A program made the position numbers and the translations under genes. A stretch of 64,000 nt of DNA, taken from assembly GCF_963681195.1 (NCBI RefSeq), contig NZ_OY808997.1:372001-436000 (forward strand). The letters are read 5' to 3'. The stretch is from Vibrio sp. 16. GTDB lineage: Bacteria; Pseudomonadota; Gammaproteobacteria; Enterobacterales; Vibrionaceae. Of this stretch, positions 1 through 64,000 are shown one piece after another (position 1 is the stretch's first letter; every line of letters begins with the position of its first letter). The notes below the pieces were generated by a model. The model did not search any database. It was not told the origin of the DNA and saw only the letters and a program-made list of their open reading frames with translations.

Positions 1-2
1 TT

Positions 3-764
3 CGTGGCGTGAACTACTCAATGAGCTCTGCGTGTGCAACGTCTGCTCACTGTATTGGTCACGCAATGGAGCTTATTCAACTTGGTAAACAAGACATCGT
101 ATTCGCAGGTGGCGGTGAAGAGCTAGATTGGTCTCAAACCATGATGTTTGATGCGATGGGCGCACTGTCGACTAAGTACAACGAAACGCCTGAGAAAGCC
201 TCTCGTACGTACGATGCAAACCGCGATGGTTTCGTTATCTCTGGTGGCGGCGGTATGCTAGTGGTTGAAGAACTAGAGCACGCATTGGCTCGCGGCGCGA
301 AAATCTACGGTGAGATCGTGGGCTACGGTGCGACTTCTGATGGCTACGACATGGTGGCGCCATCAGGTGAAGGTGCGGTGCGTTGTATGAAGATGGCAAT
401 GCAAGAAGTCGAAGGCATTGATTACATCAACACTCACGGCACTTCAACGCCGGTTGGTGATGTGAAAGAGCTTGGCGCTATTCAAGAGCTATTTGGCGAG
501 AGCAGCCCTGCAATTTCAGCAACAAAAGCAATGACAGGTCACGCACTAGGCGCGGCTGGTGTTCATGAAGCAATTTACTCAACACTGATGCTAGACAACA
601 ACTTTGTTGCACCAAGTATCAATGTCGAGAATCTAGACGAAGCTGCTCAAGGTCTTGATATCGTAACAGAAAAACGCGATGTAGAATTGACCACAGTAAT
701 GTCTAACAGTTTTGGTTTTGGTGGTACTAACGCTACTCTAGTTATCAAGAAGTACCAAGGCTAA
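3..764 (+). CDS. fabB: 3-oxoacyl-ACP synthase I, C-terminal part (cut by window start)
   Basis: Beta-ketoacyl-ACP synthase I, a cytosolic condensing enzyme that elongates acyl-ACP with malonyl-ACP and is needed for unsaturated fatty acids. The reading frame is open from the first bases, so the N-terminal ~150 residues lie outside the window; the ~253 visible residues match the C-terminal part of a ~405-residue family member. The Cys-His-His catalytic set is complete: the nucleophile in SSACATSAH, a His in NTHGTSTP and a His in TGHALGAAG. The end carries the typical GFGGTNA loop. The gene stops at TAA 762-764 and runs into a structured 3'UTR ending in a strong terminator. KAS I is preferred over KAS II (FabF) from the overall sequence; confidence in the condensing-enzyme family is near certain. 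Confidence 0.95.
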
Positions 765-917
765 CTGAACTTGCTGAGTTATCTCGGCAATCCAGTTTCC
801 AGAGCTGACTGGTTCTTTTGTTAGTACTGGTCGAACAGACGCAGACTCTGACCCATGGAGAGCGGGTCAGGATCCTTTTGTTCTGGAACTTTGCCCGGCT
901 TAATGCCGGGCATTTTT
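765..917 (+). ncRNA. farS: fabB 3'UTR, probable FarS-type small RNA
   Basis: In Vibrio cholerae the Hfq-dependent RNA FarS is released by RNase E from the fabB 3'UTR and represses fadE-type mRNAs. This 3'UTR has the right place and shape: a perfect 7-bp hairpin (CTGACCC 848-854 with GGGTCAG 864-870), a single-stranded pyrimidine-rich stretch 871-891, then a GC-rich terminator with a U run (892-917). The 5' end cannot be read from sequence; a processed RNA of roughly 75-110 nt ending near 917 is expected. Identification rests on position and structure, not on an alignment. Confidence 0.6.
892..917 (+). terminator. Rho-independent terminator of fabB / FarS
   Basis: Perfect 8-bp stem TGCCCGGC (892-899) and GCCGGGCA (905-912), loop TTAAT, followed by five T (913-917). 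Confidence 0.92.
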
Positions 918-1012
918 CTTTCTGCTCAACAATCACCTCGACACCGTGAGTGCTTTTCTGCACAATCAAATAAATTTTTTACACTTCACATGAAAGTCGC
1001 GCATTTAAAGTC

Positions 1013-2146
1013 ATGAAAATCCTTATCGATGAAAATATGCCTTACGCCGAGCAGCTTTTTAGTCAGCTTGGTGAGGTAGTCTTAAAGCCTGGTCGAACAC
1101 TTACCGCCGATGATCTGATTGATGTCGATGCATTGATGATTCGTTCAGTCACTAAAGTTAACGCCGAGCTCATTTCTAAAGCCAATAAACTGAAGTTTGT
1201 TGGCACCGCAACCGCAGGTATGGACCATGTTGACCAAGCTTTGCTGACAGAGAAAGGCATCTTTTTTACGGCGGCACCTGGCTGCAACAAAGTTGGCGTG
1301 GCTGAATATGCGTTTAGCGTGATGATGGTATTGGCTCAGCAGCATGGTTTCTCTGTGTTTGATAAAACCATAGGTATCATTGGTGCAGGACAAGTGGGAA
1401 GCTACCTTCAGCAATGCCTTGAAGGTATCGGTTTAAATGTATTGATCAACGATCCGCCTAAACAGGCAGCGGGCGACCCACGTGAATTCACAGAGCTTGA
1501 TACCCTGTTGAAGCAAGCTGACATCATCACACTGCACACTCCGATCACTCGTGATGGTGAGTATCCAACTCACCATATTCTTGATTCGGCGCGTTTAGAG
1601 CAACTGCGTGGCGATCAGATTCTGATTAATGCGGCCCGTGGTCCAGTGGTCGATAACGCTGCGTTGAAAGCGCGTTTACAGCGAAATGATGGCTTTATTG
1701 CAGCGCTGGACGTATTTGAATTCGAACCAGAGGTTGATATGGAGCTTCTGCCTCTGCTAGCATTCGCAACCCCCCATGTTGCAGGCTATGGCCTCGAAGG
1801 GAAAGCTCGCGGTACGACGATGATCTTTAATAGTTACTGCGAGTTCTTAAACAACGAATTACATGCGCATGCCAGTGATTTACTGCCAACCGCGCCTGTT
1901 CCTACTATGGTATTGGACAGAGCGTGGGATGAAGCAACGCTGCACAACATCACGCAGTTAATCTATGATGTGCGTAAAGATGACGCCTTGTTCCGTCGAG
2001 AAATCAGTAAGCCTGGGTCATTTGACTTAATGCGCAAAAATTACTGGGATCGTCGAGAGTACAGCGCGGTCACGCTAGTCGGTGATGAGTCATGCAACTT
2101 AGCACCACTGGCTAAATTAGGTTTTCAGGTTGAGGTAAGTCAATGA
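1013..2146 (+). CDS. pdxB: erythronate-4-phosphate dehydrogenase
   Basis: Second step of the DXP-dependent pyridoxal 5'-phosphate pathway: NAD-dependent oxidation of 4-phosphoerythronate in the cytosol. The 377 residues match the usual length (~378). A D-2-hydroxyacid dehydrogenase fold is visible: the N-terminal [16 protein letters not shown], a Rossmann motif [12 protein letters not shown] near residue 121, the active-site Arg segment [10 protein letters not shown] and the catalytic His in ATPHVAGYG, then the PdxB-type C-terminal dimerisation domain. The stop codon overlaps the asd start (ATGA, 2143-2146), so the two are probably co-translated, as pdxB and usg are in E. coli. Confidence 0.96.
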
Positions 2147-3156
2147 GCCAACAGTATAATGTTGCCGTTTTAGGTGCGACCGGTGCGGTCGGTGAAACAA
2201 TTTTGGAAGTGCTGCAAGAGCGCAAATTCCCTGTCGGTGAGATCTTTCTTCTAGCCAGTGAACGTAGCGAAGGCAAGACCTACCGCTTTAATGGTAAGAC
2301 AGTTCGCGTACAAAACGTAGAAGAGTTTGATTGGTCTCAAGCGCACATTGCCCTATTCTCTGCAGGCGGTGAGCTATCTGCAAAATGGGCGCCAATCGCC
2401 GCAGATGAAGGTGTGATCGTGATCGATAACACCTCGCAGTTCCGTTACGAATACGATATCCCACTTGTTGTTCCAGAAGTGAACCCAGAAGCGATCGCTG
2501 AGTTTCGTAACCGCAATATCATTGCTAACCCGAACTGCTCAACCATCCAGATGCTGGTGGCACTTAAACCAATCCATGATGCAGTAGGTATTGAACGTAT
2601 TAACGTTTCTACTTACCAATCTGTTTCTGGTGCTGGCAAAGCGGGTATTGATGAGCTTGCTGGACAAACAGCAAAACTGCTGAACGGTATGCCAGCAGAA
2701 AACAATCAATTCTCTCAACAGATTGCATTCAACTGTATTCCACAAATCGATCAGTTCATGGAGAACGGTTACACCCGTGAAGAGATGAAAATGGTGTGGG
2801 AGACGCAAAAAATCTTCAACGATCCAGCTATCACAGTGAATCCAACGTGCGTTCGCGTGCCGGTTTTCTACGGTCATGCAGAAGCCATTCACCTAGAAAC
2901 CTGTACGCCAATCGATGCTCAAGAAGTGATCAACTTACTTGAAAATACTGACGGTATTGAAGTATTCCAAGGGGAAGATTTCCCAACGCAAGTGCGTGAT
3001 GCAGGTGGTAAAGATCACGTAATGGTTGGTCGTATTCGCAATGACATCAGCCATCACAGTGGCGTGAACTTGTGGGTGGTTGCTGACAACGTTCGTAAAG
3101 GTGCGGCAACCAATGCCGTGCAGATTGCAGAAGTGCTGATCCGCGATTACTACTGA
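2143..3156 (+). CDS. asd: aspartate-semialdehyde dehydrogenase (second, short-type paralogue)
   Basis: NADP-dependent reduction of aspartyl phosphate to aspartate semialdehyde, entry to Lys/DAP, Thr and Met synthesis. N-terminal Rossmann motif [13 protein letters not shown], nucleophile Cys at residue 132 in NPNCSTIQM, and the distal Arg/His segment [15 protein letters not shown]. At 337 residues it belongs to the shorter subfamily, unlike the ~370-residue E. coli-type Asd. The E. coli gene in this position, usg, is an Asd homologue regarded as lacking the catalytic Cys; here the Cys is present, so an active enzyme is likely. Vibrio cholerae is known to carry two ASADH genes; the other is not in this window. 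Overlaps pdxB by four bases. Confidence 0.9.
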
Positions 3157-3178
3157 TTTGCATATTGATACGATTGTC

Positions 3179-3207
3179 AAAGCCTCACCATTGTGTGAGG
3201 CTTTTTT
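3179..3207 (+). terminator. Rho-independent terminator after pdxB-asd
   Basis: Stem AGCCTCAC (3181-3188) with GTGAGGCT (3195-3202), extended by AA/TT, loop CATTGT, then a T run to 3207. Confidence 0.9.
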
Positions 3208-3359
3208 AATCGATTAAAGAAAAATTGTGTGAGATTACTGCGATTATCGCTTTAGCCACACATTTTTTGGTTCTATATCTATAGTTTTGCCCGCTTTATC
3301 CGATATATTTAACAGATCACTGTATATTTAAATTAATTGAGCACATAGCTGAGCCTTAT

Positions 3360-8978
<5,619 letters not shown>

Positions 8979-8990
8979 ACAATCAAACCC

Positions 8991-9021
8991 AAGGGGGACA
9001 GACGTCCCCCTTATTTTTTTT
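8991..9021 (+). terminator. Rho-independent terminator of hubP
   Basis: Perfect 9-bp stem AAGGGGGAC (8991-8999) and GTCCCCCTT (9004-9012), loop AGAC, then A and eight T. Confidence 0.95.
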
Positions 9022-9076
9022 CTGGAAAGTGTTTATACTTGCCGCCCTTACTGAGCAGACCCTGAGAGATCCCCTG

Positions 9077-9871
9077 ATGAGAATAGCTTTAGGTATCGAA
9101 TACAACGGTACTCAATACTATGGTTGGCAGCGTCAACAAGACGTGAAAAGCGTTCAAGAGGAATTGGAGAAAGCGCTGAGTGTTGTCGCAAACCATCCGG
9201 TCGAAGTTCAATGCGCAGGCCGAACAGATGCAGGTGTGCACGGTACAGGTCAAGTGGTCCATTTTGATACGACGGCAAGTCGTAAAATGGTCGCTTGGAC
9301 AATGGGGGCCAATGCAAACCTTCCCGGTGATATCGCTGTGCGTTGGGCGAAAGAAGTGCCTGAAGAGTTTCATGCGCGCTTTACTGCAACCGCGCGTCGC
9401 TATCGCTACATCATCTTTAATAGCGCGCTACGACCAGGCATCCTCTCTACGGGTGTAAGCCACTATCATGGTGAGCTAGATGAAAAGAAAATGCATTTAG
9501 CGGCACAATACTTACTTGGTGAAAACGATTTTACTTCGTTTCGAGCGACCCACTGTCAATCACGTAGCCCTTGGCGCAATATGATGCACATTAATGTTAC
9601 ACGGCATAATCAGTACGTGGTGATTGATATTAAAGCCAATGCGTTTGTTCATCACATGGTTCGCAATATTACAGGCAGCCTGATTTGTGTTGGTCGTGGT
9701 GAGCAAGAGCCTGAATGGATTCAATGGTTGCTTGGGGCGAAAGATCGCAAGCTCGCAGGTGCAACAGCAAAAGCGGAAGGGTTATACCTAGTCGATGTGG
9801 ATTACCCTGAAGAGTTTGAATTGCCAAGAGTGCCGATTGGGCCACTATTTTTGCCCGATAACTTGAACTAA
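9077..9871 (+). CDS. truA: tRNA pseudouridine(38-40) synthase TruA
   Basis: Converts uridines 38-40 in the anticodon arm of many tRNAs to pseudouridine. The catalytic Asp is residue 51 in [24 protein letters not shown] and [11 protein letters not shown] are also family signatures. I place the start at ATG 9077 (264 residues, beginning [11 protein letters not shown]). An in-frame GTG at 9029 would add 16 residues, but that extension begins only 8 bases after the hubP terminator and has no family counterpart. The truA-accD-folC-dedD-cvpA-purF order is shared with E. coli. Confidence 0.95.
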
Positions 9872-10047
9872 TTCGTGTTAAATTGTCGAAACAATCAGTT
9901 GTTTAGGGTGTGAGAGATAGGTACAGAAAATAGGTACAACCAGTTTTTTGTGCACAGCTGGCATTTTATATGCTTTAATCCTCACGCATAAATTCAGAAT
10001 TTGTATCCTTCGCACTTTGCGCGGGAGTAGTAGAGAAAAGGTCTTCC

Positions 10048-10974
10048 ATGAGTTGGCTTGAAAAGATTTTAGAAAAAAGCAACATCGGTAGTTCACGCAA
10101 AGCTTCTATCCCAGAAGGTGTATGGACGAAATGTACGTCATGTGAACAAGTGCTATATCACGCTGAACTAGAGCGTAACCTAGAAGTGTGTCCAAAATGT
10201 GACCATCACATGCGCATGAAGGCTCGTCGTCGTCTAGAAACGTTCCTAGATGAAGGTGAGCGCGTTGAACTAGCAGATGAGTTAGAGCCGAAAGATAAAC
10301 TGAAGTTCAAAGACTCAAAGAAATACAAAGATCGTTTGTCAGCGGCTCAAAAGAGTAGCGGCGAAAAAGACGCGCTTGTGGTTATGAAAGGTGAGCTACT
10401 TGGTTTACCGGTTGTCGCCTGTGCGTTTGAGTTTTCCTTCATGGGCGGTTCAATGGGCTCTGTTGTTGGTGCTCGTTTTGTTCGTGCTGTGGAAGCAGCA
10501 ATGGAAAACAATTGCGGTCTTGTTTGTTTCTCAGCAAGTGGCGGCGCACGTATGCAAGAGGCACTGATGTCGCTAATGCAAATGGCCAAAACCAGTGCAG
10601 CGTTAGAGCGTTTATCAGCGAAAGGTTTGCCGTTTATCTCAGTGATGACAGACCCAACTATGGGCGGTGTCTCTGCGAGTCTTGCAATGCTTGGTGATGT
10701 GAATATCGGTGAGCCTAAAGCTCTGATTGGCTTCGCTGGTCGTCGTGTTATCGAACAAACGGTTCGTGAAGATCTACCAGAAGGCTTCCAGCGTAGTGAG
10801 TTCTTACTTGAGCACGGCGCGATTGATATGATCGTCGACCGTCGTGAAATGCGTCAGCGTATCGGTAGTCTATTAGCTAAAATGACTAACCAAGCGTCGC
10901 CTTTGGTGGTTTCTGTGAATGATTCACCAAATGAAGCGCACTATGATGTACCAGAAGTAGAAGAAAAAGGGTAA
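10048..10974 (+). CDS. accD: acetyl-CoA carboxylase carboxyltransferase subunit beta
   Basis: Beta subunit of the cytosolic carboxyltransferase (AccA2D2) that moves CO2 from biotin carboxyl carrier protein to acetyl-CoA, giving malonyl-CoA for fatty-acid synthesis. An N-terminal four-Cys zinc ribbon is visible (Cys 29, 32, 48 and 51 in CTSCEQ and CPKCDHH), followed by the crotonase-like domain with [11 protein letters not shown] and [10 protein letters not shown]. 308 residues, the normal length. A 176-bp gap upstream, without a terminator I can see, leaves room for its own promoter. Confidence 0.97.
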
Positions 10975-11018
10975 AGTAACACACTAACAAACCACCACTA
11001 ATTTTTGGTTTTAGTTAG

Positions 11019-12284
11019 ATGATTCAAACCCAAATTCCTCAAGCCACATCTCCACTTTCGATGTGGCTTGATTATTTAGCAAATATCCATACGTCAGCCA
11101 TTGATCTTGGTTTAGAACGTGTCCAAGCTGTGGCAGAGTCTGCCAATCTTACCAAACCCGCACCTACCGTTATCACTGTTGCAGGAACCAACGGCAAAGG
11201 TTCTACTTGTGCATTAATGGAAGCCATCTTACTTGATGCTGGCTATTCCGTTGGTGTCTACAGCTCTCCTCATTTGATTCGTTACAATGAACGGGTTCGA
11301 ATCAATGGCCAAGATTTAAGTGATGAAAAGCACACCGAAGCCTTTGACTTTGTTGAACAGCAGCGTGGCGATATCAGTTTAAGTTTCTTCGAGTATGGCA
11401 CTTTGGCCGCTTTACGGTTATTTCAAACTGAGAAAGTCGATGTTGTTTTGCTTGAGGTTGGTCTTGGTGGGCGCTTGGATGCGACTAATGTCGTTGCTCA
11501 CGATGTGTCTGTGATCACCAGCCTTGCTCTCGACCACATCGATTGGCTTGGCGATGACATCAATGTGATTGGTTTCGAAAAAGCAGGGATCTACCGTAGT
11601 GGCAAACCTGCTATTTGCGGTCAGCCAAAAGCGCCTTCTACTGTCGCTGCACACGCAGATGACATCGGAGCTGAGCTTTATCAAGTCGGCATTCAATATC
11701 GATATGAGCAAACTTCCGAAACCGAGTGGACGTGGACTCATGGGTCTTATGACCTCGAAGCGCTCCCTATACCGAGTTTACCTTTGCAAAATGCTGCGAC
11801 GGCGCTAATGGCGCTTGCAACAGCAAATCTAGACATTACTGACGTTAACATCGTCAACGGCTTGACCAACGCTCAGCTGCCTGGCCGAATGCAAATCATC
11901 AATCATTCGCCAACCGTTTTGCTTGATGTCGCTCATAACCCGCATTCTGCGGAGTACTTAGTTGGCCGCGTTCACCAACAATATCCCAGCAAAACGATAC
12001 ATGCAGTGGTCGCGATGCTGCACGACAAAGACATTAAAGCAACGCTTGAAGCACTAGCGCCAATTGCGACGCACTGGTATCCGGCATCACTTACTGGACC
12101 AAGAGCGGCAACGGCGGATGAGCTTTGTCAGCACCTACCCGCAGGCAATGTCCAGTTTGAATCCCCTGTGGCTGCTTTTGATGCGGCAATGACACACGCG
12201 GCCCCCGAAGATGTCATCCTCGTAGTAGGCTCTTTCCACACGGTAGGGGAAGTGCTTGAACACTGGGAAAGAAAAGGAGAGTAA
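11019..12284 (+). CDS. folC: dihydrofolate synthase / folylpolyglutamate synthase
   Basis: Bifunctional Mur-ligase-fold enzyme adding Glu to dihydropteroate and extending the polyglutamate tail of folates. The P-loop TVAGTNGKGSTCALME, the Mur-ligase central motif VLLEVGLGGRLDATNVV and DVAHNPHSA before the C-terminal domain are all present. 421 residues, normal length. The TAA stop is directly followed by the dedD ATG (12285), so the two are probably translationally linked. Confidence 0.96.
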   Translation: MIQTQIPQATSPLSMWLDYLANIHTSAIDLGLERVQAVAESANLTKPAPTVITVAGTNGKGSTCALMEAILLDAGYSVGVYSSPHLIRYNERVRINGQDLSDEKHTEAFDFVEQQRGDISLSFFEYGTLAALRLFQTEKVDVVLLEVGLGGRLDATNVVAHDVSVITSLALDHIDWLGDDINVIGFEKAGIYRSGKPAICGQPKAPSTVAAHADDIGAELYQVGIQYRYEQTSETEWTWTHGSYDLEALPIPSLPLQNAATALMALATANLDITDVNIVNGLTNAQLPGRMQIINHSPTVLLDVAHNPHSAEYLVGRVHQQYPSKTIHAVVAMLHDKDIKATLEALAPIATHWYPASLTGPRAATADELCQHLPAGNVQFESPVAAFDAAMTHAAPEDVILVVGSFHTVGEVLEHWERKGE

Positions 12285-12836
12285 ATGGCCAGTAAGTTTC
12301 AAAGCCGTTTAGTCGGTACCATCATCTTGGTTGCAATTGGGGTGATTGTTTTACCTGATGTCTTAGATGGTAAGAAAACACATTACAAAGAAGAGATTGC
12401 GAGCATTCCGATTAAACCTGAAGTCGGCAATGATCTTGAGTCATTCGAAGTTCTTGACCCCGTCGACGACTCTGCGAGTTTACCCGAAACGCCAGTAGAG
12501 GTGACGCTTGAGGAGACTTCTCTAGCACAGTCCGAAGGGGCAAAAGAAGAACCGTTACCCGTTATCGTTAAGGAAATTCCGGAACGTAATGAGTATCAAG
12601 AAAACGCGTGGATCATTCAGTTGATGGCCCTCAAAAATGCCGACAATGCGAAGAACCTTGTCAAAGATCTACAAAAGCGTGGTTATCAAGCGCATGCGAA
12701 GCCAGAGAACAATTTTACGCGAGTAATAATCGGCCCAGATGTGTCGAAGAGCAAACTTGAACGCCAAGTGATTGAACTCGAAAAAATTACCGGCTCAAAA
12801 GGTCAATTGCTCAAATTTAAACCACTAAACCCATAA
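12285..12836 (+). CDS. dedD: SPOR-domain division protein DedD
   Basis: Single-pass inner-membrane protein that binds denuded septal peptidoglycan and helps cell constriction. The 183 residues show a short cytoplasmic N-terminus, a membrane segment (residues ~9-26, LVGTIILVAIGVIVLPDVL), an acidic/proline-rich linker and a C-terminal SPOR domain starting at about residue 105 (NAWIIQLMALKNADNAKNLV). The start ATG abuts the folC stop codon. Its last codons overlap the PurR box of the next operon. Confidence 0.9.
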   Translation: MASKFQSRLVGTIILVAIGVIVLPDVLDGKKTHYKEEIASIPIKPEVGNDLESFEVLDPVDDSASLPETPVEVTLEETSLAQSEGAKEEPLPVIVKEIPERNEYQENAWIIQLMALKNADNAKNLVKDLQKRGYQAHAKPENNFTRVIIGPDVSKSKLERQVIELEKITGSKGQLLKFKPLNP

Positions 12837-12850
12837 GAAAACGTTTGCGT
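12835..12850 (+). promoter_or_regulatory. PurR operator upstream of cvpA-purF
   Basis: AAGAAAACGTTTGCGT matches the near-palindromic PurR consensus ACGCAAACGTTTGCGT at 14 of 16 positions. It overlaps the dedD stop codon and sits on a plausible -35 region (TTGCGT 12845-12850) ahead of a TAAAAT -10 (12866-12871). In E. coli PurR represses the same cvpA-purF operon with hypoxanthine or guanine as corepressor. Confidence 0.8.
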
Positions 12851-12899
12851 CAGCGTTTTTTCTGTTAAAATGCGCGCCAACTTAAGATGTAAGTAAAGA

Positions 12900-13391
12900 A
12901 TGAATCCGTTAGATATTGTCATTTTAAGTGTGATCGGCCTTTCGGCTTTGATCAGTTTAGTTCGTGGTTTCGCTAAAGAAGCGTTGTCATTAGTGATTTG
13001 GTTTGGCGCTTTTTTTATCGCCAGTCAGTACTACGCAAAGTTAGCGGTGTACTTTACCAATATCCAAGATGAGATGTTTCGTAACGGAGCGGCGATAGCA
13101 GCCTTGTTTGTCGCAACACTTATTGTTGGAGCGGTCGTGAACTACGTGATCGGACAATTGGTGCAAAAAACAGGCTTATCAGGAACTGACCGAGTACTGG
13201 GTATAGTGTTTGGTGCTTTACGCGGTGTTCTGATTGTCTCGGCTGCACTATTTTTTCTGGATACGTTTACATCGTTTCCAGAGACGGAGTGGTTTAAGGG
13301 CTCGCAATTGGTGCCGCAGTTTAAGCACATCATTGCTCCGTTCTTTGAACACTTACAAGCAACATCAAGTTTCTTATCTGACGCGCTTTAG
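12900..13391 (+). CDS. cvpA: colicin V production-family membrane protein CvpA
   Basis: Small polytopic inner-membrane protein required for colicin V export in E. coli; its own biochemical role is unsettled. The 163 residues contain about four hydrophobic segments (roughly 2-20, 27-45, 63-85 and 102-122) and the family motif VRGFAKEALSLVIW. It is first gene of the PurR-boxed cvpA-purF unit; only 35 bp separate it from purF. Confidence 0.93.
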   Translation: MNPLDIVILSVIGLSALISLVRGFAKEALSLVIWFGAFFIASQYYAKLAVYFTNIQDEMFRNGAAIAALFVATLIVGAVVNYVIGQLVQKTGLSGTDRVLGIVFGALRGVLIVSAALFFLDTFTSFPETEWFKGSQLVPQFKHIIAPFFEHLQATSSFLSDAL

Positions 13392-13426
13392 CGCGTCAGC
13401 CATTGTCGAAAATCGAGGGTTAGGAC

Positions 13427-14941
13427 ATGTGTGGTATTGTTGGAATCGTGGGCACAACGCCTGTAAACCAGTCTATCTATGATGCATTGACGGTCTTGCA
13501 GCATCGTGGCCAAGATGCCGCGGGTATTTGTACCATAGAAAGCAATCGTTTTCGTCTGCGCAAGGCGAATGGTTTGGTGAAAGATGTGTTTGAAGCAAAG
13601 CACATGCAAAGACTGCAAGGCACAGTTGGTATTGGCCATGTTCGCTATCCTACGGCAGGCAGTTCAAGTGCGTCTGAAGCGCAGCCTTTCTATGTTAACT
13701 CTCCATTTGGTATCACGTTGGCTCATAACGGTAACCTAACGAATGCCAATGAAATTCGTCAGAAATTATTTGAAAAAGACCGTCGTCACCTTAACACGAC
13801 GTCGGATTCAGAAGTATTACTTAACGTATTGGCGCATGAAATAGATACGGTTAAAGGCAATGTGACAGCCGAAGATGTTTTCCGCGCTGTAACTAATGTT
13901 CACCGTGCAATTCGCGGAGCGTACGCGGTAACGGCAATGATCATCGGCCATGGTATGATTGCTTTCCGTGACCCACATGGCATTCGCCCTCTATGCCTGG
14001 GTAAGCGTGAAGTGGACGGCCGTACGGAGTACATGGTGGCTTCTGAATCGGTCGCATTGGATGCGGTTGGTTTTGATTTTATTCGTGATGTGGCTCCTGG
14101 TGAGGCGATCTACGCTACGTTTGATGGTGAGCTGCATACCAAGCAGTGCGCTGACAACCCAGCACTTAACCCATGTATCTTCGAGTTTGTTTATTTCGCT
14201 CGCCCTGACTCGTTTATCGATAAAATCTCGGTATACAGCGCTCGAGTAGAAATGGGTAAGAAACTTGGTGATCGTATTCGTGATGAGTACGCGCATTTAG
14301 ATATTGATGTGGTTATTCCAATCCCAGAGACATCGTGTGATATTGCCCTGCAGATTGCTCAAGCGATTGACAAACCCTACCGCCAAGGTTTTGTGAAAAA
14401 CCGTTATGTTGGACGTACCTTCATCATGCCTGGTCAGCAGCAGCGTAAAAAGTCGGTCCGTCGCAAGCTCAACGCGATTCGCTCAGAATTTAAAGATAAG
14501 AATGTTTTGCTCGTGGATGATTCAATTGTGCGCGGTACGACCTCTGAGCAGATTATCGAAATGGCGCGTGATTCAGGTGCTAAGAAAGTGTTCATGGTCT
14601 CTGCTGCCCCAGAGATTCGTTTCCCGAACGTTTACGGTATCGATATGCCAAGCGCAAATGAGCTGATTGCTCATGGCCGTGATAACGACGCAATCTGTAA
14701 GCAGATTGGTGCTGATGAACTGATTTTCCAAACGCTTGAAGATTTAGTAGAAGCTGTTGGCATCGGTAACATTGACATTGCTCGTTTCGAAACATCGGTG
14801 TTTAACGGCGAATATGTTACCGGGGATATCGACCAGAAGTATCTAGAGTTTTTGGAGTCTTTACGCAACGATGATGCGAAAGTCCAGCGTGAGATTCAGC
14901 AAGAGCTCGCTAACCTAGAGTTACATAACGAAGGCGCGTAA
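13427..14941 (+). CDS. purF: amidophosphoribosyltransferase
   Basis: First committed step of purine synthesis: PRPP plus glutamine gives 5-phosphoribosylamine. An N-terminal class II glutaminase domain with nucleophile Cys2 (MCGIVGIVG, Met removed) is followed by a type I phosphoribosyltransferase domain with the PRPP motif [14 protein letters not shown]. 504 residues, like E. coli PurF, and without the Fe-S-binding Cys set and propeptide of the Bacillus type. Co-transcribed with cvpA and ends at a bidirectional terminator. Confidence 0.97.
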
Positions 14942-14958
14942 ACGCAAGAGTTAGACTG

Positions 14959-14987
14959 AAAAGCCGACGTATATTACGTCGGCTTTT
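14959..14987. terminator. bidirectional terminator between purF and znuB
   Basis: 12-bp perfect inverted repeat AAAAGCCGACGT (14959-14970) and ACGTCGGCTTTT (14976-14987), loop ATATT. The A/T ends allow it to work for purF (+) and znuB (-). Confidence 0.92.
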
Positions 14988-14990
14988 CAT

Positions 14991-15776
14991 TTATGCCTTG
15001 GTTCTAACTAGTTGAGAGAGCATAAACATGGCGGTCGCGCTAATCACTACCGATGGTCCTGCCGGTGTGTCAAAGTGCCAAGATAGGCTTAAACCGAACA
15101 CGACAGCGAGAGCACCAATAAGTGAAGCCAACAGTGCCATCTGTTCTGGTGTTGATGAGAATCGACGCGCAGCAGCAGCAGGAATGATCAGCAGCGATGT
15201 CATGATCAGCGCACCGACAAATTTCATCCCGATAGCGATAACCAAACCGACCATCAGCATCAAAACAAGGCGCATCAAATCCACATTTTGGCCGTCAACC
15301 GCTGCTAAATCTTCACTGACGGTTGTCGCAAGAAGCGATCGCCAGAAGATTGCCAGTATCGCGGTCACGACAATCACACCACCGTAGATATACATCAAGT
15401 CAGTGGGGGTTACAGAAAGCAAATCACCGAAGAGGTAGCTCATCAGATCAATTCGCACATCGTCTAAAAAGCTGACGGCAACCAAACCGAGAGACAAAGC
15501 GCTGTGGGCCAAAATGCCAAGTAGGGTATCCGTCGCAACCAGTTGTTGTTTTTGCAGAGTCACCAGGATCAGTGCAAGAGCGAGACAACAAACCACCAGT
15601 GCGAGATAAAGGTTTACATTAAGCAAAAAACCAAACGCAATACCCATGAGTGATGCGTGTGCGAGTGTGTCACCGAAGTACGCCATTTTACGCCACACGA
15701 CAAAGGAGCCAAGCGGTCCCGCAATGATGGCAATGCCAAGTCCAGCAAGCAGAGATGGTAGTAAAAACTCAATCAT
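14991..15776 (-). CDS. znuB: zinc ABC transporter permease
   Basis: Inner-membrane permease of the high-affinity Zn2+ importer ZnuABC. 261 residues with multiple hydrophobic helices and the family segments [18 protein letters not shown] and [18 protein letters not shown]. The start is ATG at 15776 ([14 protein letters not shown]), matching the usual length; the frame stays open about 40 codons further upstream inside znuC, but that would be a non-homologous extension. The gene overlaps the znuC end by 8 bp. Confidence 0.95.
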
Positions 15777-16554
15777 GGTGGTGTCCGTGTGAATGATGTG
15801 AACAGCTTGAAGCATCGCCAGACACAGGTTGCCCTGCCAAATCATGGTGGTGGTGAGTATGCTGATGGTTATACAGAGCAAGCGCCTCTTGGTGGCCATG
15901 GCCGAAGAGTGCGATATAGCTTGGGTGCTGGCTTATTGCTGCTGGCGAGCCAGAACAACAGATGTGATGATGCAAACAAATGACATCATCGGTTTTCGCC
16001 ATAACAAGATGCAGATCATGAGACACCATAAAAACGGCGCAATTGAAACGATGGCGAATGGTATCGATTAAATCGTAAAGATCGATTTGCCCTTGCACAT
16101 CAACGCCTTGTGCTGGCTCATCAAGCACCAATAAATCTGGACGTTGCAGTAGAGCACGAGCGAGTAAGACACGCTGGTTTTCACCACCCGATAGGCTGTG
16201 CATGTTTGAGGTTAACAAGTGCTCGGCGCCAACCAGTTTCAATGCTTCTATGATCTCTTGTTGGCTGAATCGGCCAGAGAGTTTCAAAAACCTTGTTACG
16301 TTGAGCGGCAGTGAATCATTAAGCTTGAGCTTTTGAGGTACATAGCCGATCTTTAGACCTTTGCTCTTGGTTACTTTTCCTTGATACTTGCGCTGTAAAC
16401 CGAGTAGCACTTTTACTAGCGTTGATTTGCCTGCACCATTAGGGCCGATTAACGTGGTAATTTCTCCACGTTTCAGCTTTAAAGAGACTCTATCTAGTAC
16501 TTTGCGCTCTTCAAATTGAACGCAGATGTCAGTGAGTTCGACCAATGTCGACAT
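15769..16554 (-). CDS. znuC: zinc ABC transporter ATPase
   Basis: Cytoplasmic ATPase of ZnuABC. Walker [17 protein letters not shown], signature [15 protein letters not shown] and Walker [13 protein letters not shown] are present. I take ATG 16554 ([14 protein letters not shown], 261 residues); an in-frame GTG at 16563 adds three residues. The last ~32 residues (encoded about 15772-15870) form a histidine-rich tail with clusters HQHTHHHHD and HSHGHHHD, longer and richer than the His patch of E. coli ZnuC. It could bind zinc, but this is inference. Confidence 0.95.
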
Positions 16555-16579
16555 GAATAGCACTCATTTGCAATTACTT

Positions 16580-16598
16580 AATGTTATAATGTAACATT
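16580..16598. promoter_or_regulatory. Zur-type operator in the znuCB/znuA divergent promoter
   Basis: AATGTTATAATGTAACATT is a near-perfect palindrome centred at 16589 that closely resembles the E. coli Zur box, and it sits between the divergent znuC and znuA starts exactly as in E. coli. Zn-loaded Zur would repress both operons. AT-rich -10-like TATAAT (16585-16590) lies inside it. Confidence 0.82.
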
Positions 16599-16632
16599 TA
16601 ATCCCTTGTTAGACTAGACGACTGTTCCCTTT

Positions 16633-17511
16633 ATGAAGCGTATTTTTTCTTTTGTCAGTGTTTTATTGGCGGCATTTAGTGCAAATGCTGCGACCGTGTT
16701 AACCAGTATCAAACCCATTCAAATGATAGCTACCGAGTTGACGCAAGAAGTGTCCCAAGTTGATGTTTTGATCCCTGCGAATGCTTCCCCACATGATTAC
16801 GCGTTGAGACCATCTGACGTAAAGCGTATTCAAAGTGCCGATATGATTGTTTGGTTTGGCAATGACCTCGAACCTTTCCTTGCTAAAATTCTTGAAAATC
16901 GCGATAGCGTACTCACTTTGAGTGACGTTGATGGATTGGAGCTACGAGAGTACGACGGCGATCATCATGACCATCACGGTCATGATCATGGCAGTCATGA
17001 TCCACATTTTTGGTTGGGTTATAAAACCACTAAGCAGGTAGCAAAAGCGATCGTTGCCAAGTTGAGTCGTTTAGATGAGAAAAATGCTCAGCGATATCAA
17101 GATAACTTGGCCGCGTTCTTACTTAAGCTAGAGAAGCAACAAGTGGCATTGATGTCTCAGCTTACTCCCGTGAAAGAGAAAGGTTATTACGTTTTTCATG
17201 ATGCGTACGGATACTTTGAGAGTGATTTTGAACTGAACCACTTAGGTCACTTCACGGTAAGCCCTGACAGAAAACCGGGGGCAAAAACATTAATTAAAAT
17301 TCGTAAAGCCCTGTCTTCGAAGCAGGCAGTTTGCGTGTTCTCAGAACCACAGTTTACGCCAGCTGTTATTGACTCTGTTACTCGAGGAAGCGATGCTCGT
17401 GTTGGCGTCCTTGACCCTTTGGGTACCAGTGTGGTCGTACAGCCAGGGTCTTATTTTCAGTTTAGGCAGAACTTAGCCGACAGCTTTTTCAACTGTCTAG
17501 GTGGTGTGTAA
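16633..17511 (+). CDS. znuA: zinc ABC transporter periplasmic binding protein
   Basis: Periplasmic Zn2+-binding subunit delivering zinc to ZnuBC. The 292-residue precursor has a signal peptide (MKRIFSFVSVLLAAFSANA). Metal ligands are expected at the His in ASPHDYALRP, the His in FWLGYKTTK/DPHFW and the His in YYVFHDAYGYF, plus FTVSPDR. The charged His-rich loop of ZnuA proteins is seen at residues ~110-126 (DHHDHHGHDHGSHD). Divergent from znuC across the Zur-type palindrome. Confidence 0.95.
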   Translation: MKRIFSFVSVLLAAFSANAATVLTSIKPIQMIATELTQEVSQVDVLIPANASPHDYALRPSDVKRIQSADMIVWFGNDLEPFLAKILENRDSVLTLSDVDGLELREYDGDHHDHHGHDHGSHDPHFWLGYKTTKQVAKAIVAKLSRLDEKNAQRYQDNLAAFLLKLEKQQVALMSQLTPVKEKGYYVFHDAYGYFESDFELNHLGHFTVSPDRKPGAKTLIKIRKALSSKQAVCVFSEPQFTPAVIDSVTRGSDARVGVLDPLGTSVVVQPGSYFQFRQNLADSFFNCLGGV

Positions 17512-17516
17512 TAGGG

Positions 17517-17538
17517 AAGGGAGCGTGGCTCCCTTTTT
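17517..17538 (+). terminator. Rho-independent terminator of znuA
   Basis: Stem AAGGGAGC (17517-17524) with GCTCCCTT (17528-17535), loop GTG, T run to 17538. Confidence 0.88.
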
Positions 17539-17732
17539 CAACATTTTTCTTCAGTAAGCCATTTAGATGTGAATTTCGCTTTAAAAGTCAGCAGAATGTC
17601 GCAGACTAACTTGTTTATTCTCCCTATTCTTAGATAATTATCTTCACAAAATAAATATTCAGTTGTTCGGCGTTACCACTAGTGAACGAACACTATTCTG
17701 TTTTAATTCTATTGCTGTTAGGGAAAGTTTAG

Positions 17733-20700
17733 GTGATAAGAGCCTTATGGGTTACGGTTCTAATTTGGTTGGCGCCTATCGTCAGTGCAGTCGAGTCAAC
17801 GCCAACCGTTTTTTACCCGTTACCCACACAAGCCCAAGGAAAAGTATTTGCCGCTAAGGATCTGTTTTTAGCCGATGGTGGTGGCGTTTGGTTCCAAGAT
17901 GTCCGCAATCAAATACTGTTCTTTGATGGTCAAAATATCATGCCTCAATCTGGCTCTGCGTTGGAGCATGAGGTTGATCGCGTTGCCTTTTTAGACAATG
18001 CTTTTTGGTCATTTTTCCGCAATGAGATTTATCGTACTGAACCAAATAAAGAGCGAGAGCTCATTTTCAGTCTCCAACCTGGCGTCGAAATCAAGAGAAT
18101 AGGGGCATCCAAGCGCTATATTTGGCTCTCTGACGATACCAGTTTTTACACCTATGACGTTGATAGCGGCAACTTCAACACCTATTCGCTGCTGTCCCTT
18201 TATCAGTACAGCCAATCCGCATCGATTGAGATAAACGATGCAAAATTCATTCTGTCAAAATGGGTGTTGGGTACGAACGCAGGGGTTTACCTTTCTCAGA
18301 ATGAGAACTTTGAACATGTAGCGAGTTCAGGGAAAAATCACGTTGAAAAGATCTACTTTTCTGACAAGCGTCGAGAATTGGTGATCGGCTCACTTAAGGG
18401 CGCGTTGATCTTTGATATCCAAAACCCCAACAAACCCATACAAAAGATACCCGGCTCACATGTGCTAAGTATCGCTGAAACGAGTCAAGAATACTGGATC
18501 GGGACTGAGAAAGGTCTCGTTGTCTATTCCTTTTTGACGGGCGAAAGTAAGCGTCTGACGTCCTCTGGCTTCAATGATAATGTTGTTAGCCAAGGCAAAA
18601 TATATGCGCTGCTAAACGATCAGTCTGGCGGTATTTGGATTGCGACCGATCGAGGGGTACGTTACTTCTCGCTTTTTTCGCACAAGTTCGAACGATTCCC
18701 CGTTCGTCTACTCTCGACGAATTTATCCATGGATGAGCCTCATTATCTGACTCGTATGAAGACCAAAGACGGTTATTGGATGATCAGTGATAATGGCGTG
18801 TATCGAGTGAGCTTGAATAAAGTCAGCAGACGTGAGCTTTTTTACCGAGGGAAAGTGCACGATTTGGTTGAACACAATGGTGTCTTGTGGCTTGCGACAA
18901 ACAACGGGATAGTGTGCGTCGACTCGATGACTGGGCAGGTTATTAAAGATGACAATCTACCTATTTATCTGAAGTCTTTCCCAACCAAACTGCTCGAATT
19001 GGATGGAAAGGGGTTGTTGTGGGGAGCAAGCGATCAGCAGCTGTGGAGTTATGAGATGACGACCAATACGCTGACGCAATATGGCTCTGAGTGGATGATA
19101 AAAAGATACTTGCCTGCTCAGCTCACGCAAATGATGGTTACGTCTCAAGGTCATCTGGTTCTGGGTACAGAGCACGGCGTGTATGTAATGCGCGACGGGC
19201 AAGTGAACTTCGTAGGTGAGAGTGTTCCGTTTGGATTAGTCATTAACCTTGTTCAGGTTACGGATGAGCAAGTTTGGGTTGCCAGCCGCTACGGCCTTTA
19301 TCGTTTTGGTCTCTACAACGGACATGTTGACCCGATTCCTTTACTTGATGGGCACATTACGCCCAAGTGCTTACTCAAAAACCAAGATGGCATTTGGCTG
19401 ACTTCATCGGCTGGATTTACACGATATTCTGAGCAAGGCGACCTGATACGCCACTACGGAGAGCCCTTTGGTTTGATAAGCAATGAGTTTTCTCCACGCC
19501 TGTGTAGTTACAGCACTGACAGTGAACGTACTCTGCTACTGGGCGCTAAATCGAGTTTGATCAAAGTGAATACTCACGAACTGGTTGTGAGCCGTTTGCC
19601 TGATATTAAAGTCATTATTAGCCAAGTAAAAGTCAATCAAACCCTTCATTCGCTCGGTGAAACGTCAGAGCAATTATTGGAAGTTGGCTACGGTGAATCG
19701 GTATCGTTCCAATTTGGTGTGCTACCTCAAGTGAATAAAGTCTCTGTAGAGTACCGTCTTAATGAGGAACAATGGCAGCTGCTAGATGGCGCGACGCTGA
19801 ATATTGACCATATGATGCCCGGCCACTACAGGCTTGAGGTTAGAGCGGTGATCAACACGAACCAGCGTGGTCAAAGCAACGAGTTTCTGTTTTATGTTAC
19901 CAAACCGTGGTTCTTAACGACTTATGCTCTTCTAGCCTATGCACTTATAACGCTGTTTGTTTTGGCCACGGTCGTTTATTGGCGTTCACGAATCATGACC
20001 AAAGCCAACAGACAGCTTAAAGCTCAGGTAGCCCTGAAAACCAACCAACTGCGTCACCAAAGTCGTATTTTGTTGAGCAATAACCAGCAATTAAGAAAGC
20101 AGCTGCAAATTCGACGCTTAATCACAACGCAGTCTATTGAGGCGATGAAACAACGTCTGATCAGTTCGTCTGTAGAGCACCCTTCAGAGCAGAGTGGTGG
20201 TCATCAACATATGCTTAATTATCTGGTCAAAGAGTTGGATCTCCTACTCCATGTTAGAACAACCAATGGTCAAGCGGTTCCGGTTTACAATCTCAACTTG
20301 ATTCTGCACTCGGTACTGAATGGTTGGGAAGAAGAATTGGTTAAATCGGGGATTCAGGTTGAATTTCAGCGCAATGATGACTCGGATCATTACATCACTT
20401 TGGCGACGTTTAATCTCGACGAGTTGCTCAATACGTTACTGGATAGTATTACCAAGCGTTGTTACCGAAACCAAGTCGTGATCATCTCGATACGTCAAGA
20501 AGATCAGTGGGTGACGCTGTCGGTTGTCGAGCAAGGTGAGTCACTGGAGAACTACAGCCACTCTTCAACCCTACAAACCCTTCATTCCTTGGTTGATCAA
20601 AGTGGTGGCTCTATTAGCACTCACAGTTCGGTTGAGCGTAATCTAATGGAAATCACTTGGCAGGGCAGTGAATCGTTTGATGAAGAGTCAGTGATCGAGC

Positions 20701-21059
20701 TACCTACTGAGGAAGACCGCCTTGAAGCGCCAGCTGAAGACCCGTGGCTCATAAAAGTAAAAGCATTAGTGCAAGAGAGCTACTCTGACCCAGAGTTCAG
20801 TACGTCTGTTGCTGCGAAGATGTTGTATGTGTCAGAACGTAGTTTACAGAGACGAGTCAAAGCTGCGATTGAAAAAACCTTCACCGAATATTTAACGGAG
20901 GTGCGTTTGGATCAAGCTTGTCGCCGTTTATTGGCTGGCGAGAAAGTGTCTGACGTTGCTTTTGAGTGCGGATTCAACGACCCTTCCTATTTTAGTCAAC
21001 GTTTCAAACATCGCTTTGGCGTCCCACCTACGCAGTTTGTCGAGCAGCAAGAGTCGTAA
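17733..21059 (+). CDS. membrane-anchored AraC-family regulator with periplasmic propeller and degenerate kinase module
   Basis: 1108 residues, GTG start, signal-like N-terminus (VTVLIWLAPIVSA). Residues ~30-640 hold repeated propeller blades of the two-component-regulator type (YWIGTEKGLVVYS, GGIWIATDRGVRYFS, LWLATNNGIVCVD, VWVASRYGLYRFG), then a Y_Y_Y-like Ig domain and a membrane helix (~727-750, after KPWFLTTYALLAY). The cytoplasmic part has a coiled coil, an ATPase-like segment (~893-935) and a C-terminal AraC-type double helix-turn-helix (~1004-1104; SVAAKMLYVSERSLQRRVK, VSDVAFECGFNDPSYFSQRF). The plan is that of Bacteroidetes hybrid two-component systems, but no H-box histidine motif and no receiver domain are visible, and the N-box Asn and G-box are absent. 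Ligand and targets unknown; it lies between the zinc and ferrous-iron uptake genes. Confidence 0.85.
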   Translation: MIRALWVTVLIWLAPIVSAVESTPTVFYPLPTQAQGKVFAAKDLFLADGGGVWFQDVRNQILFFDGQNIMPQSGSALEHEVDRVAFLDNAFWSFFRNEIYRTEPNKERELIFSLQPGVEIKRIGASKRYIWLSDDTSFYTYDVDSGNFNTYSLLSLYQYSQSASIEINDAKFILSKWVLGTNAGVYLSQNENFEHVASSGKNHVEKIYFSDKRRELVIGSLKGALIFDIQNPNKPIQKIPGSHVLSIAETSQEYWIGTEKGLVVYSFLTGESKRLTSSGFNDNVVSQGKIYALLNDQSGGIWIATDRGVRYFSLFSHKFERFPVRLLSTNLSMDEPHYLTRMKTKDGYWMISDNGVYRVSLNKVSRRELFYRGKVHDLVEHNGVLWLATNNGIVCVDSMTGQVIKDDNLPIYLKSFPTKLLELDGKGLLWGASDQQLWSYEMTTNTLTQYGSEWMIKRYLPAQLTQMMVTSQGHLVLGTEHGVYVMRDGQVNFVGESVPFGLVINLVQVTDEQVWVASRYGLYRFGLYNGHVDPIPLLDGHITPKCLLKNQDGIWLTSSAGFTRYSEQGDLIRHYGEPFGLISNEFSPRLCSYSTDSERTLLLGAKSSLIKVNTHELVVSRLPDIKVIISQVKVNQTLHSLGETSEQLLEVGYGESVSFQFGVLPQVNKVSVEYRLNEEQWQLLDGATLNIDHMMPGHYRLEVRAVINTNQRGQSNEFLFYVTKPWFLTTYALLAYALITLFVLATVVYWRSRIMTKANRQLKAQVALKTNQLRHQSRILLSNNQQLRKQLQIRRLITTQSIEAMKQRLISSSVEHPSEQSGGHQHMLNYLVKELDLLLHVRTTNGQAVPVYNLNLILHSVLNGWEEELVKSGIQVEFQRNDDSDHYITLATFNLDELLNTLLDSITKRCYRNQVVIISIRQEDQWVTLSVVEQGESLENYSHSSTLQTLHSLVDQSGGSISTHSSVERNLMEITWQGSESFDEESVIELPTEEDRLEAPAEDPWLIKVKALVQESYSDPEFSTSVAAKMLYVSERSLQRRVKAAIEKTFTEYLTEVRLDQACRRLLAGEKVSDVAFECGFNDPSYFSQRFKHRFGVPPTQFVEQQES

Positions 21060-21709
21060 AGACCACTTTGTCTTGGTTAGAGAAGGACTTCGTTTCCTTT
21101 TTCATCGTAAGCTCCAATCCCGCAATCTACAACCTACTTAAGCCATAGCACCGCATCGTAGCAGTCTTATTGCGCAAGTATGATTATACGTACAACAGTT
21201 ATCTTAGACGGAAACTGTGTGGTTTAAGCTAGTCAATGGAATGAGGTTTGAAGTGTAACAATGGAGATGAAAAAAAATATCGTGGTATAGCCGGGGGGAC
21301 TATACCACGGGTGCCAATGACACCTTCGCTTGCTGCCGGAGTGACGCTGGATGCGCCACCTCTGGAATTCTTGTCTTAAGGTCTCCCTCTCGACGTGATT
21401 AACTATAAATCCATGGCCTTTTTTTACTTATAAAATTAACGCCAGTATTACATAAGAAAAGCGACAAGTTGTTTAAGTTATTGAATTTAAATAATTAAAA
21501 GTCAATTCTGTCTGGTTTTTTTTGTTCTTGGTAATTCTGCTTCCTTTTTCATTTCTAGTTTTTAACGTTTTTGACGGCGCTTCTTTTAACGAAAATGACA
21601 TTTCCAAAAGTGCAAAGATTGATTTCAGACAAGAATTGTTACATTTGAAGGAAGTACTATTGGAAGCGTTAATAAAAATACTTTTCATTTGTATATAGCT
21701 GGCCTGTTT
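21060..21709. other. 650-bp intergenic region upstream of feoA
   Basis: No convincing protein gene. It contains a strong hairpin with a G-rich loop at 21281-21309, a second imperfect hairpin near 21340-21362, and an AT-rich stretch (about 21420-21700) that must hold the feoABC promoter. I could not find a convincing Fur box by eye. No clear T-tailed terminator follows the regulator gene. Confidence 0.6.
21281..21362 (+). ncRNA. candidate structured RNA element upstream of feoA
   Basis: A 10-bp perfect inverted repeat CGTGGTATAG (21281-21290) / CTATACCACG (21300-21309) closes a 9-base loop CCGGGGGGA. About 30 bases later an imperfect stem presents GGA in a small loop (CGC-TGGAT-GCG, flanked by GTG and CAC). 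Five GGA trinucleotides occur between 21263 and 21374, two of them in predicted loops, which recalls CsrA-binding RNAs. Strand and transcription are unknown; it might also be a protein-binding palindrome or repeated element. Confidence 0.35.
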
Positions 21710-21937
21710 ATGACATTATCAGAACTACAACAAGGGCAAAAAGCCATTATTACTGGATTCAATGAGCTCTCTATTGATGTGAGAAAAAAACTTATGGTGA
21801 TGGGGCTGCTGCCTCAAACATCGGTGACTTTGATTCGTCGAGCGCCAATGGGCGATCCACTTCAAGTTGAAGTTCGCGGTGTATCACTTGCTGTTCGCGA
21901 AAATATTGCCAGTGCAATTAGCGTGGAGGTGAACTAG
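21710..21937 (+). CDS. feoA: ferrous iron transport protein A
   Basis: Small cytoplasmic SH3-like protein that partners FeoB in Fe2+ uptake. 75 residues from ATG 21710 (MTLSELQQGQKAIITGFNEL); this start matches family length better than a TTG seven codons upstream. Family features are VRKKLMVMGLLPQTSV and APMGDPLQVEVRGVSLAVR. The TAG stop shares its last base with the GTG start of feoB. Confidence 0.93.
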   Translation: MTLSELQQGQKAIITGFNELSIDVRKKLMVMGLLPQTSVTLIRRAPMGDPLQVEVRGVSLAVRENIASAISVEVN

Positions 21938-24213
21938 TGGACTATCAAATTCTCACCGTAGGTAACCCGAACAGTGGTAAAACAACACTCTTTAATGGGC
22001 TAACAGGGGCCAAGCAGCAGGTTGGCAACTGGGCGGGCGTAACGGTCGAAAAGAAAACCGGTAAGTTCTTCCACTCTGGGGATCAATTCTCTTTGACAGA
22101 CCTACCCGGTATCTATGCGCTTGATAGCGGCAATGACAGTAACAGTATCGATGAGTCTATCGCCTCTAGAGCGGTGTTAACTCATCCAGCGGATCTGATC
22201 ATTAATGTCGTTGATGCCACCTGCCTTGAACGCAGTCTCTATATGACTCTTCAGCTGCGTGAATTGGGTCGTCCTATGATTGTTGTGTTGAACAAGATGG
22301 ATGCACTGAAGCGCGAGCGACAAACGATCGACATCAAAGCGCTAGAAAACATGTTGGGTTGCCCAGTCTTTGCTATCTCAGCCAACAGTCGAAGCCAAGT
22401 GCTTACTCTAAAAGATCGACTTCACAAAGCTATTGTGCAAGGGGTTGCGTTGGATGAGTTGCGTTTGGACTATGGTTTTGAGTTTGAAAGCGCCATTAAA
22501 GAGCTGGAGCCAGTATTCGCTGAGAATAGAGATGTCGCGGCGCGAGCGATGGCTATTCGCGCTCTAGAAAATGATCGCCTAGTGCTTAACGCATTGTCAC
22601 AGCAAGATAGAGAGCGTGTGATTAGTACGCAATCTCAAGTGAGCATCGACATTGATTTGTTGGTTGCAGATACGAAGTACACCTTTTTGCATGACCAATG
22701 TAAAAAAGTGCGTCGTAGTGAGGGAAAGCTTAGCCACAGTTTTACCGAAAAAGTCGATAGCATCATCTTGAACAAATGGATTGGCGTGCCGTTTTTCTTT
22801 GTGGTGATGTATTTAATGTTCATGTTCTCTATCAACATTGGTGGCGCTTTTATTGATTTCTTCGATATTGGCGTGGGAGCCTTGCTGGTTGATGGGGGGC
22901 ATTATTTGTTAGATAGCCATCTCCCTGTTTGGTTGGTGACTTTAATCGCTGATGGTTTAGGTGGGGGTATTCAAACGGTAGCCACCTTTATTCCCGTTAT
23001 CGCTTGTTTGTACTTGTTCCTTGCTGTGCTTGAAAGCTCAGGTTACATGTCTCGTGCTGCGTTTGTATTAGACAAAGTGATGCAAAAGATCGGCTTGCCG
23101 GGAAAAGCATTTGTTCCGCTTGTTCTTGGGTTTGGTTGTAATGTGCCATCAATAATGGCGACGCGTACATTGGATCAAGAGCGTGAACGTAAGTTAGCTG
23201 CCTCTATGGCGCCATTTATGTCATGTGGTGCGCGACTGCCTGTCTATGCATTGTTTGCAGCGGCCTTCTTTCCAGAAAGTGGCCAAAATGTGGTTTTCGC
23301 CTTGTATTTAATCGGTATTTTTGCCGCTGTGTTGACGGGATTCGTGCTCAAGCACACCATCTATCCCGGTTCTAGCGATAGTTTGGTTATGGAAATGCCA
23401 GACTATGAATTGCCGACCATGCGTAATGTGGTGATTAAGACTTGGCAAAAACTGAAGCGCTTTGTATTGGGTGCGGGAAAAACCATAGTGGTGGTAGTGA
23501 CCATCCTTAGCTTCCTCAACTCTGTTGGTGCAGATGGAACGTTTGGCAACGAAGATAGCGATAACTCGGTGCTCTCCAAAGTATCCCAAGTCGTCACACC
23601 AGTCTTTGCCCCTATCGGTATCGAGAACGACAACTGGCCTGCAACGGTGGGTATTATTACAGGTATTTTTGCTAAAGAAGCGGTTGTCGGGACACTCAAT
23701 AGTCTCTACGCGCCAGCGGAAGATGAAGCGGGTGAGTATGATTTATTCGCAAGTCTTGAAGAGGCCGTGATGTCAATTCCTGATAACCTTTCAGGCTTAA
23801 GTTACTCAGACCCGCTCGGTATTGAAGTGGGAGATTTGACAGACAGCCAAGCTGTTGCGCAAGAGCAGGAAGTTGATGCGTCTATCTTTGGTAATCTAAA
23901 GTCTCACTTTGCTTCTGGTCACGCTGCATTTGCCTATTTACTGTTTATCTTGCTCTACACTCCTTGTGTCGCGGCAATGGGGGCTTATGTGCGTGAATTT
24001 GGCAGCAAATACGCGAGATTTATTGCGGTTTGGACGATGGGACTGGCTTATGGAAGTGCCGCCCTATATTACCAAGTGACTCACTTTGCTGATCATCCAG
24101 TAACCAGCGCAGCTTGGATTGGTGGTGTGATGTTGACAAGTTTGATCGTTTTCAAGCTATTGAAAAGAGCTGGTCAGAAGGCGCAGCCAGAGCTTGAGGT
24201 GCAAGTCGCGTGA
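21937..24213 (+). CDS. feoB: ferrous iron transporter FeoB
   Basis: Inner-membrane Fe2+ transporter with an N-terminal G-protein domain. 758 residues; G1 GNPNSGKTTLFNGLTG, G2 region WAGVTVEKKTG, G3 LTDLPGIYAL and G4 VLNKMD are clear, followed by Gate/core membrane helices (ESSGYMSRAAFVLDK, LGFGCNVPSIMATRTL and ASMAPFMSCGARLPVY). The GTG start 21937 is supported by GGAGG at 21925-21929. Second gene of feoABC with overlapping ends on both sides. Confidence 0.97.
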   Translation: MDYQILTVGNPNSGKTTLFNGLTGAKQQVGNWAGVTVEKKTGKFFHSGDQFSLTDLPGIYALDSGNDSNSIDESIASRAVLTHPADLIINVVDATCLERSLYMTLQLRELGRPMIVVLNKMDALKRERQTIDIKALENMLGCPVFAISANSRSQVLTLKDRLHKAIVQGVALDELRLDYGFEFESAIKELEPVFAENRDVAARAMAIRALENDRLVLNALSQQDRERVISTQSQVSIDIDLLVADTKYTFLHDQCKKVRRSEGKLSHSFTEKVDSIILNKWIGVPFFFVVMYLMFMFSINIGGAFIDFFDIGVGALLVDGGHYLLDSHLPVWLVTLIADGLGGGIQTVATFIPVIACLYLFLAVLESSGYMSRAAFVLDKVMQKIGLPGKAFVPLVLGFGCNVPSIMATRTLDQERERKLAASMAPFMSCGARLPVYALFAAAFFPESGQNVVFALYLIGIFAAVLTGFVLKHTIYPGSSDSLVMEMPDYELPTMRNVVIKTWQKLKRFVLGAGKTIVVVVTILSFLNSVGADGTFGNEDSDNSVLSKVSQVVTPVFAPIGIENDNWPATVGIITGIFAKEAVVGTLNSLYAPAEDEAGEYDLFASLEEAVMSIPDNLSGLSYSDPLGIEVGDLTDSQAVAQEQEVDASIFGNLKSHFASGHAAFAYLLFILLYTPCVAAMGAYVREFGSKYARFIAVWTMGLAYGSAALYYQVTHFADHPVTSAAWIGGVMLTSLIVFKLLKRAGQKAQPELEVQVA

Positions 24214-24440
24214 TATTGTCTGAGTTAAAGTACTACATCGAGCGCAACGGCACTGCTTCTCAGCGTGAATTGGCGAAGCAGTTTGCGCTTAGCGAAGATG
24301 GGGTGGATGCCATGCTCTCCGTTTGGATCAGGAAAGGGGTGATATCACGCTTGGTTGATACCAATGCGGCGAATCATATCACTCGTGTGCGATATTCTAT
24401 GGTTGCACGTAATGCTTTAGCCGTGACAGTGACAATGTAG
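24210..24440 (+). CDS. feoC: FeoC-type winged-helix protein
   Basis: Small cytoplasmic winged-helix protein encoded after feoB; in V. cholerae FeoC is part of the FeoABC complex. The 76 residues show a helix-turn-helix pattern (ASQRELAKQFALSEDGVDAM, then WIRKGVISRL). No cysteine is present, so the Fe-S-binding Cys cluster of enterobacterial FeoC is absent. The GTG start overlaps the feoB TGA stop (GTGA). Confidence 0.85.
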   Translation: MILSELKYYIERNGTASQRELAKQFALSEDGVDAMLSVWIRKGVISRLVDTNAANHITRVRYSMVARNALAVTVTM

Positions 24441-24456
24441 TCAAGCCAATTAAATG

Positions 24457-24486
24457 GGCCGTTCTAGTAACAGAACGGCCTTTTTT
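24457..24486. terminator. terminator between feoC and the HIT gene
   Basis: Stem GGCCGTTCT (24457-24465) with AGAACGGCC (24472-24480), loop AGTAAC, six T after it. Serves feoC; it overlaps the end of the convergent HIT gene by two bases. Confidence 0.92.
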
Positions 24487-24913
24487 ATGCGCGAGTGAAC
24501 AGCTTACTTAATGAAAGGACGTTGCCGATTCTTGTTTGGATCTCAGACTGCTCTTGCTCAGTCCTAAACTCTCCCTTGGTATTTCCCCATACCGGCCCTG
24601 GCCATGCAATATCGTCTTCAAATCGGGCGATGTGATGGATGTGGAGTTGAGGAACCATGTTACCAAGCGCGCCGAGGTTGAGTTTCTTTGGCTGGAAGGT
24701 CGCTTCTAGCGCTTGGCTTACCGCTTGAGATTCATGCAAAAATTGCTGTTGCTCTTGCATCGGTAAGTGATGCAGCTCTTTTAGATTGGCACGCTTAGGC
24801 ACTAAGATGACCCAAGGCACGGCATTGTCTTTATGCAGCAGTGCAACACACAGCGGGAAGTGACCAATGATGGTGGTATCTTTTGCCAATTGAGGGTGCA
24901 GTTCAAAACTCAT
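24485..24913 (-). CDS. HIT-family (histidine triad) protein
   Basis: Histidine-triad nucleotide hydrolase or transferase of unknown substrate. 142 residues from ATG 24913 (MSFELHPQLAKD); the frame extends 23 codons upstream but those are not like the family. The triad lies in PQLHIHHIARF, and VPWVILVPKRANLKELHHL is the typical central segment. Its closest relatives by eye are the short proteobacterial HIT proteins ending in WPGPVWG. It runs convergent to feoC, with 106 bp between its start and the argS stop. Confidence 0.88.
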   Translation of the reverse strand: MSFELHPQLAKDTTIIGHFPLCVALLHKDNAVPWVILVPKRANLKELHHLPMQEQQQFLHESQAVSQALEATFQPKKLNLGALGNMVPQLHIHHIARFEDDIAWPGPVWGNTKGEFRTEQEQSEIQTRIGNVLSLSKLFTRA

Positions 24914-25019
24914 TATCGTTTTCCATTTTGAATTGAATGACGTCAGTATACGCCAGATAAAACAAAAGGTTGACGCTTTCACGCCAACCTTTCTGATTAT
25001 CTAAATGCGAGATGCTTAA

Positions 25020-26753
25020 TTACATGCGCTCTAGCGTTTCGATACCTAGCAGAGATAGACCTTGCTTGATTGTCTTCGCAGTCAGAGCTGCAAGCTTCAA
25101 GCGGCTCTGCTTCACTGACTCGTCTTCAGTGTTAAGGATTGGGCACGCTTCGTAGAAGCTAGAGAACTGACCAGCTAGTTCGAATAGGTAGCTACACATG
25201 ATGTGTGGTTGACCTTCACGAGCAACAGATTGTACCGCTTCTTCAAACTGTAGCAGTTTAGCGATAAGCGCTTTTTCTTTCTCTTCAGTCACTTTGATTT
25301 CGCCTGCTAGATTATCCATAGAGATACCTGCTTTAGCGAAGATAGAAGAGACACGAGTGTAAGCGTACTGCATGTAAGGCGCCGTGTTGCCTTCAAACGC
25401 TAGCATGTTGTCCCAGTCAAACACGTAGTCTGTTGTACGGTGCTTAGACAGGTCAGCATACTTAACCGCTGCCATAGCAACAGTGTTAGCGATCTTAACT
25501 TTTTCTTCTGAATCAAGATCTGCGTTCTTAGATTCGATCAGCTTGATTGCGCGCTCTTCTGCTTCATCGAGTAGATCAGCAAGACGAACCGTACCACCTG
25601 CACGAGTCTTAAAAGGACGACCATCTTTACCTAGCATCATGCCGAACGCGTGGTGCTCTAGTGATACCTCTTCTGGCACATAACCCGCTTTACGAACGAT
25701 AGTCCAAGCTTGCATTAGGTGCTGATGTTGACGTGAGTCGATGAAGTAAAGTACGCGGTTTGCGCCTAGTGTTTCGTAACGGTACTTAGCACAAGCAATA
25801 TCCGTCGTGGTATATAGGAAGCCACCATCACGTTTTTGGATGATAACACCCATCGCTTCGCCATCTTTGTTCTTGTACTCTTCTAGGAAAACAACTTGAG
25901 CGCCATCATCTTCTTGAGCAATACCACGCTCTTTCAGATCGGCAACAATGCCAGGTAGCATGTCGTTGTACATGCTTTCGCCCATAACATCGTCACGAGT
26001 TAGAGATACGTTTAGGCGGTCGTAGTTACGTTGGTTTTGAACCATAGTAACGTCAACCAGTTTCTTCCACATCTCAGCGCAGTATTCGTCGCCGCTTTGT
26101 AGTTTCACTACGTAGTTACGTGCGCGAAGCGCGAACTCTTCGTCTTCGTCGTAGAGCTTTTTCGATTCTCGGTAGAAGGCTTCAAGGTCAGACAGTTCCA
26201 TTGAAACTTCGCCAGACTCTTTTTGAACGCGTTCTAGGTTAGCGATAAGCATGCCAAACTGAGTACCCCAGTCACCGATGTGGTTAGCACGGATCACTTT
26301 GTGACCTAAGAACTCTAAAGTACGAACAACTGCGTCACCGATGATGGTTGAACGTAGGTGACCGACGTGCATTTCTTTAGCAACGTTTGGCGCAGAGTAG
26401 TCAGCAACGATCGTTTGCTGTTCTTCTTTCGCGACACCTAGGCGAGCATCTGCCAATGCAGACTCGGCTTGCTTCGCTAGAAACTCTTCGCTTAGGAAGA
26501 TGTTAATGAAACCAGGACCTGCTATCTCAGTCTTGCTTGCGATACCGTCTAGGTCCAGAACATCCAATACTTTCTGTGCAAATTCGCGTGGGTTTGTGCC
26601 TAGCTTTTTCGCTACGCCCATTACGCCATTCGCTTGGTAATCACCAAACTGTGGTTTTGCAGATTGGCGGACTGCGGCAGGGCTGCCTGCAGGTGCGCCA
26701 GCGGCTTCTAGAGCCTGAGAAACTTTGTCATTAATAAGTGCTTGGATATTCAC
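25020..26753 (-). CDS. argS: arginyl-tRNA synthetase
   Basis: Class I synthetase charging tRNA-Arg. 577 residues from the GTG at 26753 ([15 protein letters not shown]); AAGGAAG a few bases upstream supports this start over the ATG 28 codons earlier. An N-terminal Add-1 domain, the HIGH-type motif [10 protein letters not shown], a KMSK-loop region near [14 protein letters not shown] and a C-terminal anticodon-binding domain are present. The yecM-like neighbour is divergent, an association also found in E. coli. Confidence 0.97.
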
Positions 26754-26995
26754 ACGCGCTTCCTTCAATTCTAGGGAATTGGTTGGGTATACATTCGCTA
26801 TTGCTAGGCTTGCAGTCGTTGCCTGAATAATATCCACCGAAATGGAATGAATGTATATCTCGATCTATTTCATAATTTGGAGCACATAATAGCAACTTTA
26901 TTGGATTCCTTATAGGGAGTGAACTGGGAAATTTTCTACTTTTCCTGATGATCTTGTTAGTATTGAAGAAAAATTAATGTTTTAGGTGAAATTAA

Positions 26996-27595
26996 ATGTC
27001 TCAAAGACTGATTGATGCTGAATTAATGCCCCAACAGATGAAGCAAAAACTGAACGATTTTATGCATAAAATCCAACAGTTAGGCGAAATCTTGCATATT
27101 AATTTGTCGGATTTTCAAGCAGATCATATTGCACTGCGCATCAACGAAGCAGAATTGGCACATTTAGCCCATCAAGAATGGCTAAAAGCGGGGAAAGAAA
27201 TTTCAAACGCGATGATCAATGGTCGACCGATCATCGTTCTTGAATTCAATCAGCCACTTAACGCATTAGAGTGGCAAATCGAGTGTTTGGAGCTACCCTA
27301 TCCCGCAGAGGGTAAGTTCTACCCCGAACAAAGCTGGGAGCATGTAGAGTTTGTTGTACCATCTCACGCTAAAACGGCGGAAGAATATTTGGCAGATCTC
27401 AAACGCCAATTTCCTCGTTTCGCTGAGAAGTATGATGTCTTGTCGGATCAAGGCGTGAAAATCAAACTATCGAGCCCAAAAGGAGAAGGGGAACGTTTGA
27501 ACAATCCGACGGTGGCATTTAAACGAAATGGGGTGTGCATCAAGCTACACCCACATTCGTTAAAGAAGATTGTTGAATCAGAACAAGCGAGTTAA
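26996..27595 (+). CDS. yecM: YecM-like VOC-fold protein
   Basis: 199-residue cytosolic protein resembling E. coli YecM, a putative metal-binding protein of the vicinal-oxygen-chelate fold with unknown reaction. Potential metal ligands fall in conserved-looking positions: DHIALRI, WEHVEFVV and CIKLHPHS. It is next to argS, as in E. coli, which supports the name. Ends 12 bp before the convergent M16 peptidase gene. Confidence 0.75.
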   Translation: MSQRLIDAELMPQQMKQKLNDFMHKIQQLGEILHINLSDFQADHIALRINEAELAHLAHQEWLKAGKEISNAMINGRPIIVLEFNQPLNALEWQIECLELPYPAEGKFYPEQSWEHVEFVVPSHAKTAEEYLADLKRQFPRFAEKYDVLSDQGVKIKLSSPKGEGERLNNPTVAFKRNGVCIKLHPHSLKKIVESEQAS

Positions 27596-27607
27596 TGACG
27601 ACGCGAG

Positions 27608-30382
27608 TTAACCGAGTTCGATGTCTTTTGGCCTTAACTGAAATTCTTCAATTGAACCGATCTCAGATCCAAGCTCGAGCTTCTCTGACTCGTGGTGCGC
27701 ATTGCCTTGTGTGTGCATGATGAGTCGATTGGCGGTACGAGGTTTGAGCTCGTTGACGACAAAACGAATCATGTCGGAGCGATCCAGAGTCTTAAGTTCT
27801 TCTAGCACTTTTTCTTTTTGGTTGAAGTCGAGATCTTTGTTACCAATCGCAACCCACAACCGCTGTGCCCGAGACCTCAATGTCGTATCGGGTGCCGCGA
27901 TTTGGTTCCATAGCCCTCGTTTACTGCTGTGCCACTGGTATTCATTCAGCTCTAGCAGGACCATATAAAAGGCGTTTAAAAACTCATCAATGGACTGGAT
28001 TAGGTCGCTTGGAGCGGCATTGGGTGATTGAACATAGAGCACAATACCTGGATGTTTGTTTAGTGGTAGGTTTCCTGTTCCTACCATGTAGCCAAGCTGC
28101 TGCTTTGTTCGAATCTCATGGAAAAACGTCGCCGACATTAAGTGGTTAGCCAGTGAATACAGCGCAATACTGCGGGGGCTCTTATCTTCACATTGATAGT
28201 AAAGTACCACGGCTGAGTCTTCTTGGTCACAAAACACTTCCCGCTGAAACGACCCGTTTTTACCCAACATGACAAGCGGTCGTAACGATTCTTCGTACTG
28301 TTGATTCTTGACTCTTAGTGCGTCTTTTAGCGTATTCCCAAGGCTGAGCGCTTCTTTTTTCGTCCAGTCACCATAGACAAACATCTCAACATGCAATTCA
28401 GAGAGAATGTCTTCAACAAAACTGGATAACTCTTCAACGCTTATGGACTCTAACGCGTCGACTAGCACCGAGTAGGGGGGATTGTTCGGTTGTAAAATTC
28501 CGGTTAGAGCATTAAAGAGCTGCGAAATTGGACGATCTTGCGAAGCATTGCGCCAATTTCTTAGCATTTGCGTTTTTATCGTGTCAAAGCGTTGCTGACT
28601 AAAGTCCCGTTTAGCGAATCGCTGCAAAATGAGTTGCATCAACTCCGGCTGCTTCTGAGTGAAGCCCGACACGGTTAGGGTAACGCCACCTTGATGGGCG
28701 TACATGTTGTAACCCATGCCCGCGATTTCTGCTTGGTATGTCTCTTTTGCCAAGCTGTCTAAAAACATCTCAACGCAAAGTCTTGTTTTTACGATATTTG
28801 TCGGGGTTGAAACTGCTTGGGGGCTGTCGATAGCAACGTACAAGACGCCTTTCGGTACTCGGTATTCGGTGTCTTGCAAATGCCAAAGTTTAAAGCCGGG
28901 TAACTCTTCAATCACTTGAGGCACAGTGTCATTGCCCTCGATGGGTTGAGGGTCGAGATCGTAGCAAATGAAAGGGTTTTTATCAGGCAGAGAAAATTTG
29001 AGCGGTGATGGCTGTTGATAATGTGATCGCAGCTGGTCACTAATCGGGTGAACCGCGTAGGGTGTGAAGTACCACTTCGCTTCTTTATCGTAATCTAGTC
29101 CCTGAGCAATCAGTGTGACACGAAGATTGTCGACTGAGAAATAATCTGTCAGAGAAGTGAGAAGTTGCTCGTTATAGCCTTGCATCATGTAGTCGCCGTA
29201 AACCACATCTTCGGCCTGATAGTGCTGCATATTAATAACAAGGTGGCTGACCAGATCAAGTGGTCTTGTGGGCTCTTGAAAGCGAAATGCAGACTCAAGG
29301 ACGGCTTTTTTCTCAAGGTATCGCCATTCATCCATACCTTGTGTCTTGATAAGGGTTATGTAGCTGAATACCGACTGAATGATATCGTCTGTATGCGACA
29401 TCCCTTCCTGCGTCAGTGAGCAACTAATGGTGAAATCCCGATAGTTACTGCCGCTTGCGCCTCCACCTGCGGAGAGGGATGTAATCCAGCCTTGTTCTTT
29501 GAGTGCGACCATCAGGCTTCCAGGTCCTTCATCGCCCAGCAGATGCGCGAAGTAAGAGAGTGGCTTGGTTTGGTAGTACTTATCCATACCAGGCATTGGG
29601 AAGGCGAGAATCAGCTTGCGCAGATCTTTTATCGGCTCTACATGCACCGAAATCGCGGTTGAATCAGCGTCCGAGTATTCAGCATCGATTTTTTTGCCCG
29701 CAAGTTGGTGATTGGGAATGTCGTTAAACATTTCTTCGCACAAGGTTTGAAGCTCATCAAGCTCTTGTGGACCAATGATGGCCAATGTCATCAGATCCGC
29801 AGAGTAATGCGAATAGTGGAAGTCGATTATCTCATCTCGAATGGATTTTCCGTCCCGATCGCCCAGCGTTTCCAGATTACCGACTGAAAACTTACTGAAC
29901 GGATGCGCTTGGTTGATCACTTCTTTATTGACTTGATATAAGCGACGCGAGTCATCATTGAGTTTCAACTTGTATTCAGAGTCAACCGCTTGGCGTTCTT
30001 TATCCAATGCTTCCGGATTGAATAGTGGAGCGGTAAAGAATTGACTAAAGCGATCTAAGGCTGATGGGAAAGCGTTGGGGGATACATCGAAAAAGAAACA
30101 AGTATGTTCGGTCCCAGTCCACGCATTGTTGCTGCCACCATGTTGATTGATATAACTTTGAAATTCGCCCACTTTCGGGTACTTTTCGGTCCCCAAAAAT
30201 AGCATGTGTTCCAAATAGTGGGCTAACCCTTCTCGGTCTTGAGGATCATCGAAGTGGCCCACGTTGACGGCCAACGCCGCGGCACTCTTTTGCGCATTGG
30301 CGTCATGCGTCAGCAACACTCTGATACCATTAGGTAAAGTGAGGTAACGGTATGTATTGCTATCATTGGGGCTGATGTGCAC
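27608..30382 (-). CDS. M16 (insulinase/pitrilysin) family zinc metallopeptidase
   Basis: Large M16A-type peptidase of 924 residues from the GTG at 30382 (HISPNDSNTYRYLTLPNGIR); CGGAGAC just upstream supports that start, and the frame is open a further 19 codons. The inverted zinc motif HxxEH is HYLEH (residues 55-59), with NQHGGSNNAWTGTEHTCFFF downstream as in pitrilysin and insulysin. No signal peptide is visible, unlike periplasmic E. coli pitrilysin, so it may be cytoplasmic. C-terminal M16 pseudo-domains show the R/Y region (EIRTKQQLGYMVGTG). Substrate unknown. Confidence 0.92.
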   Translation of the reverse strand: MHISPNDSNTYRYLTLPNGIRVLLTHDANAQKSAAALAVNVGHFDDPQDREGLAHYLEHMLFLGTEKYPKVGEFQSYINQHGGSNNAWTGTEHTCFFFDVSPNAFPSALDRFSQFFTAPLFNPEALDKERQAVDSEYKLKLNDDSRRLYQVNKEVINQAHPFSKFSVGNLETLGDRDGKSIRDEIIDFHYSHYSADLMTLAIIGPQELDELQTLCEEMFNDIPNHQLAGKKIDAEYSDADSTAISVHVEPIKDLRKLILAFPMPGMDKYYQTKPLSYFAHLLGDEGPGSLMVALKEQGWITSLSAGGGASGSNYRDFTISCSLTQEGMSHTDDIIQSVFSYITLIKTQGMDEWRYLEKKAVLESAFRFQEPTRPLDLVSHLVINMQHYQAEDVVYGDYMMQGYNEQLLTSLTDYFSVDNLRVTLIAQGLDYDKEAKWYFTPYAVHPISDQLRSHYQQPSPLKFSLPDKNPFICYDLDPQPIEGNDTVPQVIEELPGFKLWHLQDTEYRVPKGVLYVAIDSPQAVSTPTNIVKTRLCVEMFLDSLAKETYQAEIAGMGYNMYAHQGGVTLTVSGFTQKQPELMQLILQRFAKRDFSQQRFDTIKTQMLRNWRNASQDRPISQLFNALTGILQPNNPPYSVLVDALESISVEELSSFVEDILSELHVEMFVYGDWTKKEALSLGNTLKDALRVKNQQYEESLRPLVMLGKNGSFQREVFCDQEDSAVVLYYQCEDKSPRSIALYSLANHLMSATFFHEIRTKQQLGYMVGTGNLPLNKHPGIVLYVQSPNAAPSDLIQSIDEFLNAFYMVLLELNEYQWHSSKRGLWNQIAAPDTTLRSRAQRLWVAIGNKDLDFNQKEKVLEELKTLDRSDMIRFVVNELKPRTANRLIMHTQGNAHHESEKLELGSEIGSIEEFQLRPKDIELG

Positions 30383-30699
30383 GTGATTGTCTCCGATGAG
30401 GTAATTATGTGTAAGCCAGTTCAGTATTGATAATGTCAATAGGCCCTAATAATTATGACTCGGATATCCATCAGTGCAAACTATCTGTTTGAGAAATCTG
30501 AGCAAAATAGGGTTTCGCAGGCTGTGGGATTTGTCGCAAAGAGTGTTAACGAAGTCTGAGTCTTTGCCACAGTACTTGATATAATTATTGACGAGAGTGA
30601 TCGATTTGAAGCTCCCAACGCGCATTGTGTGGGCGACAATTCAAATAATATAAATTCTGATCACCAATAATAATTCAGAGAATAGTTTAGGATGAAGCC
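30383..30699. other. intergenic region between the M16 peptidase gene and sixA
   Basis: 317 bp without a gene. On the + strand TGATATAAT (30577-30585) is a perfect extended -10 element, and TTGTGT-18-TATAAA (30625-30654) is a second candidate promoter closer to sixA. No terminator is visible. Confidence 0.45.
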
Positions 30700-31164
30700 A
30701 TGAAAATTTTTATCATGCGTCACGGAGAAGCGGAGCATTACGCGCCCAGTGACGCAGAGCGTGAGTTAACCGACCGAGGCCGAAGCGCTTCAGTTGCGGT
30801 TGCGAAGGCTTGTGCTCAGCAAGGATTCCAGCAGTTTGATAAGGTAATCGTTAGCCCATACATTCGTGCCCAGCAAACATGGCAAGAGATTTCGACCTAT
30901 TTAAGTGCTAAAAGCATCGAAACGAATGAAGATATTACGCCTTACGGCCAAGCTGAAGAGGTTGCGGATTACCTACAAGCCGTAGCCGATTTGGAAAAGC
31001 TGGATTCGGTTTTGCTGGTTTCTCATCTGCCGTTAGTAGGCTATTTGACAGCGGAGTTTGTTCCCGGGATGGTGCCACCAATGTTCCCAACTTCAGGGCT
31101 CATTTGTATCGACTATTCACTTGAAAAGCAGCGCGGTGACGTCGCTTTTAATATTCAACCGTGA
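30700..31164 (+). CDS. sixA: phosphohistidine phosphatase SixA
   Basis: Small histidine phosphatase. E. coli SixA dephosphorylates the PtsN-branch phosphotransfer protein NPr and was first described as acting on ArcB. The 154 residues begin MKIFIMRHGEAEHY, with the RHG catalytic His at residue 8; the second His lies in LLVSHLPLVGYL. No signal peptide. It stands alone ahead of the flagellar block; an 8-bp inverted repeat without a T run follows. Confidence 0.93.
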   Translation: MKIFIMRHGEAEHYAPSDAERELTDRGRSASVAVAKACAQQGFQQFDKVIVSPYIRAQQTWQEISTYLSAKSIETNEDITPYGQAEEVADYLQAVADLEKLDSVLLVSHLPLVGYLTAEFVPGMVPPMFPTSGLICIDYSLEKQRGDVAFNIQP

Positions 31165-31191
31165 CCTTCTTGTAAACACCCTAAATCACTG

Positions 31192-31214
31192 CGCATTGTG
31201 CCAACGACAATGCG
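31192..31214. repeat. inverted repeat after sixA
   Basis: CGCATTGT (31192-31199) and ACAATGCG (31207-31214) with loop GCCAACG. The following TATTTATC is not a proper T tract, so a terminator role is possible but weak; it may also be a protein-binding site upstream of flhA. Confidence 0.4.
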
Positions 31215-31303
31215 TATTTATCAAATCGGAAGTTACCTTTGTTTCTCCGTATTATGGTGGGGTGTTTATCCATCATTGTCAGTCATTTATTTGACATGAT
31301 AAA

Positions 31304-31319
31304 TGGACTGAAACTTGCA
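31304..31319 (+). promoter_or_regulatory. sigma-54-type promoter of flhA
   Basis: TGGACTGAAACTTGCA has the -24 GG and -12 GC doublets with exactly ten bases between them and a consensus TTGCA downstream half. It lies 45 bp before the flhA ATG. In Vibrio the flhA flagellar operon is transcribed by RpoN with the activator FlrA. Confidence 0.7.
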
Positions 31320-31364
31320 TATTCCAATAAGTTTCTCATTCCATAGAAAATTTAACGCCTATCT

Positions 31365-33458
31365 ATGAAGTTTTCTTTACCATTTGCGGATAAATTACCC
31401 TCTATCCCACAAAGAGCGATGCCTGCGATTGGCGCCCCCGTCATGGTTTTGGCCACGTTGGGGATGGTTGTATTACCTATTCCTGCATTTTTGCTCGATT
31501 TATTCTTTACCTTCAATATTGCGCTTGCAATGGTTGTCTTGCTGGTCACGGTTTACACTCGCAGACCCCTTGATTTTGCGGCATTTCCAACAGTACTTCT
31601 GATTGCGACCTTGTTGCGCTTAGCGCTAAACGTCGCATCAACTCGAGTGGTATTGCTCTATGGTCATGAGGGTTCTGGTGCGGCAGGTAGTGTGATTGAA
31701 GCCTTTGGTAGCGTGGTTATTGGCGGTAACTACGCAGTTGGTTTGGTCGTGTTCCTTATCTTGATGATCATCAACTTCATGGTTGTAACCAAGGGTGCTG
31801 GGCGTATATCTGAAGTAAGCGCTCGTTTTACGTTGGATGCATTACCCGGTAAACAAATGGCCATCGATGCCGACTTGAATGCGGGGTTAATCGATCAAGA
31901 CCAAGCCAGAACCCGTCGCCAAGAAGTGACGAAAGAGGCGGATTTCTATGGTTCGATGGACGGTGCATCAAAGTTTGTTAAAGGTGATGCCATTGCCGGT
32001 ATTTTGATTCTGTTTATCAATATTATCGGTGGTCTCTCAATCGGTATGGCGCAATACGGTTTAGGGTTTGCTGAAGCGATTCAAATCTATACTCTACTGA
32101 CGATCGGTGATGGCCTAGTTGCGCAAATCCCATCGTTACTACTTTCGATTGGCGCAGCCATTATGGTTACACGCCAAAATACCGATGAAGATATGGGTCA
32201 ACAGGTTGTCTTTCAAATGTTTGACAACCCTAAAGCCCTGACAATCACGGCGATAATCTTGGGCGTAATGGGTATTGTTCCAGGCATGCCCCACTTTGCA
32301 TTCTTACTGCTGGCTGCTTTGGCTGGTGGCGCCGCTTATTGGATCAATCGCAAACATAAAAAAGCGGCAGAAAAACCCAACTTGCCCGCGACGACAGAAG
32401 CAGAAGCGCCCACGCCAAAAGAGCTCTCTTGGGATGATGTTCAGCCTGTCGATATTGTCGGACTAGAAGTCGGTTATCGATTAATTCCTTTAGTTGATAA
32501 AGACCAAGGCGGGGAGCTGTTAGAGCGCGTGAAAGGTGTACGTAAGAAACTTTCCCAAGATTTCGGATTCCTCATTCCTGCGGTACATATCCGTGACAAT
32601 CTAGAACTGACGCCAAACAGCTATCGCATCACTTTGATGGGCGTCGCTGTTGGAGAAGCCGAGATTCGCCCTGATATGGAGCTCGCGATTAACCCAGGAC
32701 AAGTGTATGGAATGATTGACGGCGAGCCCACGATTGACCCTGCCTTCGGCCTAGAGGCGATCTGGATTCGAGAAGAGCAGCGCGAACACGCTCAAGCGTT
32801 AGGGTACACGGTTGTCGATTCTTCGACGGTCCTTGCGACGCACCTGAGCCAACTGCTGACCAACAATGCATCGCAGTTAATTGGCCATGAAGAAGTGCAG
32901 AACCTACTTGAGATGCTGGGCCGCAGTACACCTAAACTGGTGGAAAGCTTTGTACCCGACCAACTCCAGTTGGGCGTTGTGGTTAAAGTGCTACAAAACT
33001 TGCTTAACGAAGGCGTGCCAATTCGTGATATTCGTACTATCGTTCAAACCTTGTCAGAATACTCGAGCAAAAGTCAAGAACCTGACATTCTCACCGCTGC
33101 GGTTCGTATTTCCCTTAAACGCCTAATTGTTCAAGAAATCAATGGTATAGAGCCAGAGTTGCCAGTAATTACTCTAATTCCGGAGTTGGAACAAATTTTG
33201 CATCAGACCATGCAGGCTTCTGGTGGTGAATCTGCTGGGATCGAGCCTGGTTTAGCTGAGCGACTACAATCATCATTGAGTCAAGCCACTCAAGAACAAG
33301 AGCTCAAAGGCGAACCTGCGGTGTTACTAACCTCCGGAGTTTTGCGCTCAACCTTGGCGAAGTTTGTTAAGAACACGATTCCGTCTTTGAGAGTACTCTC
33401 ATATCAGGAAATCCCAGACGAGAAACAAATTCGCATTGTTCAGGCGGTTGGTAACTAG
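31365..33458 (+). CDS. flhA: flagellar export gate protein FlhA
   Basis: Core component of the flagellar type III export gate. 697 residues: eight expected N-terminal membrane helices (residues ~15-330) with VVTKGAGRISEVSARFTLDA and the FHIPEP-region TRRQEVTKEADFYGSMDGA, followed by the cytoplasmic substrate-docking domain. First gene of flhA-flhF-flhG-fliA-che; preceded by a sigma-54-type promoter. Confidence 0.97.
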   Translation: MKFSLPFADKLPSIPQRAMPAIGAPVMVLATLGMVVLPIPAFLLDLFFTFNIALAMVVLLVTVYTRRPLDFAAFPTVLLIATLLRLALNVASTRVVLLYGHEGSGAAGSVIEAFGSVVIGGNYAVGLVVFLILMIINFMVVTKGAGRISEVSARFTLDALPGKQMAIDADLNAGLIDQDQARTRRQEVTKEADFYGSMDGASKFVKGDAIAGILILFINIIGGLSIGMAQYGLGFAEAIQIYTLLTIGDGLVAQIPSLLLSIGAAIMVTRQNTDEDMGQQVVFQMFDNPKALTITAIILGVMGIVPGMPHFAFLLLAALAGGAAYWINRKHKKAAEKPNLPATTEAEAPTPKELSWDDVQPVDIVGLEVGYRLIPLVDKDQGGELLERVKGVRKKLSQDFGFLIPAVHIRDNLELTPNSYRITLMGVAVGEAEIRPDMELAINPGQVYGMIDGEPTIDPAFGLEAIWIREEQREHAQALGYTVVDSSTVLATHLSQLLTNNASQLIGHEEVQNLLEMLGRSTPKLVESFVPDQLQLGVVVKVLQNLLNEGVPIRDIRTIVQTLSEYSSKSQEPDILTAAVRISLKRLIVQEINGIEPELPVITLIPELEQILHQTMQASGGESAGIEPGLAERLQSSLSQATQEQELKGEPAVLLTSGVLRSTLAKFVKNTIPSLRVLSYQEIPDEKQIRIVQAVGN

Positions 33459-33488
33459 CTCTAGATGCGAGAATAAACGGTACCCAAA

Positions 33489-34970
33489 TTGAAGATTAAA
33501 CGATTTTTTGCCAAAGACATGCGTACAGCACTGCTCCAAGTGAAAGGGGAGCTCGGTGATGATGCGGTGATCATGTCTAATAAAAAAGTCGCAGGTGGTG
33601 TGGAGATTGTTGCCGCTGTAGACAGCGATGGGTCGACAAATCGTCCGGCAAACAACAGCTATGGTTCCAGTCCAAGACATGCTCCTCGCCAAGCGCCTGC
33701 TACGATACCGACGCCGTCAAAACGTCAACTTGAAGATGATCGTGTTACCTTGCAAGCACACTCGGATTCTGGACGCTCGATGACGCAACGTTTCGCCAAT
33801 ATGCTCAAGCAATACAGCGGCGGTAAGCCAGAGCATGAAGATGAAACCGATGAAAGAGAGACCGACTCGCTTTCTGCCTTGCTCCAAAGGCAAGCGGCTT
33901 CTCGTTCAAACAGCAACGAACGCGTGCAGCTCAAAGAAGATTCTCCATTAGCCCGTCTTATCGCGGAAGATCGCCGGATAGAAAGACCACAAGCCAAGCT
34001 AGACCCTAGCCGCTATGAGCGTGGCAAGCCGAACGAGCAAGCCGTATCCAACGAAGATCTCGAAGAGATGAAAGAAGAGATGATGTCCATTCGTCGTCTT
34101 CTTGAACACCAAGTGTCTGGCTTAATGTGGCAAGAAGTGGAGCGAAGAGAACCGCTCAGAGCGATGTTGATTAAGCGTCTTGAGCGAATGGGTGTCTCGT
34201 CAGATCTTGCTGACCAACTTGCTTGTTACATCCCTGAAGACACGCCACCAACCAAAGCTTGGAAGGCGCTGCTAGGTCTTGTTTCGGACCAGATCCCAAT
34301 TTCTAAGCAAGATATCTTGAAGCGAGGTGGTGTTGTTGCACTGCTTGGCCCAACGGGGGTGGGAAAAACCACCACTGTTGCAAAACTTGCTGCGCGAGCG
34401 GCAATGGAGTGGGGAGCAGACAACGTTGCTTTGGTCACCACGGACACATACAGAATTGGTGCCCATGAGCAGTTGGCCATATATGGTCGAATTATGGGAT
34501 GTGCTGTAAAAGTCGCTAAAGATTCCAAAGAGTTAGCCGATGTAATATATCAGTTAAGGAATCGCCGCCTGATTCTTGTCGATACTGCGGGTATGGGACA
34601 GCGTGATGTCAGGCTGTCTGAGCAGCTCGACACCTTAATGCACGAAAGCGGTGAAATGATCCATAGTTATCTGGTATTGCCTGCAACGGCGCAGAGAAAA
34701 GTCCTACAGGAAACGATTGATCATTTTAAGCGCATACCGTTATCGGGGTGCATTATGACTAAGCTTGATGAATCTCTAAGCCTTGGCGAATTTGTAAGTG
34801 TGGTAGTGCAAAATGCCCTACCTGTCGCCTACATCGCGAATGGACAGCGTGTCCCTGAAGACATAGTGATTGCACAGCCAAAATACATGGTAGCTAAGGC
34901 AAACGAATTATTAGAGAAGTCGGCAGACGACGAGCCTCACTACTGGAATAGTGAAGCGGAAAGGTTCTAG
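33489..34970 (+). CDS. flhF: flagellar polar-positioning GTPase FlhF
   Basis: SRP-type GTPase that sets the polar position and assembly of the flagellum in Vibrio. 493 residues starting at a TTG (KIKRFFAKDMRTALLQVKG); no ATG fits the conserved N-terminus. After a charged linker comes the NG domain: P-loop GPTGVGKTTTVAKLAAR, DTYRIGAHEQL, DTAGMGQRD and TKLDESLSLGE. Opposed by FlhG encoded next, and recruited to the pole marked by HubP in Vibrio. Confidence 0.96.
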   Translation: MKIKRFFAKDMRTALLQVKGELGDDAVIMSNKKVAGGVEIVAAVDSDGSTNRPANNSYGSSPRHAPRQAPATIPTPSKRQLEDDRVTLQAHSDSGRSMTQRFANMLKQYSGGKPEHEDETDERETDSLSALLQRQAASRSNSNERVQLKEDSPLARLIAEDRRIERPQAKLDPSRYERGKPNEQAVSNEDLEEMKEEMMSIRRLLEHQVSGLMWQEVERREPLRAMLIKRLERMGVSSDLADQLACYIPEDTPPTKAWKALLGLVSDQIPISKQDILKRGGVVALLGPTGVGKTTTVAKLAARAAMEWGADNVALVTTDTYRIGAHEQLAIYGRIMGCAVKVAKDSKELADVIYQLRNRRLILVDTAGMGQRDVRLSEQLDTLMHESGEMIHSYLVLPATAQRKVLQETIDHFKRIPLSGCIMTKLDESLSLGEFVSVVVQNALPVAYIANGQRVPEDIVIAQPKYMVAKANELLEKSADDEPHYWNSEAERF

Positions 34971-34982
34971 CGGCGGACGATT

Positions 34983-35870
34983 ATGACAAATACTATGATA
35001 CAAGACCAAGCAAGCGGATTACGCCGCTTAACACAACCTTCGTTAACAAAGGTCATATCAGTCACAGGCGGTAAAGGTGGCGTTGGTAAATCTAATGTAA
35101 CGTTGGGAATGGCCATTTGCATGGCGCGTCAGGGCAAAAAAGTCATGGTTCTTGATGCCGACTTGGGCCTGGCTAACGTCGATGTCATGCTAGGGATTCG
35201 ACCGAAGCGAAACTTAGGGCATGTACTGGCTGGCGAATGCGACCTAAAAGATGCCATCGTTGAAGGTCCGCACGGAATTAAAATTATTCCCGCGACATCC
35301 GGTACACAGTCGATGACAGAGTTGTCTCATGCGCAGCATATCGGTTTGATTCGTGCCTTTGGCAGCCTTGAAGACGAAATGGATGTATTATTAATTGATA
35401 CGGCGGCTGGTATCTCTGATATGGTAGTCAGCTTTTCGCGTGCTGCCCAAGATGTTGTTGTTGTTGTGTGCGATGAACCTACGTCGATCACCGATGCATA
35501 TGCTTTAATTAAACTATTGAGCAAAGAGCATCATGTTCAGCGTTTTAAAATCGTTGCAAATATGGTCAGAAGTTATCGAGAAGGGCGAGAATTGTTCGCA
35601 AAGTTGACCTTGGTCACAGAGCGATTCTTGAATGTTAGCCTTGAGCTCGTAGCATGTATTCCATTAGATGATAAAGTGCGACAAGCGGTTAAGAAACAAA
35701 AGATTGTTGTTGATGCTTTTCCGCGTTCACCTGCGGCTTTGGCTATTGGTTCACTGGCGAATAAAGCGTTAACTTGGCCAATTCCGAAAACCCCGAGTGG
35801 ACACTTGGAGTTTTTTGTCGAACGATTACTAAATAGAACAGAAATGCTAGAGGAACCATTTGGTGAATAA
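34983..35870 (+). CDS. flhG: flagellar number regulator FlhG (ParA/MinD-type ATPase)
   Basis: MinD-like ATPase limiting flagellar number, antagonist of FlhF and linked to FlrA activity in Vibrio. 295 residues; the deviant Walker A motif TGGKGGVGKSNVTLGMA, DADLGLANVDVMLG and the Walker B region DVLLIDTAAG are clear. An N-terminal DQASGLRRL segment resembles the DQAxxLR activator helix that stimulates FlhF GTPase. Stop overlaps the fliA start by 8 bp. Confidence 0.95.
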   Translation: MTNTMIQDQASGLRRLTQPSLTKVISVTGGKGGVGKSNVTLGMAICMARQGKKVMVLDADLGLANVDVMLGIRPKRNLGHVLAGECDLKDAIVEGPHGIKIIPATSGTQSMTELSHAQHIGLIRAFGSLEDEMDVLLIDTAAGISDMVVSFSRAAQDVVVVVCDEPTSITDAYALIKLLSKEHHVQRFKIVANMVRSYREGRELFAKLTLVTERFLNVSLELVACIPLDDKVRQAVKKQKIVVDAFPRSPAALAIGSLANKALTWPIPKTPSGHLEFFVERLLNRTEMLEEPFGE

Positions 35871-36597
35871 GGCCCTGACCTATGACCAATATGCAAACCA
35901 AAACAGTCAGCGAGCTTTTTTAGAAAAGTATTCGGTGCTAGTGAAGCGTATTGCCCACCATCTACTCGGGCGGTTACCTCCTAGTGTTCAGGTCGAAGAC
36001 CTTATTCAAGCAGGCATGATTGGTTTGCTTGAGGCCCAGAAAAACTACGATGGTACAAAAGGCGCCAGTTTTGAAACTTATGCGGGTATTCGTATCCGCG
36101 GTGCTATGCTAGATGACATAAGACGTGGAGACTGGGTGCCACGTTCTGTACATAAACACAGCCGCGAGATTAGCCAAGCAATCTCGGTACTTGAAGGGGA
36201 ACTCAATCGAGACCCAACAGATGCCGAAGTCGCACAGCACTTAGGGTTGAGTTTAACTCAATACCATACCGCGTTAACGGACATAAATTGTTCGAGATTG
36301 GTTGGGATTGAAGACCTAGGAGTCTCGGAAGATGTCATCACCCCTGATGGTGACGAAGAGGCAAATACGCCTTTTCAAGGGGTTGCAGACGAATATTTTC
36401 GCAAAGCGTTAATCGATTCGATCAAATCTTTACCAGAACGAGAGGCACTAGTACTTTCGCTTTATTATGATGAAGAGTTAAACTTAAAAGAAATCGGCGA
36501 CGTTATTGGGGTTAGCGAATCACGCGTTAGCCAAATACTAAGTCAATCAATGCAGCGTCTACGCACTAAATTAAGTGCATGGACAAATAATGAGTAA
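35863..36597 (+). CDS. fliA: flagellar sigma factor sigma-28
   Basis: RNA polymerase sigma factor for late flagellar and chemotaxis genes. 244 residues from GTG 35863, with AGAGGA eight bases upstream; TTG 35860 is a less likely alternative. Region 2 ([22 protein letters not shown], read as separate short motifs PPSVQVEDL and [16 protein letters not shown]) and region 4 ([20 protein letters not shown]) are typical of FliA. Overlaps flhG; 20-base gap to the cheY GTG. Confidence 0.96.
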
Positions 36598-36616
36598 AAC
36601 ACTGATATCGAACTCA

Positions 36617-37009
36617 GTGGAGGCAATTTTGAATAAAAACATGAAGATCCTTATTGTTGATGATTTTTCAACAATGCGCCGTATCGTTAAGAACCTACTT
36701 CGCGACTTGGGTTTCAATAATACCCAAGAAGCTGATGACGGCTTAACGGCGTTACCGATGTTGAAGAAAGGCGACTTCGAGTTTGTCGTAACAGACTGGA
36801 ACATGCCTGGTATGCAAGGTATCGACCTTCTGAAGCATATTCGTGCAGACGATGAGCTGAAGCACCTACCTGTATTGATGATTACCGCTGAAGCAAAACG
36901 CGAGCAGATCATTGAAGCTGCACAAGCAGGTGTAAACGGTTATATCGTTAAGCCTTTTACTGCCGCTACGCTTAAAGAAAAACTAGATAAGATTTTTGAG
37001 CGTCTATAG
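36617..37009 (+). CDS. cheY: chemotaxis response regulator CheY
   Basis: Phosphorylated by CheA; binds the flagellar switch. As called from GTG 36617 it has 130 residues and matches the N-terminus ([16 protein letters not shown]) I recall for V. cholerae CheY3. Acidic pocket Asp15/16, phospho-acceptor Asp60 (VVTDWNMPG) and Lys in YIVKPFTAA are present. The start is uncertain: GGAGG at 36619-36623 better fits initiation at TTG 36629 (126 residues), and ATG 36641 is also in frame. Confidence 0.95.
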
Positions 37010-37045
37010 TCAAGGTAAGACTTAGCGAAGCTAAAGGTCAAAAGA

Positions 37046-37765
37046 ATGATTTCATTAGAACAGGCAAAGCAACTCGTCGAGCTGTTGGAAAATGACCAGC
37101 AGCAAGAAGCAGATACTCTTTTTCGAGAGGTTTACGAGACGTCGACCAACCCTATGCTTCAAGAAATAGGGGAGTTAACTCGTGATCTGCATGAGTCAAT
37201 CAAGCAATTCACAATTGATGAACGCATGAGTGAAATTGCCAATGACGAAATCCCGGACGCAAGGGATCGCCTTCAATACGTCATTGACAAAACAGAGGTT
37301 GCGGCAAATAAAACCATGGACGCTGTCGACCGCTGTATGCCGATTGCAGACAATTTGCATGAAGGCCTACTGAAAGTGCGACCACAATGGAATGAGCTGA
37401 TGCATGGCAGAATTGATCTCGCCGAATTCAAAGCGCTGTGCCATCGAATTGACGACTTACTGAGTCAAGTCGAAGGGGACAGTTCAGAACTTCGAGGTCA
37501 GCTGACGGAAATTCTAATGGCTCAGGACTTCCAAGATTTAACCGGCCAAATCATTTCTCGCGTTATTACGCTAGTTAATGAAGTTGAAGGCCGGTTGGTT
37601 GAAATCCTAACGGCGTTTAGCACCACCCAACTGGATGACAACTCAGATAACAAGAAAGATGCATCTACGGCGCCGGAAGGTCCGATTCTTAACCCTCATG
37701 AAAGGGATGATGCCGTTTCATCACAAGACGAAGTAGACGATTTGCTCTCGAGTCTTGGGTTTTAG
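37046..37765 (+). CDS. cheZ: CheY-P phosphatase CheZ
   Basis: Dephosphorylates CheY-P. 239 residues; predicted long helical hairpin with the catalytic segment AQDFQDLTGQIISRV, in which Asp and Gln are the family's active-site residues. The C-terminal SQDEVDDLLSSLGF is the CheY-binding peptide. Nine bases separate it from cheA. Confidence 0.96.
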   Translation: MISLEQAKQLVELLENDQQQEADTLFREVYETSTNPMLQEIGELTRDLHESIKQFTIDERMSEIANDEIPDARDRLQYVIDKTEVAANKTMDAVDRCMPIADNLHEGLLKVRPQWNELMHGRIDLAEFKALCHRIDDLLSQVEGDSSELRGQLTEILMAQDFQDLTGQIISRVITLVNEVEGRLVEILTAFSTTQLDDNSDNKKDASTAPEGPILNPHERDDAVSSQDEVDDLLSSLGF

Positions 37766-37774
37766 AGGTAACAT

Positions 37775-40003
37775 ATGAGCTACGATTTAGACGAAGATAT
37801 TCTTCAGGATTTTTTGGTGGAAGCAGGGGAGATTCTAGAACTACTCTCCGAGCAGTTGGTAGAACTAGAAAATAACCCTGACGACAAAGATCTACTGAAC
37901 GCGATATTCCGTGGTTTCCACACCGTTAAAGGTGGTGCGGGCTTCCTGTCATTGACTGAACTGGTTGACACCTGTCACGGTGCAGAAAACGTGTTCGATA
38001 TCTTGCGTAATGGACAGCGTTCTGTTAGTGCAAGCTTGATGGATACGATGCTTAAGGCGTTAGATACTGTCAATGAACAGTTCCAAGCCGTTCAAGATCG
38101 CGAGCCTTTGCCACTCGCTGACCAATCTTTGCTAGATGAACTTCATCGTCTAAGTAACCCTGAATCACAAGACGAAGCTCCCGTAGCTCAAGAGCCGGCG
38201 CCTGTAGTAGCTCCAGAGCCTGTTCAGCCAGAGCCGGTTGCTGCGCCTGAACCAGCGCCAAGTGCGGATGTTTCGGCAGGGTCTATTGACGAAATTACGC
38301 AAGATGAATTCGAAAAACTGTTAGACGAATTGCACGGTAAAGGCAGTGCGCCAGGCACAGTAGAAGCACCTGCTGCGCCTACGCCACCCGCTTCGCAGCC
38401 TGCGGCTGATATGAGCGGTGATATTACCGATGATGAGTTTGAGAAGTTACTGGATGAACTGCATGGTGTTGGTAAAGCGCCAGGCGAGAACGAACCAGCG
38501 GCTGCGGCTGCTCCGCCACCACCACCTCCAACTTCTCCATCAGCACCTTCTGCGGCGATGGCTGGCGACAGTGATTTGATGACTGACGAGGAGTTTGAAA
38601 AGCTGCTCGATGAACTGCATGGTTCGGGTAAAGGCCCGTCTATTGAAGAACTGGAAGCGGCGACCAAACCAGCAGCAGTTAATGCTCAAGCTGCGCCGAC
38701 TCCTGCTCCTGCACAACCTGCCGCTCCTGCACCTGCGCCAAAACCTGCGGCGCAACCAGCAGCAAAGGCTGAAGTGAAACCAGCAGCGAAGAAAGAAGTC
38801 GCCACTCAAGCTAAGAAGCCTCAAGCAGAGGCGACGGTTCGTGTTGATACCTCGACGTTAGACATCATCATGAATATGGTGGGTGAACTCGTTCTGGTTC
38901 GAAATCGACTGCTGAGTCTTGGCTTAAATAGCAACGACGAAGAGATGTCGAAAGCGGTTGCTAACCTTGATGTGGTTACAGCAGACCTTCAAGGCGCGGT
39001 GATGAAGACGCGTATGCAGCCAATCAAGAAAGTGTTTGGTCGCTTCCCTCGCGTTGTACGTGATTTGGCGCGTAGTTTAAATAAAGACATCACGCTTGAA
39101 ATGCGTGGTGAAGATACAGACTTAGATAAAAACTTGGTAGAAGCGCTCGCGGATCCACTGATCCACTTGGTTCGAAATTCAGTCGACCATGGTATCGAGA
39201 TGCCTGATGACCGTGTTGCTGCCGGCAAGCCTAGAACGGGTAAAGTGATTCTGTCTGCAGCCCAAGAAGGTGACCATATTGAGCTTGCCATCGTCGATGA
39301 TGGTGGCGGTATGGACCCTGATAAACTCCGTGGTATCGCGGTTAAACGTGGCATCATGGACGAAGACGCGGCATCTCGCTTGACTAACAAAGAGTGTTTC
39401 AACCTTATCTTCATGCCTGGTTTCTCAAGTAAAGAGCAAATCTCAGATATTTCTGGTCGAGGCGTGGGTATGGACGTAGTGAAGACGGCCATCAATACGT
39501 TGAACGGTTCTATCGATATCGATTCTGAAATGGGTAAAGGAACGAAGATCACCATTAAAGTACCGTTAACATTGGCTATTTTGCCAACGCTGATGGTCGG
39601 TGTTGCTGGTCACCCATTTGCGCTTCCGCTAGCAAGTGTGAACGAAATATTCCACTTGGATTTAAGCAGAACTAACGTGGTTGATGGTCAATTGACAATC
39701 ATTGTTCGTGACAAGTCAATTCCATTGTTCTACTTGCAAAACTGGTTAGCTCCGCAGACTGGTCGCGTCGAGTTACGCAAAGGTCACGGCCACGTTGTGA
39801 TTGTTCAGCTTGGTAGCCAGCGCGTTGGTTTTGTTGTGGATACCTTAATCGGTCAGGAAGAGGTTGTTATTAAACCTCTAGATAACCTCCTACAAGGTAC
39901 TCCAGGTATGGCGGGTGCAACAATCACCAGTGATGGTCATATCGCGTTGATCCTCGATGTGCCTGACTTGCTTAAGCAGTATGCCGCTGCTTCTCGAATC
40001 TAA
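37775..40003 (+). CDS. cheA: chemotaxis histidine kinase CheA
   Basis: Kinase of the polar chemotaxis arrays, phosphorylating CheY and CheB. 742 residues: P1 HPt domain with His49 (GFHTVKGGAGF), a long Ala/Pro-rich linker, P3 dimerisation (~365-420), P4 ATPase (HLVRNSVDHGIE, DDGGGMDP and GRGVGMDVV) and the CheW-like P5. In the linker the acidic motif (D/E)EFEKLLDELHG occurs three times, at residues 177-188, 220-231 and 272-283, where the CheY-binding P2 domain would sit in E. coli. This region corresponds to the Vibrio LID segment reported to bind ParP. Confidence 0.96.
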   Translation: MSYDLDEDILQDFLVEAGEILELLSEQLVELENNPDDKDLLNAIFRGFHTVKGGAGFLSLTELVDTCHGAENVFDILRNGQRSVSASLMDTMLKALDTVNEQFQAVQDREPLPLADQSLLDELHRLSNPESQDEAPVAQEPAPVVAPEPVQPEPVAAPEPAPSADVSAGSIDEITQDEFEKLLDELHGKGSAPGTVEAPAAPTPPASQPAADMSGDITDDEFEKLLDELHGVGKAPGENEPAAAAAPPPPPPTSPSAPSAAMAGDSDLMTDEEFEKLLDELHGSGKGPSIEELEAATKPAAVNAQAAPTPAPAQPAAPAPAPKPAAQPAAKAEVKPAAKKEVATQAKKPQAEATVRVDTSTLDIIMNMVGELVLVRNRLLSLGLNSNDEEMSKAVANLDVVTADLQGAVMKTRMQPIKKVFGRFPRVVRDLARSLNKDITLEMRGEDTDLDKNLVEALADPLIHLVRNSVDHGIEMPDDRVAAGKPRTGKVILSAAQEGDHIELAIVDDGGGMDPDKLRGIAVKRGIMDEDAASRLTNKECFNLIFMPGFSSKEQISDISGRGVGMDVVKTAINTLNGSIDIDSEMGKGTKITIKVPLTLAILPTLMVGVAGHPFALPLASVNEIFHLDLSRTNVVDGQLTIIVRDKSIPLFYLQNWLAPQTGRVELRKGHGHVVIVQLGSQRVGFVVDTLIGQEEVVIKPLDNLLQGTPGMAGATITSDGHIALILDVPDLLKQYAAASRI

Positions 40004-40027
40004 GTCGCGAGATATAAAAGGAAATAT

Positions 40028-41149
40028 ATGGCGATCAAAGTATTAGTTGTTGACGATTCGAGTTTTTTCCGCCGCAGAGTGAGTGAAATTATCAACTCTG
40101 AAGCGAGGCTGGAAGTCATTGATGTAGCAACCAATGGTAAAGAAGCGGTAGAGAAAGCGCTCAAAATAAAGCCTGACGTTATTACCATGGATATTGAGAT
40201 GCCAGTCATGGACGGTATAACCGCCGTCCGTGAAATCATGGCAAAATGTCCTATCCCAATTTTGATGTTCTCATCACTCACGCATGATGGAGCAAAAGCG
40301 ACACTAGACGCTCTAGACGCTGGTGCTTTGGACTTTTTACCGAAGAAGTTTGAAGACATAGCTCGCAATCGAGATGAGGCTGTTTCTTTGCTTCAGCAAC
40401 GTGTTATTCAAATCGCGTCGAAGCGTACGTTCATGCGTCGCCCAACGATTGCTCCGGTAACCAAGCCAAGAACGTCAACCACTCCAACCGCTCCGAGTCG
40501 TACACCGTTACAAACGAAAGCGGCTCCTCAGGTAAAAGCAAAACCTGCGGCGCGTTTTAAAGCAACGGGTAAAAAATATCAGTTAACCGCGATTGGTACG
40601 TCAACAGGCGGTCCGGTTGCATTGCAAAAAATATTGACAAAATTACCGGCCAATTACCCGCATCCGATTGTGTTGATCCAACATATGCCGGCGACATTCA
40701 CTGCTGCTTTCGCTAGTCGCTTGAATTCATTATGCAAAATTCAGGTTAAGGAAGCGGAAGATGGTGATGTTCTCAGACCCGGTGTCGCTTATTTGGCGCC
40801 AGGCGGTAAACAGATGATGATCGACGGTCGCCCAGGAAATGCGAAGCTTCGCATTATCGATGGCGGTGAGCGTATGAACTACAAACCTTGTGTTGATGTA
40901 ACCTTTGGAAGTGCGGCGAAAATCTATGCAGATCAAGTGCTTTCAATGGTTCTGACGGGGATGGGTGCAGATGGCCGAGAAGGCGCGCGCATGCTCAAGG
41001 GCACTGGTGCGACAATCTGGGCGCAAGATGAAGAAAGTTGCGTGGTCTATGGCATGCCCCAAGCGGTGGCTAAAGCTGGCATTTCAACAGAAGACCTACC
41101 GCTCGACCGTATTGCAGAGCGCATGTTAGTTGAAGTTGGTCTAGCATAG
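40028..41149 (+). CDS. cheB: chemotaxis methylesterase CheB
   Basis: Receiver-controlled protein-glutamate methylesterase/glutamine deamidase acting on chemoreceptors. 373 residues: receiver domain 1-~120 (VDDSSFFRR, phospho-Asp in [14 protein letters not shown]), a Thr/Pro/Ala-rich linker, then the esterase domain with Ser near 192 (GTSTGGP), His in [10 protein letters not shown] and Asp in [10 protein letters not shown]. No cheR lies next to it in this window. Confidence 0.96.
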
Positions 41150-41158
41150 AGGTTACGC

Positions 41159-41927
41159 ATGATTGTATGGAGCATAGCAAACCAGAAAGGCGGTGTAGGT
41201 AAAACTACAACCACCATTACGTTGGCTGGTTTGCTAAGTAAGCAAGGGAAACGCGTTCTACTTGTAGACACGGATCCTCACGCTTCATTGACGACTTATC
41301 TTGGTTATGACTCTGACGGTGTGCCAGCAAGCCTCTTTGATCTGTTTCAGCTTAAAGAGTTTAACGAGCATACAGTGATGCCGTTAGTCATGAAGTCAGA
41401 TATTGAGGGTATCGATTTGATACCCGCTCACATGTCGTTAGCAACCTTAGATCGTGTGATGGGTAATCGCAGTGGCATGGGTTTGATTTTGAAGCGAGCA
41501 TTGAATGCGTTACGTCAGCGCTACGACTACGTGCTCATCGATTGTCCACCGATTTTGGGTGTCATGATGGTCAACGCGCTTGCCGCGAGCGATCGTATTC
41601 TTATCCCTGTACAAACCGAGTTTTTAGCGATGAAAGGCTTAGAGCGTATGGTTCGTACGCTCGCGATTATGCAGAAATCGAGAGGTCAAGAGTTCAAAGT
41701 TACGATCGTACCAACCATGTACGACAAGCGAACGCGCGCATCGCTACAAACGCTTCAACAACTCAAAAAAGATTACCCAAGCCAAGTTTGGTCTTCTGCG
41801 GTACCGATCGACACTAAGTTCCGCGATGCAAGCTTAAAGCACTTACCTGTGTCTCACTTTGCATCGGGTAGTAGAGGTGTATTCGCTTACAAGCAGTTGT
41901 TGATTTATTTAGAGAGGCTGTCTATCG

Positions 41928-41935
<8 letters not shown>
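41159..41935 (+). CDS. parC: ParA-like ATPase ParC, polar localisation of chemotaxis arrays
   Basis: In Vibrio this ParA-family ATPase, encoded in the chemotaxis operon, directs chemotaxis arrays to the HubP-marked pole and works with ParP. 258 residues; deviant Walker A NQKGGVGKTTTTITLAGLL, DTDPHASLTTYLGYD and Walker B VLIDCPPIL. Not to be confused with topoisomerase IV ParC. The end overlaps parP by 8 bp. Confidence 0.93.
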
Positions 41936-43007
<1,072 letters not shown>

Positions 43008-43044
43008 TACATGAGTGCCAATTTAGGCGTAGAGAGGAATAGGT

Positions 43045-43539
43045 ATGTCTCAAACTAGTGAAGTAGAAGTAAGAAAAGACCAGTCTAATGACGAAGTGCT
43101 TCAGTGGGTGACGTTCCAGTTAGAGGAAGAAACTTACGGCATCAACGTAATGCAAGTTCGTGAAGTTCTTCGTTACACTGAAATTGCGCCAGTACCGGGT
43201 GCTCCAGATTACGTACTAGGTATTATCAACCTACGTGGTAATGTTGTTACCGTTATTGATACACGTTCTCGTTTTGGTTTAATCGAAGGCGAAATTACGG
43301 ATAACACACGTATTATTGTTATTGAATCTGAACACCAAGTTATCGGTATTCTGGTAGACAGTGTGGCGGAAGTGGTTTACTTGCGTTCTTCAGAAATCGA
43401 TACCACGCCAAGTGTGGGTACCGATGAAAGTGCGAAGTTCATTCAGGGTGTGAGCAACCGAGACGGTAAGCTGCTTATCCTTGTTGATTTGAACAAGCTT
43501 CTAACTGATGAAGAATGGGATGAGATGGCTCACCTATAA
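43045..43539 (+). CDS. cheW: chemotaxis coupling protein CheW
   Basis: Scaffold linking receptors to CheA. 164 residues, a single CheW domain: VTFQLEEETYGINVMQVREV, PGAPDYVLGIINLRG and DTRSRFGL are characteristic. The stop shares one base with the start of the next gene. Confidence 0.96.
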   Translation: MSQTSEVEVRKDQSNDEVLQWVTFQLEEETYGINVMQVREVLRYTEIAPVPGAPDYVLGIINLRGNVVTVIDTRSRFGLIEGEITDNTRIIVIESEHQVIGILVDSVAEVVYLRSSEIDTTPSVGTDESAKFIQGVSNRDGKLLILVDLNKLLTDEEWDEMAHL

Positions 43540-44033
43540 TGGATGAGAGTATGTTAGCCAGTATGCCAGTGATCGCTGGCGTAGTGGCTCTGGTCATTCT
43601 GTTATTTGTGCTAGCATTGATACGTCTGCGCTCAGGGCAAACAAAAGTGGCTGATCAACTGCGTCAACAGAATCGCCACTTAGAAAAAGAGCTGCAAAAG
43701 TCGAACAAACAACTGCTTGAAGTACGTTCAGTGGTTGTTGGGTTGGGGCAGCGAGTCAGTGAACAGCAGGATATCATTCAGCATCTAAACGAACGTATTA
43801 CCGAACTAGAGCAAGAAGATAGCGACGGTCGTCTTTACTCAAGAGCGAGTAAAATGGTTCAGCTTGGGGCAGATTTAAACGAACTCATTGAAGAGTGCGA
43901 GCTACCTAAAGCCGAAGCTGAACTGATGATGTCACTGCAGAAAAAGATAGCAGGTAAAGAGAAAGTTCCTCCGTTGGAGAGCAGTCCTGAACGGCAAAAA
44001 TCTCAACCTCGTCAAAGACGTGCTAGAAAATAA
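43539..44033 (+). CDS. DUF2802-type membrane-anchored coiled-coil protein
   Basis: Unknown function; conserved after cheW in Vibrio and related genera. 164 residues: an N-terminal membrane helix (~9-28, VIAGVVALVILLFVLALI), a coiled coil (~32-95), and a short helical domain with MVQLGADLNELIEECELPKAEAELM, which resembles DUF2802. The basic tail ends RQRRARK. Last gene of the chemotaxis operon; polar or array-related function is inference from position. Confidence 0.8.
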   Translation: MDESMLASMPVIAGVVALVILLFVLALIRLRSGQTKVADQLRQQNRHLEKELQKSNKQLLEVRSVVVGLGQRVSEQQDIIQHLNERITELEQEDSDGRLYSRASKMVQLGADLNELIEECELPKAEAELMMSLQKKIAGKEKVPPLESSPERQKSQPRQRRARK

Positions 44034-44044
44034 CCAAACTTATG

Positions 44045-44069
44045 AAGGTGCCATACGGCACCTTTTTTT
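44045..44069 (+). terminator. Rho-independent terminator of the flagellar/chemotaxis operon
   Basis: Stem AAGGTGCC (44045-44052) with GGCACCTT (44057-44064), loop ATAC, seven T from 44063. Confidence 0.92.
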
Positions 44070-44225
44070 ATGTAAGCATGTAACTATTTAGTGGTAGTTG
44101 AGTCACGATATGTTTAATTGTTAACAGATTCTTACTTAGTTTCGTGATTCGTATAGGTCTAATGCTGTGTTGTGGCGATATGGCTGTGGTAATATAGCGA
44201 CTCAAAAATTTAGTAGTGACCGACC

Positions 44226-44846
44226 ATGTTAGAAGTATCACAACTTACCGCCATCCGAGATGAAAGAATTCTCTTCGAATCCCTCTCTTTTAGTATAGAT
44301 TCCGGTGAATTAGTCCAAATAGAAGGGCGCAATGGTACGGGTAAAACGACTCTCTTGCGCATCATCACCGGACTAGGTGACCGCGATCAGGGAGAGATTT
44401 TTTGGAACGGCGAGAGTATTGAATCTAACCGTGATGCTTTTCATGAAGATTTGCTGTTTTTAGGTCATTCAACAGGCGTAAAGCGCGACTTAACAGCTTA
44501 CGAGAATTTACGCTTTTATCTGTCGGTTCATTCAAAAGCGTCAATTGATAAAGAAACTATTTACCAAGCTTTGACCAAAGTAGGCTTGGCTGGTCGAGAA
44601 GATGTTCCCGTTGCCCAACTCTCTGCGGGCCAGCAGCGACGTGTAGCGTTAGCCAGATTATGGTTGAGCCAACACAAATTGTGGATCTTAGATGAGCCGC
44701 TAACGGCGATTGATAAACAGGGTGTGAAGGTATTGGAAGCGCTGTTTCTCAACCATGCGGAGCAAGGCGGCATCGTCATGTTAACGACGCACCAAGATAT
44801 GTTCACTGACAACCCGAAACTTAGAAAAATTAAACTGGGTGAATAA
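44226..44846 (+). CDS. ccmA: cytochrome c maturation ATPase CcmA
   Basis: ABC ATPase of CcmABCD, used to release holo-CcmE. 206 residues with Walker [17 protein letters not shown], signature [14 protein letters not shown] and Walker [13 protein letters not shown]. First gene of the System I operon. Confidence 0.96.
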
Positions 44847-44847
44847 C

Positions 44848-45516
44848 ATGATAGAAACCATGAATAGTATCGTTCGTCGAGAGCTTTTAATCGCTTTTCG
44901 TCGACAAGCTGATGTTCTAAATCCTTTGTGGTTTTTCATCATTGTTATCACTCTGTTTCCGTTGAGCATCGGACCAGAGCCTAACCTGTTAGCGAGAATC
45001 GCGGCTGGTATTGTTTGGGTAGCAGCATTGCTTTCGGCGTTATTGTCTTTGGAGCGATTGTTTCGTGACGACTTTCAGGATGGCTCGCTAGAGCAGATGA
45101 TGCTAATGCCTGTTCCATTGCCTGTCGTGGTGATCTCCAAAGTTGCAGCACATTGGATATTAACGGGCTTACCTCTAATTTTAATCAGCCCTCTTTTAGC
45201 AATATTATTGTCGTTGGATTTTAATACCTGGCTTTCGGTTGTCTTAACGTTACTTGTCGGTACACCAACCTTAAGTTTCATCGGCGCGATTGGTGTTGCG
45301 TTAACAGTTGGCTTGCAAAAAGGCGGAGTGCTACTCAGTCTTCTAGTGCTTCCGCTGTACATTCCAATTTTGATTTTTGCGACGTCTGCCATTGATGCAG
45401 CCTCGCTGGGTATTGCGTATAACGGTCAACTGGCAATCTTAGGAGCAATGTTTATGGGAGCGTTGACTCTGACACCTTTTGCGATTGCGGCAGCGCTTCG
45501 AGTAAGCGTCAATTAA
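44848..45516 (+). CDS. ccmB: cytochrome c maturation permease CcmB
   Basis: Membrane subunit of CcmABCD. About 222 residues with six hydrophobic helices; NPLWFFIIVITLFPLSIGPEP and RDDFQDGSLEQMMLMPVPL are family signatures. ATG 44848 is preceded by GGGTGA at good spacing; GTG 44839 (in the ccmA end) and ATG 44860 are alternatives. Confidence 0.95.
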   Translation: MIETMNSIVRRELLIAFRRQADVLNPLWFFIIVITLFPLSIGPEPNLLARIAAGIVWVAALLSALLSLERLFRDDFQDGSLEQMMLMPVPLPVVVISKVAAHWILTGLPLILISPLLAILLSLDFNTWLSVVLTLLVGTPTLSFIGAIGVALTVGLQKGGVLLSLLVLPLYIPILIFATSAIDAASLGIAYNGQLAILGAMFMGALTLTPFAIAAALRVSVN

Positions 45517-45626
45517 TTGTTTTTGATCAAGCACGAATTTTTCCCTTTCTATAAATTACAAAACTAATAATTGTCAAAGTCGTGAATGCGATGAAAGACA
45601 GACTGAAGTAAGAGTGAGAACTAAAC

Positions 45627-46379
45627 ATGTGGAAATGGCTCCATCCCTATGCCAAGCCTGAATCTGCTTACCAGCTCAGCGGTAAGCTGTTGCCCTGGTT
45701 TTCCATACTAGCCCTGCTGTGTTTATCCGTAGGTACCGTATGGGGACTAGCATTTGCCCCGTCAGATTACCAACAGGGTGACAGTTTCAGAATTATCTAT
45801 ATCCACGTCCCGTCCGCTATTTGGTCGATGGGTGTCTATATGTCGATGGCGATAGCAGCCTTTATTGGCTTAGTATGGCAAATTCGCTTGTCAGATTTAG
45901 CCGCATCGGCGATGGCCCCAATCGGAGCCGTGTATACCTTTATTGCCCTTCTAACAGGGGCTGTCTGGGGAAAGCCAATGTGGGGTACTTGGTGGGTGTG
46001 GGATGCACGTCTTACCTCAGAGCTGATTCTATTGTTCCTCTATCTTGGCGTTATCGCGCTCTATCACGCGTTTGATGACCAAAAAACAGCCTCAAAAGCG
46101 GCTGGTATCTTGGCAATTGTTGGCGTGGTTAACCTGCCTATCATCCACTTCTCTGTTGAATGGTGGAACACATTGCACCAAGGCGCGACCATCACCAAAT
46201 TTGAAAAACCATCAATTTCAAGCAACATGCTTTGGCCGCTGTTACTAAACATATTTGGTTTCGCATTCTTCTTTGGTTCTGTAACTATGATCCGTTTCCG
46301 TAACGAAATCATTAAAAACGAGAGTCATCGCCCTTGGGTGGCGAAGCTTGCGGCTGCTAAGTCTCAGAGAGGTAACTAA
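45627..46379 (+). CDS. ccmC: heme-handling protein CcmC
   Basis: Membrane protein that loads heme onto CcmE. 250 residues with six hydrophobic helices, the periplasmic WWD-type motif in WGTWWVWDARLTSELIL and flanking His residues in YIHVPSAIW and PIIHFSVEWW. 110-bp gap after ccmB, the largest in the operon, with no terminator seen. Confidence 0.96.
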   Translation: MWKWLHPYAKPESAYQLSGKLLPWFSILALLCLSVGTVWGLAFAPSDYQQGDSFRIIYIHVPSAIWSMGVYMSMAIAAFIGLVWQIRLSDLAASAMAPIGAVYTFIALLTGAVWGKPMWGTWWVWDARLTSELILLFLYLGVIALYHAFDDQKTASKAAGILAIVGVVNLPIIHFSVEWWNTLHQGATITKFEKPSISSNMLWPLLLNIFGFAFFFGSVTMIRFRNEIIKNESHRPWVAKLAAAKSQRGN

Positions 46380-46381
46380 AC

Positions 46382-46588
46382 ATGCATTTTGAATCTTTGA
46401 GCGACTTTTTCGCTATGGGCGGTTACGCCGGTTATGTATGGAGTGCTTTTGGCATTACGTTTTTATCCATGTTGATTATTCTTTGGACCAGTGTCCGTCG
46501 CGGCAACGCGTTATTAAAAGAAGTCCAATCAAAAATTGATCGACAAGCACGCATTGACGCAGCTAAGAATTTGGAGAACACATTATGA
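46382..46588 (+). CDS. ccmD: CcmD, small membrane subunit
   Basis: Single-pass protein stabilising CcmABC-CcmE and needed for holo-CcmE release. 68 residues: [20 protein letters not shown] at the start is typical, then one helix (~20-38) and a basic cytoplasmic tail. Overlaps the ccmE start by four bases (ATGA). Confidence 0.93.
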
Positions 46589-47070
46589 ACCCAAGACGTA
46601 AAAAGAGGCTCGGCATTGTTCTTGCCATCTTTATTGGTATCAGCGCGACCATCGGTTTAATGCTGTATGCGCTCAATCAAAACATGGATTTGTTCTACAC
46701 ACCGACTGAACTTGTCCATGGTAAACCAGACGGTACCAAACCAGAGGTTGGTCAGCGATTGCGTATCGGCGGTATGGTTGTGGAAGGTTCTGTAAAGCGT
46801 GACCCAAGTTCACTGCAGGTATCGTTTGACCTACATGATGTTGGCCCTAAAGTGACGATTCTCTATAACGGTATTCTTCCTGATCTATTTCGAGAAGGAC
46901 AGGGCATTGTTGCACAAGGCGTTTTGAAAAACGCAACGACTATTGAAGCGTTTGAAGTGCTAGCGAAACACGATGAAGAGTACATGCCACCGGAGATCGC
47001 AGAAGCGATGAAGAAAACGCATGAACCTCTTCAATACACAGAACAACAAAAACAAGGAAGCGGTCAATGA
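46585..47070 (+). CDS. ccmE: heme chaperone CcmE
   Basis: Membrane-anchored periplasmic heme chaperone. 161 residues: N-terminal helix (~8-28), OB-fold beta barrel, and the covalent heme-binding His in [14 protein letters not shown]. Overlaps ccmF by four bases. Confidence 0.96.
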
Positions 47071-49025
47071 TTGCTGAAATTGGTCACTTTGCCCTCATCG
47101 TATCGCTAGCGATGGCAGTATTACTCAGTATTCTGCCGTTGGTGGGGGCTTCAAGAAACAATACCATGCTCATGAACACCGCAAGACCTCTGTCTTGGGG
47201 TATGTTCTTGTTGATTCTGGTTTCTTTTATCGTTCTTCTTTGGGCGTTTTACACCAATGATTTTACCCTTAACTATGTTGCGACGAACTCCAATAGCCAG
47301 TTGCCTTGGTACTATCGTTTAACTGCGGTCTGGGGGGCTCACGAAGGCTCGTTATTGCTATGGGTTCTTATTCAAGCTGCGTGGACGGTTGCTGTTGCGA
47401 GTTTCAGTCGCGGTATGCCACAAGAATCTGTAGCCCGAGTACTCGCGGTGATGGGGATGATTACGGTTGGCTTCCTGCTGTTTATCATCGTGACTTCAAA
47501 CCCCTTCTTGCGCACACTGCCATTCTTCCCAGTTGACGGGCGCGACCTAAACCCTCTACTGCAAGATCCAGGGTTAATCATTCACCCGCCAATGCTTTAC
47601 ATGGGCTACGTTGGTTTTTCTGTCGCATTCTCGTTTGCGATTGCCTCGTTAATGACGGGTCGTCTCGATACCGCTTGGGCTCGTTGGTCACGTCCATGGA
47701 CTACCGCAGCGTGGCTTTTCCTAACGCTGGGTATCGCACTTGGTTCATGGTGGGCATATTACGAACTTGGCTGGGGCGGCTGGTGGTTCTGGGATCCCGT
47801 AGAAAACGCTTCCTTTATGCCATGGCTCGCGGGTACGGCGCTGATGCACTCGTTGGCGGTGACGGAAAAACGCGGCACCTTCAAAGCATGGACTGTGTTA
47901 CTGGCGATTTCTGCGTTCTCTCTGAGTTTGCTGGGTACATTCCTCGTGCGTTCGGGGATCTTGGTCTCGGTTCATGCCTTCGCGTCTGATCCATCTCGCG
48001 GTATGTTTATCCTTGGCTTCCTCGTGTTTGTCATTGGTGGCTCTTTGCTACTGTTTGCACTCAAAGGTGCATCGGTGCGAGTTCGAGGCAACTTTGATTT
48101 GGTCTCACGTGAAAACGCATTGTTGGCTAACAACGTATTGTTGATCGCAGCCCTTGTGGTTGTTCTTGTGGGTACCTTATTGCCTTTGGTTCACAAGCAA
48201 ATCGGTCTGGGTTCAGTATCGATCGGTGCGCCTTTCTTTGACATGCTGTTTGCTTGGCTGATGATTCCTTTCTCATTCTTGCTAGGTATTGGTCCTCTGA
48301 TCCGTTGGAAGCGTGATGATCTGTCATCTCTGAAAAAGCCTATGCTCATCTCAGGTGTAGCGTCGGTTGTTTTGGCGGGTATTTTCACCCTGATTTTCTC
48401 GGACTTCTTCTTGCCGATGGCTTACTTAGGCTGGTTGATGGCACTTTGGATCATCTTCATGCACGGCTTTGAGCTTCATCAGCGAGCGACACACCGCCAC
48501 CCATTTATGGAAGGTGTTAAAAAGCTGCAGCGTAGCCACTGGGCGATGATGCTTGGTCATATCGGTCTTGCAGTTTCTATCATTGGTATCGCAATGGTGC
48601 AAAATTACAGTATCGAGCGAGATGTACGTTTAGCGCCGGGTGAACATTATCAAATCCAAGGTTACGATTTTTACTTCAAAGGTCTACGTGACAAAGATGG
48701 TCCGAACTATGACGGGTACATTGCTGATTTTGAAATTACGCTAGACGGAAAATATGTAAACACGCTCCACGCAGAAAAACGTTTCTACCGAACCGCTCGT
48801 TCAATGATGACTGAGGCTGCTATTGATCGCGGTATCACGCGTGATTTGTATATTGCGATGGGTGAGCGTCTTGATGACAACAAATCGTGGGCAGTACGCA
48901 TTTATTACAAACCATTTGTTCGTTGGATTTGGGCTGGCTCATTACTGATGTCATTAGGTGGTGCGATTGCCATCAGCGATAGACGTTACCGTTTCAGAAA
49001 AAGCGCCAAAAAGCAGGAGGCATAA
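47067..49025 (+). CDS. ccmF: cytochrome c heme lyase CcmF
   Basis: Polytopic component of the System I heme lyase. 652 residues with many hydrophobic helices, [13 protein letters not shown], the tryptophan-rich WWD motif [19 protein letters not shown], and [12 protein letters not shown]. Stop and dsbE start share one base. Confidence 0.97.
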
Positions 49026-49579
49026 TGAATAAGAAATTACTGTTTATTCCGCTCGTCGCATTTTTGGGTTTAGTGGCTATCTTTGCTACTCAGTTGGTAA
49101 AAAACTCTCAAGGTGACGACCCAACCAAACTGGAATCTGTCTTGGTGGGTAAACCTGTGCCAGAGTTTCGTCTTGAGGACCTTGCTGAACCGGGTAAATT
49201 GTACGATCAAGCAATTTTCAAGGGTGAGCCTCTACTGCTGAACGTATGGGCGACATGGTGTCCTACTTGTTATGCAGAGCACCAATACCTAAACCATCTA
49301 GCTGGTGAGGGCGTGAAGATCATTGGTATGAACTACAAAGATGATCGAACCAAAGCGATTGGTTGGTTGAATGATCTTGGTAATCCTTACCTTATTAGCC
49401 TGTTTGATGGTAATGGTATGTTGGGATTAGACCTTGGCGTATATGGCGCTCCTGAAACTTTCCTGATTGATGCGAATGGCGTGATTCGATACCGCCATGT
49501 TGGAGACGTCAACGATCGCAATTGGAACGAAAAGCTTAAGCCTATGTACGAAGGGCTACTTGCGGAGGCGAAACAATGA
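49025..49579 (+). CDS. dsbE: thiol:disulfide oxidoreductase DsbE/CcmG
   Basis: Periplasmic, membrane-tethered thioredoxin-fold reductant that keeps apocytochrome c cysteines reduced. 184 residues: N-terminal anchor (~4-22), active site WATWCPTCYAEH and cis-Pro region YGAPETFLID. Overlaps ccmH by four bases. Confidence 0.96.
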   Translation: MNKKLLFIPLVAFLGLVAIFATQLVKNSQGDDPTKLESVLVGKPVPEFRLEDLAEPGKLYDQAIFKGEPLLLNVWATWCPTCYAEHQYLNHLAGEGVKIIGMNYKDDRTKAIGWLNDLGNPYLISLFDGNGMLGLDLGVYGAPETFLIDANGVIRYRHVGDVNDRNWNEKLKPMYEGLLAEAKQ

Positions 49580-50055
49580 AAAAGCTGATGCTTTCACTGT
49601 TTGCAGCAATGGCATTCTCAATGGCAGTTCATGCGGCCATTGAAGTCCATGAGTTCGATACGCTTGAGCAAGAACAGCAGTTTAAAGAGCTTGGAAACAC
49701 GCTGCGTTGTCCAAAATGTCAAAACAACACCATTGCTGATTCCAATGCAGAACTGGCTGTCGATCTGCGCGAAAAAGTGTATGAAATGACCAAAGCGGGT
49801 AAATCAAAGCAAGAAATCATTGATTACATGATCGCTCGCTACGGAAATTTTGTGACCTACAATCCTCCGTTTACCGCCGCCACTGCCATTCTTTGGCTCG
49901 GTCCGATCTGCGTGCTCTTATTTGGTTTCGGATTCATTGTATTGAGAAGCCGAGCTAAGAAAGTAACGCCTGAACAGACTGATGATTGGGACCAAGACAA
50001 AGAAGCGCGTTTAAAAGCGCTACTTGATGAAAAGAATGATGGAGACAAGCAGTAA
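49576..50055 (+). CDS. ccmH: cytochrome c maturation protein CcmH (CcmL-type)
   Basis: Thiol-redox component handling the apocytochrome CXXCH motif. The 159-residue precursor has a signal peptide (MKKLMLSLFAAMAFSMAVHA), the RCPKCQNNTIADS redox motif and one C-terminal membrane helix (~102-122). The TPR part that is fused in E. coli CcmH is a separate gene here (ccmI). Confidence 0.95.
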   Translation: MKKLMLSLFAAMAFSMAVHAAIEVHEFDTLEQEQQFKELGNTLRCPKCQNNTIADSNAELAVDLREKVYEMTKAGKSKQEIIDYMIARYGNFVTYNPPFTAATAILWLGPICVLLFGFGFIVLRSRAKKVTPEQTDDWDQDKEARLKALLDEKNDGDKQ

Positions 50056-51272
50056 TGACACTATTTTGGATAGCTTCGATCATTCTTGTTGTATTCAGCT
50101 GCGTACTTATCGCATTGCCAGTGATGAGACAAAAAGCGAACAATGATGAAGCGCTACGCGATGAACTAAACAAAGCGTTTTATAAAGATCGTTTGACGGA
50201 ACTCGAAGAGGAAGCAGAAGAAGGCTTAGTCGAAAATCAACAAGACCTGATTGACGATCTCAAGCAATCGCTGCTCGACGATATTCCAGCTGATAGCAAA
50301 AACTCGCAGGAAAACGCGATATCACCAATGGCGGTGATGATTCCTTCCATGCTCTTAGTTGTCGGTTTGTCTTATGGCATGTACTACAAATTTGGTGCGC
50401 AGCAAGATGTCCTACAATGGCAGGAAGTGACATCAAACTTGCCAGCGTTATCGAAGAAGCTCATGTCACCAGAAGGCGCTCAGCTGAGTGATGATGAAAT
50501 GCGTGATCTTACATTGGCATTGCGCACTCGACTTCATTACGAGCCTGAAGACTCAACCGGTTGGTTGTTGCTTGGGCGAATTGCTTTAGCTAATCGTGAT
50601 GTTGATACCGCGATCGGTTCAATGAAAAAGGCATACAACTTAGAGCCAGAGAGCAATGATATTATGCTGGGTTATGCTCAAGCATTGATGTTGTCTCAAG
50701 ATGATGTTGACCAGGAAAACGCACGTCGCATTCTGGGTAACCTAGTCCAGAAAGATTATGTCGATTTGCGTGTCTTCTCGCTACTGGCGTTTGATGCGTT
50801 TGAGCGTCAAGACTTCCCAGCCGCGGTTCGATACTGGAGCATTATGCAGCAAATGATTGGTCCAGAAGACAGCCGTTATGAAATGCTTAGCCGAAGCATT
50901 GAGAATGCGCAAAAGCAAATGGGTCAACAAGTGGGTTCAGGGCAGTCAGTGTCTGTAACGATCAACATTGCGGATGACGTGACGGCTGATCCAAATGCAG
51001 CGCTGATCGTATCTGTTCACACGGCAGATGGTTCACCGATGCCTGTGGCGGCCGCGCGATACCCAGTTGGCAGTTTACCGCGCACCGTTGTACTCGATGA
51101 CGGCAACAGTATGATAGCTGAGCGCAAGCTTTCTTCACTTGAATCTTTAATGGTACGAGCACGCATCGACAGTGATGGCAATGTGGCGACCAAAGAAGGG
51201 GACTGGTTTGGTGAAAGTGAAGCCGTTACAATGGGCGAACCTGTTGAAGTTATGATTGATAAGCGTTATTAA
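50055..51272 (+). CDS. ccmI: cytochrome c maturation TPR protein CcmI
   Basis: Apocytochrome chaperone of the heme lyase. 405 residues: two membrane helices (~2-22 and ~93-112), TPR motifs (~165-240, GWLLLGRIALANRDVDTAIG and YAQALMLSQD), and a C-terminal periplasmic beta domain (~295-405). Shares one base with the ccmH stop and ends the ccm operon. Confidence 0.94.
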   Translation: MTLFWIASIILVVFSCVLIALPVMRQKANNDEALRDELNKAFYKDRLTELEEEAEEGLVENQQDLIDDLKQSLLDDIPADSKNSQENAISPMAVMIPSMLLVVGLSYGMYYKFGAQQDVLQWQEVTSNLPALSKKLMSPEGAQLSDDEMRDLTLALRTRLHYEPEDSTGWLLLGRIALANRDVDTAIGSMKKAYNLEPESNDIMLGYAQALMLSQDDVDQENARRILGNLVQKDYVDLRVFSLLAFDAFERQDFPAAVRYWSIMQQMIGPEDSRYEMLSRSIENAQKQMGQQVGSGQSVSVTINIADDVTADPNAALIVSVHTADGSPMPVAAARYPVGSLPRTVVLDDGNSMIAERKLSSLESLMVRARIDSDGNVATKEGDWFGESEAVTMGEPVEVMIDKRY

Positions 51273-51296
51273 TAGCAGCGGATTATCATTGATTAG

Positions 51297-51322
51297 AGGC
51301 CGGTGATTAACCGGCCTTTTTT
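51297..51322 (+). terminator. Rho-independent terminator of the ccm operon
   Basis: Stem AGGCCGGT (51297-51304) with ACCGGCCT (51310-51317), loop GATTA, T run to 51322, just before mlaA. Confidence 0.92.
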
Positions 51323-51336
51323 ATGGAAAAATAATA

Positions 51337-52107
51337 ATGAAAAGCTTTACGTCTCAGATTTGGCTCGCATTGATTGCAAGCGTTCTACTTGCTGGCTGCG
51401 CAAGCGCTCCCGACACTACTGAAGAGTCTGAGTCAACGTCTTATGAATCTCATAGTAGCGATCCCATCGAAGGTTTTAACCGTGCGATGTGGAGTATTAA
51501 CTACGATTATTTAGACCCTTACTTAGTTAGACCAGTGTCATTGGCCTATGTGGACTACGTTCCTGTTCCTGTCAGGCAAGGTGTGGCGAACTTCTTAAGT
51601 AATCTTGACGAGCCATCAAGCATGATCAATAACATTGTGATGGGTAATGGCGAGAAAGCAGTGGATCACTTTAATCGCTTTTGGATTAACTCTACATTTG
51701 GTTTGCTTGGGTTAATAGATGTCGCGTCTGCTGCGGGAATTACTGACCACAATGAAAAAGCATTCAGTGATGCGGTCGGTCATTATGGTGTTGGCAATGG
51801 TCCCTATGTCATGGTTCCTGGTTACGGACCTTGGACAGTTCGTGAAGCGACAGACGTGGTGGATGGCATGTATGTTCCGCTCTCTTATTTGAATATCTGG
51901 GCAGGACTAGGAAAATGGGCGTTGGAAGGAATGGAAAGCCGCGCTGCTTTAGTGCCGCAAGAGTCAATGCTGCATAACTCTCCGGATCCTTATGCGCTAA
52001 CACGAGATGCGTATTTGCAACGTCAAGACTTCAAAGCGGAAATCGAAACTCAGCAGTACGATGAAGAAGAAGAAGCGTACTTAGATGAATATCTAGATGA
52101 TTTTTAG
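51337..52107 (+). CDS. mlaA: outer-membrane lipoprotein MlaA (VacJ)
   Basis: Outer-membrane component that removes mislocalised phospholipids from the outer leaflet and passes them to MlaC. 256 residues with a lipobox signal (SVLLAGCAS, mature Cys21). Family segments are DPIEGFNRAMWSINYDYLDPY (shown in part), FINSTFGLLGLIDVAS-like text and YVMVPGYGPWTVREA. The acidic tail ends EEEEAYLDEYLDDF. No other mla gene lies in the window. Confidence 0.94.
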   Translation: MKSFTSQIWLALIASVLLAGCASAPDTTEESESTSYESHSSDPIEGFNRAMWSINYDYLDPYLVRPVSLAYVDYVPVPVRQGVANFLSNLDEPSSMINNIVMGNGEKAVDHFNRFWINSTFGLLGLIDVASAAGITDHNEKAFSDAVGHYGVGNGPYVMVPGYGPWTVREATDVVDGMYVPLSYLNIWAGLGKWALEGMESRAALVPQESMLHNSPDPYALTRDAYLQRQDFKAEIETQQYDEEEEAYLDEYLDDF

Positions 52108-52123
52108 TCTAACTCTGAAATAA

Positions 52124-52152
52124 AAAAAGGCTTGGATTGACCAAGCCTTTTT
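52124..52152. terminator. bidirectional terminator between mlaA and fadL
   Basis: 12-bp perfect inverted repeat AAAAAGGCTTGG (52124-52135) / CCAAGCCTTTTT (52141-52152), loop ATTGA, suitable for both converging genes. Confidence 0.93.
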
Positions 52153-52174
52153 CGTTTTTGTCTTTTAGCGAGAG

Positions 52175-53470
52175 TTAAAACGTATAGTTGGCTTGTAGAC
52201 CGATTAGCCAAACATTACCCGTTGTCTCACCCTCAAATTTACCACCGATAAGCTGAGCTTTGTCATCCGACTCATAGCCGCGAGATTCAGTGATTGATGC
52301 ATCTTTAGCAAAGATGTAAGTAAAGCCGCCGTCTAGTGAGAACTGTTTAGTAAACTCGTAGCTTGCACCTAAGCTCAACCATGTGCGATCCGTTTCTGGA
52401 ATCGTGATAGTACGGTTTTTATTACTCACTGCGGATGTGTCATAGGCAATACCTGTGCGTAGTGCAAGCTTTGGATCCACTTGGTAAGTTGCGCCAATTG
52501 CAAAGCGGTAGTTGTCTTTCCAGTTTTCAACTTTTACTGTCTGAGATTCTAGAGTGTCTAGATCTGCATACAGCTCTTTAAAGCTGCTCCAATCTGTCCA
52601 GTTAATACTTGCGTGCATCGCCAACTTGTCTGTCAGTTGGTGGAAACTTGCTAACTCAGCAGTTTGCGGCAAAGTAAGATCCATAGAGCCTTTGCTTTCT
52701 TCTACTTTGAAAGTTGTGGAACTAAAGATTTTTGCATCACCTTCAAGTGTAAGGTCAACCGCTGATTTATATGTAAAGCCGATACGGTGCTGATCGTTGA
52801 TTTGCCACGCAGTGCCTAATTGCCAGCCCCAAGCGGTATCTTCACCTTCCATATACTTGAGAGGTGTGCCTTTCTTGACTCCCAAGAATGCGAGTGCATT
52901 TTTCTCTGGAGCTGTTGCGCCAAAGCTACCTTCGCCCATCACATAGCGAATACCGCCACCAATGCTTACCGCTTCGTTAAGTTGGTAAGCAAGGTTTAGG
53001 TTAGCTTCTTTTGTTATAATGCTTGCTTCGTTGCCAAAGTGAGAGGCAGCAAAGTCTTTGCCTAAGTCGGTTTCCATTCCGTAGTTGGTACCAAGCGCAA
53101 AGCCAATCGCAAGCTCTTCGGTGTAACGGTGAGAAATATAGAAGTTAGGAATGATTGCATCGTGAGCGAAGTCGTTTGATTTCGCTTCCATCTCATTTCC
53201 TGCGAATGTTGTTGTGCCTTTCACATCAACATTTGGGTTCACGTAGATTGCACCAACAGACACTTGAGTGCCATCAAGTTGAGTTAGCATCGCTGGGTTA
53301 CGCCATTGTGCGCTTGCGTTGTCTGCCATTGCTGCTTCGCCAGCGTACGCACGGCCTAGACCTGTTGCTGAGTATTCTGCCAGTTGGAAGCCTGCAGCAT
53401 TAACGGCTGCAGAGGTGCTCACTAGGCTACATGCCACTGCGAGTGATAAGAGAGTCTTGTTCGTTTTCAT
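52175..53470 (-). CDS. fadL: FadL-family outer-membrane fatty-acid transporter (copy 1)
   Basis: Outer-membrane beta barrel for long-chain fatty acids or other hydrophobic molecules. 431-residue precursor with signal peptide (cut before AGFQLAEYSATGLGRAYAGE), a conserved N-terminal hatch and NPAML; C-terminal TGNVWLIGLQANYTF ends in Phe as barrel proteins do. One of two tandem FadL genes, with its own 5' region of 324 bp. Substrate specificity cannot be read. Confidence 0.92.
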   Translation of the reverse strand: MKTNKTLLSLAVACSLVSTSAAVNAAGFQLAEYSATGLGRAYAGEAAMADNASAQWRNPAMLTQLDGTQVSVGAIYVNPNVDVKGTTTFAGNEMEAKSNDFAHDAIIPNFYISHRYTEELAIGFALGTNYGMETDLGKDFAASHFGNEASIITKEANLNLAYQLNEAVSIGGGIRYVMGEGSFGATAPEKNALAFLGVKKGTPLKYMEGEDTAWGWQLGTAWQINDQHRIGFTYKSAVDLTLEGDAKIFSSTTFKVEESKGSMDLTLPQTAELASFHQLTDKLAMHASINWTDWSSFKELYADLDTLESQTVKVENWKDNYRFAIGATYQVDPKLALRTGIAYDTSAVSNKNRTITIPETDRTWLSLGASYEFTKQFSLDGGFTYIFAKDASITESRGYESDDKAQLIGGKFEGETTGNVWLIGLQANYTF

Positions 53471-53794
53471 TATAATGTTCGCTGAGATTCGAATTAATCA
53501 GTCGGGTGATGATAAGGTTAGAGCTATTACTTTAAAAATTAAAAACAGTGTATTGCAGGTATTTGAAATTTAATTTGTCACAAATCGAATATTAAAGACT
53601 AAAACACTAAATGTTAACGCCTTGTTTTGATATTTCAGCGTACACATGTAGTGTCTGAGAGGGGTTTATCGATACACGTGTAAGCTCAGTAACCGAAAGG
53701 GGATTGGGAAAGCTTGTTGTATCAGGTGATTATTGTCGTGTAGATAGCAAAAAGGCCAGTGAACACTGGCCTTTGAAATAGAGTTTTCGTTTTA
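53471..53794. other. intergenic region between the two fadL genes
   Basis: 324 bp holding the terminator of fadL copy 2 (53748-53774) and, closer to 53470, an AT-rich stretch that must contain the promoter of copy 1. I saw no convincing FadR or PsrA site in it. Confidence 0.5.
53748..53774 (-). terminator. terminator of fadL copy 2
   Basis: Inverted repeat AAAGGCCAGT (53751-53760) / ACTGGCCTTT (53765-53774), loop GAAC. Reading on the minus strand the stem is followed by a TTTTTGC tail. Confidence 0.88.
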
Positions 53795-55105
53795 TTAGAA
53801 GCTACGGCTGTATTGTAGACCTAATAGAATTGCATCTGCGTGTGTTGTCGCTTCGATCGAAGAGACTAGAGCACCAGTTGCGTCATCATACTGAGACTCT
53901 TTCACGTCTACGTCTTTACCCATTAGGTAAGTAAAGCCGAAGTCAATGTTAGACTTTGAATCTAGGTGGTAAGTGAAACCTGCAGAGAACCACTGACGAT
54001 CTGAATCTGGAACCGAAATCGAAGTCACTTTATCTTGAGCGCTTGTGTCATACATGTAGCCAGCACGCAACGTCCAGTCTTGGTTTAGGTAGTAAGTACC
54101 ACCCAGTGCATAGTGCATGCCCGTTTGCCACTCGTAAGTGTTTAGTTCGCCAGCTTTATCAGCTTCTAGTTTGTCAAAAACACCCCAGCCAATGTATTGA
54201 ACGCTGTAGTGAACGGCAAACTTAGTGTCTTCAATACGGTGGTAGCCAGAGAACTCCGCCATATCTGGTAGCGGCATGTACAAAGTGTCGCTCTGCTCTT
54301 GACCGCCGTAGTAGATGTCGCCTTTAGCTGCTAGTGTTGGGCTGTAGCGGTATGAAAAACCAAAGCGGTTATTTTCATCAAGCTCGTAGACTGTACCTAC
54401 ATTGAAGCCTAGTGCAAAACCAGACGCATCGGCATCAAGCGCTTTAGCACCTGTAAGTTGCGGTTTGCCAGGAACGTTAAGTTCATTACTTAGGTTACGC
54501 TCAAGTTTACCTTGACCATAAATTAGATCTAGGCCAGCACCAACACTCCATTGTTCATTGATTCTTAGAGAACCAGCAAGACCAATGTTCATGCTTTTCA
54601 CATCTGTTAGGCCTGCATATTCGCTGGCTACGTAATCATCGCTAAATTCGGTTTTGGTGCCGAAATTAGAGTAGGCGTTAATACCCCAAGCAAACGTATC
54701 GTTAACTGGAACAATTAGGTGAATATTTGGTGCAATTGAGGTATCACCCGCGTCGTCGTAGTTAGCCTCAGTTGTTGAGTAAGCAGGTACTAGGTTTGGA
54801 AGTTGAGAGAAATCAATTCCATCCATATGCGTATACTTTGCATCTTTCACTTCAATCATTGAAGTGATGCTTTCAAAACCTAAAGAAAGTTCTGTCTTGT
54901 CGAATAGCGCCATCGCTGCTGGGTTACGTGCCATAACAGAAGCATTATCTGCAATAACTGCGTCACCGGCGAATGCTCGGCCGATACCTGTTGCTGATTG
55001 AGCGTTAAGTTGGAAGCCTGCAGCGAGAGCTTGCTGCGAAGCGAGAGTTGCTGTGGTAATGGTCACTGCTAATAGTGATTTTTTAAACAGACGCGTCTTG
55101 TTCAT
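53795..55105 (-). CDS. fadL: FadL-family outer-membrane fatty-acid transporter (copy 2)
   Basis: Paralogue of copy 1, 436-residue precursor with signal peptide (MNKTRLFKKSLLAVTITTAT in part, cut before AGFQLNAQSATGIGRA). Hatch region ADNASVMARNPAAM and C-terminal Phe (LLGLQYSRSF). The two copies share N-terminal and C-terminal signatures but differ through the loops. Preceded by a FadR-like half-site and, further upstream, by the sigma/DUF3379 pair on the same strand. Confidence 0.92.
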   Translation of the reverse strand: MNKTRLFKKSLLAVTITTATLASQQALAAGFQLNAQSATGIGRAFAGDAVIADNASVMARNPAAMALFDKTELSLGFESITSMIEVKDAKYTHMDGIDFSQLPNLVPAYSTTEANYDDAGDTSIAPNIHLIVPVNDTFAWGINAYSNFGTKTEFSDDYVASEYAGLTDVKSMNIGLAGSLRINEQWSVGAGLDLIYGQGKLERNLSNELNVPGKPQLTGAKALDADASGFALGFNVGTVYELDENNRFGFSYRYSPTLAAKGDIYYGGQEQSDTLYMPLPDMAEFSGYHRIEDTKFAVHYSVQYIGWGVFDKLEADKAGELNTYEWQTGMHYALGGTYYLNQDWTLRAGYMYDTSAQDKVTSISVPDSDRQWFSAGFTYHLDSKSNIDFGFTYLMGKDVDVKESQYDDATGALVSSIEATTHADAILLGLQYSRSF

Positions 55106-55200
55106 TTGTGCTTTTTCCTTTTTGGTTCGCCTCTAGCTGGGCGATATTTTTGAGCAAAAGCTCAGTTGTGGCTGATACTAGACCCAAGTATAGGATATAG

Positions 55201-55211
55201 AAATCCGACCA
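55201..55211 (-). promoter_or_regulatory. FadR-like site upstream of fadL copy 2
   Basis: On the minus strand TGGTCGGATTT matches the left half and centre of the FadR consensus (TGGTCNGACC) but not the right half. It lies about 95 bp before the start, next to a TATACT -10-like element. Suggestive only. Confidence 0.4.
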
Positions 55212-55311
55212 TTGGCTAATTGGAAGGGAAAATTACAGAAATGACGCCTATTTGGCAGGATTGTGCTGTAAAAAGTACTGTTTTAGAGTTTTAGCTCTAT
55301 ATGATGGGTAA

Positions 55312-55347
55312 AAAATAAGGCTCAGATAACGAATCGAGCCTTATTTT
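55312..55347. terminator. terminator of the DUF3379 gene
   Basis: 12-bp inverted repeat AAAATAAGGCTC (55312-55323) / GAGCCTTATTTT (55336-55347), loop of 12 bases; on the minus strand followed by TTTTTTAC. Confidence 0.85.
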
Positions 55348-55370
55348 ATCTGTTTGAAGATTGTTTCCTA

Positions 55371-56102
55371 TTAACCCATAGGTTTGATGATATCTAGGAT
55401 GTTTTCGGCGATTTTAGCGACATTTTCACCTTTATCGCCAACCAAAATGAGACTCACTTCGCCCATTGGTTCAATGATACCTACCATACCATCTTCCGCA
55501 AACTCAGATACGTCATTGGCGGCAATGCCTGTCAGAAACAGAGTCACTTTGCCTTTTTCGCCTCTAAACACCATATGCAGTGCATTGGACTCACCAAAAC
55601 CACAGTGATTTAAGTAATATACGTGGTAAGGGAAGTGCGCACTCAATGAATGAGAAAACGGCACCATTTTCGCGTTGATTTGCGAAGATTTGACTTGTTC
55701 GTCTAGATGATTCACGAACGGCTTTTCGTCAACAACATGCTTGATCGCTGTTGATGCTAAACTCGCTTGTGCAGGAGAAACAACGATGTTTCCCCAGTTA
55801 ACTTGTCCAACCAACAAGCCAGCGACAAAAGCAACTGATGCTGCCATTGCCATTGCTCGGCGGGCAAAATTAGGTCGAACGACATTATCTTCTTTAACAT
55901 TCGAGGTTTGATTGAACAAAATGCGATCAGCCAGATCCTCAGGGACATCAACATTCATCGCTTTAGCGATTTGAGCATCCAGATCTAAAATCTCATCGGC
56001 GAATTTAGCGTTGGATTCACTCTCTTTTATCGCGGCGTTGAGTTCGCTATCTCTGCATTTAGGGTCGGACATGATGCGGCGACGAAATTCTAAATCATCC
56101 AT
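55371..56102 (-). CDS. DUF3379-type single-pass membrane protein, putative anti-sigma factor
   Basis: 243 residues. A cytoplasmic N-terminal ~80 residues rich in charged helices (LEFRRRIMSDPKCRDSELNA), one membrane helix (~83-99, MAMAASVAFVAGLLVG), and a periplasmic C-terminal domain (~105-243) with HMVFRGEKGKVTLFLTGI. Topology and the 8-bp overlap with the upstream ECF sigma gene fit an anti-sigma factor. I see no HxxxCxxC zinc motif of ZAS proteins, so binding mode is unclear. Function is inference from context. Confidence 0.72.
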   Translation of the reverse strand: MDDLEFRRRIMSDPKCRDSELNAAIKESESNAKFADEILDLDAQIAKAMNVDVPEDLADRILFNQTSNVKEDNVVRPNFARRAMAMAASVAFVAGLLVGQVNWGNIVVSPAQASLASTAIKHVVDEKPFVNHLDEQVKSSQINAKMVPFSHSLSAHFPYHVYYLNHCGFGESNALHMVFRGEKGKVTLFLTGIAANDVSEFAEDGMVGIIEPMGEVSLILVGDKGENVAKIAENILDIIKPMG

Positions 56103-56658
56103 TATGCTGTCCTCTTTGGTTACTCTCTGGGTCGATCATCTCTTTTAGCTGATTGCGAGCTCTGAATAAGCGTGTCATCACGGTATTCTTATTAAGATCA
56201 AGAATCTCGCTGATCTCTTCACCGCTAAAACCCCCAACAACTTGAAGAAATAGTGGCTCTCGATAATCGGTATCAAGTTTCATAATTTGTGCCTGAATCC
56301 ACTCGGTCTGATGATGCGGGTCATCGCTGACCTTAGCATCGTTTCCGTGGTCATCGATATCAACCAGATCAAACTGCTTGCGCTCGAAGCGACGAGCGTT
56401 TTCTCTGCGTAATATGGTGATTAACCAAGATTTGGCGGCTTTCTCGTCTTGAAGACTATCGAGAGACTTCCACGCACGTAAACAGGTCTCTTGTACTAAA
56501 TCCTCCGAGATAGTGGGATCTTTGCACAACCAATACGCGTAGCGATAGAGGTCTCTGTGATAGGCTCTCACGAGCGCTTCATATTTTCTTTGTCTGTCCA
56601 TATCCGAGTTGACCGGATCGGAAGACTTTTTCTTTCCAAAAAAATTGAGAATCGACAC
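56095..56658 (-). CDS. ECF-type RNA polymerase sigma factor
   Basis: 187 residues from GTG 56658, chosen because GGAGG lies five bases upstream; the frame stays open 26 codons further to ATG 56736 but without such a site. Region 2 is ALVRAYHRDLYRYAYWLCKD with DLVQETCLRAWKSL, and region 4 is LFLQVVGGFSGEEISEILDL with MTRLFRARNQL. No region 1 or 3, as in ECF sigmas. Translationally coupled to the DUF3379 membrane protein. Target promoters unknown. Confidence 0.88.
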   Translation of the reverse strand: MSILNFFGKKKSSDPVNSDMDRQRKYEALVRAYHRDLYRYAYWLCKDPTISEDLVQETCLRAWKSLDSLQDEKAAKSWLITILRRENARRFERKQFDLVDIDDHGNDAKVSDDPHHQTEWIQAQIMKLDTDYREPLFLQVVGGFSGEEISEILDLNKNTVMTRLFRARNQLKEMIDPESNQRGQHNG

Positions 56659-56896
56659 AAGAGCCTCCCTAACTGCTCTGTGGATGAGTTTGCTGAACGT
56701 TTTTAACGTGCGTTCAACCTGTCTCGTTGGAATCAAAATCCAGCAAGCGATGGGTTACTGCTTCTATTTTATACAATGTGCGCCTTCTAGGAGCGCCTTC
56801 AACAATTTCGTTGCAACATAAATGCTATTGAGCTTTAGAAACTCACCTAAAATTGATCTATTTCAAAATCTACCGTCTCACAGCGGTTATAGTAAC

Positions 56897-57057
56897 ACCT
56901 GTCATCTAGTCAGTGTTTCACTGACATGTTGAGCAAGATGACACTTCCTTTTGAAGGCTGACTTTACTTTCTCCTAATCAGGAAACTGATTATTTCAATT
57001 GGCGTAAGTTAATTGCTTTATACATTCCGACCACACAGTTTTGTGTGGTTTTTTTTT
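56897..57057 (+). ncRNA. candidate small RNA with three stem-loops and orphan terminator
   Basis: A strong + strand terminator (57030-57057) follows no gene on that strand. Upstream are two more perfect 7-bp hairpins: GTCAGTG-TTT-CACTGAC (56909-56925) and TAATCAG-GAAA-CTGATTA (56975-56981 with 56986-56992). A TATAGT -10 (56888-56893) would start transcription near 56900, giving ~158 nt. A pyrimidine-rich segment TTTCTCCT (56968-56975) is complementary to the fadI ribosome-binding region. No known Vibrio RNA is recognised. It could also be an attenuated long leader of fadIJ. Confidence 0.55.
57030..57057 (+). terminator. Rho-independent terminator of the candidate small RNA
   Basis: Stem ACCACACA (57030-57037) with TGTGTGGT (57042-57049), loop GTTT, nine T (57049-57057). 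Confidence 0.9.
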
Positions 57058-57203
57058 GCCTCTAGATTCGCCAAATACCTATTGATGTGGTCTTTGATTC
57101 AAAAGTCTAACAACATCTTGATAATATTTATATAAATAGCCGTTATTGTTTTCTCTTTTCGCAAAGTCTATGCGACCACTTTTCTATTCTAAATCACGTT
57201 TAT

Positions 57204-57219
57204 TCAAACGATCGTTTGA
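57204..57219. promoter_or_regulatory. PsrA-type operator upstream of fadI
   Basis: TCAAACGATCGTTTGA is a perfect 16-bp palindrome matching the PsrA-type pattern (G/C)AAAC-N2-4-GTTT(G/C). PsrA is a TetR-family repressor of fatty-acid oxidation genes in several gammaproteobacteria, released by long-chain acyl ligands. It overlaps the -35 region of the fadI promoter. Confidence 0.72.
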
Positions 57220-57243
57220 TTGTGTTAACAATCTCGTTACAAT
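57216..57243 (+). promoter_or_regulatory. probable fadIJ promoter
   Basis: TTGATT (57216-57221), 16-base spacer, TACAAT (57238-57243). It is flanked by the PsrA-type palindrome and the FadR-type site, so both repressors would block RNA polymerase. Confidence 0.6.
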
Positions 57244-57244
57244 G

Positions 57245-57261
57245 ACGTGGTCAGACCTCTT
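57245..57261 (+). promoter_or_regulatory. FadR-type operator upstream of fadI
   Basis: ACGTGGTCAGACCTCTT matches the FadR core TGGTCNGACC fully. It covers the expected transcription start and lies 18 bp before the fadI ATG, consistent with repression relieved by long-chain acyl-CoA. Confidence 0.75.
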
Positions 57262-57279
57262 AATATCCAAGGAGAAACA

Positions 57280-58587
57280 ATGGGCAAGCAGGAAGTGAAA
57301 ACCCGCTCTGGTGAGCGCGTTGCAATTGTCGCTGGTTTGCGTACCCCTTTTGCGCGTCAAAGCACTGAGTTCAGCAAAGTGCCAGCTGTTGACCTAGGCA
57401 AAATGGTAGTAAGCGAAATGATGGCGCGGACAGAGATCGACCCAAAATTGATCGATCAAGTTGTGTTTGGTCAAGTGGTTCAAATGCCTGAAGCACCGAA
57501 TATCGCACGTGAAATTGTGCTCGGAACGGGCATGGACATTAACACTGATGCCTACAGCGTGACGCGAGCATGTGCAACGAGCTTTCAGTCTGCGGTCAAT
57601 GTTGCGGAAAGCATCATGTCTGGGACTATTGATGTCGGTATTGCTGGCGGGGCAGATTCTTCCTCGGTATTGCCTATTGGTGTCTCCAAAAAGTTGGCTG
57701 CGAACCTATTAGCACTGAGTAAAACCAAAACAGTTGGCCAAAAACTCAAGATTCTAAAAAGCCTCTCCCTGAAAGATTTAATGCCCGTTCCACCGGCGGT
57801 GGCTGAATACTCAACAGGCTTATCGATGGGCCAGACCGCAGAGCAAATGGCCAAATCACACGGCATTTCTCGTCAAGAGCAAGATGCTTTAGCGCACCGT
57901 TCTCACACGTTAGCGGCTCAGGCATGGCAAGAAGGCAAGATTGAAGGCGAGGTGATGACCGCGTTCCCAGAACCATATAAGAAGTGGATCTCGCAAGACA
58001 ACAATATTCGTTATGACTCGACGCTGGAAGGGTATGCGAAGTTGCGTCCGGCTTTTGATAGACAGTACGGCAGTGTGACCGCAGCAAACAGTACACCGCT
58101 GACTGATGGCGCCGCAGCAATCATGCTGATGCGTGAAGGGAAAGCAAAAGAGCTCGGCCTAGACATTATGGGCTATATCCGTTCTTACGCTTTTTCTGCG
58201 ATTGGCGTTGAAACGGATATGCTGATGGGGCCGTCATTCGCAACGCCTATGGCGCTAGAGCGAGCGGGAATTGAGCTTTCGGATCTTACCTTGATGGACA
58301 TGCATGAAGCCTTTGCTGCTCAAGCGCTTTCAAACGTGAAAATGTTTGCTAGCGATGCATTTGCACAACAACACCTTGGCCGCTCTAAAGCAATTGGTGA
58401 AATCGACATGGATAAGTTCAACGTCCTTGGCGGTTCTATCGCCTATGGCCACCCCTTCGCTGCAACGGGCGCACGAATGATTACCCAAACATTACGAGAG
58501 CTAAAACGCCGCGGTGGCGGTTTGGCGCTGAACACAGCGTGTGCGGCAGGTGGTCTTGGTGCAGCTATGATTTTGGAGGTTGAGTAA
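57280..58587 (+). CDS. fadI: 3-ketoacyl-CoA thiolase FadI
   Basis: Thiolase of the FadIJ beta-oxidation complex, cleaving 3-ketoacyl-CoA to acetyl-CoA. 435 residues from ATG 57280 ([20 protein letters not shown]), preceded by AAGGAG; the frame is open 11 codons earlier at a GTG but that lies in the FadR site. Catalytic Cys in [12 protein letters not shown], His in [11 protein letters not shown] and Cys in [11 protein letters not shown] are present. The stop shares one base with the fadJ start. Confidence 0.96.
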
Positions 58588-60710
58588 TGAGCGAGCAGAA
58601 AGCATTTAAGCTACACATTGATGAAAATGACTTCGCTTGGTTGGCGATAGACGTCCCAGGCGAAAAGATGAATACGCTTCAAGCGGCTTTTGCTGAAGAA
58701 ATGGAAGACGTGTTTGCTCAACTTGATGAGAAAAAATCCTCCATTAAAGGATTGATCGTACACTCATTGAAGCCAGACAATTTTGTCGCTGGCGCTGACG
58801 TTCGAATGTTAGATGCATGTACAACGGCAGCAGAAGCACAGGCATTGGCTGAGAAAGGCCAGCAAATGTTCCAACATCTTTCGGATTTGCCTTATCCCGT
58901 TGTTGCCGCGATCCACGGACCTTGTTTGGGTGGTGGTTTGGAGCTGGCACTCGCGTGTGACTACCGAGTATGTACTGACTCCGATAAAACTCGCCTAGGG
59001 CTGCCAGAAGTGCAGCTTGGATTACTGCCCGGTTCAGGTGGCACGCAACGTCTGCCTCGTTTGATTGGTTTACTGCCGTCGCTAGATTTGATCTTAACCG
59101 GTAAGCAGCTTCGCGCCAAGAAAGCGAAAAAGCTCGGTGTCGTAGATGCTGTAGTGCCTGAGACCATCTTGCTGGATGTGGCGAAAAGCTTTGTTGAAAA
59201 GAACGCGGGCAAAAGCAAAGGCAAGCGTAAAGTATCGACCAAAGAGAAACTTATCTCAAACACCGGTCTTGGACGTAAGGTGATCTTTGATCAAGCGGCA
59301 AAGAAAACATTCGAGAAAACTCGCGGAAACTACCCAGCCGCAGACGCCATCTTAGAAGTGATTCGCTACGGTTTAGAGAAAGGCTTCGAGCAGGGCCAGA
59401 AGAAAGAAGCTGAGCGTTTTGCTGAGCTTGTGATGACCTCTGAATCTAAGGCGCTACGTTCAATCTTCTTTGCAACAACAGAGATGAAAAAAGAGAACGG
59501 CAGTGACGCAGAGCCGTTATCTGTCAAGCGAGCGGCCGTATTAGGCGGTGGTTTGATGGGCGCGGGGATTAGCCATGTCAGCGTAGCTAAAGCGAAAGTG
59601 CCGGTGCGCATCAAAGATGTCTCAGAAGATGGGGTATTGAATGCGTTGAAGTACAACTACAAGTTGTTCGAAACTCAGCGCAAGCGCCGTATTATCTCGA
59701 AAGCTCAATTGCAATCGAAGATGTTACAGCTTTCTGGCGGGACAGATTTCACCAGCTTCAACCATACCGACATTGTGATCGAAGCGGTGTTCGAAGATCT
59801 CGACCTCAAGCAGAAAATGGTCGCAGATATCGAAGAGAATGCTAAAGATAGCACCATTTTCGCAACAAATACGTCGTCACTTCCAATCGGGCAGATTGCC
59901 GAGAAAGCGCAGCGACCTGAAAACGTTGTCGGCCTGCATTACTTCAGCCCAGTTGAAAAAATGCCACTGGTGGAAGTGATTCCGCACGAGGGAACATCGG
60001 ACGAAACGGTATCGACGGTTGTGGAATTTGCTCGCAAACAAGGCAAAACGCCAATTGTTGTCAAAGACTGCGCGGGTTTTTATGTCAACCGCATTCTTGC
60101 CCCTTACATGAACGAAGCGGCGCAAGTTTTGATGTCTGGTGAGCCGATTGGACACCTAGATAAAGCGCTGCTCAACTTCGGCTTCCCCGTTGGACCAATT
60201 ACTTTGCTTGACGAAGTCGGCGTTGATATTGGCGCGAAGATTATGCCTATCTTGGTCAATGAGCTTGGTGAGCGATTTAAAGGGCCAGACGTATTCGATA
60301 CGCTTTTGAATGATGGTCGTAAAGGGCGTAAAAGCGGTAAAGGTTTTTACACCTACAAGGGCAAAAAGAAGGAAGTCGACAAGTCTGTCTACAAATTGCT
60401 TGGACTGAGCCCAGAATCCAAGATGGCGCAAGAAGAGATGGCGATGCGATGTGTGCTACCTATGCTCAATGAAGCCGTTCGCTGTTTGGATGAAGGTATT
60501 ATTCGCAGCCCTCGTGACGGTGATATTGGTGCCATTTTTGGTATCGGATTCCCACCATTCTTGGGCGGTCCTTTCCGCTACATGGACCAAATCGGCGTGA
60601 AGAAACTGGTCGAGATCATGAATCAACACGCGGAGAAATACGGTGATCGATTTGCACCTTGCGATGGCCTACTGACGCGAGCAGGGCTAGATAAACCGTT
60701 CTACGAGTAA
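58587..60710 (+). CDS. fadJ: multifunctional enoyl-CoA hydratase/3-hydroxyacyl-CoA dehydrogenase FadJ
   Basis: Alpha subunit of the FadIJ complex. 707 residues: N-terminal crotonase domain (GADVRMLDA; oxyanion-hole [36 protein letters not shown]), a linker, and the NAD-binding hydroxyacyl-CoA dehydrogenase domain ([18 protein letters not shown]; catalytic His in [17 protein letters not shown]), then two C-terminal helical domains. FadJ rather than FadB from operon order thiolase-first. Confidence 0.96.
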
Positions 60711-60727
60711 TTTCATGTAACAGGCAT

Positions 60728-60754
60728 AGGCGAACCATAAGGTTCGCCTTTTTT
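60728..60754 (+). terminator. Rho-independent terminator of fadIJ
   Basis: Stem AGGCGAACC (60728-60736) with GGTTCGCCT (60741-60749), loop ATAA, T run to 60754. Confidence 0.93.
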
Positions 60755-60807
60755 CTATTTGAGAGTTATTATCAAGAAAAACAAGAAGTAAAGCTTAAGG
60801 ATTTCAA

Positions 60808-61356
60808 ATGGACGCTTTAGAACTATTGCTCAACCGTCGCTCAATTGCCAAATTGTCAGCGCCAGCTCCTGAAGGGAGAGCGCTAGAAAACATCATACGC
60901 GCCGGTTTGCGAGCACCTGATCACGCGGGCTTAACGCCGTGGAGATTTGTGATTTCACAAGGGTCTGGGCTAAACAAACTATCGGACATTCTGGTGAAAG
61001 CGGCGGTAGAAGATAAGAGTGACGACACTGTCATTGAAAAGGTGAAAAACGCACCGTTTCGAGCTCCGATGGTGATCACTGTGATTGCGAAAGTGACCGA
61101 ACATGAAAAAGTGCCCGCCTTTGAGCAACATTTGTCTGCGGGTTGTGCCGTTCAAGCAATGCAAATGGCGGCTGTGGCGCAGGGTTTTCAGGCGTTTTGG
61201 CGCTCAGGGAAATGGATGTTCCATTCAGCCGTGCACAAGGCATTTGGTTTAGAGGGAGAGGATGAAATCGTCGGCTTCCTTTACCTAGGCACTCCAGGGT
61301 GTACGCCAATGAAGGTGCCAGAGCGCGACCTGAGTAAATTCGTTGAATATTTGTAA
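60808..61356 (+). CDS. ydjA: YdjA-type nitroreductase-family flavoprotein
   Basis: Small FMN-dependent nitroreductase-fold protein; physiological substrate unknown. 182 residues, same length and start as E. coli YdjA (MDALELLLNRRS), with RAPDHAGLTPWRFVI, APFRAPMVITVIAK, SAGCAVQAMQMAAVAQGF and GFLYLGTP. Transcribed alone between two terminators. Confidence 0.9.
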   Translation: MDALELLLNRRSIAKLSAPAPEGRALENIIRAGLRAPDHAGLTPWRFVISQGSGLNKLSDILVKAAVEDKSDDTVIEKVKNAPFRAPMVITVIAKVTEHEKVPAFEQHLSAGCAVQAMQMAAVAQGFQAFWRSGKWMFHSAVHKAFGLEGEDEIVGFLYLGTPGCTPMKVPERDLSKFVEYL

Positions 61357-61363
61357 TCAAATC

Positions 61364-61397
61364 AAAAAGAGCTTGGTCATACCAAGCTCTTTTTTTT
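61364..61397. terminator. bidirectional terminator between ydjA and the LysR gene
   Basis: 14-bp perfect inverted repeat AAAAAGAGCTTGGT (61364-61377) / ACCAAGCTCTTTTT (61381-61394), loop CAT, further T to 61397. Confidence 0.93.
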
Positions 61398-61398
61398 G

Positions 61399-62274
61399 TC
61401 AGTGGATGTTGTAGGCGATAACAAAATCGATGAACAGGCGCACTTTTTCTGGCAGATGATCTTTATGGTTGTAAAGCATATAGATATCGCGAGGGTTTGC
61501 GCTCCAGTCTTCGAGAACTCGTACCAAACTACCGTCGTCGATGAACTCTTTTAGCATCACATCAGGCATCAAAGTGATACCTAAGCCGTCACTGCAAGCG
61601 CTACGAACTACATTAAGTGCGTTGGCTTGAAAGCGACCTTTGTCATTGTTAACCACTGTTTCACCGTTTTGGTTAGACAGTTGCCACTTTAACAGTGGGG
61701 CGCCTTTCAACAGGCTGTGATTGTGTAACTCTTCTGCGTGTTTTGGTGCAGGGTTCGTTTTTAAATATTCTGGACTCGCAACCAAAATATCTTCCACCGA
61801 GTTAATTTTTCGAGCGATCAAGCTGGAATCTCGTTGAGGGCCGACTCGGAAGATCACGTCCCATTCCGTTGGATCAAGTTGTTCTGAATGGTTACTTGTT
61901 GTCAGCTCCAGATTGATATCTGGGTATTGTTTCATGAAGTCGTTAAACATTGGCATCATCATACGCTTGGTTAAGTTTGATGGCGCCGTTATACGAATCT
62001 TACCTGCAGCACCGCGACATTCATCGGAGATCTCTTCTGCGGTGAGCGTCAATCGGTCTAGCAGCGGTGAACATTCGCTGTAAAAGCGCTCTCCCGCCTC
62101 TGTCAGGGAAAGTTTACGCGCGTGCCTATTCAGTAGACGCAGGTTTAGAGAATCCTCCAAAGCCTGTATGCGTCGAGTAATCGTTGCAACAGGGATCATA
62201 GTTTTTCGGGAAGTCGCGGTGTAGCTCCCATTTTCGACCACAAGCCTGAACAAGTTGAGATCATCTAATTTCAT
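61399..62274 (-). CDS. LysR-family transcriptional regulator
   Basis: 291 residues from ATG 62274 (MKLDDLNLFRLVVENGSYTA); a GTG four codons upstream is possible and neither has a good ribosome-binding site. N-terminal winged helix with ATITRRIQALEDSLNLRLLN, then the effector-binding domain (KIRITAPSNLTKRMMMPMFN). The motif set places it with the CrgA/DsdC-like LysR proteins that often regulate oxidoreductases, but the target is unknown. Divergent from rssB across ~250 bp. Confidence 0.88.
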   Translation of the reverse strand: MKLDDLNLFRLVVENGSYTATSRKTMIPVATITRRIQALEDSLNLRLLNRHARKLSLTEAGERFYSECSPLLDRLTLTAEEISDECRGAAGKIRITAPSNLTKRMMMPMFNDFMKQYPDINLELTTSNHSEQLDPTEWDVIFRVGPQRDSSLIARKINSVEDILVASPEYLKTNPAPKHAEELHNHSLLKGAPLLKWQLSNQNGETVVNNDKGRFQANALNVVRSACSDGLGITLMPDVMLKEFIDDGSLVRVLEDWSANPRDIYMLYNHKDHLPEKVRLFIDFVIAYNIH

Positions 62275-62524
62275 TTTAGTAGACACATTTTTTTACGAAT
62301 CTGGTTAATTTATATCTATATCAAATGTCAAAGGTTGAGACATATCAACATCTTTATCGATATTTGATATTCCATACATATAGTATGCAACCCAGAGCAA
62401 AAGTGGAAGATTTGTATAAACAGCCGTTCGTGACTACTTTTAAAGGGCGTTTGAAACAAAGGTCACTAGACCGAATAACAATAATAAACACGTTGTACTT
62501 TATAGTTGTGTGAGGCAAAGGTTT

Positions 62525-63625
62525 ATGTATAAAACAGTTGAAGTTGCACCAAGCGATACTCCCAATATTGCCCCTGGTGAAAAACTTGTCATGTTGGTTG
62601 ACGATGATCCTATCTTCCGTCGCATCACGTCGGGCTTCTTGCTATCTCAAGGATACAAAGTCGTCGAGGCTGAGAACGGATTAGACGGTTTAAGGAAGCT
62701 TAAGAGCGCAGAGCCAGACATCATCATGTGCGATCTTGCCATGCCAGTACTCGATGGCATCGAGTTTGTAGAAGAGGTGAGCTTGGAGTATCCATCGCTG
62801 CCTTTGATTGTGGTGTCTGCGACAGACGATATGGCCGATGTTGCAAAAGCGCTTCGTTACGGAATAAAGGATTTCTTGCCCAAGCCGATTGGCAATTACG
62901 AGCATTTGATGTGCGCGATTGAGAATACCTTAGACGACTCGGACAATCATTTGAGTGACCAACGCGATTTTGCAAGCCAATGGTTCCGTGTTGATAGTGG
63001 GGATGTGCCCGAAGAGCAAGAGCTGCATTGGCATCTTGAGTTCTTGCAAGAAAATCGCAGTGCCGCCAAAGATTTGCTTCACGCCCTGCTTCCTGATCGG
63101 GATACCTCGCAAGGGGACTGGAAGTGCAGTTACCGCATTTTGCAGTCTACCGACGTGATGCCTATCGTGTTTGATTACGCTTGGTTAATGAACGGACAGT
63201 TTGCGTTTTATATCGTTGATTCAGCAAGTGAAGGTGAGCACGGTGCTGCAACCACACTCTTGATTCGTGCCTTGTTCCATGACTATTTACGTAACCTCAA
63301 GTGTTTCAACGCCGATTTAAAAGACATCGCCTATTTGCTGGAGAAGGGAATCAAGTGCTCGCAATGCTCTACGCCAGTTAAAGCCTTGTTTGGCGTTGCA
63401 GACCTCTCTGAAGGGACGCTATCTATTTTACCCGCTGGTCTTGATTGCCAGTGGTCAAATGGTTATATCTCTCAACATATTCAGCCCGGGGTTACGCTTG
63501 GCGATAACTGCGTTAAGAACTTTATCACCAACGAGTTGCCGATTCAGTCTGCTTGTCAGATTGCCCTTAGTTGCTTGGGATCGAGTAGCTTTACCTTAGA
63601 TATCTATCGTGGTGGCAGTGCTTAA
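62525..63625 (+). CDS. rssB: RssB-like response regulator (receiver plus PP2C-like domain)
   Basis: In E. coli RssB is the adaptor delivering RpoS to ClpXP. 366 residues from ATG 62525. Receiver domain (~18-140) with VMLVDDDPIFRR and phospho-Asp70 in IIMCDLAMPVLDG, and a Lys in DFLPKPIG, then a linker and a C-terminal PP2C-type domain (~170-366; FAFYIVDSASEGEHGAATTL, ILPAGLDCQWSNGYISQHIQ). The FSATE/VVSATDDMADVAKALRYG stretch matches RssB closely. A GTG five codons upstream is an alternative start. Confidence 0.87.
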   Translation: MYKTVEVAPSDTPNIAPGEKLVMLVDDDPIFRRITSGFLLSQGYKVVEAENGLDGLRKLKSAEPDIIMCDLAMPVLDGIEFVEEVSLEYPSLPLIVVSATDDMADVAKALRYGIKDFLPKPIGNYEHLMCAIENTLDDSDNHLSDQRDFASQWFRVDSGDVPEEQELHWHLEFLQENRSAAKDLLHALLPDRDTSQGDWKCSYRILQSTDVMPIVFDYAWLMNGQFAFYIVDSASEGEHGAATTLLIRALFHDYLRNLKCFNADLKDIAYLLEKGIKCSQCSTPVKALFGVADLSEGTLSILPAGLDCQWSNGYISQHIQPGVTLGDNCVKNFITNELPIQSACQIALSCLGSSSFTLDIYRGGSA

Positions 63626-63789
63626 GCGCTGCTCGCCTCAAGTCATAAAATCTTAATAACCCTGTTTTTACTCGGTGTTTCCAGAACACAGAATAGGGTA
63701 TAGTCCGCCGAAACAAAAAAAGCCCATAGTGTTAACCCTTATTTCACTTGGTCTTAAATAAATCGTCACCTACATCAGAGAAGTAATCC

Positions 63790-63921
63790 ATGGCAGACAA
63801 AGATTTTAAAGAACCTTATAATATCTTTTACTTTTTAGGTTTTATTGCAGTCCTACTTATCCCTACACTTCCAGCTACTTTGACTTGGATTCGTGTACTT
63901 AACGGATACGCGGGCTTCTAA
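63790..63921 (+). CDS. 43-residue single-pass membrane protein
   Basis: Too short for routine gene callers' thresholds in some pipelines but convincing: ATG 63790 to TAA 63919-63921. N-terminal charged segment MADKDFKEPYNIFYF, one hydrophobic helix (~13-32, FLGFIAVLLIPTLPATLTWI) and a short tail RVLNGYAGF. A purine-rich GAGAAG lies upstream at weak spacing, and TATAGT (63699-63704) could be its -10. I do not recognise the family. Position after rssB may be conserved in Vibrio (inference). Confidence 0.68.
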   Translation: MADKDFKEPYNIFYFLGFIAVLLIPTLPATLTWIRVLNGYAGF

Positions 63922-63940
63922 ATTTTTCTAGGGGCATGCC

Positions 63941-64000
63941 ATCAGTATTCGCAGACTTAGCTTAAATATTGTTGGTATCCTGAGTTTGTGCCTGGGCATT
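63941..64000 (+). CDS. probable start of a DUF454 (YbaN-like) membrane protein, cut by window end
   Basis: The frame beginning near 63941 reads ISIRRLSLNIVGILSLCLGI and is open to the window end. This aligns by eye with the start of E. coli YbaN (MQRIILIIIGWLAVVLGTLG). There is no ATG, GTG or TTG in frame between the upstream TAG (63929-63931) and this stretch; ATC 63941 or ATT 63947 would have to serve as start, with AGGGG at 63930-63934 upstream, or the sequence carries an error. Confidence 0.4.
   Translation, partial: MSIRRLSLNIVGILSLCLGI

Follow-up and report, generated by a model that had tools for sequence, protein, structure and literature searches.

The region upstream of fadI in Vibrio sp. 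16 carries a genuine small RNA gene, conserved as RNA, on the plus strand at 56900..57057 of the window (the 64,000-nucleotide stretch of DNA analysed here, to which all positions refer). We consider it probable that this is a stand-alone Hfq-type sRNA gene, about 158 nt long and equivalent to Vcr043 of Vibrio cholerae, and that its product is an FNR-activated regulator resembling FnrS. In brief, FNR would bind TTGATCTANTTCAA at a class II position and switch on the RNA under oxygen limitation, and the core CACTTCCT...TTTCTCCT would pair with the translation starts of electron-flow and redox genes (sdhC, grxA). The neighbouring fadI may be paired by the same core.

The initial annotation of this region described three perfect hairpins in series, the last one running into nine T, behind a TATAGT -10 box, and direct reading bears this out. 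The -10 box lies at 56888-56893. The 5' stem (56901..56942) pairs 56901-56907 with 56936-56942 and encloses an inner stem-loop at 56909-56925, formed by 56909-56915 and 56919-56925 (7 bp, loop TTT). The second hairpin, TAATCAG-GAAA-CTGATTA (56975..56992), was read directly, appears in the predicted fold and is nearly invariant. The intrinsic terminator (57029..57057) consists of a hairpin at 57029-57050 and nine T at 57049-57057, and is also reported by a consensus scan that found 5 terminator-like sites where 1.9 were expected. The fold adds a fourth hairpin, 56996-57015, that is missing from the earlier list, and its centroid leaves 56944-56974 unpaired. Its energy is -44.8 kcal/mol against a shuffle mean of -29.5 (z = -4.33), and none of 200 dinucleotide shuffles was as stable. 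Column counts delimit a near-invariant core at 56942..56979 with two candidate pairing blocks, CACTTCCT (56942-56949) and TTTCTCCT (56968-56975).

The RNA boundaries are predicted from the limits of the conserved block and from the model match. The block starts at 56900-56901, 6-7 nt past the -10 box in all 110 loci compared, and stops with the T run. This gives a start at about 56900 and a predicted length, from start to terminator, of about 158-161 nt for this and the sister-species loci; counted one base past the T run, the gene spans 159 nt in Vibrio sp. 16 and 162 nt in the loci of V. mimicus and V. metoecus. No sizeable plus strand gene covers the sRNA, as had been noted, and only one frame of 40 aa runs across its end. 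These features support the proposal of a stand-alone transcript, about 158 nt long, that has a predicted promoter and terminator of its own. The consensus scan of the window did not list the sRNA promoter, which has a -10 box and no recognisable -35 hexamer and would thus fit an activated promoter.

The 110 loci, all of which contain the RNA, comprise 108 unique sequences, and 57 of these were retained as non-redundant for covariation analysis. Among the 108 unique relatives conservation falls at both ends of the RNA, so that the sRNA stands far above its flanks. The upstream box, the -10 box (TATA[GT]T in 108/108 by column counts) and most of 56900-57057 are highly conserved; variation is seen in the stem 1 loop, around 57020 and in the loop of the terminator. 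A check of stem covariance, which had been suggested earlier, was run on the 57-sequence alignment, in which 99.5% of cells are paired. Two-sided changes occur in 9 of the 32 pairs, and 4 of 500 shuffles had at least as many. The covariation score was 0.188, compared with 0.119 in the shuffles, none of which (0 of 500) attained the observed score. These changes all fall in the 5' stem, where they affect every one of the 7 inner pairs and 2 of the 7 outer ones. With almost no variation in the second hairpin and the terminator, neither gives a covariation signal, for or against.

Of 148 Vibrio genomes, 130 carry the sRNA gene by our count. This number derives from the 132 that a 501-base query matched, less two (G015 and G095) in which the model found no RNA. 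The model recheck covered five of the 132 matching genomes and all 16 non-matching ones, the remainder being judged by match positions that were verified in the 110 loci; one non-matching genome, G107, gave a marginal model match (E 0.0076). Divergent copies of the RNA are present in genomes G016, G088 and G067 (L132-L134, with 98.5, 60.6 and 41.8 bits), and the exact core was not found in the weaker genus matches L133-L135. Several genomes of the genus have no model match, so some of its lineages may have lost the RNA or replaced it. A model search of 247 genomes of the order, run under the tighter filtering that applies to large searches, found it in 15: 13 of the genus, one of another Vibrionaceae genus and one of another family. 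The last of these (L131, 32.9 bits) lacks the exact core motif and was set aside. The sRNA was not matched in the plasmid collection. Rfam gave nothing at the sRNA locus at gathering scores, and a relaxed Rfam search of the region (E up to 5) returned one chance match only.

The RNA also contains a short reading frame, MLSKMTLPFEG (56926-56961, plus strand), that is open in many relatives and has exactly this translation in 37 of 110 loci, so we considered whether the RNA has a second function as the message for a micro-protein. The first codon is ATG in 59, GTG in 18 and TTG in 8 of the 110 loci, and AAG in 10, ACG in 4, GAG in 3 and CAG in 2. An extra A shifts the frame in V. cholerae-like sequences, and the nucleotides are constrained in any case. 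With the start codon lost in part of the loci and the frame broken in the V. cholerae-like ones, the micro-protein was rejected, and we regard a coding function as hardly credible.

The sRNA is flanked by fadI (57280..58587, plus strand, ATG at 57280; TIGR02446, 864.8 bits) and fadJ (58587..60710, plus strand; NF008363 and TIGR02440, both above cut-off) on one side. On the other side, on the minus strand, lie a divergent gene for a VC1045-like ECF-type sigma factor (56095..56690; NF009170, 305 bits, sigma-70 regions 2 and 4) and a gene for a DUF3379 protein (55371..56102; PF11859). It should be noted that the start codon of the sigma factor gene is uncertain, and that the part scanned was 56095-56601. 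The order is thus a fadL-like gene, the DUF3379 gene, the ECF sigma factor gene (minus strand), the sRNA (plus strand), fadI and fadJ. By likeness of reading frames, V. mimicus likewise has DUF3379-like and sigma factor genes on one side and fadI and fadJ on the other, so that the arrangement sigma factor gene, sRNA, fadI is present in both. We take VC1046 of V. cholerae to be fadI.

Han and Lory place Vcr043, an RNA of about 160 nt, between VC1045 and VC1046 (PMC8545128). In that work it was seen on a Northern blot and is transcribed opposite to the sigma factor gene VC1045, with starts 25 bp apart. The RNA described here fits Vcr043, because its place, strand, predicted length and divergence from a sigma factor gene match; the identification goes through the V. 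mimicus and V. metoecus loci and the described location. The two share the strand, the place beside a VC1045-like sigma factor gene, the length of about 160 nt and divergent, partly overlapping promoters. They differ in that this is another species, and neither an FNR-type box nor pairing with fadI is mentioned for Vcr043 in the accessible parts of the literature. The sRNA is therefore not undescribed, as the initial annotation had it.

Three studies report on Vcr043. It was found in chimeras with rpoS, an rpoS fusion was raised about 3-fold, pairing with the rpoS leader was proposed, and its levels were similar through growth in LB (PMC8545128). An Hfq RIL-seq study includes it among the sRNAs with tested targets, and assigns roles in electron transport to grxA, vc0036 and sdhC, three of the four that were validated (PMC9732341). 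The same study, in 2022, termed it uncharacterized. Stable Vcr043 intermediates have been described in the context of RNase E (PMC7398697). Its uptake in the Hfq data set supports the earlier suggestion of an Hfq-linked RNA (PMC9732341); for the locus in Vibrio sp. 16, Hfq binding and target regulation would follow by analogy with what is reported for V. cholerae.

Upstream of the sRNA lies an FNR-type box, TTGATCTATTTCAA (56853..56866, plus strand), centred at about -40.5/-41.5 from the predicted start. A box centred there occupies the class II activator position, which the box thus has if the RNA starts at 56900-56901 as predicted. In 107 of 110 loci the sequence reads TTGATCTANTTCAA, then 21 nt, then TATA[GT]T, and the remaining 3 retain TTGATCT in that position but match less well in the right arm. 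The sequence of the spacer that separates the box from the -10 varies. The locus from the other Vibrionaceae genus (L130) retains both the RNA and an exact copy of the box, flanked by a fadL-like gene and fadI; no sigma factor gene was seen there between the fadL-like gene and the RNA, indicating that the box goes with the RNA. If the sigma factor gene starts 25 bp from the sRNA start, as in V. cholerae, the box would lie inside the transcribed start of that gene.

The consensus right half-site of FNR is ATCAA. The box has TTCAA, with T at the deviating position in 107 of the 108 unique sequences, and this departure makes a different protein of the CRP/FNR family possible. The same sRNA could then be activated by CRP, or by another member of the family, and would report carbon supply or some other signal. 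The core of the box, TGATCTA..TCA, resembles the CRP consensus, its position would suit FNR and CRP alike, and in related bacteria fatty-acid genes are under CRP control. The bases that distinguish a CRP site are the G in TGTGA and the C in TCACA; here T and A stand in their place in every one of the 108 unique sequences, which argues against CRP. The other places where the pattern occurs also speak against it, half of them preceding oxygen-related genes, fnr itself included. We therefore consider CRP or another relative of FNR an improbable activator.

These places were found with TTGATNTANNTCAA, which has 7 forward and 8 reverse matches in the genome of Vibrio sp. 16, whereas the backward control has 0 and 3, respectively. 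Besides the sRNA, it occurs at 10 genomic places. Five of them precede fnr, arcA, cydA (cut by the end of the locus), grcA and a di-haem peroxidase-like gene (whose best family is below its cut-off). The genes fnr, arcA, cydA and grcA are classical FNR targets. The other five places are before a dipeptidase gene, before zwf, within a gene, overlapping the start of a called frame, and with no gene start found nearby; none of these five precedes a recognised FNR target, which weighs against the FNR reading. A second pattern, TTGATNNNNATCAA, was dropped as too loose, with matches at 30 places, several of those inspected being inside genes.

The box suggests that FNR switches the sRNA on, and thus that the RNA is an oxygen-responsive regulator of vibrios. 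The similar levels of Vcr043 through growth in LB imply that FNR would not be an all-or-none switch. In the open-access literature we found no paper linking Vcr043 to FNR, and no report, in the accessible portions, of the signal that controls it. The term FNR is absent from the main texts of PMC8545128, PMC7398697 and PMC9732341, and occurs in PMC9438474 in other contexts only. As far as our searches show, a near-invariant FNR-type box at activator spacing before the Vcr043 counterpart is new to the literature searched.

The initial annotation had offered a leader attenuator of fadIJ as an alternative, a cis element governing read-through into these genes. The strand is the same and the terminator lies upstream of fadI, as such an element would have it. 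Evidence against it comes from fadI, which has a conserved promoter-like sequence of its own downstream of the RNA (57216..57257, plus strand; TTGATT at 57216-57221, TACAAT at 57238-57243), identified by consensus scan and conservation. An operator-like site, GGTCAGACC, lies at 57249-57257 on the plus strand. This site belongs to a palindrome, GGTCNGACC, that is present in 67 of 68 relatives, mostly about 30 nt ahead of the fadI ATG, and that we take to be FadR-like. In addition, the distance from the end of the RNA to the ATG of fadI varies from 104 to 338 nt among relatives. Vcr043 is moreover known as a separate transcript of about 160 nt (PMC8545128). An attenuator is thus very unlikely.

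The candidate pairing blocks of the stand-alone sRNA were examined in a target screen of 355 gene starts, which a simple script had called in the window and in a 400-kb genome sample. Among these, the predicted duplex with sdhC has an energy of -26.0 kcal/mol (top 1.1%), that with fadI -25.4 kcal/mol (5th of 355) and that with grxA -20.1 kcal/mol (top 11% only). In this genome grxA carries TAGGAGAAAG over its Shine-Dalgarno sequence, a 10-nt match reached by 2 of the 355 genes; since grxA is a supported target in V. cholerae, it is plausible that TTTCTCCT genuinely pairs with targets. Target starts were read in 25 of 27 loci for sdhC and in 27 of 28 for grxA.

The complementarity of TTTCTCCT (56968-56975) to AGGAGAAA (57270..57277) at the fadI Shine-Dalgarno sequence, from which action on fadI was first proposed, was confirmed in position. 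An 8-nt match of this kind is ordinary, occurring in 32 of the 355 genes, and the accompanying caution that Shine-Dalgarno complementarity can be chance was right. What lends the proposal some support is a second block, AGGAAGTG, in codons 4-6 of fadI (57290..57297), which is complementary to 56942-56949. The two blocks of 8 nt each are colinear and in the right order for antiparallel pairing. They give fadI a two-block score of 16, the top score, reached by 2 of the 355 genes, fadI included; sdhC scores 13 (reached by 5% of genes) and grxA has a single block. Starts of fadI were read in 68 of the 110 loci (a different, earlier reading gave 60/99). AGGAGAAA is kept in 57 of these 68 relatives, AGGAAGT in 63, both together in 54 and the full AGGAAGTG in 29.

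The main job of the RNA might then be repression of its neighbour fadI through the two blocks around the start codon. In favour of this are the shared top score, the duplex energy, the presence of both blocks in 54 of 68 relatives and codon 4, which is CAG in 67 of 68. Also, the accessible text of PMC9732341 names only three of the four validated Vcr043 targets. On the other hand, fadI is absent from the main text of that paper, the score was devised after the pairing had been seen, and AGGAGAAA is an ordinary Shine-Dalgarno sequence. Codon 2, GGC, lies outside the blocks and is about equally fixed (66/68), so a general constraint on the start may explain the conservation. A dedicated fadI repressor is in our view somewhat unlikely. 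As the score was devised post hoc and start regions are otherwise constrained, we hold fadI as a candidate target only. The broader suggestion of action on fatty-acid genes is otherwise unsupported by the targets named in the accessible texts, three of the four having electron-transport roles, with rpoS in addition (PMC9732341, PMC8545128).

FnrS of enterobacteria is activated by FNR, depends on Hfq and acts at the starts of aerobic and redox genes, and the likeness that we propose for the sRNA is in these traits. By eye, a ACTTCCTT stretch is seen both in the sRNA and in an FnrS-like locus (L111). A difference is that the Rfam model of FnrS (RF01796) matched none of 25 Vibrio genomes, a search whose filters can lose weak matches. 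Local alignment of the window RNA to L111 was no better than for shuffles, and homology was rejected. When L111 was searched for in E. coli genomes, a single partial match came up, and it was not used. We therefore propose that the physiological role of the sRNA may resemble that of FnrS, with no sign of homology.

The window encodes one other sRNA, TfoR (21271-21368, minus strand; RF02100, 105.8 bits), which is the sole Rfam match in the window at the families' own thresholds and lies about 36 kb from the sRNA. The two are of unrelated families. Both act on rpoS in V. cholerae, where TfoR lowers and Vcr043 raises rpoS (PMC8545128).

The alignment of 57 sequences and the model built here could supply the missing Rfam family. 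The FNR-type box offers a direct and cheap test of the signal behind Vcr043, and FNR control would fit its electron-transport targets. We tentatively speculate, as a possibility only, that Vcr043 is the independently evolved FnrS of vibrios. In low oxygen FNR would turn the RNA on and, while bound, shut off the divergent ECF sigma factor gene; the RNA would lower sdhC, grxA and fadI and raise RpoS. If that reading is true, a single site would take this small locus out of aerobic lipid burning and into a state prepared for low oxygen and stress. Control by FNR, if true, would suggest that vibrios evolved an FnrS-like RNA of their own, and the sRNA would do for them what FnrS does for enterobacteria.
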